A DNA stretch of 48,589 nt from Planctomycetota bacterium (GTDB taxonomy: Bacteria > Planctomycetota > Planctomycetia > Pirellulales > Pirellulaceae), in contig JAGWZB010000003.1 of assembly GCA_018969045.1 (NCBI GenBank), forward strand, positions 1 through 48,589. The letters run 5' to 3'. A model generated the notes under the pieces. That model was not told the DNA's origin, made no database searches, and saw nothing but the letters and a program-made list of their open reading frames with translations. Position numbers and translations under genes: made by a program. Within the stretch, counting starts at the first letter, position 1, and each line of letters begins with the position of its first letter. Below are positions 1 to 48,589 of the stretch, in pieces.

Positions 1-109
1 CCGGGGTCTGTCCCCGGCAAAAGCAGTCGGAAAAAAAGGTACGGAAACGGGGACAGACCCCGATTCCCAACCCGATTTTTAAAGCCAAGTGCGCGGGGTC
101 TGTCCCCGC
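1..109. repeat. Cluster of three copies of a short REP-like palindrome (GGGGTCTGTCCCC), alternating orientation
   Basis: CCGGGGTCTGTCCCCGG at 1-17; inverted copy CGGGGACAGACCCCG at 48-62; GCGGGGTCTGTCCCCGC at 93-109. Each copy is a hairpin with a 5-nt loop. Confidence 0.85.
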
Positions 110-115
110 TTTTTT
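93..115 (+). terminator. Possible rho-independent terminator made from the third palindrome copy
   Basis: GCGGGG-TCTGT-CCCCGC stem-loop followed directly by TTTTTT (110-115). Confidence 0.4.
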
Positions 116-284
116 GGGGATTTGCAAGTTGAAAGAAATCTCCCTTTTATCAGATAAATTGCCAGACTCTGGCCCGTTTGGGTTGTGACCTGCGAGATTT
201 TCATTCTCGGACATCAAAAATAGCTCAGCGAACCATTGCCCACCCCCCATTGGCAGGCAATCGCATCTTTCAAATTCTAAGGGT

Positions 285-608
285 TCAATGTGTCATCGCA
301 CCCATCTCTCCATGAAGGATCTCTCCGTCAAGGAGTTTGTCCCTCTCAAAACACAACGACCGCCTGGCGTAACTGACATCCATCTCGCGAACAACCTCCT
401 TGAGGCTTCGCCGATGGTTCTTCCTCCGAGACTTAGTCCTCACCACGTTGTCCTGCCTTCGATGACTGACTTCTTCGCGGTCGATCGAAATCGCATTCGG
501 TGCGCTCACCGTCACAACCACACGATTCTCTCGAATCTTATGGATTTCAATGACTATATTGCCTCCAATGACAATTCGCTCTCCCTCTCTTCGACTCAGT
601 GCAAGCAT
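285..608 (-). CDS. csrA: Carbon storage regulator CsrA family protein with C-terminal extension
   Basis: MLALSRREGERIVIGGNIVIEIHKIRENRVVVTVSAPNAISIDREEV matches the CsrA core; about 55 aa basic/charged extension follows. Confidence 0.88.
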   Translation of the reverse strand: MLALSRREGERIVIGGNIVIEIHKIRENRVVVTVSAPNAISIDREEVSHRRQDNVVRTKSRRKNHRRSLKEVVREMDVSYARRSLCFERDKLLDGEILHGEMGAMTH

Positions 609-787
609 GGTTTCCTCCTTGGGTTTGGCTAGTTGATTTCCAGTTCGTGGAACCTAAGTCTAGGTCCACCGTTTGACACGTCTGGTCACTCACCGAAACA
701 CTGCGGAAAAATTTTCCTAATCGCTTTCCAATGCTAGCTAACTAGCCAGGAAGTCCGTTTTGGAACAGAATCTTGGGGATAGCTTAT

Positions 788-813
788 TTGAAGAATCACG
801 GGTGATTCTTCAA
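788..813. promoter_or_regulatory. 26-bp dyad (12-bp perfect arms, 2-nt spacer) upstream of the ThuA-like gene
   Basis: TTGAAGAATCAC-GG-GTGATTCTTCAA, about 40 nt before the likely ATG at 853. Confidence 0.5.
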
Positions 814-852
814 GAGTATGTTTTTGGTTTTTTGCATACAGGGTCGTTGGCG

Positions 853-1788
853 ATGGCAAAGCAATACGCGGTTTGGATTTGGATTCTGGGGATTTGCATT
901 CTGTGTAGGCCAACGCTGGCAACCGAACCGACACCTGCCCCCAAACGAATCGTCCTGATCGCGGGGAAGCCATCACACCCTCCTCGAATGCATGAGTTCA
1001 ACGCGGGCGTCCAACTTTTGTCTGGATGCTTACTCGAAAGTGGACTTCCAATCGCAGTGGATATTTCACTCAATGGCTGGCCAAAAGATGAATCTATGCT
1101 TGATCGAGCCGATGCGATTGTCTTCTACATGGATGGTGGTGGTGGACACGAGGCGGTCCAAGAGTCTGGAAGACGACTCAACAAAATCGACGAACTTGCG
1201 AACAAAGGTGTCGGAATCGGATGCATGCACTACGCTGTTGAAATTGTTCCGGACCAAGCGGGTAAAGAATTCAAGAAGTGGATCGGAGGCCATTACGAGC
1301 ACATGTTTAGTTGCAATCCGATTTGGTCTCCTGAATTTGGTCAACTTCCAGACCACCCTATCACCCGTGGCGTCCAACCGTTCTCAGTCAAAGACGAGTG
1401 GTATTTCAACATGAGGTTTATCGATGATCTACCAGGTGGATCTGCGTCTCAGAGACCAAACTGTAAATTTGTTCCAATCCTAGTTGCTAGTCCATCAGAC
1501 GCGGTTCGCAATGGGCCTTATGTTTATCCACCCGGGCCTTATGCACACATCCAAGCTAACCAAGGCCGCGCAGAAGCCATGCTCTGGACGGTCGAACGAT
1601 CCGACACTGGCCGAGGATTCGGCTTTACCGGAGGACACTTCCACGATAATTGGGGGAACGACTCGTTCCGCAAACTAATCCTTAACGCTTGTCTTTGGAT
1701 TGCGAAAGTTGAAGTTCCGGCCCAAGGCGTCCAGTCTGGTGTGTCCCAAGAGCAACTCGATGCGAATCTCGACCCAAAAAAGAAGTAG
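853..1788 (+). CDS. Secreted ThuA-like domain protein
   Basis: Signal-like N-terminus MAKQYAVWIWILGICILCRPTLA; KRIVLIAGKPSHPPRMHEF..ADAIVFYMDGGGGH..GIGCMHYAVE resembles the ThuA fold. The ORF track start at 760 is an alternative (TTG). Confidence 0.75.
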   Translation: MAKQYAVWIWILGICILCRPTLATEPTPAPKRIVLIAGKPSHPPRMHEFNAGVQLLSGCLLESGLPIAVDISLNGWPKDESMLDRADAIVFYMDGGGGHEAVQESGRRLNKIDELANKGVGIGCMHYAVEIVPDQAGKEFKKWIGGHYEHMFSCNPIWSPEFGQLPDHPITRGVQPFSVKDEWYFNMRFIDDLPGGSASQRPNCKFVPILVASPSDAVRNGPYVYPPGPYAHIQANQGRAEAMLWTVERSDTGRGFGFTGGHFHDNWGNDSFRKLILNACLWIAKVEVPAQGVQSGVSQEQLDANLDPKKK

Positions 1789-1793
1789 AACTA

Positions 1794-3047
1794 TCAGGAC
1801 CCATCGCCGTTGGCTTTTTGGTTTTGGTCTCGCATGATCTTATAAAGATCCAGATCGGATCGTCCTCCTAGAATAGCAAAAATGGTTCTGAGTCGCTCAA
1901 ACCCTTCGGACAATCCACCTTGAGCATGAAGCTTAAAATAGCCTGGCTCGGCTGTCAGAACTTGTCGATGCCAACGAACGCTCTTTGCCCCAGAAGGATC
2001 GATCTGATTTGGTACTTGAAGTACGGTTTCTAAGTAGGCGTTCGCTCCTGAGTCGTCTGCAAGAAGCGTACGACCAAGTGGTTCATGAAGGTACCGCGTG
2101 CGGCTGATCAGCGCATCGGCTTGCATCTGAACAGTCGACTCGTCATCTTTGATTAAACATATCTGCCATTGGCCTTGTTCGGATTTGGAAATCGATTCAA
2201 CACCCAAGCTTTCGATCATAACAAACTCTGGCGATGTCTGCTCCGATAGCTCTCGTCGTGTTTGAGCAAGCTGTTCATTCTCTTGATGAGCTACCGGAGG
2301 AACTACCCAGATCAATTGTTTGTGTTTTGCATATCGAAGGCACTCTCTGACAACTCTGATTGCATCATGAGTACAACCGACCAAGAGAATCCGTTTGTTG
2401 TCGTATGCTTTGGGATCGAACTTGCGGTCTGCTGGCAGGTATTCGAGGAAGTCTTTGGTGGCTTGCAACTCACCGGTTGCAAGTCCGCCGGCTGGCCCGA
2501 GTCCAACTCGACTTGGTCCAAGACCTCGGCAATCGATGATGCAGTCGGCACGAGAAACCCACGCGCCTCGATGCCTACCCTCAACGAGAATTCGGAATTC
2601 ATCGTTGCATCGATTTTGCCAGTCGAACTGATCGTATTGCTGCGATTCGGGAAGCTCTCTGGAACGAAACCTAGAAACATCGACCACTGGACTTAGAAAG
2701 TGTATGTCATCGAAAATCAGATCGGTTTTCGCAAGTGGCAATAGATATTCCTGGGCATACTCCTTGCCCGTAAACACACGCTTAGGATCCGGTTGAAGGT
2801 ACTCAGGATCTTGGGCTTTGAGTGCAGCTATTCCAAGGCTCGTGGTGACGGAACTAACAGGATACTCAAGTGGTCTATCGTGCCAATCGAGCATACGATG
2901 CGCGACTCGTCTGGCCTCAAAGATCGAAACATGGTACCCCAGAAACCTAGCATACAAAGCAGCTTCGATCCCCAGTGGTCCAGCACCGATGATGGCAATT
3001 GTTGCCGGACTTTCCATTTCCGGATCCCAAGGAAGTGCATCGATCAT
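1794..3047 (-). CDS. FAD/NAD(P)-binding flavoprotein oxidoreductase
   Basis: N-terminal Rossmann motif IAIIGAGPLGIEAALYARFLGYHVSIFE; second nucleotide-binding stretch RILLVGCTHDAIRVV. Confidence 0.7.
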   Translation of the reverse strand: MIDALPWDPEMESPATIAIIGAGPLGIEAALYARFLGYHVSIFEARRVAHRMLDWHDRPLEYPVSSVTTSLGIAALKAQDPEYLQPDPKRVFTGKEYAQEYLLPLAKTDLIFDDIHFLSPVVDVSRFRSRELPESQQYDQFDWQNRCNDEFRILVEGRHRGAWVSRADCIIDCRGLGPSRVGLGPAGGLATGELQATKDFLEYLPADRKFDPKAYDNKRILLVGCTHDAIRVVRECLRYAKHKQLIWVVPPVAHQENEQLAQTRRELSEQTSPEFVMIESLGVESISKSEQGQWQICLIKDDESTVQMQADALISRTRYLHEPLGRTLLADDSGANAYLETVLQVPNQIDPSGAKSVRWHRQVLTAEPGYFKLHAQGGLSEGFERLRTIFAILGGRSDLDLYKIMRDQNQKANGDGS

Positions 3048-3070
3048 TTAGCATTCTGAAGGTTGGGGGA

Positions 3071-4384
3071 TTAGGGCAGAGGTATGTTGTTGAATTCGTA
3101 GTCAACGGTCTGTAGGATCACTGACTCAGGCGCGCGATAAACGAATCGGTAGTCGACAAGCTCGTCTTGGATGTCGAAAAGATAACTGATACCGATATCA
3201 TTCTTGGTCAAGCGAGTCGTCGCCCAACCTGCATGCTGAATTTTGTTTCCCTCTTGATCAACTAGGTAGCCATCGGTTAGCCCAACCCAGCCTTGCAATA
3301 CATCGTTGGTTGGTTGATTTGCAAGCGAGACACCGATCTGGACTTCGTGCAAATCGCGGTTCTTGCGAGCTGACTCCAACACGACGGTGATATCGCCCGC
3401 GTTTAGACTTTTGCCGTTATTTTCCTTGAGATTATCGAAGCCGATTGTTGCGATTCGCCCGGGTATGGCTATTTGCAACTCTCCTTTCCACGAAGCAATC
3501 TTCGTTGCCTGCAAGGTTGGTTTAACCACTCTCATGGTTGATACCAGTTGCGAACCTATCGGTGTATATTCGCAAGATTGATCTATTGGGACTGGTAAAA
3601 TTTCGTCGTTGTCGGTGCGAACAACGAGCTTATCCATCGGGAAACGCACGAACACTGGGTTGAAGCGTGGTTCCCAGTGCAAAACAAAATCCAGTTCTGC
3701 TGAGCTTTGTAGCGGGTCAAGGAAGCTGGTCGTTTTGCTAATCGCGGTAGGTTGCAAGCGAAGCACTCCGATGTAGATCGGTGAAATCGGTGCTTGCAGC
3801 GTGTTTTTTAATAAACCTGACGGATCCTGCGGGATCTTTGGCTTGGGATTTAGAGCAAGCTTCCCACCGTCTTTGGATGCGATTTGCCAATCCACTTTCT
3901 CGAGCAATTCATCGATGGCTTCCCAATAGGTGACTCCTTGGATGTCCAGTTTGACTATTTCGCTAAAAGAGGCTTGGCGTCTGTAGTTTTCCAAATCGAT
4001 TTTGTTGCGGGTTTGTTTTTCGATAGATTCAAGAGCTTCGATTACAGACATATCACCGACAAGGTTTACGATGGCGGGCTCATGAAAATCCAGAGTCGAC
4101 TCCTGGATGAATTTCTCTCGAATCCTTTCGATTCGCATGCGAAGTTCAGGGGAAGCTAGATCGTCCAGCGGCGGGAGATACTCTAGAGCTTGGGGTCCGA
4201 TTTCTCTGAGTTCTTTTTCCGCTGAATCCCGATCGACCTCTTTATCGGCATCAAGCTGCTTGGCCAGCTCCCCGACACGCGCTTGGATGTTATTGGTTTC
4301 ATCGGGGTCTTGATTACCCCTAGCCAGTAGGCTTAGCAAGCTTACAAGTATCCATACAAAAGCGAGTTCTCTGGGAGTTTTCAT
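3071..4384 (-). CDS. Secreted hypothetical protein with STN/secretin-N-like segment
   Basis: Signal-like N-terminus; VIEALESIEKQTRNKIDLENYRR..LDIQGVTYWEAIDELLEKVDWQI. ATGA overlap with rarA at 4381-4384. Confidence 0.6.
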   Translation of the reverse strand: MKTPRELAFVWILVSLLSLLARGNQDPDETNNIQARVGELAKQLDADKEVDRDSAEKELREIGPQALEYLPPLDDLASPELRMRIERIREKFIQESTLDFHEPAIVNLVGDMSVIEALESIEKQTRNKIDLENYRRQASFSEIVKLDIQGVTYWEAIDELLEKVDWQIASKDGGKLALNPKPKIPQDPSGLLKNTLQAPISPIYIGVLRLQPTAISKTTSFLDPLQSSAELDFVLHWEPRFNPVFVRFPMDKLVVRTDNDEILPVPIDQSCEYTPIGSQLVSTMRVVKPTLQATKIASWKGELQIAIPGRIATIGFDNLKENNGKSLNAGDITVVLESARKNRDLHEVQIGVSLANQPTNDVLQGWVGLTDGYLVDQEGNKIQHAGWATTRLTKNDIGISYLFDIQDELVDYRFVYRAPESVILQTVDYEFNNIPLP

Positions 4385-5709
4385 TGGTCATTTAATTGGT
4401 TAGGTTTGAGTTTGGATCGGACTTCTTGGTAGCGAACTGCCAATTCCTGTTCATACCCTCTTTGAGTCGGCTGGTAGAACTGCCGATCGACTCCCAAGTA
4501 ATCTTGGGCAGCGATTGCGTCAGGAGCATCGTGTGAGTACTGGTATCCGATGCCGTGTCCGAGTTGATTCGAGCCAGCATAATGGCCGTCTCTGAGATGA
4601 ACAGGCACGGGAATGAGATTCCCAAGTTGAACTTCTTTCCGAGCGGCAGCGATGGCACTGGTGGCTGAGTTGCTCTTGGGTGCCAACGCCAAGTAGATTA
4701 CAGCTTGGGACAGATTCAATTGGCACTCGGGCAGTCCGACAAACTCGCAAGCTTGCATGGTAGCGACGGCCAAACCCAGGGCAGTCGGATCGGCATTGCC
4801 GATGTCTTCGCTTGCAAAAATCACCAATCTGCGAGTCAGGAACCGGATTTCTTCACCGCTTTCGATGGCGCGCGCAAGCCAATAAAGAGCCGCATCGGCG
4901 TCGGATCCTCGGAGGCTTTTGATCAGAGCGCTTGCCATGTCATAGTGTTGATCGCCGGTGGGATCGAACTGCAGCACTTTTTTCTGCATGCTCTCTTGCA
5001 TAAGCTCGACGGTAAGTTCTATGGGAACCCGGTTGGAAGAGAGCACTGCGACTTCGAGAGCGTTGAGGGCTCGACGCGCATCGCCTTCTGCAATCCGCGC
5101 GCAGTACTTGAGTGCAGCTGGATCGACTTGGATGTTGTATCGACCTAAGCCTCGCTGTGGATCTTGGATAGCTCGCTGGAGAAGCTGGGTAAGTTCCTGG
5201 TCGCTCAGAGGCATAAGCTCGAAGATCTGAGATCGGCTCAGAAGCGCTCCGTTGACGGCGAAGAATGGATTGCTGGTGGTTGCCCCGACCAAGGCGATGG
5301 TTCCGGATTCGACATCGGGCAAAAGTGCGTCTTGCTGGGATCGGTTGAAACGATGGATTTCGTCGATGAACAGGATGGGTCTAGATCCTGTGACGCTGAG
5401 TTCATCTCGGGCCCAATCGAGCGACTCTCGGAGTTCTTTGATACCGCTGGTGACGGCATTGATTTGGCGAAAGGCGGATTTGGTTTCTGACGCAATCAGA
5501 CGAGCGAGGGTAGTTTTTCCGGTTCCAGGAGGACCGTAAAGCAGGATCGACTGCACGCGCGAGGCGCTGACGAGGCGTCGCAGGAGCTTTCCTGGTGCCA
5601 AAATGTGGGACTGGCCGACCATTTGGTCGAGGGTTTGTGGCCGCATACGGGCCGCCAGAGGCTGGGCACTTTGGCGATTGGCTTCTTCGGCTTTTGAAAA
5701 TAAATCCAT
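4381..5709 (-). CDS. rarA: Replication-associated recombination protein A (RarA/MgsA), AAA+ ATPase
   Basis: MRPQTLDQMVGQSHIL; Walker A GPPGTGKTTLA; Walker B ILFIDEIHRFN; C-terminal YLALAPKSNSATSAIAAA..VPVHLRDGHYAGS. Confidence 0.95.
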   Translation of the reverse strand: MDLFSKAEEANRQSAQPLAARMRPQTLDQMVGQSHILAPGKLLRRLVSASRVQSILLYGPPGTGKTTLARLIASETKSAFRQINAVTSGIKELRESLDWARDELSVTGSRPILFIDEIHRFNRSQQDALLPDVESGTIALVGATTSNPFFAVNGALLSRSQIFELMPLSDQELTQLLQRAIQDPQRGLGRYNIQVDPAALKYCARIAEGDARRALNALEVAVLSSNRVPIELTVELMQESMQKKVLQFDPTGDQHYDMASALIKSLRGSDADAALYWLARAIESGEEIRFLTRRLVIFASEDIGNADPTALGLAVATMQACEFVGLPECQLNLSQAVIYLALAPKSNSATSAIAAARKEVQLGNLIPVPVHLRDGHYAGSNQLGHGIGYQYSHDAPDAIAAQDYLGVDRQFYQPTQRGYEQELAVRYQEVRSKLKPNQLNDQ

Positions 5710-5870
5710 CGTTTCCGGCTTTGCTTGGCAGGAACTCTCTAGACCCGGCAGGTCTGAGTCCTGCGAATGAGCTTGGTTTTCCTGCGTAAATCCCTACAAT
5801 CTCGGACCTTACCATCCTGGGAAAAACGCCTGGGGTGTTTATTCCCGCTACTGCATGTGGATTTTAGACA

Positions 5871-7457
5871 ATGTCCGACTCGAAGTCCGATTCCGGTTCG
5901 CAAAATTCCAATGAACTTGGTGTGCATCAGGCTGCGAGACTGGAAAAGCTGAAAAAAATTGAGGCCATGGGGATCGACCCTTGGGGTCATCGTTTCGACA
6001 ATCGTTTGTACATTGAAGCGGTTCGAGCCAAAGCTTCCGAGGTCCATTTTCAGAAGGAAGATGGTACCGTCGTTGAATTGCCAGATTTCGAGGGAGAAAA
6101 CCCGGTCGATTACAAGGCTTGGAAAGCCCAGCAGGGCCCTGGTCAGGAGACAGGTCCGAGCGTGCGGATCGCTGGTCGAATTTTGTTGATGCGAACAGCC
6201 GGCAAACTGGTGTTTTTGAACATCAGGGATTTGACGGGGGACATTCAGGTGATGATCCCCAAGGGGCATTTGCCAGATGAAGATTTCGAGCTTACCAAAC
6301 TGCTGGACTTTGGGGATTTGATCGGTGTCGATGGACGGCTGGGTCGCACCAACACCGGGGAGTTAACTGTTTTTGCATCTAAGCTGCATTACATGACCAA
6401 GACCTTGGATCCTCCACCTGAGAAGCATGCGGGGTTGCAGGATCCGGAATTGCGACAACGGATGCGGTATGTCGATCTGACTTACAATCCCGAATCGCTG
6501 CAAACGTTTTTGAAGAGGACCAAGATCATCCAATCGATCCGCAGCACGCTGGCCAAGCATGCGTTTGTCGAAGTCGAGGGGCCTACGCTTCATACGATTG
6601 CCGGTGGAGCTGCGGCCAAACCCTTTTTGACCCACCACAACGCTTTGGACATGAAGCTCGTTCTGCGCATCGCTTTGGAACTGCACCTGAAGCGTCTGAT
6701 GGTCGGTGGGATCGAGAGAGTCTATGAGATCGGTCGAGTGTATCGGAACGAGGGGATTAGTCCAAAACACAATCCCGAGTTTACGATGATCGAGTTGTAT
6801 TGGGCTTATGCCGATTACAAAGTCATGATGGATCTAACTCAGCAGATCATCGTCGAAGCGATCGAGGCGACGGGGCAAGGTTACCAACTGATGTGGGGTG
6901 ATCTTCCAATCGATTTCACACCACCTTTTGCTCGTAAGACCTACACGGAACTATTCGAGCAACATACGGGATTGAAGATCGACGATCACGAGGGTATTGC
7001 CAACCTTGCCAAGAAAATTGGGCTCAACCCAGCGGGCAAGCATCCCGATGTGATTGTCAGTGAAGTTTTTGAGGAAAAGGTTGAGGACTCGCTGATCGGT
7101 CCGGTCTTCGTGACCGATTACCCAGCAAGTTTATGTCCGCTGACCAAACGCAGTTCGACCAATCCAAAGATCGCGGAACGATTTGAGCTTTTCATTCATG
7201 GTATGGAGCTCGCGAACGCTTATACGGAACTCAACGATCCTATTTTGCAAGAGTCATTGTTCAAAACGCAGCTTGAGGGGATGCCCGAGGAGGATTCGAT
7301 GGCGCGGATGGACAGCGACTTTATCCGAGCCTTGCGGCACGGGATGCCACCTGCAGGTGGACTAGGGATCGGGATCGATCGCTTGGTGATGCTATTGACC
7401 AATTCACGCAGCATTCGCGATGTGATTTTGTTCCCATTACTTCGTCATGAATCATAA
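5871..7457 (+). CDS. lysS: Lysyl-tRNA synthetase, class II
   Basis: Class II motifs: RVYEIGRVYRNEGISPKHNPEFTMIELYWAYADY and GGLGIGIDRLVMLLTNSRSIRDVILFP. Confidence 0.96.
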   Translation: MSDSKSDSGSQNSNELGVHQAARLEKLKKIEAMGIDPWGHRFDNRLYIEAVRAKASEVHFQKEDGTVVELPDFEGENPVDYKAWKAQQGPGQETGPSVRIAGRILLMRTAGKLVFLNIRDLTGDIQVMIPKGHLPDEDFELTKLLDFGDLIGVDGRLGRTNTGELTVFASKLHYMTKTLDPPPEKHAGLQDPELRQRMRYVDLTYNPESLQTFLKRTKIIQSIRSTLAKHAFVEVEGPTLHTIAGGAAAKPFLTHHNALDMKLVLRIALELHLKRLMVGGIERVYEIGRVYRNEGISPKHNPEFTMIELYWAYADYKVMMDLTQQIIVEAIEATGQGYQLMWGDLPIDFTPPFARKTYTELFEQHTGLKIDDHEGIANLAKKIGLNPAGKHPDVIVSEVFEEKVEDSLIGPVFVTDYPASLCPLTKRSSTNPKIAERFELFIHGMELANAYTELNDPILQESLFKTQLEGMPEEDSMARMDSDFIRALRHGMPPAGGLGIGIDRLVMLLTNSRSIRDVILFPLLRHES

Positions 7458-7507
7458 AGAACCATTGCACGGCTGGCGTAAAAAAGGCATCAGATAGGTT
7501 GTAACAG

Positions 7508-8599
7508 ATGGAAGCAGGAATTGTTGGTTTACCAAACGTTGGCAAAAGCACTTTGTTCAACGCATTGACTGGATCGCAAGGAGCACAAGCTGCGAATTAT
7601 CCATTTTGCACGATCGAGCCAAATGAAGGGATCGTCAGCATCCCGGATAAACGACTCGATCGCATCAGCAAGTTGATCAAAACCCAGAAGATCATTCCTG
7701 CGATGTTCAAGTTGGTGGATATTGCTGGAATCGTCAAGGGAGCCAGCGAAGGCGAAGGACTGGGTAATAAATTCCTGAGTCACATCCGCGAAGTCGATGC
7801 GATTTTGCAGGTAGTGCGTTGCTTTGAGGATCCCGATGTGACTCACGTTGCAGGTAAAGTGGATCCGGTCTCTGACATGGAGACGATCGAAATGGAATTG
7901 CTATTTGCGGATATCCAAAGTGTTGAAACAGCTTTGCCCAAGGCCGAGAGGGCTGCAAGAACTGGGGACAAGGAGGCCAAGTTTCGCGTCGGTGTCATCC
8001 AGAAATGCCTCGAGCATCTTAACTCCGAGCAGCCTCTGCGATCCCTTAAGCTTGAAGAGGCCGAAGCCAAAGCGATTCGAAGTTTTGGATTGATGACAGC
8101 CAAGCCTATCCTCTACATTGCCAATGTCGACGAGGGCGACTTGCATGGGGCAGACGCCATGGTCCAACAAGTCCGGACAGCGGCCGACAAAAAGGGGGCC
8201 TTGGTTGTTCCGGTTTGTGCCAAACTTGAGGCAGAGATCGCCGAACTTGAGGAGCCGGATCGAAATGAGATGCTTGCAGCCGTTGGGCTCGAGGAGCCGG
8301 CCCTTCAAACCGTTGCTCGGCAAACGTACAAGACACTCGGCTTGCAGAGTTACTTTACAGCAGGCGAGAAAGAGATTCGAGCTTGGACCGTGCCGATCGG
8401 GGCAACCGCTCCGCAAGCGGCAGGAGTCATCCACACGGACTTTGAACGTGGTTTCATCCGTTGCGAATGTTATAGCCTTGAAGATCTCGAAAAATTTGGG
8501 AGTGAGAAAGAGATCCGCGCCAGCGGAAAGATGAGAACCGAGGGAAAAAGCTATGTCATGCAAGATGGAGACATTTGTCACTTCCTCTTTAACGTATAG
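7508..8599 (+). CDS. ychF: Redox-regulated ATPase / GTPase YchF (Obg family)
   Basis: [54 protein letters not shown]-terminal TGS-type [14 protein letters not shown]. Confidence 0.97.
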
Positions 8600-8605
8600 C
8601 CATCT

Positions 8606-9553
8606 ATGAGTACCCCCAAAGGATTTGCGATCGGGTTGCTAAGTGTCATCGAATTGACCGGCAAGGATCGCAACAAGATCCTAAATAATTTGTGCACGCA
8701 AGACTTGCGAGCCTTGGGGATAGGGCAAGTCAAGGAAACCTTTATGCTCGATGTGAAGGGGAGAACGGCCTCCCACGGTATCGTCGCATGCATGGAGTCT
8801 AAAACGCTCTTTATTTCCTCACCTGGACAAGCACAAAGGCTCGTGCCGCACATCGACCGTTACATCATACGAGAAGACGCTCAGGTGCGCGATATTTCGA
8901 GCCATTACCAAGCCTTTCTTTTCGAACCAAACGCACCGGAAATCCAGAGCTTAAGAACTACGCGGCTTGGTCAGGCCCTTTGTGCGGAAAATCGGACCGA
9001 TGGCGAAGCGTCTTTTTGCATCAGCACTGGATGGCTAGGTCCTCAAAGCACACTGATCATGGTGCCGCCCCAATCCCAAGACGCAGAGCTACTAGAACTG
9101 TCGCAGAAATGTCAAGAAAGCGATTGTCAGCACCGGGAAGGTTGGGAACTCCTAAGGATCTCAAGTTTTTGGCCATGGTATGGCGTAGATATCGATGAAA
9201 GGAACCTTCCTCAGGAGATTGGGATCGACGATCGCGCGATTTGTTTCAATAAAGGCTGTTACTTGGGACAGGAAACTGTCGCGAGGCTCGATGCATTAGG
9301 CCAAGTTCAAAAGCAGTTGGCTTTGGTCAACATCCAAGCCCAACAGGGGGGTCAGATCCAATTGCCTTGGGAGTTATTCCTCGAGGGCAAGTCGATAGGT
9401 GTTGTTACTTCCTTAACAAAAAACAAATCTGCTGAGGGCAGTATCCAAGAGCATTGGATCGGGTTGGCGATGCTCCGAAGGGGTTATTTCCAAGTGGAAA
9501 GAGCATGGGCGCTCGACGGGGGCTGTATGTTGAGAGTTAGTTCAACGGTTTGA
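8606..9553 (+). CDS. ygfZ: YgfZ/GcvT-family folate-binding protein
   Basis: Signature NKGCYLGQETVARLDALGQV; 6 nt after ychF. Confidence 0.85.
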   Translation: MSTPKGFAIGLLSVIELTGKDRNKILNNLCTQDLRALGIGQVKETFMLDVKGRTASHGIVACMESKTLFISSPGQAQRLVPHIDRYIIREDAQVRDISSHYQAFLFEPNAPEIQSLRTTRLGQALCAENRTDGEASFCISTGWLGPQSTLIMVPPQSQDAELLELSQKCQESDCQHREGWELLRISSFWPWYGVDIDERNLPQEIGIDDRAICFNKGCYLGQETVARLDALGQVQKQLALVNIQAQQGGQIQLPWELFLEGKSIGVVTSLTKNKSAEGSIQEHWIGLAMLRRGYFQVERAWALDGGCMLRVSSTV

Positions 9554-9703
9554 ATCGTTCAGTGGTCTTCAACTTGCCAGGGCAATTTGATTCGTCTTGG
9601 ACCTTGTGGTTAATTGACAATTTAGAAAGATTGGGCTAAAAAAGAGGTCCCGGAACGCGATTTCATTTTTCTCAAGTTACTCTTTTGCGTTTCCAGGACT
9701 CTC

Positions 9704-11314
9704 ATGCCGGACGTCGTTTGCAAGTGCGGCCATTACGTGCGAGCGTATGTTTCCCCAGGGACGGAGGTCGTCTGTTACCAGTGCGGCACGGTTCTGACAA
9801 TGCCTGGAGATGCTTCGGAACCCTTCAAGCGTCGGATTGAATGGCTGCCCATACTTTTAAGGATCGCGACAATCCTCTCTTCGGTTGTCTTGTGCATTTG
9901 CGGTATTTGGTTTTGGTCACAATCAGGTATGTGGTACCCCACCAAGCTCCAAGAGAGTCCGCAGCCTGAGCTAGTTCCGATTGAAACCCAGCCAACTCCT
10001 AACCCAATTCCCAGGGACCAGTCCAAGTGGAGTAGTACACAGAACTGGAACACATCTTTTGAAAGGATTCCTCGTGGGAATGAACTCCAAGAGCAAGCAA
10101 TACAAATTTGCAGCTATGGATCTTTAGCGCCTCGATCAAAGATCTGGGAACGTCTTGATACCCAGTCGATGGCAGAGATAGCATCTAATGAAAACACCCT
10201 TGGTAAGTTTCTTGCATCGTTAGGATTGAATTCGGTGGATACTAGTCGACGTATCACCGGGAACAAATGGGACATCCTGGCTGTTGACCAAAACCAGGAG
10301 GATATCGGTGTTCTGGTCCGTTATTACCGCGAGCTGACTCCAACGATTCTTGATCGTCAAGGCCAGTGGATTCTCCAGTCCTGCTCGCTTGTCGGATCTG
10401 AGAAACTCTTCGAGACTTGTTCAAAGTTATTCGCTGAAGATTCGCCATCGAGTCAAGCCGAAGCAGCACAGCAGGAGCTGGAAGATGAAGAGACGCAGTC
10501 GCCGAGGTTTTACTTCACTCCCGAGTTTGGGTACATGGTTTTGGTTTTTCAGTTCCAGTCTGACAACATCGTGTGGAAGGATTTGATTCCACTGCCGGGC
10601 GAAGTGCCGATCACTCAAGCGTCGGTGTTGAGCCTCGAAATCGATTCGGTCTCTCGAAATAGTACCGAGCTGAACCGTTTTGTGGACATCTTTGGAGACT
10701 ACCAGGCAAAATCCCAGCAATCTTTGGCAAGTATCTTCTTGGATCGACAGTCTGATGAAAAATCAAAATCCATTCAATCACTCCGAACCATCGATGTGAT
10801 TCCGCAGTTTCGATCTCGACGGTTGATCGAGCTTGTGAAAACAGCACAGAACGATAGCGATTCACTCAGCCAACGGTTGCTGCGTTTCAGGAAGGATTAT
10901 CCAGAGGATTTTGGAGCGGATTGCTTGCTGGTTTCCCTCTGGTGCTACGAGAGTCGTCAATCGCGCTACAAGATATCTTACGACGAGTCGGTTACGAACT
11001 TTATCGATTCAGCGCAAAGACTCTTCATGAGAACTTCTGACCCACTGCTGCTTGAGATCAAAGCCCGCATGTTCGATTCTTGTGGACGTGGAAAAGAAGC
11101 ACTCAAAGCCGTTAGCGAGGCCGAGAAACTAGGCTTCAAGTCTTTCTATCTATTGGAGAGTCGAATTCAAGAGTGCTTGGAATCCAAGGACAAAGATCGA
11201 TTGCTGGATTATTTGTCCCAACTAAACGAATATTTTGCTGGTCAACCCGATGGTGCTCTGGATCCACAGGTTCGTGAAATTTGGCGAAGCCGACTAGCAG
11301 ATCTGGATAAGTAG
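9704..11314 (+). CDS. Hypothetical protein with N-terminal zinc-ribbon-like motif and one TM helix
   Basis: CKCGHYV...VVCYQCGT cysteine pairs; hydrophobic LLRIATILSSVVLCICGIWFW; long soluble C-terminus. Confidence 0.6.
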   Translation: MPDVVCKCGHYVRAYVSPGTEVVCYQCGTVLTMPGDASEPFKRRIEWLPILLRIATILSSVVLCICGIWFWSQSGMWYPTKLQESPQPELVPIETQPTPNPIPRDQSKWSSTQNWNTSFERIPRGNELQEQAIQICSYGSLAPRSKIWERLDTQSMAEIASNENTLGKFLASLGLNSVDTSRRITGNKWDILAVDQNQEDIGVLVRYYRELTPTILDRQGQWILQSCSLVGSEKLFETCSKLFAEDSPSSQAEAAQQELEDEETQSPRFYFTPEFGYMVLVFQFQSDNIVWKDLIPLPGEVPITQASVLSLEIDSVSRNSTELNRFVDIFGDYQAKSQQSLASIFLDRQSDEKSKSIQSLRTIDVIPQFRSRRLIELVKTAQNDSDSLSQRLLRFRKDYPEDFGADCLLVSLWCYESRQSRYKISYDESVTNFIDSAQRLFMRTSDPLLLEIKARMFDSCGRGKEALKAVSEAEKLGFKSFYLLESRIQECLESKDKDRLLDYLSQLNEYFAGQPDGALDPQVREIWRSRLADLDK

Positions 11315-11340
11315 TCTGCAAGTGCGGTTTTTAGGTCGGA

Positions 11341-12015
11341 TCAACCTCCAAGCAGTCTTGAAATCCATCCTTGCAAGCGAGCCATATCTTGATCGATCAA
11401 GATCCCTGCTATTAGCAAACACACAAGTCCCAGAACGATGCATACGGTCGCTTGCACAAAGGTCGTTCTGGAGATCATCGACCCTGATGCCGATAGTGAT
11501 TTCGATTCCATCAAGAGTTTTTCAAATTCATACCAACCCATCAAACTAGGTTGCTTACCACAGGCCGTCAAATGCGAGGTGTTTGGGAACCCCCGGCTTG
11601 ACTCAACAATGGCCCTGATACTCCAACTAGGTACCTCGAGTTGATTACCTAACCAAGAATGTTCGATCGACTTATCAACCAGAGTTTGATCAAGAACATT
11701 TCTTAACTGTTCGCACGAGAGCCCAAGAACAGTCCAGCCGGGGGTTCGTTGAAGTGCAAAGAACAGGACCACAAGGAAGTACAGAGCCATCAGAAGTAGC
11801 CACGCCCACTCCCCAAGATTTGCATAGGCTCCGGTTGGAAAGAACAACTCGATCGGGCCGATGAGAGCAAACCCACATAGAGCAAACCCCACAAGCAATA
11901 CGTCCTGCCCGCTTGTCAAGAGCGTAGGGGTTCTTCGCAGGGCTAAGAGCCCCATGACCAGAAGGTAGATTCCAAATGGAGCGATCCCGATGGCAAGCCT
12001 CAGATAATCCATCAT
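11341..12015 (-). CDS. Hypothetical multi-pass membrane protein
   Basis: Several hydrophobic helices; 15 nt downstream of the radical SAM gene, same strand. Confidence 0.6.
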   Translation of the reverse strand: MMDYLRLAIGIAPFGIYLLVMGLLALRRTPTLLTSGQDVLLVGFALCGFALIGPIELFFPTGAYANLGEWAWLLLMALYFLVVLFFALQRTPGWTVLGLSCEQLRNVLDQTLVDKSIEHSWLGNQLEVPSWSIRAIVESSRGFPNTSHLTACGKQPSLMGWYEFEKLLMESKSLSASGSMISRTTFVQATVCIVLGLVCLLIAGILIDQDMARLQGWISRLLGG

Positions 12016-12030
12016 TCGTTCACCGTTGTC

Positions 12031-13053
12031 TTACTTGATTTGAATTGCTCGGCAGTCGCATAGGTGGGATGCGACATCGCTTTGGAAACACTGGCTGTAA
12101 TTCATCTGCTTGAGTCGCTCATGACGAGGCTCACTGCAGGTCGAGCATTTCCCAAGCATAGAATCCCAATCCCATAAATCCACCGTATATATCACCTCAG
12201 ATGTCTCAAGAGCCGATTGGCCGAGCCGATCTTGAAGCAATTTCTCGAAGGCTTGTTCGAGCTGTCGGGCCGTTGGAGGCTGCCAAGCGACTTGCTTTGC
12301 GACGCTCTGGATGAAACCATTGCCAGTCCGAGTGGGAATCAAGCAGATGCGGTTCGCCCCGCACTGGGCTGCCCACTGACTGCTGCGCACTGCCCAATCA
12401 ACTGAATCTGCAAGGGGAGTTCCAAGTGGCTGCAAGAGAACGAAAGCTCGAACGTGAATCGCCTCAGTGCCAAGAAACTCGACCGCCTTTGCGAACTGAT
12501 CCAGGCTCATCGATTTGTTGAGCCATTTTCTTCCCTGTGGATCTATGGTTTCGAGCCCCATAGCGATCTCCAATTCCCCATCGAGCAAGTCCCGAAAACG
12601 CAGCACCGAATCCCTGATGTTTTGCCTAGCAAGCAATGCTGCATGATTCTCGACAATGACTCTCTCAAAACCTCGGCACCATTGCGCAATGGTAGCATGC
12701 TCGCTAGGGTCTACGTTCGCAGGATCAAAAAAATTCGAAGCATTGTAAAGCTTAAGCCATTCTCTAGGATTCCGGTTCGGACTCTCGCGGGCGATCCTAC
12801 GATGGAGATTTTCAATTTGAAGCGTCAAAGAGCCGACCGGTGTCTTTTTCGCATCGAGCGTATATTTCCAAAGATCGCACATCGAGCAACTGAACCTACA
12901 TTCAGAACCCACCAGAAAGTAAGTCAGAGCGGAGATCAAGTTGCCATGGCCATCGGTTTCAAGCTCTTGAGCCCAGCCCATCGACTGCCCAGCTACGCGA
13001 GGAATCTTTGGAGACCTTGCACTTCGAATCTTCCCTGTGAGCGACTTATCCAT
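12031..13053 (-). CDS. Radical SAM protein, COG1244 / archaeosine-synthase-RaSEA-like
   Basis: CRFSCSMC (CX3CX2C); LYNASNFFDPANVDP, VENHAALL, EIAMGLETIDPQGRKWLNKSMSLDQF resemble this subfamily; extra C-terminal cysteines CSTC...CDC. Confidence 0.7.
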   Translation of the reverse strand: MDKSLTGKIRSARSPKIPRVAGQSMGWAQELETDGHGNLISALTYFLVGSECRFSCSMCDLWKYTLDAKKTPVGSLTLQIENLHRRIARESPNRNPREWLKLYNASNFFDPANVDPSEHATIAQWCRGFERVIVENHAALLARQNIRDSVLRFRDLLDGELEIAMGLETIDPQGRKWLNKSMSLDQFAKAVEFLGTEAIHVRAFVLLQPLGTPLADSVDWAVRSSQWAAQCGANRICLIPTRTGNGFIQSVAKQVAWQPPTARQLEQAFEKLLQDRLGQSALETSEVIYTVDLWDWDSMLGKCSTCSEPRHERLKQMNYSQCFQSDVASHLCDCRAIQIK

Positions 13054-13882
13054 CCATGTGTTCCTGAGCGTAGCTAGCCAGAAAAACTGCAGCCGCGATC
13101 AGATCAGCGGTGGTTCCTGGGTTCATTCGATGGTGGTTTTGTCGAAGAAAACTATCGAATTTCGCCCAAGCCGATTCATAGCTCTGGCTTGAGTAAACTC
13201 CGCTTTGCAAAACTGCCAGAGCATGAGATTGCACCACATTGCCGATCTCTTTACCATGCTTGCGCACGATCAAGCTATCGGGACGAGTAGCCAAGATTTC
13301 GATTTGCAAACACCGTATTGCATCGCGTTGCGGTAGGTGTTTGAGCAACTCAAGAAGTCGGCCACTCCACTGTGAGACTTGCTCGAAGCCATTGGTATAT
13401 TGCAAAGCGACATCGTCCCAACTTGCTGCGAGCTTCATCGCATCGAGGATCGAGGGGGGTGGGGTATTTCGCACGTCTTGGTGATCGACCTTCCCCAGTC
13501 CACCTGGATTGGTCAATCGTATGGCTTGATATATTGCCTGGCTGTCGCCGGGAGTGGAGGTTTGAATGATCGCAGAAACCTTTTGGCCGAAAGGTATGTT
13601 GGTCGATGGCAGGGCAAGGGCCATGGGTGCAAGAAGCAGGATCGTACCCAGGCTGGTATTGACCCCTACGGTTTCGAGCATGGCTTGGACACCAACCAAA
13701 ACGACTTGACCGAGTTGACCCTTTGGCACTGTGCGATCAAAGGCTTGACCGATCGCCGAGGCTGCCATTTGAAAGTCTTGAAACTGCATATCGGAAAACG
13801 AGGCCTCTGGGTGTACATTCCCCGCCTTGATCGAAGACGCTTCGCTTAGAATCGCTTCCGAAATACGTTTTCCGATACTCAA
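13046..13882 (-). CDS. Triphosphoribosyl-dephospho-CoA synthase-like (CitG/MdcB family) protein
   Basis: EAILSEASSIKAGNVHPEASFSDMQFQDFQMAA...VGVNTSLGTILLLAPMALA resembles the CitG family. Overlaps the start of the radical SAM gene by 8 nt. Confidence 0.75.
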   Translation of the reverse strand: MSIGKRISEAILSEASSIKAGNVHPEASFSDMQFQDFQMAASAIGQAFDRTVPKGQLGQVVLVGVQAMLETVGVNTSLGTILLLAPMALALPSTNIPFGQKVSAIIQTSTPGDSQAIYQAIRLTNPGGLGKVDHQDVRNTPPPSILDAMKLAASWDDVALQYTNGFEQVSQWSGRLLELLKHLPQRDAIRCLQIEILATRPDSLIVRKHGKEIGNVVQSHALAVLQSGVYSSQSYESAWAKFDSFLRQNHHRMNPGTTADLIAAAVFLASYAQEHMDG

Positions 13883-13989
13883 CGTTTCTGCTGCCTAGGT
13901 TAAGATAATGGGTAAACCTTTCGGTTTCAAACCGTATTCAAACAGTATAAGTCCTTGATGACAACTTAGCGACTGCAGGCGACCTTTCG

Positions 13990-15771
13990 ATGAGCAACCC
14001 CCGACGCTTCAGACTTCCAACGGGTAATCGCAGGGCGTTTCTAGGTAGCGCTGTAGCAGGCGGGCTGTTGCCTAGCCGACTAGTCGATCGCGCTGTGGGT
14101 CAAGAGCGATTGACGCTCAACCAAGCTGCCGCCACGGTCCACCCTTTGGCCACCCAAAGCGCGATGCGGATTTTGCGTAGTGGTGGGAATGCCGTCGATG
14201 CTGCGATCTCTGCAGCCTTGGTTCTTGGGGTTGTCGATGGCCACAACTCCGGCGTTGGGGGTGGATGTTTGGTCCTGATCCGGCGTTCTAATGGACAACT
14301 CCTTGCCATCGATGGCAGAGAGACCGCAGGCTTAGCCGCCCACGAAACCATGTTTGTCCGCGATGGAAAAGCGGATCCGAGTCTGAGCCAAAACGGTCCG
14401 CTGGCATGTGGCGTTCCCGGTCAAATCGCTGCGTTCAAGCAAATGCATGCGACATCTGGTAGGCTCGATTGGAAAGAGCTGTTTGCCGATGCGCACAGAG
14501 CCGCCTCAGAGGGCGTTGCCGCCTCCAAATCGATTGGGCGCACGATTGCTGCCGAAGCCGTCCAGCTGCAGAAGTATCCGGCTTCTCGAGCGATCTACTT
14601 TCACCCCTCTGGTAAGCCTATCGCAGAGGGTGAGCGATTGATTCAAAAGGATTTGGCGAACACCTTGGCGATGATCTCAGAACAAGGCCCCCAGTGGTTC
14701 TACGATGGGCCTTTTGCCACCGCATGCGAAACCTATTTGAAATCGATCGGTGGTATCCTGACGCGTGAGGATTTTCGAAACTACCAAGCTAAAACACGCA
14801 CTGCGATCCGGACTCCTTACCGTCAATATGAAGTGATAGGTTTCCCGACTCCTAGTTCTGGTGGGATGCATATCGCGCAGATGCTCATGATGCTTCAGCC
14901 GTTTCCTGTTGGTGCATGGATGCGATCCCGTCCGGATGCTTATTACCATCTGCTGTGCGAGGTCATGAAGCGGGCGTTTGCCGATCGCGCTTATTGGCTG
15001 GGAGATAGCGACTTTGTCGATGTTCCTGAGGGGCTTTTGGATCCAACGTATGCTCTGGATCGAATGTCCGATTTCAATCCGGATCAAGCCAGCATGGGTA
15101 TCGAACATGGTTGGCCTGCAGATGCAAATCAGCAAGCAAATTCGCCTCATGGAGTTTCATCAAGCGAGGATAAAAAGCACACAACCCACCTTACGACTGC
15201 CGACGACGAAGGCAACTGGGTTGCGATGACCTGTACGGTCAACACGTCATGGGGGTCCAAAGTAACTATTCCTGGTACGGGGGTCATTCTCAACAATCAA
15301 ATGGATGATTTCAGCATTTCGCCGGGTATTCCGAATGCTTTCGGATTGATCGGGTCCCAAGCCAATGCGGTAGCTGCAGGCAAACGGCCTCTTTCAAGCA
15401 TGAGCCCTACGATGGTCCTGGATTCCAAAGGTCAGCCGGTATTGACGGCAGGAGGTGCCGGTGGCCCAAGGATCATCAATGCAACGCTCCAAGTCCTCTT
15501 GAGGGTGCTCGATGGAGGGTATCGGGTAAATCAAGCTGTGGATGCACCCCGAGTGCATCATCAGTGGCAACCTGATCAACTCTTGATCGAGGACCAAATA
15601 GGAGTTGGGACATCCCTGGAAATCTCTCCTGATCTTCGCAAGCAACTTATGAAGTTGGGGCACCCTTGGAAGGCGTCGTCATCGATCGCGATTTGCCAAG
15701 CCATCGCTCGACAAGGTGATCGCTTAACGGCAGCCCATGACCCACGTGCCCAAGGTTCCTCTGAACAATAA
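13990..15771 (+). CDS. ggt: Gamma-glutamyltransferase, likely Tat-exported
   Basis: NRRAFLGSAVAGGLLPSRL (twin-arginine); GGNAVDAAISAALVLGVVDGHNSGVGGG; catalytic-Thr region KHTTHLTTADDEGNWVAMTCTVN; GTGVILNNQMDDFS. Confidence 0.93.
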   Translation: MSNPRRFRLPTGNRRAFLGSAVAGGLLPSRLVDRAVGQERLTLNQAAATVHPLATQSAMRILRSGGNAVDAAISAALVLGVVDGHNSGVGGGCLVLIRRSNGQLLAIDGRETAGLAAHETMFVRDGKADPSLSQNGPLACGVPGQIAAFKQMHATSGRLDWKELFADAHRAASEGVAASKSIGRTIAAEAVQLQKYPASRAIYFHPSGKPIAEGERLIQKDLANTLAMISEQGPQWFYDGPFATACETYLKSIGGILTREDFRNYQAKTRTAIRTPYRQYEVIGFPTPSSGGMHIAQMLMMLQPFPVGAWMRSRPDAYYHLLCEVMKRAFADRAYWLGDSDFVDVPEGLLDPTYALDRMSDFNPDQASMGIEHGWPADANQQANSPHGVSSSEDKKHTTHLTTADDEGNWVAMTCTVNTSWGSKVTIPGTGVILNNQMDDFSISPGIPNAFGLIGSQANAVAAGKRPLSSMSPTMVLDSKGQPVLTAGGAGGPRIINATLQVLLRVLDGGYRVNQAVDAPRVHHQWQPDQLLIEDQIGVGTSLEISPDLRKQLMKLGHPWKASSSIAICQAIARQGDRLTAAHDPRAQGSSEQ

Positions 15772-15809
15772 GAGCGTCTTGATAGAGCCCATCTATCAGG
15801 GCCAATCCA

Positions 15810-17309
15810 TCAGGACTCTTCGGCTAGCCAACCTGCAAGCCGAATCGCCATCATCATCAACGTGGTTTGAGGGTTGCACCCAAGGATATTCGGCAAGACC
15901 GAAGCGTCGCAGATACGCAGTCGATCGATGTGTCGAAACTTGAACTGGGGATCGACCGGTGCGGCGGGATCGGCTCCCATTGCGCAGCTTCCGCTGTAAT
16001 GGTAAAGCGTCGTAACGAATCTTTCGAAATGGCTTCGAATCGCTTCGTCGGATTGTCTTTTGAATCCTGGTAACATCTCATGCTCGAGCAGATCGGACCA
16101 ACCTTGCTGATGAAAGAAGTCCCTGCTCCATCGAATGGCTTGCAAGAAAGCGGGCCAATCCTTTGTGTCAGTCAGGTATCCAGGATCGATTGCATCTGGC
16201 ATGACGGATCCATGGCTCCGGGGTTTGCATTGGGTGATACCGATGCTGATGCATGGCTGTTGGATTGGAATATTTGGATAGGCCAAGTAGTGTGTCGGAG
16301 TGATATGCCACTGGAAGCTTTGGGGGGTGTTTCCGGTTGGATCGATGAATGCTCCTAGTTCGGCGAGGTTCGAGGATTTGGGCCCGTCTTGGTTTTGGAT
16401 GTATTTCAGACGATCGGAACGATCCAAGGGCCATGAGAAAGCACTTCCGGATCGAAGCTTGAAAATGATCGGATAGACCAAATGGTCCCGCAGTCCTGTG
16501 CCGATGCGATCGTGGTGGTGCGTACAAACCAGACCCGCGTGGGCGAGCGTATCTTTTGGTCCGATCCCGCTTTGAAAGAGCAACCTTGGGGTTTGGACCG
16601 CGCCGCAACAGAGGATGATCTGCTTGCTTGCTTTGAGTTCGAGTCTTTCCTTATCCACATCGACAACGACTCCTAGGGCGCGATCTGATTGGATCGTTAT
16701 TTTTCTAGCGAATGCCCTTGTTAGAATATCGCAACGCATCAACCGGCCTGAGCTGATGCGTCTGCCGGCAGATTGCATACGAACATAGGGGGCGAGCATC
16801 GAGCTTGGAGACACCATTGCATCATGGGATCCATAGCCGAGCGTGATTGCCTGGTCGAGCAATCTTGCCGTATTGCTGTGGAGTTCTGGGAGCGAACCTT
16901 GCCAAACATCTCGCAACTTTGAAAAAATCGCACGAATGGAATTCTTTGTCCATAGACCTCCGCCCATAGCGTGAAGTTCTTCGAGGCACGAGTCGGACGG
17001 TTCGATGCGAATCATTGCATTGATTGCCGAGGATCCGCCGATGGTTCTGCCCGCGGGCCATGCAAGCTTGCGAGACGCTAGCTGGCTTTGTGGTTGGATC
17101 TGGTAGTTCCAATCGATCCTGGAGCCAAAGCTTCGAGGGTAGAAAGCGGGGATTTTGGATAGGGGCCCGGCATGCTCGGATCCAGCTTCGATGACCAAGA
17201 CGCTTCCAATGGATTGGAGTTGATTTGCGAGCATCGACCCCGAGGGTCCCGAACCAACGATCAGATAATCGTAGTTTGGCTTCAGTGAGCTAGGATTCAC
17301 AAGATGCAT
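15810..17309 (-). CDS. GMC-family FAD-dependent oxidoreductase
   Basis: DYLIVGSGPSGSMLANQL; GGSSAINAMIRIEP; HYSGSCAMG...LRICDASVLPNILGCNPQTTLMMMA. Start set to ATG at 17309; the ORF-track start would overlap the SDR gene. Confidence 0.88.
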   Translation of the reverse strand: MHLVNPSSLKPNYDYLIVGSGPSGSMLANQLQSIGSVLVIEAGSEHAGPLSKIPAFYPRSFGSRIDWNYQIQPQSQLASRKLAWPAGRTIGGSSAINAMIRIEPSDSCLEELHAMGGGLWTKNSIRAIFSKLRDVWQGSLPELHSNTARLLDQAITLGYGSHDAMVSPSSMLAPYVRMQSAGRRISSGRLMRCDILTRAFARKITIQSDRALGVVVDVDKERLELKASKQIILCCGAVQTPRLLFQSGIGPKDTLAHAGLVCTHHHDRIGTGLRDHLVYPIIFKLRSGSAFSWPLDRSDRLKYIQNQDGPKSSNLAELGAFIDPTGNTPQSFQWHITPTHYLAYPNIPIQQPCISIGITQCKPRSHGSVMPDAIDPGYLTDTKDWPAFLQAIRWSRDFFHQQGWSDLLEHEMLPGFKRQSDEAIRSHFERFVTTLYHYSGSCAMGADPAAPVDPQFKFRHIDRLRICDASVLPNILGCNPQTTLMMMAIRLAGWLAEES

Positions 17310-17325
17310 TCTGCTCGCCGGAAAA

Positions 17326-18081
17326 TCAATAGTCCAGGCTGGCACCGCCATCGACATGGAGTCCTTGGCCGGTGATGAAACTGCTATCTTCGGTGGCAAG
17401 GAACAAGCAGACGCGTCCCATTTCATCGATATCGGCCATGCGACCGATGGGCTGAAGCGCCGCGATCCTTTCCAATGCAGCTTGGGGGTCCGATAGACTC
17501 GATGCCCACTGCCGCATCAATGGCGTATCAACATTGCTTGGGAGAATCGCGTTGACTCGAATCCCAAATGGTGCGCACTCGAGGGCAAGGGATTTGGTGA
17601 AAGACAACTGGGCACCTTTGCTTGCCGCGTAGGCCGTCGAATTGCGTTGTCCAAGCACGGCGGTCATCGAGCTTACGTTGATGATTGTCCCTTTGGTTTT
17701 TTTTAGATGCTCCAAGGTGTGGTAGCACATCGAGTAAGTGCTCAGAAAATTAATACGAAGCACTTCCAAAGCATCCTTGGGGGGCATTCGATGGATCGGC
17801 GTGTCTGGGGGGTGGATACCAGCGTTATTGATCAGACAATCGATTTTGCCATAGCGATCGACGACATCCGCGATGCTCGAAGCGATTTGTTGTTCATCCC
17901 CGACGTCGCACAAGACCGCTAAGTGATTTTCCCCTAGGCTATTTGCGGTTTGCAACGCGGATGAAATATCTCGGTCTAAGATCGCTACGAAGGCTCCTTC
18001 TTTGGCGAAGACTTTTGCGCATCCGGCACCGATTCCTTTGGCGCCTCCGGTAATGACAACCACACGTTGGGAAAATCGCAT
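17326..18081 (-). CDS. Short-chain dehydrogenase/reductase (SDR)
   Basis: VVITGGAKGIGAGCAKVF; INNAGIHPP; YAASKGAQLSFTKSLALE; 16 nt upstream of the GMC gene. Confidence 0.92.
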   Translation of the reverse strand: MRFSQRVVVITGGAKGIGAGCAKVFAKEGAFVAILDRDISSALQTANSLGENHLAVLCDVGDEQQIASSIADVVDRYGKIDCLINNAGIHPPDTPIHRMPPKDALEVLRINFLSTYSMCYHTLEHLKKTKGTIINVSSMTAVLGQRNSTAYAASKGAQLSFTKSLALECAPFGIRVNAILPSNVDTPLMRQWASSLSDPQAALERIAALQPIGRMADIDEMGRVCLFLATEDSSFITGQGLHVDGGASLDY

Positions 18082-18136
18082 TGGATTGGCTCTGCAGTAA
18101 AAAGGGGGGTGGATTATTTAATGTGTCCAAGTATCT

Positions 18137-19018
18137 TTGCCGGGCATGCCAATTCAAGACACACTCTACCCGCTGTTTAGGTCCAGGACGCTCATGACGA
18201 TCGGCTCTATCGCGATTGCGATGGGCGGTTACTCATTGTTTCCGATCGTCAAAGAGTATAGCAAGTACTCCGATGTGGGGGACACACCGTCAGACCTCCA
18301 TGCAGCCCTTTCCTTGGTCCTGGGGTGGCTATTGGTGTTTCGTACCAATGCGGCTTACGCACGCTGGTGGGAAGCTCGAACGCTCTGGGGAAGTTTGATC
18401 AATTGCAGTAGGAACTTGGCCATCAAGATCCAGGAGTTCTTTCCTGATTTGAGTTTCGAGGAACGCCGATTCCTTTCTAGGCATCTGTCTGAATTTCCAA
18501 GCGCGCTTACTTGTCATCTTCGCAAGGAACCCTATTCGGGCCCGATTTTCCAAGGAGCGGTACCGACACATGTCCCACTGGCGATCTCTCAAGATCTTTA
18601 TCGGTGGATTGCGAGTCGTCTAGCCAATACCAAGTTCGATCGGGATTTGCTAAGGATTCTGGATTGTGAGACTGCCAAGCTCATGGATATTTGTGGAGCG
18701 TGTGAACGGATCGCAAAAACGCCTATGGTACGGTCTTATCGGGTCTTCGCCCGGCAGTGCATCTTTCTGTTTCTTTTCACTTTACCATGGGGTTTGGTCC
18801 AAGACTTCATGTGGTGGACATTGCCATTGACGATCGTCATCTCCTACTTCATGGTTGGTATGGAAATTGTCGCTGAGCATGTCGAAGAGCCTTTCGGTTT
18901 TGACGAAGACGATTTGGATCTAGAGGGCATGTCCAAGACGATTGCCAATTCCGTAGAAGAGATTTTTTACAACAGCCGCAGAGAACTGAGTCAACCCGTC
19001 CAAGAAGAACAAGGATAA
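18137..19018 (+). CDS. Bestrophin-like (UPF0187) membrane channel protein
   Basis: VLGWLLVFRTNAAYARWWEARTLWGSLINCSRNLAIKIQEFF; C-terminal MEIVAEHVEEPFGFDEDDLDLE. Confidence 0.88.
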   Translation: MPGMPIQDTLYPLFRSRTLMTIGSIAIAMGGYSLFPIVKEYSKYSDVGDTPSDLHAALSLVLGWLLVFRTNAAYARWWEARTLWGSLINCSRNLAIKIQEFFPDLSFEERRFLSRHLSEFPSALTCHLRKEPYSGPIFQGAVPTHVPLAISQDLYRWIASRLANTKFDRDLLRILDCETAKLMDICGACERIAKTPMVRSYRVFARQCIFLFLFTLPWGLVQDFMWWTLPLTIVISYFMVGMEIVAEHVEEPFGFDEDDLDLEGMSKTIANSVEEIFYNSRRELSQPVQEEQG

Positions 19019-19023
19019 ACAGC

Positions 19024-19890
19024 ATGGATATCATCTACCGCTTCGACCCTTATGCACCGCTTGAACTAAAGCGGCCTAAGAACAACAAAGAGGCGTTAAA
19101 GACTTTGCATCAGGGGAATTGTCGATTCTATTCGATGGTCAATCACTTGCAGAATGTGCAGGATGGCAAGAAGGTCGAGTCGATGGTCGTGCCTATTTCT
19201 CCTGTGCAATTGGGGATTCCGGTCGTAGGTGGGTTGGCTCAGATGCACTCACCGTATGCCGCAGTGCTTGGATGCGCCGATGCGAGAGTTCCGATCGAGC
19301 ATATTTTTGACTGTTCCTCCAACGATCTGTTCGTGGTCCGGGTTGCTGGAAATGTCTTGGGCCTGGAATGCATCGGGAGTATCGACTACGCCGCAACAGC
19401 TCTTCGAGAATCGCTGCAAAGTGTCATTGTGCTAGGTCACACCAATTGCGGTGCGGTGGGGGCAGCCGTCAATGTCTATCTAGCTCCATCGAGTTTTGCC
19501 GAAGTCGCTTTTAGCCATCCGGTTCGGACTATTATCGACCGGATCATGGTCTCGGTTCGCAGTGCCGCAGAGGCCCTCGAAGCAGTCTATGGATCGAAAA
19601 TCGCGAAGAACAAGCAGTACAAAGACTGGCTTATCAACGCTTCATGCTTCGTCAACAGTGCATTTACTGCCTATGATTTGCAGCGTGAAGTCAATGCGGT
19701 CACCAAAGGTCTAGTCGTTTCTTATTCGGTCTACGATATGGCTTGGTCGACCGTCAACGCCACACCGATCCGCAACGCCCAGGAGGCTTATGACGCCCAT
19801 GCCTTCGGGACCGCTCCAAAGAATCCAGAGGACCTCCAAGCGATCGCCAAAGAGATCGCTCAATGCATGGAGTTACCGGCGAAGCGTTGA
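19024..19890 (+). CDS. Beta-class carbonic anhydrase
   Basis: CxDxR zinc/catalytic motif AAVLGCADARVPIEHIFD; VIVLGHTNCGAVGAAV (HxxC). Confidence 0.92.
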   Translation: MDIIYRFDPYAPLELKRPKNNKEALKTLHQGNCRFYSMVNHLQNVQDGKKVESMVVPISPVQLGIPVVGGLAQMHSPYAAVLGCADARVPIEHIFDCSSNDLFVVRVAGNVLGLECIGSIDYAATALRESLQSVIVLGHTNCGAVGAAVNVYLAPSSFAEVAFSHPVRTIIDRIMVSVRSAAEALEAVYGSKIAKNKQYKDWLINASCFVNSAFTAYDLQREVNAVTKGLVVSYSVYDMAWSTVNATPIRNAQEAYDAHAFGTAPKNPEDLQAIAKEIAQCMELPAKR

Positions 19891-19902
19891 TGCCAATAGA
19901 GT

Positions 19903-21255
19903 CTATTGCTTCTTGATGGCATACAAGGCTTGATAGGATCGGATATAGAGCACCCCGTCGGACACAATGGGACTTGCGGTGATCGCTTCTCCCATCGGAA
20001 TCGTCGAAACGATTTCAAAGTCTTTTCCAGCTTTGACGACCGTGCAGTGACCGTCGTTGGATGCAAAATAGATATGTCCATCGGCATAGGTTGGGCTGGA
20101 TCGATGCTGTCCGGTGTAAGTCCGTTGGAAGTAGATTTCCTGACCGGTCTTATGATCCAAGCACTGAAGTTTGCCATCTTTGTGAAGCACATAGACAAGC
20201 CCATCGACGACAAGCGGAATGGACACATCTGGGGTGCGAGGGATATTCCAAGCCACCACATCGGGCTTGGATGATGCATCACCTTGGAGAGACTCGCTGA
20301 CGTTCAGGGCGACCATCGGACCTTCCTTGGCCGTCGGAACGATGATCGAACCGGGGATAACTAATGGAGAAGCGACAAATCGGAATGTGGGATCGTTCTG
20401 CTTGGGATTGATCTTGGTCGGGCCGTTGAGCTGGCCGAATCTCCAAAGTTCTTGGCCACTGCCGAGTTGATGTCCGGTGATGCAATCGGCACCGTGAACC
20501 ACTAAAAACTCCTGCTTGCCGTCTCGGTAGATAAACGGGGATGCGTAAGAGTGTTTGCATTCGAATTCCGCTTGGGTGATGCGATCGACAGACCATATTG
20601 TTTCGCCGGTCTTTTTATCCAGTTTGATCACTTTACCGGTTCGAGTGTTATCATCGCGTCGCATCGGTCCATGAAGCAGTTGCAAATAGAGAGCATCTGC
20701 GTCGAGTACTGGGGTACTTGTCATCCCAAACTGGATATCCAGCTTTCCGAACTTGTCGTTGACATCGATCTTCCAGACCGGCTGTCCATCGACGGTATAA
20801 CAAGCCAGGATGCCTGTGCCGAAGAAGCACCATACATGTTTGCCATCGGTGCAGGGTGATGGTGATGCCGAGTTTCCTTCGCCGGCTCTAGCGTCTTGGT
20901 TCCCCGAACCGACCTTCTGCTGCCAAAGCTTCTTTCCATCCTTGGTACTAACGGCAATCAGAACCAAATCGTCCCCTTGGGCGCTGGTCAAGAAAACGCG
21001 GTCGTTCCAAACCACTGGAGTGGCACCGGCTTGGCCGGGCAATTCGCATCGCCAAAGCACGTTATCTTTGGTGGACCACTGGGTCGCGATGTTTTTTTCG
21101 CTGGAAACTCCATCGTTCTTGGGTCCACGCCACTGAGGCCAGGTATCGGCCAGGGCACTTGGGACAGATCCAAAAGCCATAAGCCCACCAAGCAGGATGG
21201 CTTTGGCTACTTTGTTCGAATCGACTTTCGGAGTTTCGTTTTTGGGTACAAGCAT
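19903..21255 (-). CDS. Secreted PQQ-binding-like beta-propeller repeat protein
   Basis: WPQWRGPKNDGVSSEKNIATQW; repeats such as AVSTKDGKKLWQQKVG, KLDKKTGETIWSV, CLDHKTGQEIYFQ. Start uncertain (track 21339; ATG at 21255 precedes a signal-like region). Confidence 0.85.
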   Translation of the reverse strand: MLVPKNETPKVDSNKVAKAILLGGLMAFGSVPSALADTWPQWRGPKNDGVSSEKNIATQWSTKDNVLWRCELPGQAGATPVVWNDRVFLTSAQGDDLVLIAVSTKDGKKLWQQKVGSGNQDARAGEGNSASPSPCTDGKHVWCFFGTGILACYTVDGQPVWKIDVNDKFGKLDIQFGMTSTPVLDADALYLQLLHGPMRRDDNTRTGKVIKLDKKTGETIWSVDRITQAEFECKHSYASPFIYRDGKQEFLVVHGADCITGHQLGSGQELWRFGQLNGPTKINPKQNDPTFRFVASPLVIPGSIIVPTAKEGPMVALNVSESLQGDASSKPDVVAWNIPRTPDVSIPLVVDGLVYVLHKDGKLQCLDHKTGQEIYFQRTYTGQHRSSPTYADGHIYFASNDGHCTVVKAGKDFEIVSTIPMGEAITASPIVSDGVLYIRSYQALYAIKKQ

Positions 21256-21462
21256 CGCAGGGGGACTCGACTTTGGTACGGGTTGGTAGGAATGAGGCTG
21301 GTGGGAGTGGGTTGGCCCACCTGATCCATCGACATCCATCGACGAAGGCGCTGGGCCGACTGGATCGTTGGATTATACTCGTTGCTTGGGCTTTGTGTTT
21401 GCCATGGAGGTCTATTGAGGTCTCCTGCTCGATACCATCGAATAAGAACCGCGAATTGATTG

Positions 21463-23409
21463 ATGTTTAAGAACTGCTTAGCGTGTTTGGCCTTGGTAAT
21501 TCTAGTTTCAGGGTTGCTTGCCCAGGAACCGTCGCTTGGGGTTCAGGTCACCGGCATCGAGCCACCTTCGTGGTGGGTAGGTTCCAAGACCAGTCCTATT
21601 CGACTTTTGATCCGTGGGACAGGGCTTCGAGAAGACTTCGTCTTATCGGCGGATCGCCAAGGGCTTCAATTTACGAATTTCAGGGCCAGCCAGAACGGGC
21701 ACTATTTATTTGCGGATTTGCATATCGCTCCGGATTGCGTACCTGGACCGGTCAAGATCGATGTTCATTCGAGCGAATCGGACTCGCGTGTGGTCAAAAC
21801 GCAGTTCGAATGGGAGTTACTGGGCTATCCGAAGTACCAGCCTGATGGCTTTGGTCCGGAGGATTTTATCTACTTCTTGATGCCAGACCGTTTTTGCGAT
21901 GCCGATCCAGCGAACAATCGCTCGACAAAGTCCCCGGAGATCTATGACAGGACCAAGTCTAGGTACTATCACGGGGGAGATATCCAAGGGATCCTCAGCA
22001 AACTCGATTACATCCAAAGCTTAGGTGCGACCGCCATTTGGACCACTCCGATCTATGACAACAACGATGCACCGGATCTCAAAGAGATGCATCCTGAACC
22101 GGGCCAGAGTCAGCCAGTTCCCACCACCGGTTACCATGGCTATGGAGCGATTGATCTGTACGGGGTTGACGAGCATTTCGGAACGCTTGATGACCTGAAG
22201 AATTTGATTGAGCAAGCCCACCGGCGCGGGATGAAAGTGATCCAGGATCAGGTGGCAAACCATACGGGTCCCTACCATGTTTGGGTCCAGGACCCACCGA
22301 CACCGACATGGTGGAACGGCAGCGCGAAATCGCACTTAAGCAACAATTGGCAGAAATGGACGGCCATGAATCCCAGGGCCGCTTACCAAACCCAGCAATC
22401 GAATCTTGAGGGTTGGTTTGGCAACGTTCTGCCTGATTTCAATCAGGATGATCCTGAGGTTGCTAAATACTTGATTCAACATTCGATTTGGTGGCTAGGT
22501 GTGGCCGGCTATGATGCGATCCGTATGGATACTTTGCCGCACGTCCCAAGACACTTTTGGGAACGATGGGCAAGTTCTGTGAAGCGAGAATTTCCAAATA
22601 CGAAAATCCTGGGGGAACTCTACGATCAAGACCCTGTTTTGGTGGCGTATTTCCAGGGGGGCCGGCAAGGCCATGATGGCATCGACACCCATATCGATAC
22701 CTTATTTGATTTTGGACTTTTCACACCGATTCGAAATGCATTTGCCAAGGGCAAGAGCATTCGAGAGGTGCATCAGATGTTTGCCAGAGACTGGCTTTAT
22801 GTGGATTCCAACCGTTTGGCAACCTTCATCGGTGTGCATGACATGCCTCGATTCATGCACGAAAAGGGTGCGACGATCGATGGATTGAAAACGGCCCTGA
22901 CACTGATGCTAACGAGCCGAGGTACGCCGATCCTGTACTCGGGGGATGAACTGGCGATGCTCGGTGGAGAAGACCCAGACAATCGCAGGGACTTTCCGGG
23001 AGGATTTCCAGGTGACCTTCGCAACGCCTTTGAAGACTCCGGTCGCGAACCTGCCGAACGATCTGTTTGGAATCATATCGCTAGGCTCGGTGGTCTGCGC
23101 AAGAAGTATTCGGCGCTGGCAACCGGTAAGTCGCTTGATCTTTTGGATGCCCAACAGCAGTACGTCTATGCGCGTCAGAACGATCAGCATTGCCTATTGG
23201 TCGCTTTTAATAACGATATCGAGTCGGCCTTGATCGAGTTCGATGCCAAAGGATTACCGAGCCAGACACTCGCTAGAGGTTGGTCGGTACAATGCGACGA
23301 TCTGCTAGGTGGTTCGACTCCATTGACTATTGAGTATGATGGGAACGCTCTTAAAGCAAACGTTCGCCTGAGGGCTCGAAGCAGCGCCGTATTTCTATTG
23401 CCTGAGTGA
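21463..23409 (+). CDS. Secreted GH13 alpha-amylase / cyclomaltodextrinase-like protein
   Basis: Signal peptide; FYLMPDRFCDADP-like region; VIQDQVANHTG; GYDAIRMDTL; ILGELYDQDP; FIGVHDMPRF. Confidence 0.92.
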   Translation: MFKNCLACLALVILVSGLLAQEPSLGVQVTGIEPPSWWVGSKTSPIRLLIRGTGLREDFVLSADRQGLQFTNFRASQNGHYLFADLHIAPDCVPGPVKIDVHSSESDSRVVKTQFEWELLGYPKYQPDGFGPEDFIYFLMPDRFCDADPANNRSTKSPEIYDRTKSRYYHGGDIQGILSKLDYIQSLGATAIWTTPIYDNNDAPDLKEMHPEPGQSQPVPTTGYHGYGAIDLYGVDEHFGTLDDLKNLIEQAHRRGMKVIQDQVANHTGPYHVWVQDPPTPTWWNGSAKSHLSNNWQKWTAMNPRAAYQTQQSNLEGWFGNVLPDFNQDDPEVAKYLIQHSIWWLGVAGYDAIRMDTLPHVPRHFWERWASSVKREFPNTKILGELYDQDPVLVAYFQGGRQGHDGIDTHIDTLFDFGLFTPIRNAFAKGKSIREVHQMFARDWLYVDSNRLATFIGVHDMPRFMHEKGATIDGLKTALTLMLTSRGTPILYSGDELAMLGGEDPDNRRDFPGGFPGDLRNAFEDSGREPAERSVWNHIARLGGLRKKYSALATGKSLDLLDAQQQYVYARQNDQHCLLVAFNNDIESALIEFDAKGLPSQTLARGWSVQCDDLLGGSTPLTIEYDGNALKANVRLRARSSAVFLLPE

Positions 23410-23414
23410 TCAAA

Positions 23415-23732
23415 CTACCAGCGTATTTCGACCGCGGCTCCGGCTCGGACTCCAAGCATCATCGCCGCAGAGTCGTCGACCAAGTGCAATCTCAGAGGTT
23501 GCTCCCCATCTGCGATGGCAATCAGCGTCATTGCTGGTTGTTGATGGTCGTTTCCAAAGATCCCCACCGTCTCATGTTCCTGGTCGACCAGCACGCGCGT
23601 GTCGGTCGAACGTGGGATGTCCTTCCATGCCGTGGGGACAATGTCAGTGACCAAGTCTCCATTGCTGGAGACTTCGACGATCTTTCCTTGAATTCGTCTC
23701 GACACGTATGCGGCTCCTAGGATGTTGCTCAA
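23415..23732 (-). CDS. Small protein resembling the C-terminal domain of SAM hydroxide adenosyltransferase (DUF62)
   Basis: IQGKIVEVSSNGDLVTDI ... TVGIFGNDHQQPAMTLIAIADGEQPLRLHLVDDSAAMMLGVRAGAAVEI resembles the DUF62 C-terminal barrel. Confidence 0.55.
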   Translation of the reverse strand: MSNILGAAYVSRRIQGKIVEVSSNGDLVTDIVPTAWKDIPRSTDTRVLVDQEHETVGIFGNDHQQPAMTLIAIADGEQPLRLHLVDDSAAMMLGVRAGAAVEIRW

Positions 23733-23882
23733 GCGGCGAATTCGTTCTATTGCACTTTGCTCTGGATGATCTACCGACCACCCAGAACCACCATAGTTTA
23801 TACAAACATGACCACCCAGGGTGCGACCCAGAGCCTACTTCATGAAATCAGCTTCGCGCAAATTTCACAAGATTAACGAATC

Positions 23883-25388
23883 CTAACCTTTGGGCTTAGG
23901 TAATGCGATCAACCAGCCCTTGGAACCTTTGGTGAGGATTCCCAACCAGCGACCATCCTGGACTTCCACAACCGGTGCACCATCGAGGTCACCAGGGAGC
24001 GCCATTGTGGACTCCAATTGCAATCCTCGATCCGTTTTGGTGTAACGATTTTGGTCGATGAGCACCGATCGATCGGTTTCGGACCCCACGACAAGAACGT
24101 CACCGGGTTGGCGATCCAGAGGCTTTAGGAATTGTCGAGCGTCCAGAGGTGGCTGGGCGATCGACGGCTGGGCGGTGAGTTTGACTCTCAGGACCTTGCT
24201 ACCGTCGGTCATCTCCATGGTCTCGATGGGCGCAAAATCCGCTTGCGATACACCAGCAACTTCGAGTTGCCCAGATTTTTCCAAAGCCGATTTTGAGACA
24301 GTGGCGAAGTCTTCTCGGCACAGGAGTGTTCCGTCATCGAGCAGGAGTCCCCAACCAAGTTTCTGCTTGGTAAGGGAAAAGCCCAGTGAGCTTTGTTTCC
24401 AAACCAGACTCGTTCGATAGCAAACGGGAGATTGACGTTGAAGCTTGTCCCAGATTGCACCGTAGGGAAGCGACGGCTTCCACTGGTTCCAATCGTCGTC
24501 TGGTTTTTCATGAAGGATGAATCTTGCACCGGTTCCAACGACCTTTCCTTTTGCGTCAGGGGTGGCAAACTCGATTCCCCCGTAAAGGACTTGGCTGAGG
24601 GAATCGGCTTCGAGTTCCAAACCGGTGATCCCGAGGCTTACGCGCCATCCACTGCGAAGCCAGAACTTGGTATTGGTACGTACCAGTTCGTGGAACTCCG
24701 GATGGATTGCGCATCGGACCAACACGCTACGAGCGTCGCTTGCAAGGCTCACAGCCAGCACGTCCCCGACGTGGAATCCTCGGTGAAGGATTGGGGTTCC
24801 GCTATCGAGTCCGTAGCGTTTGAGTGAATCGAGAATGATCTCAACGGAACCTTCTTTGGGTCGAATCGGGGGTGCGGATTCCAAACCTTGGAAGCGTTTG
24901 ACGGAATATTTATCGCTTGGCCCAGGTTCCATGGCGATGTATTTTGGACCGACGATGGTGTCTAGGCCCCGGACTGCATCGAATGAAACGATCGGTCGAA
25001 CGATCCAAAACGCAGTGCCGTCTGTAACAACCCTCCTGGCATTTGGGTTCAGTCGAACCGAGACGAGGATTCGTGGTGAAGTATCTGCAGGTAAGGAATC
25101 TTGGATCGATGGCATGGCCAAAGCAACTTTTTCAACGCGACCAACATCGATCCCGCGATAACGAAGCGATTCTCCGACTTGCAATCCATGCCCCTCCTGA
25201 AATTCGACTTGGATCAGTTCCCCCTCGTTTTGATAGGATTGCACAAAAAGATAGAGACTCAGCAGTCCGCAGATGGCCGTTGCGATCCATAACCAAGAAG
25301 CCCTTCGGGTTTTCTTTGGGATCGGGACGGCTTGGGGTATGTCGTCTTGGGTCGCGTTGGGGTCCATCGAACGATTCTCGGTTTTCAA
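23883..25388 (-). CDS. MCE/MlaD-domain (PqiB-like) protein
   Basis: Single N-terminal TM; repeated MCE signatures VEFQEGHGLQVGESLRYRGIDVGRVEKVAL and GLDSGTPILHRGFHVGDVLAVSL. Confidence 0.8.
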   Translation of the reverse strand: MKTENRSMDPNATQDDIPQAVPIPKKTRRASWLWIATAICGLLSLYLFVQSYQNEGELIQVEFQEGHGLQVGESLRYRGIDVGRVEKVALAMPSIQDSLPADTSPRILVSVRLNPNARRVVTDGTAFWIVRPIVSFDAVRGLDTIVGPKYIAMEPGPSDKYSVKRFQGLESAPPIRPKEGSVEIILDSLKRYGLDSGTPILHRGFHVGDVLAVSLASDARSVLVRCAIHPEFHELVRTNTKFWLRSGWRVSLGITGLELEADSLSQVLYGGIEFATPDAKGKVVGTGARFILHEKPDDDWNQWKPSLPYGAIWDKLQRQSPVCYRTSLVWKQSSLGFSLTKQKLGWGLLLDDGTLLCREDFATVSKSALEKSGQLEVAGVSQADFAPIETMEMTDGSKVLRVKLTAQPSIAQPPLDARQFLKPLDRQPGDVLVVGSETDRSVLIDQNRYTKTDRGLQLESTMALPGDLDGAPVVEVQDGRWLGILTKGSKGWLIALPKPKG

Positions 25389-25475
25389 AGCATCCGGGGT
25401 TCTGTGAGTTCACTGGAGATTGTACGATATCGAGACGAAACTGCTGGGCAGCCTGACACGAACCCTTGTAAAACC

Positions 25476-25679
25476 ATGCATCACTTAATGCCGACTACTG
25501 CTGATTGTTTCTTGTCTCCGCTGGCTCATGCCGGACACGGCCCGATCGACGCTAGCCATCCGGCTCATTACTTGGCTTCACCTGAACATGCCCTTGGGGT
25601 GCTTGCTGTGGCCGCACTGATCGCCTGCGCGGTTTGGTTTGCAGGGCGATGTGCTTATCGAATCTCGAATCCGACTTGA
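25476..25679 (+). CDS. Small hypothetical membrane protein
   Basis: MHHLMPTTADCFLSPLAHAGHGPIDASHPAHYLASPEHALGVLAVAALIACAVWFAGRCAYRISNPT; one clear TM helix and a His-rich segment; 3' end overlaps the convergent SIMPL gene. Confidence 0.45.
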   Translation: MHHLMPTTADCFLSPLAHAGHGPIDASHPAHYLASPEHALGVLAVAALIACAVWFAGRCAYRISNPT

Positions 25680-26680
25680 ACGTTGACCGAGAGTACCAGA
25701 TCGTTTGGATTGGACTGAAGGATGCGTCGTTCGGTTTTTTCTTGTGCATCTTGGACGGCATACGGGGTACTGACCAGTACTCCGTTGACGTAGGTCGGGC
25801 CTGAGTTGGAGTTGTTAGCGCCCATGGGCTGAATGGTCGAACTGATCATTCTGACTTCGCCGAGTTCTTTACCGGCAGCTTGGGCCAATCGCAGAGCTTG
25901 GCCTTTGGCCTTTTCGAAGCATTTCTTCAATGCAGTTGCTTCTTGGCTTTCAGTCATGACTCCAACGTAGAGGACTTGGGATTCGGTGTTGGAAGCAGGC
26001 ATCGAGGAAGAGACATAAGCGCTAGCTCCCATCAATGGCATGATTTGTTCGAGTTCTTCTTCGGAGAGTTGAACACGAAGTTTTGCGCCTCGGAACTCTT
26101 TGGATTGAGCGAGTCGTCTGAGTTTGGCTCCGAACTCAATACTGCCATCGAGGGTTTCTTCGGTGATCGGCCACTGGGCTACGAGCCGATTGGTCGCCGC
26201 GTGGATGAACGGCAAGGGCTCGGCATCGCCGTCGAGTTCTTCCTCTTCTTGGAGCAACATTTCCCTCAGGCGGCCTCGCATCTGCGGATTATTGACCTGC
26301 ATTTGGGCAGCTTGACGGCGCATCCACTGGCGAGCTGAATCGGGGTTGTCGACGAAGGGGACGGTATTGGTCAGGGTCGGCATGGTCCAGCGGTATTGGC
26401 CATCGGTGCGACCGAGCTGCTCGAGAAGTTTTTCAACGGTCTTGCGATGCTCACGAATTGCGGCGATCGCCTCTTCGGCCTCGCGTCCTTCGACGCGAAA
26501 AGGGTATCGCAGTTGGATTGCAACGGGCTGTAGGGTCACCGCTTCCTGAGCCGAGACGCTCAGCAACGGAGCAGAAGAACTGGCGTTAGGCAACGTGCTG
26601 GCGCTCTGCGCCAAGCACATCGATGTTCCCAGGATCCCTGATAAGGCGGTTAGAAAACCAGTCAACCGAATACGAAACAA
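25655..26680 (-). CDS. Secreted SIMPL (DUF541) domain protein
   Basis: LQPVAIQLRYPFRVEGREAEEAIAAIREHRKTVEKLLEQLG; ALKKCFEKAKGQALRLAQAAGKELGEV. Start set to a TTG at 26680 preceded by GAGGG and giving MFRIRLTGFLTALSGILGTSMCLAQS; track start is 26791. Confidence 0.65.
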   Translation of the reverse strand: MFRIRLTGFLTALSGILGTSMCLAQSASTLPNASSSAPLLSVSAQEAVTLQPVAIQLRYPFRVEGREAEEAIAAIREHRKTVEKLLEQLGRTDGQYRWTMPTLTNTVPFVDNPDSARQWMRRQAAQMQVNNPQMRGRLREMLLQEEEELDGDAEPLPFIHAATNRLVAQWPITEETLDGSIEFGAKLRRLAQSKEFRGAKLRVQLSEEELEQIMPLMGASAYVSSSMPASNTESQVLYVGVMTESQEATALKKCFEKAKGQALRLAQAAGKELGEVRMISSTIQPMGANNSNSGPTYVNGVLVSTPYAVQDAQEKTERRILQSNPNDLVLSVNVQVGFEIR

Positions 26681-26809
26681 GATGGCACCCTCTCGTCTAG
26701 GCAGGAGTTCCAAACAGGAGTGTTCAAAAGCGACGCTCTTATGATACTCTCCTGCGGACTTGATGGGCTGAGCAAAGTCCGGAAAACCCAACCAAACCGG
26801 GAAATGCCG

Positions 26810-27631
26810 TTACTTGCGGAACTGCTCCAGGAGTCTGCCTGGACTGCCCATGATGTTGTATCCAGAGTCCACGTGCAGGATCTCGCCGGTGATACCATTG
26901 CTGTAGGAGCTCAGCAAATACGCACCTGAGCGACCGACTTCCTCGTGGGTCACGCATCGACCAAGTGGTGCGACGTAATCGTAATACTCTTGCATTTCGC
27001 CAACGCCTGCGGCGACTCCTGCGAGGGTTTTGAGCGGTCCGGCGCTTACGCCATTGACTCGGATACCCTTGGGACCAAGGTCGTAGGCCAAGTAGCGTAC
27101 GGTTGCATCCAAAGCGGCTTTGCAAATCCCCATGACGTTGTAACCGGGTACGCACTTTTCGCCGCCAAAGTAAGTCATGGTCAAGACCGATGAATCGGGT
27201 TTGAGCATCCCTTGGGCTGCATTGGTCACGGCAATCAAACTGTAGACGCTCACATCCATCGCCAATTTGAAACCGGCTCTGCTGGTCTGGACGGTATCTC
27301 GGGACAGGTCATCTCGATCGGCAAAGGCGATCGAGTGGAGCAAGAAGTCGATTTGTCCTAGGTCCTTGGCGGCGGCTTCCATGAAATCCTTGACCTGAAC
27401 GTCGTCTTGAACATCCAGGGGTCTTAGGAAGGCGGTTTGGGCTGGGTAATGCTCGACGCACTTGCTGACTCGCAAGTGATTCTTCTTTTTATCGTCGTCG
27501 GGTTTATCGGGCAGGTGCGAAAAACCACAGATGCCTCCTTGGTCCATGATTTCTTTGGCGATTGCCCAAGCGATCGAGCGATCGTTGGCCACGCCGAGAA
27601 TCAATCCTTTTTTTCCTTCAAATAACTTCAT
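26810..27631 (-). CDS. fabI: Enoyl-[acyl-carrier-protein] reductase (FabI)
   Basis: MKLFEGKKGLILGVANDRSIAWAIAKEI; FLLHSIAFADR; GYNVMGICKAALDATVRYLAYDLGPKGIRVNGVSAGPLKTLA. Confidence 0.95.
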   Translation of the reverse strand: MKLFEGKKGLILGVANDRSIAWAIAKEIMDQGGICGFSHLPDKPDDDKKKNHLRVSKCVEHYPAQTAFLRPLDVQDDVQVKDFMEAAAKDLGQIDFLLHSIAFADRDDLSRDTVQTSRAGFKLAMDVSVYSLIAVTNAAQGMLKPDSSVLTMTYFGGEKCVPGYNVMGICKAALDATVRYLAYDLGPKGIRVNGVSAGPLKTLAGVAAGVGEMQEYYDYVAPLGRCVTHEEVGRSGAYLLSSYSNGITGEILHVDSGYNIMGSPGRLLEQFRK

Positions 27632-27670
27632 GGGTCGATTACCTTTCGTTGAGAAATCACAGAACAAGGA

Positions 27671-28753
27671 TCATGGGACGTTGCAGACGCTCGTATGAGC
27701 GTCGATGTCTGATTGCTTCGGAAAATAGTCTTCGACAACTCGATAGAACTGCTCTTGGCTTTCGACCTTGGAGATGTGGGCTCGGAAGTGCCTTGCTCCG
27801 GGTTTGTTTTGGGCATAGCAACAAGCGAATTTTCGCATGAGCATGGTACCTCGATGCACGCCGAATCTTTCGACAACCAGATCGTAATGGTGGAGCATGA
27901 TTTTGCGTTGCTCATCGATCGAGGGGTCTGGCGGGATTGGACGCCCTTCGAGAGCCGCAGCCGATTGGGCAAACAACCATGGCTTACCTAGGCTTGCTCT
28001 GGCGATCATGACCCCATCGACGTTGTAGTTTTGATAAGCGAAACGGACTTGCTGGGGTGTTTCCAAGTCGCCGTTTCCGATGATGGGCATGCGATCCAAG
28101 TGCTGTTTGATCTGGGAGATGCGTTCCCAATCGGCTGAGCCTTTGAAGAAGTCTTCGGCGGTCCGTCCGTGGACGGTCAAGGCCGCCGCGCCGGCCCGCT
28201 CGACGGTCTTTGCTACTTCGATGTAGTTCATTGAGTCTCGGCTGCAGCCGAGTCTCATCTTTGCGGTCACGGGCGTAGGCCAGCAAGCCTCGACCAGGCG
28301 TGAGATGATGGCATACATTCGGTCGGGGTCTCGCAGCAGATAGGATCCGCTGTGGGCTTTTTCGGTGACTTGTTTGACCGGGCAGCCAAAATTGATGTCG
28401 ACGACACTGACTCGATATTCCTCGACGAGTCTGCGACCAACTTTGGCCATCGTATCTGGGTCGTTGTCCCAGATTTGGACTGCCAAGGGACGGGGCTCTT
28501 GCTCGATACCCCAAAGGCGATCGGGGTGTTCGCAATCGTGTTCATCGAGCCAAACAAAGCCACGGGCGTTGACCATTTCGGTAGCCTGAAGCCCTGCTCC
28601 ACCAAATTCGCGGACGATCTGACGGAAGGCATAATTGGTATAGCCGGCCATGGGGGCCTGGAAAATCGGTGGATAAACCTCCATCGAACCGATCTTGACC
28701 GGTTTCGGGGTCCGAGAAGTGGTTGTTTCAGGTGAGCCTTGTTCGAATTCCAT
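27671..28753 (-). CDS. dusB: tRNA-dihydrouridine synthase
   Basis: IFQAPMAGYTNYAFRQIVREFGG; DINFGCPVKQVTEKAHSGSYLLRDP; LTVHGRTAEDFFKG; PIIGNGDLETP. Track start 28795; ATG at 28753 preferred. Confidence 0.93.
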   Translation of the reverse strand: MEFEQGSPETTTSRTPKPVKIGSMEVYPPIFQAPMAGYTNYAFRQIVREFGGAGLQATEMVNARGFVWLDEHDCEHPDRLWGIEQEPRPLAVQIWDNDPDTMAKVGRRLVEEYRVSVVDINFGCPVKQVTEKAHSGSYLLRDPDRMYAIISRLVEACWPTPVTAKMRLGCSRDSMNYIEVAKTVERAGAAALTVHGRTAEDFFKGSADWERISQIKQHLDRMPIIGNGDLETPQQVRFAYQNYNVDGVMIARASLGKPWLFAQSAAALEGRPIPPDPSIDEQRKIMLHHYDLVVERFGVHRGTMLMRKFACCYAQNKPGARHFRAHISKVESQEQFYRVVEDYFPKQSDIDAHTSVCNVP

Positions 28754-28813
28754 GCGTAATACTGTACCTATTCCCACTGATCTCGCCGAGCCCAACCCAG
28801 ACAGGATTCCCCG

Positions 28814-29428
28814 ATGGGGATCATCAAAAAACCACCTCCAAGTGTTCGATTTGCTGCGGTTTTTTCCTGTGAAGACCGTTTTCTCAGGCTAGCTTGGGAT
28901 CGCCTGGAATCGCGTTGGGGAAAAATCGCTACGCTCGGACCGATGCTGGATTTTATCGAGTCCCCTTATTACACAAGGACCATGTTGGTGCTCCCTGGAA
29001 TCAGCGGACAAGCGATGCTGAAAAAACAGATGGCCTTGTTTGCCGACCCTTACGATCCGTCCGAGCTGGCCTGTGACAAGCTTGCGTCGAACCGATTCGA
29101 AGAAGCTTGGACGACGGAAATCCTGGGGAGCACGTCCGAAAGTCGGCTTATCAACATCGACCCCGGATACATGACAATGACTAAATTGGTTCTGGCCTCA
29201 ACCAAGAATCGCGAGCATCGGATCTATCTTCGAGATGGTATCTACGCGGAAGTGACCTTGGCGTTTCGAGATCAACTATGGGCGGCAATGCCATGGACGT
29301 ATGCCGATTACCAACGGCCCGATGTGCATGAGTTTCTCTCGATCGCACGGCGAGGATTTGTTGCGTCGGTGTCTAAGGCCAATCGCCAAATCAAACCTCC
29401 ATCAAGCGGATCGGAAACACGACCGTGA
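28814..29428 (+). CDS. DUF4416-like protein
   Basis: AAVFSCEDRFLRLAWDRLESRWGKIATLGPMLDFIESPYYTRTM; RLINIDPGYMTMTKLVLASTKNREHRIYLRDGIYAEVTL; FADPYDPSELACDK. Confidence 0.8.
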   Translation: MGIIKKPPPSVRFAAVFSCEDRFLRLAWDRLESRWGKIATLGPMLDFIESPYYTRTMLVLPGISGQAMLKKQMALFADPYDPSELACDKLASNRFEEAWTTEILGSTSESRLINIDPGYMTMTKLVLASTKNREHRIYLRDGIYAEVTLAFRDQLWAAMPWTYADYQRPDVHEFLSIARRGFVASVSKANRQIKPPSSGSETRP

Positions 29429-30570
29429 ACCAAAGCGAATTGATGCTAGGACTGTGCCTTGTCGCGGTCGTTCTGATCCCTTTGGTGGTTGCCCTTTGGG
29501 TCGTCGGTTGGGTCAAGCGAAATGCAGCACGTTTGGGACTGATCGATCTTCCCAACGAGCGCAAGGTGCACACGATACCGATCCCTCGAGGCGGGGGGCT
29601 TGGCGTATGGCTAGGTGTTGTGAGTGTGTTTGCAGTCGGAACGTTGGCTGTGGCGTTGATCGGCAAATGGCCGGGACTTTTACCTGCATGGCTGATTCCA
29701 CAGAGTTTGCAAGAGTTGGCCTCAGGGATGTGGTCCAAACTCGGTCCGATTTGGATGTTGCTTGCCGGAGGCTCGGTCGTTGCCGTTCTAGGTCTCTTGG
29801 ACGATCGCTTTGGTCTGGATTGGCGTGTTCGAATCGCGGTCGAATTTGCAGTGGCTAGCTGGGTTGTTTACGGGCTGAATCTTCAACTGACGGCCTACAT
29901 CGATTTGCCATGGTTGACCCCGATTTTGAGCATCTTTTGGATTGTGATGCTGATCAACTCATTCAACATGCTCGACAACATGGACGCCCTGAGCGCGGGC
30001 GTGGCAGCGATCATCGCTGGGATGCTTGCACTGATGCTCCTGAGCACCCCTGAAGCCGGCCAAGGACAACCGCAAGTGTTTGTGGCCTTGATGGTGTTGG
30101 CCCTACTTGGTGGCTTGCTCGGTTTCCTGCGGTACAACTGGCCCCCGGCTTCGATTTTTATGGGGGATTCGGGAAGTTACTTTGTGGGATACTGGATCGC
30201 GGTAACAACTTTGTTATCCACGTATTCTGGGAGTTCTGGGCAGACTCCCCATGCGGTCTTTGCACCGCTATGTTTGTTGGCCATCCCCATTTATGATACT
30301 TTCAGCGTTATCGCGATTCGATTGCGAGAAGGCCGCAGTCCATTCCAGGCCGACAAGAAGCATTTTTCCCATCGACTTGTCGATTTGGGAATGACCAAAA
30401 AACAAGCGGTAGGGACGATCTATCTTGCCACTTTGACCTGCTCTTTAGGATCGCTCCTGTTGCCCAGGACGGATTGGATCGGTGCGGGCTTGGTGCTACT
30501 GATCGTCCTTGCGATGCTGGCCTTGATCGCTCTACTAGAGAGTTTGACGGGCAAGAAATCCAATCCTTGA
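29425..30570 (+). CDS. MraY/WecA-type phospho-sugar-1-phosphate transferase
   Basis: GLIDLPNERKVHTIPIPRGGGLGVWLG; LGLLDDRFGLDWRVRI; NSFNMLDNMDALSAGVA; FMGDSGSYFVGYWIA. GTG start overlapping the upstream stop (GTGA). Confidence 0.92.
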   Translation: MNQSELMLGLCLVAVVLIPLVVALWVVGWVKRNAARLGLIDLPNERKVHTIPIPRGGGLGVWLGVVSVFAVGTLAVALIGKWPGLLPAWLIPQSLQELASGMWSKLGPIWMLLAGGSVVAVLGLLDDRFGLDWRVRIAVEFAVASWVVYGLNLQLTAYIDLPWLTPILSIFWIVMLINSFNMLDNMDALSAGVAAIIAGMLALMLLSTPEAGQGQPQVFVALMVLALLGGLLGFLRYNWPPASIFMGDSGSYFVGYWIAVTTLLSTYSGSSGQTPHAVFAPLCLLAIPIYDTFSVIAIRLREGRSPFQADKKHFSHRLVDLGMTKKQAVGTIYLATLTCSLGSLLLPRTDWIGAGLVLLIVLAMLALIALLESLTGKKSNP

Positions 30571-30596
30571 AACCTTCCCTCATCGGTATTTAAATC

Positions 30597-33245
30597 ATGT
30601 CATCTGCTTCCATCGCCTCAGACCAGTATTCTCCGAGCCCGACATCGATCGAAACCCCTGAGCCTCGGACTTCATGGAGCTATGCCACCGAGAGTGTCGC
30701 TTGGTGCTTGCTAGCCTTGGTGCTGGTCCTATCGCTTTGGAGGCCTAGCGACACTGCGGTATCCATCGGTTTTGGGGATTCGATTTGGCACATAGGATTG
30801 TCGCTGCTGGGTTTTTTATCCGCTGCCCTGTTTTCCAGCACGCTCAACGATGGAAAATCCTCTCAGCTGGTTCCGTCCAATCGACTCTCGCTCCTTTGGC
30901 TACTATTGGCCTTAGTTGTGCTCTGGCATGCGATGGTCACTGGTTACTGTGTCGGTCGAACAAACCTTAGAAATTCAATCTACGGCTTTTGGCAATCGAC
31001 CTCGATGTGGTTGCTCTTGCCGACGATCGCTTGGCTGGTCCGCTGGCCTTCCTCGGCCGCGAGGTTGCTCAAGCTATGGTGGGTCCTAGCGGTCTTTGTG
31101 CTGGCTTGGGGATTTTGGGAATACGGGGTAATCCAGCCGATGCAACGCTCAGCGTTTGCCAAAGACCGGATCGGTTTTCTTCAGCAGAACAAGATCGATC
31201 CAGAGTCATCGGCTGCGGTTCTGATCGTCAACCGCCTCGAGAGCACCGAAGTGCTCAGTGTTTTTGCGCTTGCGAATTCTTACGCTGCGTTCTTGGTAGC
31301 TCTGTGGCCAATTTTGCTAGGGTGGATGATTCAAGTATTGCGAACTCCTCGAGAGATTGGGGAGTATGGTTCGCAAACGTCTCAAACCAAACCCGACCGC
31401 TTGCTACGGATCGTTCCTGTGGTCTTGGTGCTGCTGACGGGACTTGCTCTGCTGCTGACCAAAAGTCGGACGGCTTGGGTTGCTGCTGGGGTCTCGACCG
31501 TTCTTGCCTTTGCGATGGATCCTGCTTTGCGGGCCGAATTGGGGCGTTGGTTGAAAAACAATCCTCTGCTGATCGCAGGAATCTTGATAGGAGTGCTTGC
31601 GATCTTTGGTGGTGTCTACGCATTGGATCCATTGATTTTTCAGGAAGCGGGCAAGTCGCTCTCATACCGAATGGATTACTGGAAAGGAGCCTTGGAACTG
31701 ATCGGACAGCAACCCATGTATGGTTTTGGTTCTCTGAACTTTCAGCCGACGTACTTGCAAGTCAAGAAACTTACTGCATCGGAATCGCCAGCCGATCCGC
31801 ACAATTTCATCTTGGAGTTGGCGCACAGCGGTGGCTGGGGACTTCTGGGCCTGACCATGCTCCTGCTGGCGATGCTGGCTTTTCGTGGGCTAGGCTCAAG
31901 ACTATTTGCAAGCCAATCGCCCCTAAGCCCCTTTGCGATCGCTGGAACTGATGCAAAAGAACCATGGGTCATGCCGTTTCGCTTCACCGTGATTCTCTGT
32001 GCGCTTGCAGTGTTTATGGTTGCTTTCTTTCGGGTCGGAGATCAGGAACTCATCGGAACTGCAGTTGCAATCGCTTTGGCTTTCGGATTGGCCTATTGGC
32101 TCAGCAAAGAGCAGCCGTCAGCTTCGGTGCAATCGTTTGTTCTTGGTCATCCGGTCTTGTTCCTGGTTTCCTTTCTAGGGGTGATGGTCCACTTCTTGGC
32201 ATCCGGGGGTTGGATGTTTCCTGGAACCATGATCGCTCCGATGCTTGCCATGGGGCTGTGGATCGCATCGAGCCGATGGACCCAAGCACCCCAAGCTCCG
32301 GCCAAGTCCAGTCGATTGGCCAAATGGCAAGCGCCATTGGCGGCGAGTGTGCTCTTGGCGCTTTGGGGCCTGACGATGGCTTGGCCTCACTACCAATCGC
32401 AGCGGATCATGCAAACGTTTGCAAGGGATGCTCAAGGCAGATTGCTGATCGACTCGCAGATCGCAGACAAGACGTTTCCAACGAGCGATCAGTACGCTTC
32501 GTGGATTGCCTCGGTGCCTCACGATCCTGAGCTGGCTCGATGGGGACTGGACCTGAGCGCCACGGTGCTTGACTCGAAACTTCCGACTCCTGAGAAGATC
32601 AGTTGGCTCCATCAGTTTCAAGAGGCCTGCAAGCTGCTGATCGAGAGGGATCCAAAGCATTCGGTGGCTTATGCCGAAGCGGCCAGTCAGTCGCTTCGAG
32701 CATCGATCGCTCAGATGCTCGATCCTTCCCTGAACGATGAACTTGCTTTTCGTCGCCAGGGTGGCGGACCGCCGCTGCGAGCCTCCGGGACCGGGGGTGG
32801 TCGCCCTCGCGGTGGCGGCGGAGGTGGTGGCGGTGGAGGTGGAGGTGGAGGACCGGCCCGCAGCATCGCAACGTTGCTGCTGCAGGATTCGCTCAAGTAC
32901 TACCAGGAGTCTACTAAGTTTGCTCCGGCAAGCGCTGAGCTTCATCTTCAAACGGCAGTCGTTGCGGCCATGCAAGGCAACTGGAAAGTCTGTCAAGGGA
33001 TGCTCGAGCAAGCCGAAGAAATCGACCGCCAAACCCCGCATCGGGACCGCAAGATCGAGTCGGCAAAGATCTGGATCCCCAGGGAAATGGTCAAATCGAT
33101 CCAAGAGCGGGCGACCGCTGGCAAGAAGATCCCCGAGGAAGGCAACCCGGAATGGGACAAACTCAAGATTTTGATCGATCGGAGCGATTCGGTCCCGGGT
33201 GAACCAGTCCGCCAAACCTTGCGTAGCTTTTTCAAAGAATCTTGA
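30597..33245 (+). CDS. O-antigen ligase-like multi-pass membrane protein with C-terminal TPR-like region
   Basis: Many TM helices; LLLTKSRTAWVAAGVSTVLAF; MYGFGSLNFQPTYLQVKKLTASESPADPHNFILELAHSGGWGLLGL; glycine-rich linker then helical region. Confidence 0.8.
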   Translation: MSSASIASDQYSPSPTSIETPEPRTSWSYATESVAWCLLALVLVLSLWRPSDTAVSIGFGDSIWHIGLSLLGFLSAALFSSTLNDGKSSQLVPSNRLSLLWLLLALVVLWHAMVTGYCVGRTNLRNSIYGFWQSTSMWLLLPTIAWLVRWPSSAARLLKLWWVLAVFVLAWGFWEYGVIQPMQRSAFAKDRIGFLQQNKIDPESSAAVLIVNRLESTEVLSVFALANSYAAFLVALWPILLGWMIQVLRTPREIGEYGSQTSQTKPDRLLRIVPVVLVLLTGLALLLTKSRTAWVAAGVSTVLAFAMDPALRAELGRWLKNNPLLIAGILIGVLAIFGGVYALDPLIFQEAGKSLSYRMDYWKGALELIGQQPMYGFGSLNFQPTYLQVKKLTASESPADPHNFILELAHSGGWGLLGLTMLLLAMLAFRGLGSRLFASQSPLSPFAIAGTDAKEPWVMPFRFTVILCALAVFMVAFFRVGDQELIGTAVAIALAFGLAYWLSKEQPSASVQSFVLGHPVLFLVSFLGVMVHFLASGGWMFPGTMIAPMLAMGLWIASSRWTQAPQAPAKSSRLAKWQAPLAASVLLALWGLTMAWPHYQSQRIMQTFARDAQGRLLIDSQIADKTFPTSDQYASWIASVPHDPELARWGLDLSATVLDSKLPTPEKISWLHQFQEACKLLIERDPKHSVAYAEAASQSLRASIAQMLDPSLNDELAFRRQGGGPPLRASGTGGGRPRGGGGGGGGGGGGGGPARSIATLLLQDSLKYYQESTKFAPASAELHLQTAVVAAMQGNWKVCQGMLEQAEEIDRQTPHRDRKIESAKIWIPREMVKSIQERATAGKKIPEEGNPEWDKLKILIDRSDSVPGEPVRQTLRSFFKES
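32755..32862 (+). repeat. GGN-rich low-complexity tract encoding poly-glycine
   Basis: Encodes RQGGGPPLRASGTGGGRPRGGGGGGGGGGGGGGPAR in frame within the O-antigen-ligase-like gene; G-dense on the + strand. Confidence 0.85.
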
Positions 33246-33276
33246 TTCCACGAACCTACCTAAATTCCGATCCATC

Positions 33277-34497
33277 ATGCGCAGTTTTCTCCTCCTTTTG
33301 TCCTGCATCGGTTTAGGGTTTGGGCTGGCAAAATTCGATCACGATCGGAGGTTTTCCGGTGTCGAAAATCTCATGGGTAGCGATAAAGGTGTCTCGACGC
33401 AGTCGGATTCGGATGCCATCCGCTCGACGGTCGAAAAGCTCGCCGCTCAGAAAAACGGCAAAATCACCGTGGTCAATGGAGCCGAGTTGGACTTTGGCAT
33501 GATGATGAAAGGGACCAAACGGTCTCATAAGTTCATCTTCAAGAATGTCGGACAGGCAGACGCCAAGATTTGGTTCAAGGCGAGCACTTGCAAATGCACC
33601 GTGGGCAAATTTACGGAAGCGACGCTCAAACCCGACGAGGAAACCGAAGTCGAACTTGAATGGAAAGGCGAGAACGCTTCGGATGAATTTTCCCAGACGG
33701 CCACCATCGGTAGCAACTGCCCGAGTCAAGAAGAGATCAAATTGGTGATCCGTGGACGAATCGGTCAGGCATACACCTTCGATCCTCCGTCTTCGAATCT
33801 TGGGGATCTGCTCTCGATGGATGAAAACGAGGTCAAGTTCCGGATCTACTCGTTCCAAGAGTCACCTTTGAATCTCGGCGGAGGACAAGTCAAGGATTCG
33901 GTGCTGTCGAAGAAAATACGCTTTGAAACCAGCGACGAAGTGGTGCTCAAGCCGGGTGAAATCCCTGACATGGCCGACGCCCGTCGCTATGTCGACTGCA
34001 AAGTCAAATTGATGCAAGGACTGCCAGCCGGTCCGATCAATCTGGAATTGCAGATTTCGCGTCGCAACGATACCGCTGGCCCAGAAGAAGAGTTTCTCTT
34101 TTACAATATCCGGGCTCGGATCGTAACTCCCATCCGCGTGATCGCTGGGGACGACTACAACGAGACCCGAAATATTCTGACGATGGGTTCGTCCAAGTCC
34201 TCTCAGGGACTCAAAAAGAGCTTCATGCTGTCGATCCGCACGGAAGACTTTCAAGGGGATCCGAATGTGCGGGTTGGGAAGGTTGTACCTGAGCAGTTGA
34301 AAGCGACGATCGGTACTCCCAAGGTTTCTGCCACCCAGCGCATCTATCCAATCCTACTAGAGATCCCCCCTGGAAGTGATCCAGTCGAATTCGATGGAAC
34401 CTTTAGCAAGGATTTCGGAAAAATCATCATTGAAACAGATATGGAAACATCGCCGACAATTCCGATGTACCTGAAATTCAGAGTGACCGAAGACTGA
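33277..34497 (+). CDS. DUF1573-domain secreted protein
   Basis: Signal MRSFLLLLSCIGLGFGLAKF; LDFGMMMKGTKRSHKFIFKNVGQADAKIWFKASTCKCTVGKF. Start set to ATG 33277 (track 33199 overlaps the previous gene). Confidence 0.82.
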   Translation: MRSFLLLLSCIGLGFGLAKFDHDRRFSGVENLMGSDKGVSTQSDSDAIRSTVEKLAAQKNGKITVVNGAELDFGMMMKGTKRSHKFIFKNVGQADAKIWFKASTCKCTVGKFTEATLKPDEETEVELEWKGENASDEFSQTATIGSNCPSQEEIKLVIRGRIGQAYTFDPPSSNLGDLLSMDENEVKFRIYSFQESPLNLGGGQVKDSVLSKKIRFETSDEVVLKPGEIPDMADARRYVDCKVKLMQGLPAGPINLELQISRRNDTAGPEEEFLFYNIRARIVTPIRVIAGDDYNETRNILTMGSSKSSQGLKKSFMLSIRTEDFQGDPNVRVGKVVPEQLKATIGTPKVSATQRIYPILLEIPPGSDPVEFDGTFSKDFGKIIIETDMETSPTIPMYLKFRVTED

Positions 34498-34526
34498 TTC
34501 AATGTCTAGCAAAGGCTTTAGGCTTC

Positions 34527-36245
34527 ATGAAACGCAAGATCGCTAAGGCCTGGAGTTTCTCCTCTCACGACGCGGCCCGACCTTCCAATCGGGTAGGACT
34601 TGCACGAGTCATGGCTCTGAGCATGCTTGGTACGTTTCTTTGCACGGTGGTGCTGGCCCAACCTCCTCGCCTTCGCAACGGTCTTCGCCCGACTCGTGGC
34701 TTGCCCGGAGCAAAAACGCAGGAGCTTTCGGTCTCAGCCAACAAGCCGGCCGATCCACCCTCAGCAAGTGTCCGCGTCAATCTCTCGGAGCCTCCAGCCG
34801 ATCCCCCGATCACGGTGGCAACGGAGGAAGAAAAGAACCAAAAGATAGCAACCGATTGGCAAAACCCTTGGTTGGTTTTTTACATCACGGGAAACCAATA
34901 CGGGTACCTGGAACCCTGTGGGTGCACTGGGCTGGCTAATCAAAAAGGTGGGATTAATCGCAAAGACACGTTGCTGGCAAGTTTGAAAAACCGGGGTTGG
35001 CAAGTCATGGCCTTGGATGCGGGCGATCAAGTTCGCCGAGATGGCATCCAATCAGAAATCAAATTCAACTGGACTACCCAAGCTCTGCGCCAGATGGGAT
35101 ACGCCGCCACAACCTACGGGGCGAAGGATCTTTTGTTATCCGATAACATCCTTATTTCTGTGTTGAATGAGAATGCTCAGAATGACCTGTTCGTATCGGC
35201 CAACGTGAGCATGCTTCCGGACCACGATGTCCGGTACAAGGTTGTTACCGTAGATGGCCCTGACAAGAAACCTCGCAAGATCGGTATCACTGGGGTTCTT
35301 GGTCAAGAAAGCCTGAAATCGCATTCCGGGATCCAGCAAGGCTTCTTTAGCGCATCGGATCCAATTCCTGCTTTGAAAGAAGTGGCAGGGATACTTAAGG
35401 ATCAAAAGTGTGATTACTTGGTGCTCCTGGCCAGCGCCAGCTTGGAGGAGACCAAGAAGATTGTTCAGGCGGTACCAGGTTTTCAGTTGGTGATCACCTC
35501 GGGTGGATACGGCGAGCCTACTTATCGACCCGAAGTTCTACCGGGAACTGAGTCGGAGATCGTGCAGGCAGGAACCAAAGGGATGTACGCAGGAATCGTG
35601 GGACTGTTTGATAATCCTGCCGAGCCGACCCGTTACCAACGCATCGCCCTGAGCTCGCAGTTCGAAGACTCACCTCGCATGCTGGAGCTTTTTAGCAAGT
35701 ACCAAGATGAGTTGCGGAACAAGGCCGATGACAACTTTTCTGCGCTGGGGCTCAGACCCAGTTCTCATCCTAGCGGCAGGAGCTTTGCTGGAACTCAGAA
35801 ATGCTCTGAGTGCCACACCACCGCGCACGAGATATGGAAGAACACACCTCATGCTCATGCGACTGAGTCGATTGTCCATCCTCCTGAGAGGTCGATGGCC
35901 AGGCACTTTGATCCCGAGTGCATCTCATGCCATGTCACAGGTTGGAACCCACAAAAATTTGCGCCTTACAAGACCGGTTACGAAACGCTTGAAGGATCAG
36001 CAGATTTGCATGGGAGCGGGTGCGAGAACTGCCATGGACCTGGTTTGGAGCATGTTCAAGCCGAGCAGGATTCCGTTAGCGACAAGAAACGCCTCGATGA
36101 ACTCAGAAGCGCCATGCGGCTGACGCTGGCCAATGCCCAAGAAAAGTGCCTTGAGTGTCACGACATCGACAACAGCCCCGACTTTCATAAAGAAGGGGCT
36201 TTCGAGAAGTTCTGGGAACAAGTCAAACACTACGGAAAAGACTGA
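34527..36245 (+). CDS. Fusion: 5'-nucleotidase/metallophosphatase-like domain plus tetrahaem cytochrome c554-like domain
   Basis: WLVFYITGNQYGYLEPCGCTGLANQKGGINRKDTLL..ALDAGDQV; four CxxCH motifs: CSECH, CISCH, CENCH, CLECH. Confidence 0.85.
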   Translation: MKRKIAKAWSFSSHDAARPSNRVGLARVMALSMLGTFLCTVVLAQPPRLRNGLRPTRGLPGAKTQELSVSANKPADPPSASVRVNLSEPPADPPITVATEEEKNQKIATDWQNPWLVFYITGNQYGYLEPCGCTGLANQKGGINRKDTLLASLKNRGWQVMALDAGDQVRRDGIQSEIKFNWTTQALRQMGYAATTYGAKDLLLSDNILISVLNENAQNDLFVSANVSMLPDHDVRYKVVTVDGPDKKPRKIGITGVLGQESLKSHSGIQQGFFSASDPIPALKEVAGILKDQKCDYLVLLASASLEETKKIVQAVPGFQLVITSGGYGEPTYRPEVLPGTESEIVQAGTKGMYAGIVGLFDNPAEPTRYQRIALSSQFEDSPRMLELFSKYQDELRNKADDNFSALGLRPSSHPSGRSFAGTQKCSECHTTAHEIWKNTPHAHATESIVHPPERSMARHFDPECISCHVTGWNPQKFAPYKTGYETLEGSADLHGSGCENCHGPGLEHVQAEQDSVSDKKRLDELRSAMRLTLANAQEKCLECHDIDNSPDFHKEGAFEKFWEQVKHYGKD

Positions 36246-36248
36246 TTG

Positions 36249-37406
36249 CTAGGGTTTGGCGCCGGTGACCGACCGAATGTAGTCGACTTCGTTTTGTCGA
36301 TAAGGCGTTCCATCTCGTCGAAAGATATCGTGGAACCATAGCTCAGGTTCCTTGTCATAAGGTTTCTGCCAGGAGTCCCAAGGATAAATGGTTTGGCTTT
36401 TGCCATCGACAAAGCCCCAGTTTTGAGCACCGACATTTTCTTCTTTGAAGATTTTCAGGTTGGGATCGAAGTAGCTATTATTTCCACGAGCCATGTATTC
36501 TGTGCAAACAATCGGCCGGTTGTATCGCTTCAAGGAACCGATAGCCCGTCGCATGGCATCTCCGTCACCGTAGTGGTGGAAGGTGATAATATCGGACTTC
36601 TCCAGACATAGCTTATCGACCGCTGAGAGTTTTGATTCGTCTTCCCAAAGGCTAATCCAAACACCGCAGGTCAGAGGTTGAGAGGGCTGGATCTCGCGTG
36701 CCCACTCGAAGCATCGTTCGGCAAACAGCAGTCCCATTTGAGCTTTGTTGGGAAGCTCTGTTTTGGTCCCGTTTCTGCCGTAGGAATTGGCGTTGTCGTT
36801 ATCGAGTTCATTGACAAGATCCCATGCTTGGATGCGGGGATCGTCCTTGAACCGCTTGAGGATTCCTTGCAAGTAGGGTTTGACCATCGCATGTTTGTCG
36901 GGATCTCCGAGGATAGCAGCCCCAGGGCTTTGTATCCAACCGCTGTTGTGCACTCCTTTCTTGGGTTCACGCTGTTTTCCGGCTACTGGTTGGGGGTCCC
37001 ACACCGAGTCAAATGGTACAAAGATGATCCCTATCTTATGTTTCTGGGCGATGCTGAGGAACTGCTCCATGCGATCGAGCAAATCTTTGCCGTCACCTGT
37101 CCAGAGTAGATCGTGCAGAAAGACACGCATGGAGTTGAATCCTAAACTCTGTGCCCAGCCGAGCTCCAGATCGATTCTCTCTAAATCAAAGGTGCCGATT
37201 TGCCACATTTCGAGTTGGTTGATCGCGTATGCGGGAATGTAATTCGAACCGACCAACCAACCGTGTTTATCTTGCCAAGCTTTGGCTTGTTCTGGAGTCC
37301 ATCTGGATTGAGCTTGTGCCGTCCCGACAAGCCCGGCGAGGGTCATCAGCAGGGCCAAGAGGGTTTGGTTCCATAGGATATTTTTATAAGATCGTTGCAG
37401 CATCAT
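36249..37406 (-). CDS. Secreted glycoside hydrolase, GH5-like (beta/alpha)8
   Basis: Signal-like N-terminus; GFNSMRVFLHDLLW; IQAWDLVNELDND; RPIVCTEYMARG. Confidence 0.75.
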   Translation of the reverse strand: MMLQRSYKNILWNQTLLALLMTLAGLVGTAQAQSRWTPEQAKAWQDKHGWLVGSNYIPAYAINQLEMWQIGTFDLERIDLELGWAQSLGFNSMRVFLHDLLWTGDGKDLLDRMEQFLSIAQKHKIGIIFVPFDSVWDPQPVAGKQREPKKGVHNSGWIQSPGAAILGDPDKHAMVKPYLQGILKRFKDDPRIQAWDLVNELDNDNANSYGRNGTKTELPNKAQMGLLFAERCFEWAREIQPSQPLTCGVWISLWEDESKLSAVDKLCLEKSDIITFHHYGDGDAMRRAIGSLKRYNRPIVCTEYMARGNNSYFDPNLKIFKEENVGAQNWGFVDGKSQTIYPWDSWQKPYDKEPELWFHDIFRRDGTPYRQNEVDYIRSVTGAKP

Positions 37407-37503
37407 TGCCTACCAATAAATAGAATACGATTGAATGTCTCAACGACGGTCCAGGCGCGATTATAGCAGTTATCCGGGTCTTCAAAACCGGAGTTTGTTC
37501 CGA

Positions 37504-39087
37504 TCAGTCCAAGGTCCAAACGCCGTCGATGCATCGATAGGTTTTTCCTGTCGGATTGGTGTCCCGAAGCACGCTGGGCAAACGCGACTGGCGCACCGCA
37601 TCGTAACATGTCAACTTGGCAAATCGCAACATGCTTGCGGGAATCCCGACGGCGGTAAAGCCCGGGTGGCTGGTGGCCGGATAAGGCCCTCCGTGATTCA
37701 TCGCGGGACTGACGGCTACCCCTGTTGGCATCTTGTCATTGAGCAATCTCCCAACGCGATGCTGCAATGCATCTGCAACCTGAGGGTAATGCCCATCATC
37801 GGAGCCTTGGGTATCGCTGTAGATGCACCCTGTAAGGTTTCCTTCGAGAGATTCGATGACGCGAACAATCTGCTCAACTGAATCGCACACTGCGATCAAG
37901 ACCGCGTTGCCAAAGGCTTCGGTTTGAAACACATGAGGGTCCTTCAAGAACTGCCCACCGGTGATTCGAAGCACGGTGTTGGCCACCGCGCAGCGACTAC
38001 CTAAGAGCTTGCTGCCTCCGGTCAGGCACTGTGCACCAGCATCGGTCAGCACGCTTAGGCTCTTGACAAGCGATTTCTCGACGGACTCCGAAAGGAGGGT
38101 ACCGGCTGGCGTTTGGGTGTACTTGGAGACTACACCCTGAATAAACGCATCGGTCTTGGGACCTTGGACCATCAGCAGTAACCCGGGATTGGTGCAGAAC
38201 TGGCCTGCACCCATGAGGCCACTGGTAACGTACTCGTCAACGAGACTATCGCCCCGTTGGTCCAGCGCCCCGGGCAGAATCACCACGGGATTGACGCTCG
38301 AGAGCTCTGCATAAAATGGTTTTCCAACCCGATCCGCGACGGCTTTGAGTTGCAATCCCGCCCCACGAGCCCCGGTGTATCCGACGGCACCCAAGCGTGG
38401 GTCGGCCACCAATCGCTCGCCATCTTCGTGCGATGTGCGGTAAATCAACTGGACCAATCCGCTTGGCATCCCTGTTGCCTGCATGGACTTAGCTACCAAC
38501 TGCCCAAACCGTTGGCTGGTCGCCGGGTGCGATGAATTGGCTTTCGCAATCACCGGATTTCCAGCGGCGATGGCCGCAGCAAAGTCCCCTCCAGAGATAC
38601 CGTTGAAGGCAAAAGGAAAATTGTTTGGACCAAAGACAGCAACCGGACCAAGCGGAATGTAACAGGACCGGATGTTGGCCTTGCGATCGATGACCGGCAT
38701 CTGCCAGGACTGGTCGCGGACAGCTTGGGCTGCCACTTTGAGCTGATTGACCGTTCTGGGCAATTCGACATCCATCAACCTTGGCGACTTCGGTAGCGCT
38801 GTTTCACGATGTGCGATCGCAACGAGTTCTTCGCGGTCCTCATGGATCCTAGTCGCGTAGTCTTCCAGAAACGCGGCGATCTTGGCCGGCTCAAGATTTC
38901 GGCTGATCTGAAACGCACGGTGGGCGGCCTCCAATACGCGATCACACGTCGACCAAGAGCTTACCGGAAAGCTCAGCGGGATGGCTTCCAAGGTGCTAGG
39001 ATCCTTGGAGCTAAATACGCCAGAGGTATCCTCGGTGATCCATTGGCCGTCGACCAAAACAGGTTGAGATGGGTTTGTTGTTGTCAT
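37504..39087 (-). CDS. Aldehyde dehydrogenase, likely 2,5-dioxovalerate (alpha-ketoglutarate semialdehyde) dehydrogenase
   Basis: GPVAVFGPNNFPFAFNGISGGDFAAAIAAGNPVIAKANSSHP; AVGYTGARGAGLQL; MGAGQFCTNPGLLL; overall pattern resembles the KGSADH subgroup. Confidence 0.82.
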   Translation of the reverse strand: MTTTNPSQPVLVDGQWITEDTSGVFSSKDPSTLEAIPLSFPVSSWSTCDRVLEAAHRAFQISRNLEPAKIAAFLEDYATRIHEDREELVAIAHRETALPKSPRLMDVELPRTVNQLKVAAQAVRDQSWQMPVIDRKANIRSCYIPLGPVAVFGPNNFPFAFNGISGGDFAAAIAAGNPVIAKANSSHPATSQRFGQLVAKSMQATGMPSGLVQLIYRTSHEDGERLVADPRLGAVGYTGARGAGLQLKAVADRVGKPFYAELSSVNPVVILPGALDQRGDSLVDEYVTSGLMGAGQFCTNPGLLLMVQGPKTDAFIQGVVSKYTQTPAGTLLSESVEKSLVKSLSVLTDAGAQCLTGGSKLLGSRCAVANTVLRITGGQFLKDPHVFQTEAFGNAVLIAVCDSVEQIVRVIESLEGNLTGCIYSDTQGSDDGHYPQVADALQHRVGRLLNDKMPTGVAVSPAMNHGGPYPATSHPGFTAVGIPASMLRFAKLTCYDAVRQSRLPSVLRDTNPTGKTYRCIDGVWTLD

Positions 39088-39094
39088 GGTGTCG

Positions 39095-39964
39095 TTATCC
39101 TTGGACGATCGTGTTGGTCAGAGTTCCGATTCCCGAGATGCTGATATCGACGATATCGCCTCGCTGAAGCGTAAAATTGCTATCGGGAACAACTCCTGTT
39201 CCAGTCAAAAGAAATGCACCTTGGTGCATGTCGTTGTCGCGCAGAAGCCACTCGACAAGATCTTCCAGTTTCCGAGCCATTTGCGCTACGGAGGTCTTTC
39301 CTTCGAAAACAATCGCATCGTCGCGATGAATCGCGAGCGAGATTTCAATGCTCTGACGCTCGGGCATGTCGCCAGCAAGGGTGATCCAGGGCCCCAAACC
39401 ACAGCACTGATTGTAAAGCTTGGCCTGCGGCAAATACAAAGGATTATCCCCTTCAATGTCCCTGCTGCTCATGTCGTTTCCTATGGTGTAGCCGACGATC
39501 TTGCCGCTGCTTGAAATCACCAACGCCAACTCCGGTTCAGGGACATTCCAATGAGCATCTTCTCGAATCCTAAGCATCCCTAAATGCCCACTGCATCGGC
39601 CCGGTGTGGCCTTGAAAAAAATCTCTGGACGCGCCGCTGTGTAAACTCGATCGTAACAACTCGCCGCCGCTTCGCTCTCCTCCATTCGAGCCGTCTGGGA
39701 ACGCTTGTAAGTCACCCCGGCAGCCCATACCTCTTGGTCGTCGATCGGTGCCAGCCAGTTGACTTGGTCCAACGCAATCCCAGGTCCATCCGATGGGATT
39801 TGCTGGGCCAAAACGGTCAATTCCGGATGCGAAAGTAGCTCTGATAGATTCGATAGACCCGCTGCCTGCAAGTCCAACGGTGTTGCCTGTGCCGCATTGC
39901 CTCGATGGATATCCACTCGGGCGGCTTGCACCCCCTTTGCCGTCAGTATTCTTGCCAATGCCAT
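39095..39964 (-). CDS. Fumarylacetoacetate hydrolase-family protein, 2-keto-3-deoxy-sugar-acid dehydratase-like
   Basis: [84 protein letters not shown]. Confidence 0.82.
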
Positions 39965-40106
39965 CTGTGTGTTGCCCTCGGTTTTTGTGTTGCCTCAATG
40001 TCGCCGTATTATCACCTTAAAACGCTTAAGTGCCTAGCAGCGATCCATCGAGCCGGTTGGAAAAACGGGTAGGGCAAAAAGATGGGTGGTGAGTTGGCTG
40101 GGGCAA

Positions 40107-41669
40107 CTAGGGTTGGTTGACGCCTCTAGTTAGCTTTTTGCTCGCTGGGCTCCAGATGAATATTTCTCCGTTGGAGCAGCCGATGGCGATCGATAGCTCC
40201 GATTCATCGCCGATTTGAACCCCCGAAGGCTGCATGACAAGAGGGAACAAGCGTCCCATGGGGTTTTGTGGATCGGTTAATCGCACACCTTCTTTTTCAT
40301 CGATGTAAAACTCGGTTTTCTTTTTCTTCTTCTGTTCTTTATTTTCTTCGGGTTTGTCTTTGTCTTGCGGCTCGGAGACTTCGACTTCCTCTCGACGGAC
40401 TCCAAAACGCTTGATCCGATCCGAATCGATTACAAAAAAGTCTTCGTTGCAGCAGATGAGTTTATGGGTTTGTTGAGAAAACCCTCCCCAAAGGACTTTG
40501 GCGTTGGGTGTGGTGAAGTTTGGATAATACCGGGCTGTACCGGCTTCATCAAAAGCCACGGCACCTTTGGTTAGCGCAACGATCGATGCGACGGTGCGTT
40601 GGTTGTCAACGAAACTTGAGAGCATCGTTCCGTCTTTGGCTTCAAAGGACTTTGCCATTCGGTCTCTGGAAGAAGACAACAACGTTTTTGAGTCGCGGGA
40701 CCAATCGATGCTGGTAACGGCAGCAGCATGGGCGGGCATCTTCCATCGCACGCTGTTGCTGAGCGTATCGACCACGACAATGGTTCCATCAGCATTGCCA
40801 ATACCGAGCAATTCCCCGCTGGGACTTACCGAAATATCAAGCGGTGTGTCTTTGCTGACCCACGCTATCCGGCGGGCTTTCAGAGTTGCATGACTGCTTG
40901 ATGGCTCTAGCGCGATCGATTCGACGTATCCGATGCGACCGGGTTCGCCAGAGGCGATCCAAAGCACTGATTGAACAGGATCCCAATGAAGATCGCTAAT
41001 CGAGCGTCCTGGGGTTGGGATCCTCAGTGCGATGCGAAAATTATCCTCATAATGCCAGACGAGAACTTCATGATACCCACTGGTAAAGAGTGTTTTTCCA
41101 ACCGAATCGATCGCGATGGCTTGGACCGTATGCGGACGCGGATACGATGGGATTTTTGGCTCTTTTGGCAAATAGACCGGTCGGAATGATTCGATGGGCG
41201 CGTCCATACTGCCGTCGACTTTGGCACCCGTTGCGATCCAGGTTCGGATGTCCTCGATTTGGTCGGGATCCAATGCATCGGAGTCCTTGGGCATACGAAA
41301 TGCCGGATCGCTTGTGGATATTCGGTCCCAGAATTCCCCGAGACCTTTAGGGAATGCGATAATGCGACCCGATTCATCGCTGAGCGTTGGAGCAATGACT
41401 GGAAGTTTCGATTCTCCGGGGGTCAGAAGGGATGCAGGAGTTGCCATCGAGTAACCACCTTGGGCGTCCTGGGCATCGTGGCATCCGACGCATCGATCGA
41501 CCAAAATATTCGCGATGCGAGATAGTCTTGGCTGGAGCGACTCTGGGGCCGTTGTCAACAAAGAGGTATCTGAGGTATGCACAGCATCCACCGAGGGCAG
41601 CTGTGCAAACAGAGTGGATTGGATCGCGAATAAAAAAAGACAGAGCCTGATCTGTCTGATCTGTTTCAT
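40107..41669 (-). CDS. Secreted WD40-like beta-propeller with N-terminal cytochrome-type CxxCH
   Basis: ILVDRCVGCHDAQDAQGGYSM; propeller stretches such as AAAVTSIDWSRDSKTLLSSSRDRMAKSFEAKDG. Confidence 0.8.
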   Translation of the reverse strand: MKQIRQIRLCLFLFAIQSTLFAQLPSVDAVHTSDTSLLTTAPESLQPRLSRIANILVDRCVGCHDAQDAQGGYSMATPASLLTPGESKLPVIAPTLSDESGRIIAFPKGLGEFWDRISTSDPAFRMPKDSDALDPDQIEDIRTWIATGAKVDGSMDAPIESFRPVYLPKEPKIPSYPRPHTVQAIAIDSVGKTLFTSGYHEVLVWHYEDNFRIALRIPTPGRSISDLHWDPVQSVLWIASGEPGRIGYVESIALEPSSSHATLKARRIAWVSKDTPLDISVSPSGELLGIGNADGTIVVVDTLSNSVRWKMPAHAAAVTSIDWSRDSKTLLSSSRDRMAKSFEAKDGTMLSSFVDNQRTVASIVALTKGAVAFDEAGTARYYPNFTTPNAKVLWGGFSQQTHKLICCNEDFFVIDSDRIKRFGVRREEVEVSEPQDKDKPEENKEQKKKKKTEFYIDEKEGVRLTDPQNPMGRLFPLVMQPSGVQIGDESELSIAIGCSNGEIFIWSPASKKLTRGVNQP

Positions 41670-41673
41670 GGGA

Positions 41674-42987
41674 TCATTCCAGTGAGTGGACGACTAGCCC
41701 CGAAGCAAGTTTGGGGTAGAAATAAGTGCTCTTGGCAGGCATACGCTCATTTTCCAGCGAAACGGATTGAATTTGCTGGACGCTCGCTGGCATGACCATC
41801 GCAGCCAGCGAATAGTCGTGTCCACCGACCAATCGTCCTTGCAGACCGTCGATGACTTCTTGGATGCAGTGCACATAGGTTGGTTTTGGCATTTCCTGGA
41901 AACCCAATGCATCTTCGAGCACCAATCGGTGCAAGAGGGCCACTCCCAATTCGCGCCAACCAGGGGAGTGCTCGGGAGCCAATTGAGCCATCCGATCGAT
42001 CGCGGCCTCTTTGGCGCTGATTCGCGTCCACTCTTTGGATTCTGCGGAGTAAAGAGCCAGGATCAACTGTTCGTCGAGCCGATCGAGCTCGGCCCATACG
42101 GCTCCTGCACTCTCTGGTCCATTGCCTACCAACTCGCAGTCAAAATACTTACCGAGTCGTTCATGCAACTGCTGGGTTGTCAGCCTTGGCACGCCATGGA
42201 GCAATCGATGCGTCGGTAGCACCACCAGCCCCGGGTCGCTCATGCTCACCAGGGCCGTCAATACAAAGTTGGCTGGATGATCGTAGCTCAAGGATCCTGC
42301 TGCAGCCAACTCATCGCGATAATTGCAAGCGGTCTCGTAACGGTGGTGTCCATCGGCAACGTACATCGGTAGATTTGCAATCAGCGACGAGATTTCTTGG
42401 ATGGTACCAAGATCGCTGATGGGCCAAATCGTATGCTGGACGCCAAGATGGTCCATCGCGGTGGTCCCAAGAACCCCCATGATCTTCGATTCGAGGATCT
42501 CTTGGATCAGATTATCTGAATCGGGATAGAGTCCAAAGATCTGGGACAAGTTAGCTCGGCAGGCTCTGAGCATCTTCAATCGATCCTCTTTGGCTTGGGC
42601 ATGCGTATGCTCATGGGGATAGATTTTCCCTTGTCCAAAGCGTTCGAGTCGAACGTTTGCCATGAATCCCTTGCGCAGGAACGTTTGACCGAGCCACTGG
42701 AATTCTTGGTGATACACGTAGATGGCCGGGTCGGGTTCGGGTTGCAGGATCTTTTCGCTCTGCCAATTCCGCAGAGTCCATCCGGCCCGCTTATAAAGTT
42801 CCTCAGCGGTATCTTGAGGTTCGTGCTTTGGATACTCCAAGCGAACGAAATTGTACTCGGATTGCCCGTAGAGCTGATCCTGCAACAGAGGGTCGATCAC
42901 ATCGTATGGAGGAGCGATGCATTCGGACAGCGATCCGACTCGACCGAGGTTGTACCGCAGGCCGCGGAAGGCTTGGATTTGGGGCAT
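41674..42987 (-). CDS. DUF1015 domain protein
   Basis: IQAFRGLRYNLGRVGSLSECIAPPYDVIDPLLQDQLYGQSEYNFVRLEYPK; YVADGHHRYETACNYRDE. Start set to ATG 42987. Confidence 0.85.
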   Translation of the reverse strand: MPQIQAFRGLRYNLGRVGSLSECIAPPYDVIDPLLQDQLYGQSEYNFVRLEYPKHEPQDTAEELYKRAGWTLRNWQSEKILQPEPDPAIYVYHQEFQWLGQTFLRKGFMANVRLERFGQGKIYPHEHTHAQAKEDRLKMLRACRANLSQIFGLYPDSDNLIQEILESKIMGVLGTTAMDHLGVQHTIWPISDLGTIQEISSLIANLPMYVADGHHRYETACNYRDELAAAGSLSYDHPANFVLTALVSMSDPGLVVLPTHRLLHGVPRLTTQQLHERLGKYFDCELVGNGPESAGAVWAELDRLDEQLILALYSAESKEWTRISAKEAAIDRMAQLAPEHSPGWRELGVALLHRLVLEDALGFQEMPKPTYVHCIQEVIDGLQGRLVGGHDYSLAAMVMPASVQQIQSVSLENERMPAKSTYFYPKLASGLVVHSLE

Positions 42988-43158
42988 ACAAAGGACGATC
43001 GTTGGCAGTAGGATTGGTTTTTGGATTGTCGAAGGCTCGGTATTGTACTGATTTGTTTCGGCTCGTCGCACCTCTATGTTTGGTTTTTCAAGGTGATAAA
43101 ATCCCCGAGCATCCCTTTCTGAATTTACAGGTTGAGTATAAACCCAAAAGGTTCACCG

Positions 43159-43815
43159 ATGTCGATTTCGCTTGAGCAAATGCGTCAAGAACTCTACTGT
43201 GCAGTTGTGTGCGATGCGCTAGACCAAGTCGGTTTGCACAACCAATCGCCCCGAGTTTCTCTTCCTAGACAAACCCCAAAACCGATGGGCTTGCTCGTTG
43301 GAAGGTGCAAGACCACGCTTTGGGCCGATATGTTCCATACCGACCCCAAGCCCTATGAACTGGAGCTCAAGGCCGTGGACGCTTGTCAGCCAGACGATGT
43401 GTTGATCGCTGCAGCGGGTGGATCGATGCGATCAGGGATTTGGGGTGAATTGCTGACAACTGCTGCCAAAAATCGGGGTTGTATCGGAGCGATCATCGAT
43501 GGAGCAGTTCGTGATGTTGATAAAATTGCCGAAACCGACTTTGACGTATTTGCCAAAGGACGCTGCTTGTACGACAGTTTGAATCGACAGCGCGTGGTCG
43601 ATCTGGATGTGCCGGTTGAAATCGATGGTGTGGTTTTTTCACCGGGCGATCTGGTCTTTGCCGACTCCGACGGGATCGTCGTAGTACCTGGGCAAGTCGA
43701 GCAAGAAGTCCTGCGATTGGCTCTGGAGAAAGTCCACGGGGAGAACAAAGTCCGAGATGCGATACGCACAGGGATGAGCGCCGTGGGTGCCTTTGAGAAA
43801 TTTGGGATCCTCTAG
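43159..43815 (+). CDS. RraA-family protein (dimethylmenaquinone methyltransferase-like / aldolase-type)
   Basis: AAAGGSMRSGIWGELLTTAAKNRGCIGAIIDGAVRDVDKI; FSPGDLVFADSDGIVVVP. Confidence 0.88.
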   Translation: MSISLEQMRQELYCAVVCDALDQVGLHNQSPRVSLPRQTPKPMGLLVGRCKTTLWADMFHTDPKPYELELKAVDACQPDDVLIAAAGGSMRSGIWGELLTTAAKNRGCIGAIIDGAVRDVDKIAETDFDVFAKGRCLYDSLNRQRVVDLDVPVEIDGVVFSPGDLVFADSDGIVVVPGQVEQEVLRLALEKVHGENKVRDAIRTGMSAVGAFEKFGIL

Positions 43816-45026
43816 CGATCCGCTTGCTCGACGACCAACGACGTTCCTTCGAGCGTGATTTTCAACCCAGAAGCTTGGGAAAGTTGATCGAGCAATTCCT
43901 CGAGTGTCGCGTCTTTGAAGTTCACGTCGACTTCCTGTCTGGCAAGCGAATTGGATATTTCGACTGGAGTTAAAACCAAGTTCAGTTGTTTGCTGAGGCT
44001 CTGGAGAATGTTGAGGATCTCGCCACGGTACCGGCCTGTGTATGTCTTTCCCTGTGGCTGGTTTGAGGAAGTGGCATTATTGGTCTTAGGTTGGCTTTTT
44101 GGAAGAGTTCTCGGTGCCAATGGTTCGACCAGTTCTCGATGTGCGTCTACAGGTGCCAGGATATCCCATGCGTCGGGTTTGCCTGGCCCGGAAGCTGGGA
44201 CCCTGGTGACCGAAACCTTAGGCCATTTTGACTTCCAGGTCTGCCAATGGTCTTTTCCAATTCTTTGGATCTCGGTGGTATATCGGTAACCAACAAACTC
44301 ACCCCCGGGATTGCCGATGAGCCTTGGATCATCGCTCGAAAAGTTCCCGATACTCGGCGGTCCGTTGGATGGCCAGATGAGGTATTGGTCGAATCCTGCA
44401 AGGAGCAACGTGGCGATGGCAGCCCCGTTGGTCGATTCGAATTGGCCTGCACGCCAGCGGTCCGGGGGCTCCATCAGTCCGGTGGTCTTGGCCAGTGCAT
44501 CGAGTTGGAATTGCTTGGAAAAGTCTTTCCAAATCTCCTGCGGTTGCCCGCCGTGGCTCCACTGGATCCCTTCCTTTTTCGCAATACGCAAAGAAGGATG
44601 GCTTGGATCGCTCGATAGTGACCAATACGCCCACTGGATAGCCGCCGCAGTTCCTTTGGGTACCAAAGCCACATAGCGATCGACGTAAGCGATTTCCGAT
44701 TGGATGTGCGAAGCGACCAACTCGAGAACTTGTTGGTTGGACTGTTCCTTGGGGATGCTCAGATCCAACTCGATGTCGTTAGGGATTCGACGATCGAGCC
44801 AAACTGTTATCTGATCACGAAGGTGCATCGTTTGGATCCAATCCAACAACGGCAGTTTCAACTTGGTATCGCTGGTCGATGAGTCTGCGCGCAGTCGAGT
44901 TGTCAACTCGATTGCTTGTGGTGTTCGGTACGGGTGGATCGATTGCGCAAGAGCGCTCTGGCAGAACACGAGCCACATCAGGATGCAGATCGATAGAGTT
45001 CCGGTTCGTATCAGTGTCAAGCGCAT
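43812..45026 (-). CDS. Secreted hypothetical protein with C-terminal STN/secretin-N-like segment
   Basis: Signal-like N-terminus; C-terminal YRGEILNILQSLSKQLNLVLTPVEISNSLARQEVDVNFKDATLEELLDQLSQASGLKITLEGTSLVVEQ. Confidence 0.6.
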   Translation of the reverse strand: MRLTLIRTGTLSICILMWLVFCQSALAQSIHPYRTPQAIELTTRLRADSSTSDTKLKLPLLDWIQTMHLRDQITVWLDRRIPNDIELDLSIPKEQSNQQVLELVASHIQSEIAYVDRYVALVPKGTAAAIQWAYWSLSSDPSHPSLRIAKKEGIQWSHGGQPQEIWKDFSKQFQLDALAKTTGLMEPPDRWRAGQFESTNGAAIATLLLAGFDQYLIWPSNGPPSIGNFSSDDPRLIGNPGGEFVGYRYTTEIQRIGKDHWQTWKSKWPKVSVTRVPASGPGKPDAWDILAPVDAHRELVEPLAPRTLPKSQPKTNNATSSNQPQGKTYTGRYRGEILNILQSLSKQLNLVLTPVEISNSLARQEVDVNFKDATLEELLDQLSQASGLKITLEGTSLVVEQADR

Positions 45027-45142
45027 CGTTAGGATCTTCTGCTTCTTTTTACCGAATCATCAAATGTCGACAAATGTCATTGCGAATCCAACGCGAGCAA
45101 CTAATCTGGATCGCAGTTCCAATTCCAACTCTAGCAACATTT

Positions 45143-45826
45143 ATGAACAGCCGTTTGTCCAGACTGGTTTCATTTTACCGCGATGCTTGCGATCCAGGTT
45201 GTCGTGTCGCATCGTATCGTCAAGAACTATCGGACAAACTTAAGGGACCGCATCAGCTTGCCCGAGATTATCGAGATTATTCGGTATCTACCCTGCGTCG
45301 GTTGGTCTTTTCACGAGATCAGGAAGTACGCGAGGCTGCTCTGTGGGCATTGGGAGCTGTTGGAGGCAAGTCCGAGTACGCTTTTTTAGGACCTTGGCTC
45401 AGGGCCTGCGATCCGGGTCTTAGGCAACTTGCTGACCGAGCTCGGGAGCATTTGCTTATGAGAACTCGATCGGAACACCAGATCCGATTCGCTCAGCGGA
45501 TCGAGTCCTCCATGGCCAATTCGCATTGGAAATCCGCCAGTCGGATGGTGGACCGACTGGTGGTCGAGCATGCTCATGATCCCCAAAGTTGGTTGCTTAG
45601 GGTCTCGATACGACTATGCACTAGGCAATGGCTCGGAGCCAGTCAGGATTGCCGATATTTGTTGTCTTTCGACCGGGACAACTATCGCGCATGCGTTTTC
45701 TTGGGCCAGTGCTACTGGTACATGAATCGTTTGGGGATTGCCAAAGAGTGTTTTTTGGAAGCAGCACGTATTTATCCAGATTGCTCGGCAGCATCCCTTG
45801 CAAACAAACTTAGGCTCTCTGCCTAA
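45143..45826 (+). CDS. Hypothetical HEAT/TPR-like repeat protein
   Basis: LVFSRDQEVREAALWALGAVGGKSEYAFLGPWL (HEAT-like); YRACVFLGQCYWYMNRLGIAKECFLEAARIYPDC (TPR-like). Start uncertain (track 44879, alternatives 45074 or 45143). Confidence 0.55.
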   Translation: MNSRLSRLVSFYRDACDPGCRVASYRQELSDKLKGPHQLARDYRDYSVSTLRRLVFSRDQEVREAALWALGAVGGKSEYAFLGPWLRACDPGLRQLADRAREHLLMRTRSEHQIRFAQRIESSMANSHWKSASRMVDRLVVEHAHDPQSWLLRVSIRLCTRQWLGASQDCRYLLSFDRDNYRACVFLGQCYWYMNRLGIAKECFLEAARIYPDCSAASLANKLRLSA

Positions 45827-45929
45827 CGCATTGCCATATTACAAATCTAGCCATTGGGCTGAATTGTTCGATACAATAGAGGCGTGCTAGGAATCTGCTG
45901 TGCGAAGATCTCCAAGGGAGTTGTTCACC

Positions 45930-47039
45930 ATGATCCGATTGTTTCTCGTTGCCATTTCCGTTCTTTGCGTAGAAATTTGGGCACAGCAACCGGAGGTTCG
46001 CAAGCAGAAGTACTCCGGTGGACAGATGGAGCTGCTGATCAACTCCACAACGCTCTCCCAAGCCGTTGCGATCAACAGTGCAGGTTCGATCGTTGGAACA
46101 CGTGAGATCCCTAATCAAGCTGCTGGGCTGCTGTTACCTGTCCCTTTTTACTATGGCAAACATGGTGCAAAAGACATCCCAACCCCGGAATCATTTACGA
46201 ATCTGGAACCGATCGGGATTTGTGACACCGAGCTAGTGGTCGCTTATGCAACTCGACCTGCAGGCAACCAACAGGGATCTCTTGCAGGTGTTGTGTGGGA
46301 CCCCAAGGACGGTTCCTTTGTCTTTCTGCCCAACGCCCCAGGCGATACCGTCCATCAGCCGCAGTCGATCTCCGCAGACGGCAAACGGATCTGTGGATAC
46401 ACCACTGGCCCGAATCGACTGCGTCCTGCGATTTGGGATTGGAAAACCGATTTGCAAAGTTGGGTCATCACGGTTTTGCCCACCGAGCACGAAAATAATC
46501 CTTATTTGATGTCCGGTGGTTTGATGATATCCCCCAACGGCAAGTGGGTCGCTGGTTGCTGCACCAAAGCATTCATGCGCGATGGTTCTGTCGACAGCGC
46601 ATTGTATCTGTGGACGGAACTGACCCCGGGTCAATGGAAACGCAAACTGCTATCCCAAGAGCAACTGTATCTTCGAGGGATGAACGACCAAGGTGAAATG
46701 GCGGGTTCTGTTCGAGGGCCAACCGGAGCAAGGCAGCCCTGTTATGTATCGCCGCAAGGGGAATTCCGAATTCTGGAACTGCTGCCAGCAAATTACTCCG
46801 GAGAAGCCAAAGGGATCAACAACGACTCGATCGTCGTAGGATTCTCCGACGATCCACCCGGCAAGTTCGATGCCGGACCGACGCCGTGCTATTGGACGAA
46901 AGATGGCAAGATCCACAAGATCGCACCCGAGGCGACTTGGTATGGGATGACCCAAGCGATCAATCAGTCTGGTCAAATGGCCGGTTTGGTGGAAGACGAA
47001 CAAACGGGCATCTCGCTCAGTTTTCGGACTTTGAAGTAG
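45930..47039 (+). CDS. Secreted hypothetical protein with HAF-like repeats
   Basis: Signal MIRLFLVAISVLCVEIWAQQ; recurring INSAGSIVGT, ISADGKRICGYTT, ISPNGKWVAGCC, MNDQGEMAGSV, INNDSIVVGFS, INQSGQMAGLV. Confidence 0.65.
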   Translation: MIRLFLVAISVLCVEIWAQQPEVRKQKYSGGQMELLINSTTLSQAVAINSAGSIVGTREIPNQAAGLLLPVPFYYGKHGAKDIPTPESFTNLEPIGICDTELVVAYATRPAGNQQGSLAGVVWDPKDGSFVFLPNAPGDTVHQPQSISADGKRICGYTTGPNRLRPAIWDWKTDLQSWVITVLPTEHENNPYLMSGGLMISPNGKWVAGCCTKAFMRDGSVDSALYLWTELTPGQWKRKLLSQEQLYLRGMNDQGEMAGSVRGPTGARQPCYVSPQGEFRILELLPANYSGEAKGINNDSIVVGFSDDPPGKFDAGPTPCYWTKDGKIHKIAPEATWYGMTQAINQSGQMAGLVEDEQTGISLSFRTLK

Positions 47040-47130
47040 GTCAGTCGATCGTTTGCCAGGGGTCCATGGAGAATTCGCTATCGGTAGAAGGGCTAGGGAT
47101 TTTCGGTCACAAAAACAGCTACAACCTGCA

Positions 47131-48060
47131 TTATTGGTGATTTGCAAAGGGTTTCAGCACACTCAATGCATAGTCGTGAACCAGGCCGTTGCTGGCTAAA
47201 CAGTGTCCGGCTCGCAGGTTCACCTCGCCAGACCAACACGTGAACTTGCCACCGGCCTCCATGATCACAGGTGCTACGGCCGCTACATCCCAGGGATTGA
47301 CGATCGGATCGACCATCAACTCGCCGCGCCCGGTAGCCACAAGCAAATATCCGTATCCATCTCCCCAGGATCGGCTCACATACGCCTCCTGCTGCAAAGC
47401 AAGGTAGGCATGCTGGGCACCTCGACGATCGAAGTTATCGACCTGCGACGTCAAGAACAATCCTTCAGAGAGTGCGTCCAGACTCGATACATGGCATCGG
47501 TGCATGGAAAGTGAATCGTCGGTGGGGGCCTGAGGATCGCGCTGGCCGTACCAAGCCCCGCAGCCGACGGCTCCCAGCACTACTTCACCCAATGCCGGGA
47601 TGGCAATGACCCCGATCAAGGGTTGACCTCGATAGGTCAGTCCCACGAGCGTTGAGTACAGGGGCACCCCCGAGATGAACGATTTGGTTCCATCGATCGG
47701 ATCGATGATCCACTCAAAATCGTTCTGACCTGCAACCGACCCGAATTCTTCCCCTAATAGTCCGTCCTGAGGATAGTTTTGGCTAATGGCCTGTCGAACC
47801 GCATGCTCGGCCCCTTTGTCCGCAGCGGTCACTGGGGATCGATCGCTCTTCCTTTCGACTTGGTAAGCTTTGGTTCGAAAGAAGCACAGGGTAACGTTGC
47901 TGGCGATTTGGGCCAATTCCAGTGCAAATTGGGTTCTTTGAGAGTATTCAACGGGGCTAATTTGGAGTCCACCGGGCCAATTCGGGCTACTGGTGTAGGA
48001 TTTTGCTGAGGTGTCTGCGAGTATCTCCGGAGGCAATTGCAATCGAGGAAATCGGTACAT
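47131..48060 (-). CDS. Inositol monophosphatase-family protein, possibly histidinol-phosphatase
   Basis: SPVTAADKGAEHAVR; LLGEEFGS; EWIIDPIDGTKSFISGVPLYSTLVGL; NPWDVAAVAPVIMEAGGKFTCWSG. Confidence 0.88.
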   Translation of the reverse strand: MYRFPRLQLPPEILADTSAKSYTSSPNWPGGLQISPVEYSQRTQFALELAQIASNVTLCFFRTKAYQVERKSDRSPVTAADKGAEHAVRQAISQNYPQDGLLGEEFGSVAGQNDFEWIIDPIDGTKSFISGVPLYSTLVGLTYRGQPLIGVIAIPALGEVVLGAVGCGAWYGQRDPQAPTDDSLSMHRCHVSSLDALSEGLFLTSQVDNFDRRGAQHAYLALQQEAYVSRSWGDGYGYLLVATGRGELMVDPIVNPWDVAAVAPVIMEAGGKFTCWSGEVNLRAGHCLASNGLVHDYALSVLKPFANHQ

Positions 48061-48195
48061 CGGTTAGAATCCCTACGTGATTCGTGGACAGAATGGTTGC
48101 AAGTATCGGAAGGAAGGTTCCGGTGGACTACAATACTAACGAAACGACGAATTGCGAACCCACCTATCCCTCCCTCCCCTCCCAAAAAGTTTTTT

Positions 48196-48589
48196 ATGTC
48201 GACTGCCCCCAAGCTCCAGGTCGGCGATGAACCGCTGATGGAATCGGCCGATTTGAGGACTTCGAAACCCGCAAGCCGGGACAAGAACCTTAAACCCTGG
48301 TGGTACAAGTTGCTTTCCTTTGCCTTGGTGGCCAGCATGATCGGCCTTGGCTACTGGACACGCAGTCGTTGGGAACCGATCCTGGAGGGTTGGATTCGCC
48401 CTGCGGCGGCCAATCGTCCCAAGCCTCGAGCGCCCGTGGTCTCGATTGCCCAGGCCAAGCAGGAGTCGGTACCTCAGTTTATCAATTGTCTAGGGACTGT
48501 AACGGCCTTTAACAGCGTGACGGTCAAAAGCCGAGTCGATGGAGAGCTTGTCGAAGTCGCTTTCCAGGAAGGGCAGATGGTCCAAGAGG
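48196..48589 (+). CDS. RND efflux periplasmic adaptor (HlyD/AcrA/MdtA-like), 3'-truncated by window
   Basis: ATG at 48196; single TM; VVSIAQAKQESVPQFINCLGTVTAFNSVTVKSRVDGELVEVAFQEGQMVQE. Confidence 0.85.
   Translation, partial: MSTAPKLQVGDEPLMESADLRTSKPASRDKNLKPWWYKLLSFALVASMIGLGYWTRSRWEPILEGWIRPAAANRPKPRAPVVSIAQAKQESVPQFINCLGTVTAFNSVTVKSRVDGELVEVAFQEGQMVQE

Follow-up and report, generated by a model that had tools for sequence, protein, structure and literature searches.

A bestrophin-family channel gene recurrently linked to a beta-carbonic anhydrase gene in Planctomycetota: a putative operon for passive bicarbonate handling

The stretch of DNA analysed here (the window: 48,589 nucleotides of contig JAGWZB010000003.1, assembly GCA_018969045.1, from a planctomycete of the family Pirellulaceae) carries a bestrophin-family channel gene directly followed by a beta-carbonic anhydrase (CA) gene, and the same pairing recurs in other members of the phylum. 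On balance, and with modest confidence, we favour the reading that the window pair is an operon, linked in translation, whose products handle bicarbonate passively: a HCO3- channel would be coupled to a cytosolic CA. Its observed basis is family membership, conserved CA active-site residues, the operon-like structure and the recurrent linkage with CAs and carbon transporters.

A sequence-only reading of the window had placed a bestrophin gene directly upstream of a beta-CA gene on the + strand with a spacing of 5 nt. Both open reading frames are present, at 18137..19018 (+, bestrophin) and 19024..19890 (+, CA), with matches to PF25539 and PF00484, respectively, and the gap of 5 nt (19019..19023, +) is confirmed by the sequence. 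The motif AAGGA (19011..19015, +), a Shine-Dalgarno-like site, lies inside the last bestrophin codons, 8 nt before the CA start ATG at 19024, and is likely to be the ribosome-binding site of the CA gene; AAGGAT is also present in the relatives L187-L189. The arrangement is operon-like and has the geometry of co-translated genes. Upstream, a divergent intergenic region of 55 bp (18082..18136) separates the bestrophin gene from an SDR gene on the - strand, and from its position it is the presumed promoter of the pair. The true bestrophin start is probably ATG 18146 rather than TTG 18137, because the relative L064 begins there.

The bestrophin assignment comes from the Pfam profile search (PF25539, Bestrophin_2: 189 bits, cut-off 27, profile positions 50-288 of 288) and from the relationship to KpBest of Klebsiella pneumoniae (4WD7/4WD8 and variants), the nearest solved structure (E 3e-23). 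KpBest structures are also the top PDB matches of the window model, with a TM of 0.72-0.77 by query length for a model of moderate confidence (pLDDT 69.8). Family and fold are thus the same, but identity is only about 24%, and the neck is I/I/F in KpBest and L/W/F in the window protein. The neck residues L60/W64/F68 stand at the three KpBest positions; the middle isoleucine of KpBest (I66) is absent and its place is taken by the aromatic W64. Eukaryotic bestrophins have an IFF neck motif, with an aromatic middle residue, and conduct Cl- and HCO3-. KpBest, the only bestrophin from bacteria to have been studied in detail, is a Na+ channel, and its neck mutation I66F shifts the channel towards Cl- (PMC8496536). 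The window neck is compatible with anion selectivity but is not proof of it, because the same tryptophan is found in related bestrophins without CA linkage (L055, L058, L062). This occurrence also rules out the tryptophan as a marker of CA-linked channels.

The CA gene encodes a protein of 288 aa, identified by profile, structure model and active-site residues. It matches PF00484 (Pro_CA) with 78 bits (cut-off 25.7, Pfam profile search) and is closest to Rv3588c of Mycobacterium tuberculosis (1YM3/2A5V), with which, as with other beta-CAs, it has the fold and the zinc and dyad residues in common. The predicted zinc ligands are C84, H139 and C142 and the dyad is D86/R88; all five residues are invariant in both alignments (19 and 25 sequences). 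Three positions ahead of the first zinc-binding cysteine there is a valine, where the Haemophilus influenzae CA has W39. The AlphaFold model has a pLDDT of 92.6, and among the matches listed, all 50 of 50 PDB entries are beta-CAs (E down to 3e-10). The TM values against beta-CA structures, 0.43-0.50 by query length, are low because of elements that Rv3588c and the other beta-CAs do not have: an arm at the N-terminus that bears the conserved motif [I/L]xYR[F/Y]DP, an insertion separating the N-terminal helix from the core, and an extended C-terminus. Scores fall below the cut-offs of both the PRK10437 equivalog (37.8 bits versus 251) and the PRK15219 subfamily (56 versus 221) of NCBIfam, and by these scores the protein belongs to neither model. 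In a quick CA tree, computed without bootstrap, it falls in a clade of 52 rows separate from other beta-CAs (SH-aLRT 100, stem length 1.55), termed here the 'YRFDP family', a convenience name coined in this analysis. The clade is found in Planctomycetota, with a scattered presence in Pseudomonadota (Rhizobium, Ensifer plasmids, Rhodoblastus, Defluviicoccus) and in MAGs with the labels Actinobacteria, Vicinamibacteria, Thermoanaerobaculales, Blastocatellia and Thermomicrobiales.

When the window genes are compared with their nearest relatives, dN is 0.04-0.07 for the CA and about 0.09-0.10 for the bestrophin; synonymous sites are saturated or nearly so, and only the low dN is reported here, with no dN/dS ratio. 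Low dN against such synonymous sites indicates that both genes are under purifying selection. Two CA genes elsewhere have an irregular frame, that of G008:C76 (L022/L191) being split into two overlapping frames and that of G090:C180 (L025) containing a TAG; decay or assembly error are possible in each case.

How closely are the two genes associated? The window is from a Pirellula-like planctomycete, the closest named locus being 'uncultured Pirellula sp.'. Among 27 genomes of the window's genus group, a full or nearly full CA is present in 16, and in 15 of these 16 the bestrophin gene is immediately upstream. In the remaining genome, G011, no bestrophin gene adjoins the CA gene; its bestrophin is located elsewhere and belongs to another subclade. 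The bestrophin lineage also occurs in three genomes (G020, G021, G023) without this CA. The adjacency could be no more than gene order inherited among close relatives, or a random association, with no functional coupling, and the window, L156 and L186-L189 do have surrounding genes in common. The flanks of the pair vary, however, with at least six neighbourhoods distinguished (window/L156/L186-L189; L159/L161/L163/L191; L160/L185; L064/L162; L164/L190; and L165, which is from another genus of the same family). The bestrophin-CA pair persists in differing surroundings, and this rules out plain synteny in close relatives.

Adjacency is also conserved outside close relatives, within the phylum, with pairs in several families and orders. 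In 73 bestrophin-bearing planctomycete genomes, at least 13 of 104 bestrophin genes have a beta-CA gene within 3.2 kb, on the same strand in all 13 counted cases, whereas 0.26 such pairs would be expected on either strand. The excess, about 50 times above chance, rules out chance adjacency; the other 91 bestrophins have no listed beta-CA within this distance. Both gene orders occur. The bestrophin gene is upstream of a YRFDP CA in a second family of the class (L176, L177, L178), and downstream of one in two further genomes from the order (L171, L172), in a Pirellulales MAG (L071) and in Gemmataceae (L070, L073); a single gene intervenes between the two in Fuerstiella (L065). CAs of non-YRFDP clades adjoin bestrophins as well (L192, L199, L200, L201, L202), and SulP or a SulP-CA fusion is part of three of the clusters (L193, L196, L197). 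In L176-L178 the YRFDP CA has as its partner a bestrophin of a lineage remote from the window's. At least eight changes of the linked state are required on the CA tree, five with the YRFDP family taken alone, and at least 11 on the bestrophin tree, although both are quick trees computed with no bootstrap, and losses may account for part of the changes. Several clades of both proteins being linked, with multiple changes of state, the pairing probably formed more than once; both trees argue against one transferred block as the source of all pairs and disfavour a single ancestral block.

Outside the phylum no such linkage appeared. In 30 bestrophin-bearing Pseudomonadota genomes none of 37 bestrophin genes has a beta-CA gene within 15 kb, the nearest on the same contig being about 38 kb away, and the difference from the planctomycete count (at least 13/104 versus 0/37) gives a Fisher p of 0.02, the Pseudomonadota distances having been compared by eye from coordinates. 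Nor was a bestrophin gene found beside other beta-CAs of diverse bacteria (0 of 57 loci, with flanks up to 6 kb and some shorter) or in the flanks examined around the non-planctomycete YRFDP members, and four annotated regions around plasmid-borne bestrophins contain no CA. Over the genome counts, which cover planctomycetes and Pseudomonadota, the linkage looks phylum-specific. This absence from the other phyla sampled would fit inherited gene order. Against it stand the persistence of the pair in changing flanks, the two gene orders, the different CA and bestrophin lineages and the excess over chance, and inheritance or random association without functional coupling is highly improbable as an explanation. 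No bestrophin-CA fusion protein was recognised, nearly all bestrophin open frames being shorter than about 500 aa, and no description of a bacterial bestrophin-CA operon or linkage was found in the open-access literature searched. A Pseudomonadota bestrophin (G667:C1:286824-287672) sits in an open frame that, at 1023 codons, is unusually long, which may reflect a fusion or merely a lack of stops.

The sister CAs keep other company, which is the main reason for assigning the bestrophin a bicarbonate-related role: it occupies beside the CA the position that DabAB, SbtA or SulP has elsewhere. SulP permeases are known or suspected inorganic-carbon transport systems, and they are found near YRFDP-family CAs in L174, L081, L082 and one Planctomyces plasmid. 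DabA (797 bits) and DabB-like antiporter subunits lie beside sister YRFDP CAs in L167, L174, L078 and L079, and antiporter subunits are near a CA of the family in L175; L167 has two antiporter-type subunits. In the Pirellulaceae locus L180 (G436:C1, about 3491200-3494400), SbtA (PF05982, 294 bits) is followed by a PII-like gene, the probable SbtB, and then by the CA. DabAB and SbtA, too, are known or suspected inorganic-carbon transport systems (PMC8438413). With such partners, an inorganic-carbon role for the CA family is well motivated, although many YRFDP CAs have no recognised carbon-transport neighbour (e.g. L068, L069, L074, L083). As an observation in its own right, L180 represents an SbtA-SbtB-CA cluster in a planctomycete, with a CA only distantly related to that of the window.

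Might the bestrophin instead be a Na+ or chloride channel that controls osmotic balance or membrane potential, co-regulated with the CA in alkaline or low-CO2 stress and moving no bicarbonate? The Na+ conductance of KpBest (PMC8496536) speaks for this, and so do universal stress protein genes near bestrophins: L193 and L197 have the order CA, SulP, universal stress protein, bestrophin, and a universal stress protein gene adjoins a Caulobacter bestrophin. Repeated linkage specifically to CAs and to SulP or SulP-CA genes would be unexpected for an osmotic channel, however, and the window neck is not the IIF motif of KpBest; we regard this explanation as unlikely. In L196 (G204:C1:6532000-6543000) a stand-alone beta-CA, a SulP-CA fusion and a bestrophin follow one another in this order and with the same orientation, a cluster that unites three inorganic-carbon candidates.

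The genome that carries the window also has DabA and a SulP-CA fusion, which are other uptake candidates. The pair had been described as distinct from the DabAB and SulP/SbtA systems, and this is only partly right, as both of these genes are in the same genome and bestrophins elsewhere cluster with SulP. At a completeness of 93%, the genome yielded no RuBisCO large subunit, and this fits the suggestion of a probable heterotroph; carbon concentration based on RuBisCO is rejected on the same ground.

How, then, would the favoured operon work? Channels of the bestrophin family are passive. The window bestrophin would form a pentameric membrane channel through which HCO3- crosses the cytoplasmic membrane, and the cytosolic beta-CA would rapidly equilibrate HCO3- with CO2, which permeates the membrane, so that slow CO2 hydration would not limit the passage of ions through the channel. 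HCO3- permeability, the direction of flow and any physical contact between bestrophin and CA are here inferred. The electrochemical gradient would set the flow. By our own estimate, a cytosol with CA at pH 7.6 and air-level CO2 would hold several hundred micromolar HCO3-, whereas at -120 mV the equilibrium across a passive anion channel would lie at about 1% of the concentration outside; between a CA-held pool and such an equilibrium, net flow would therefore be outward. In a respiring heterotroph with an inside-negative potential, outward flow would thus be the likelier: CO2 would be hydrated inside, HCO3- would exit and the proton would be retained. The pair may in this way act as a CO2/bicarbonate and pH valve that disposes of CO2 and retains acid, which could be useful, e.g. 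at alkaline pH. Inflow would be expected only if the membrane potential were weak or external bicarbonate very high.

These considerations bear on the sequence-only reading, which had proposed a bicarbonate import and hydration module. What stands of it is a real, recurrently assembled pair whose CA family keeps company with DabAB, SbtA and SulP; the import is not supported, as bicarbonate would be expected to leave an inside-negative cell with a CA-equilibrated pool through a passive channel. Import would have the bestrophin bring in HCO3- and the CA convert it to CO2 or balance the pool for carboxylases. In its favour, the genes that accompany the CA family elsewhere encode uptake systems or candidate ones, and growth of algae at low CO2 needs their bestrophins (PMC6708349). 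Yet HCO3- cannot be accumulated through a passive anion channel when the potential is inside-negative, the acidic lumen that provides the pull in algae would have no counterpart in the window's organism, and the genome already has DabA and the SulP-CA fusion; import seems decidedly improbable. DabAB, SbtA-SbtB, SulP/BicA and the SulP-CA fusions resemble the window pair in joining a transporter with a CA or CA-like subunit, and they adjoin sister CAs, but they are energised transporters or proposed vectorial CAs, whereas the bestrophin is a passive channel, and its fold argues against a part in energised inward HCO3- transport.

The algal systems offer a parallel. In Chlamydomonas, the carbon-concentrating mechanism depends on BST1-3, which have been proposed to supply CAH3 with HCO3-, and the same source also cites data in support of BST1 and BST3 interacting with LCIB/C (PMC6708349). 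As is proposed for the window pair, a bestrophin channel works there with a carbonic anhydrase on inorganic carbon (PMC6708349). Unlike the window pair, the algal proteins are eukaryotic, located in the thylakoid, driven by an acidic lumen and not encoded in an operon, and they serve an autotroph with RuBisCO; CAH3 is an alpha-CA and the window CA a beta-CA. The planctomycete pair would mirror this partnership as a bacterial, operon-level counterpart.

The recurrent pairing with CAs suggests that bacterial bestrophins, which are little understood, handle bicarbonate, and it provides a concrete and testable hypothesis, bicarbonate conductance; if true, these channels would gain a physiological role tied to CO2 and HCO3-. 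A wider proposal is put forward tentatively: Planctomycetota might have a further class of inorganic-carbon module, a HCO3--conducting bestrophin with a beta-CA in an operon, in which the YRFDP protein would be a general cytosolic partner joined to bestrophin, DabAB, SbtA or SulP according to lineage. Such swapping of partners beside one CA family would constitute a natural set for the study of CO2 and bicarbonate management in heterotrophs.

Two further gene associations were seen. PcxA is a proton extrusion protein linked to cyanobacterial inorganic-carbon uptake, and on Chroococcidiopsis plasmids (L211, L212) a bestrophin gene is in a conserved block with genes for a sigma factor, a cation diffusion facilitator and PcxA. 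Elsewhere in the window (12031-13882, - strand), a CitG-like protein is encoded beside a protein weakly similar to RaSEA, the radical SAM protein of archaeosine biosynthesis (54 bits, cut-off 212).
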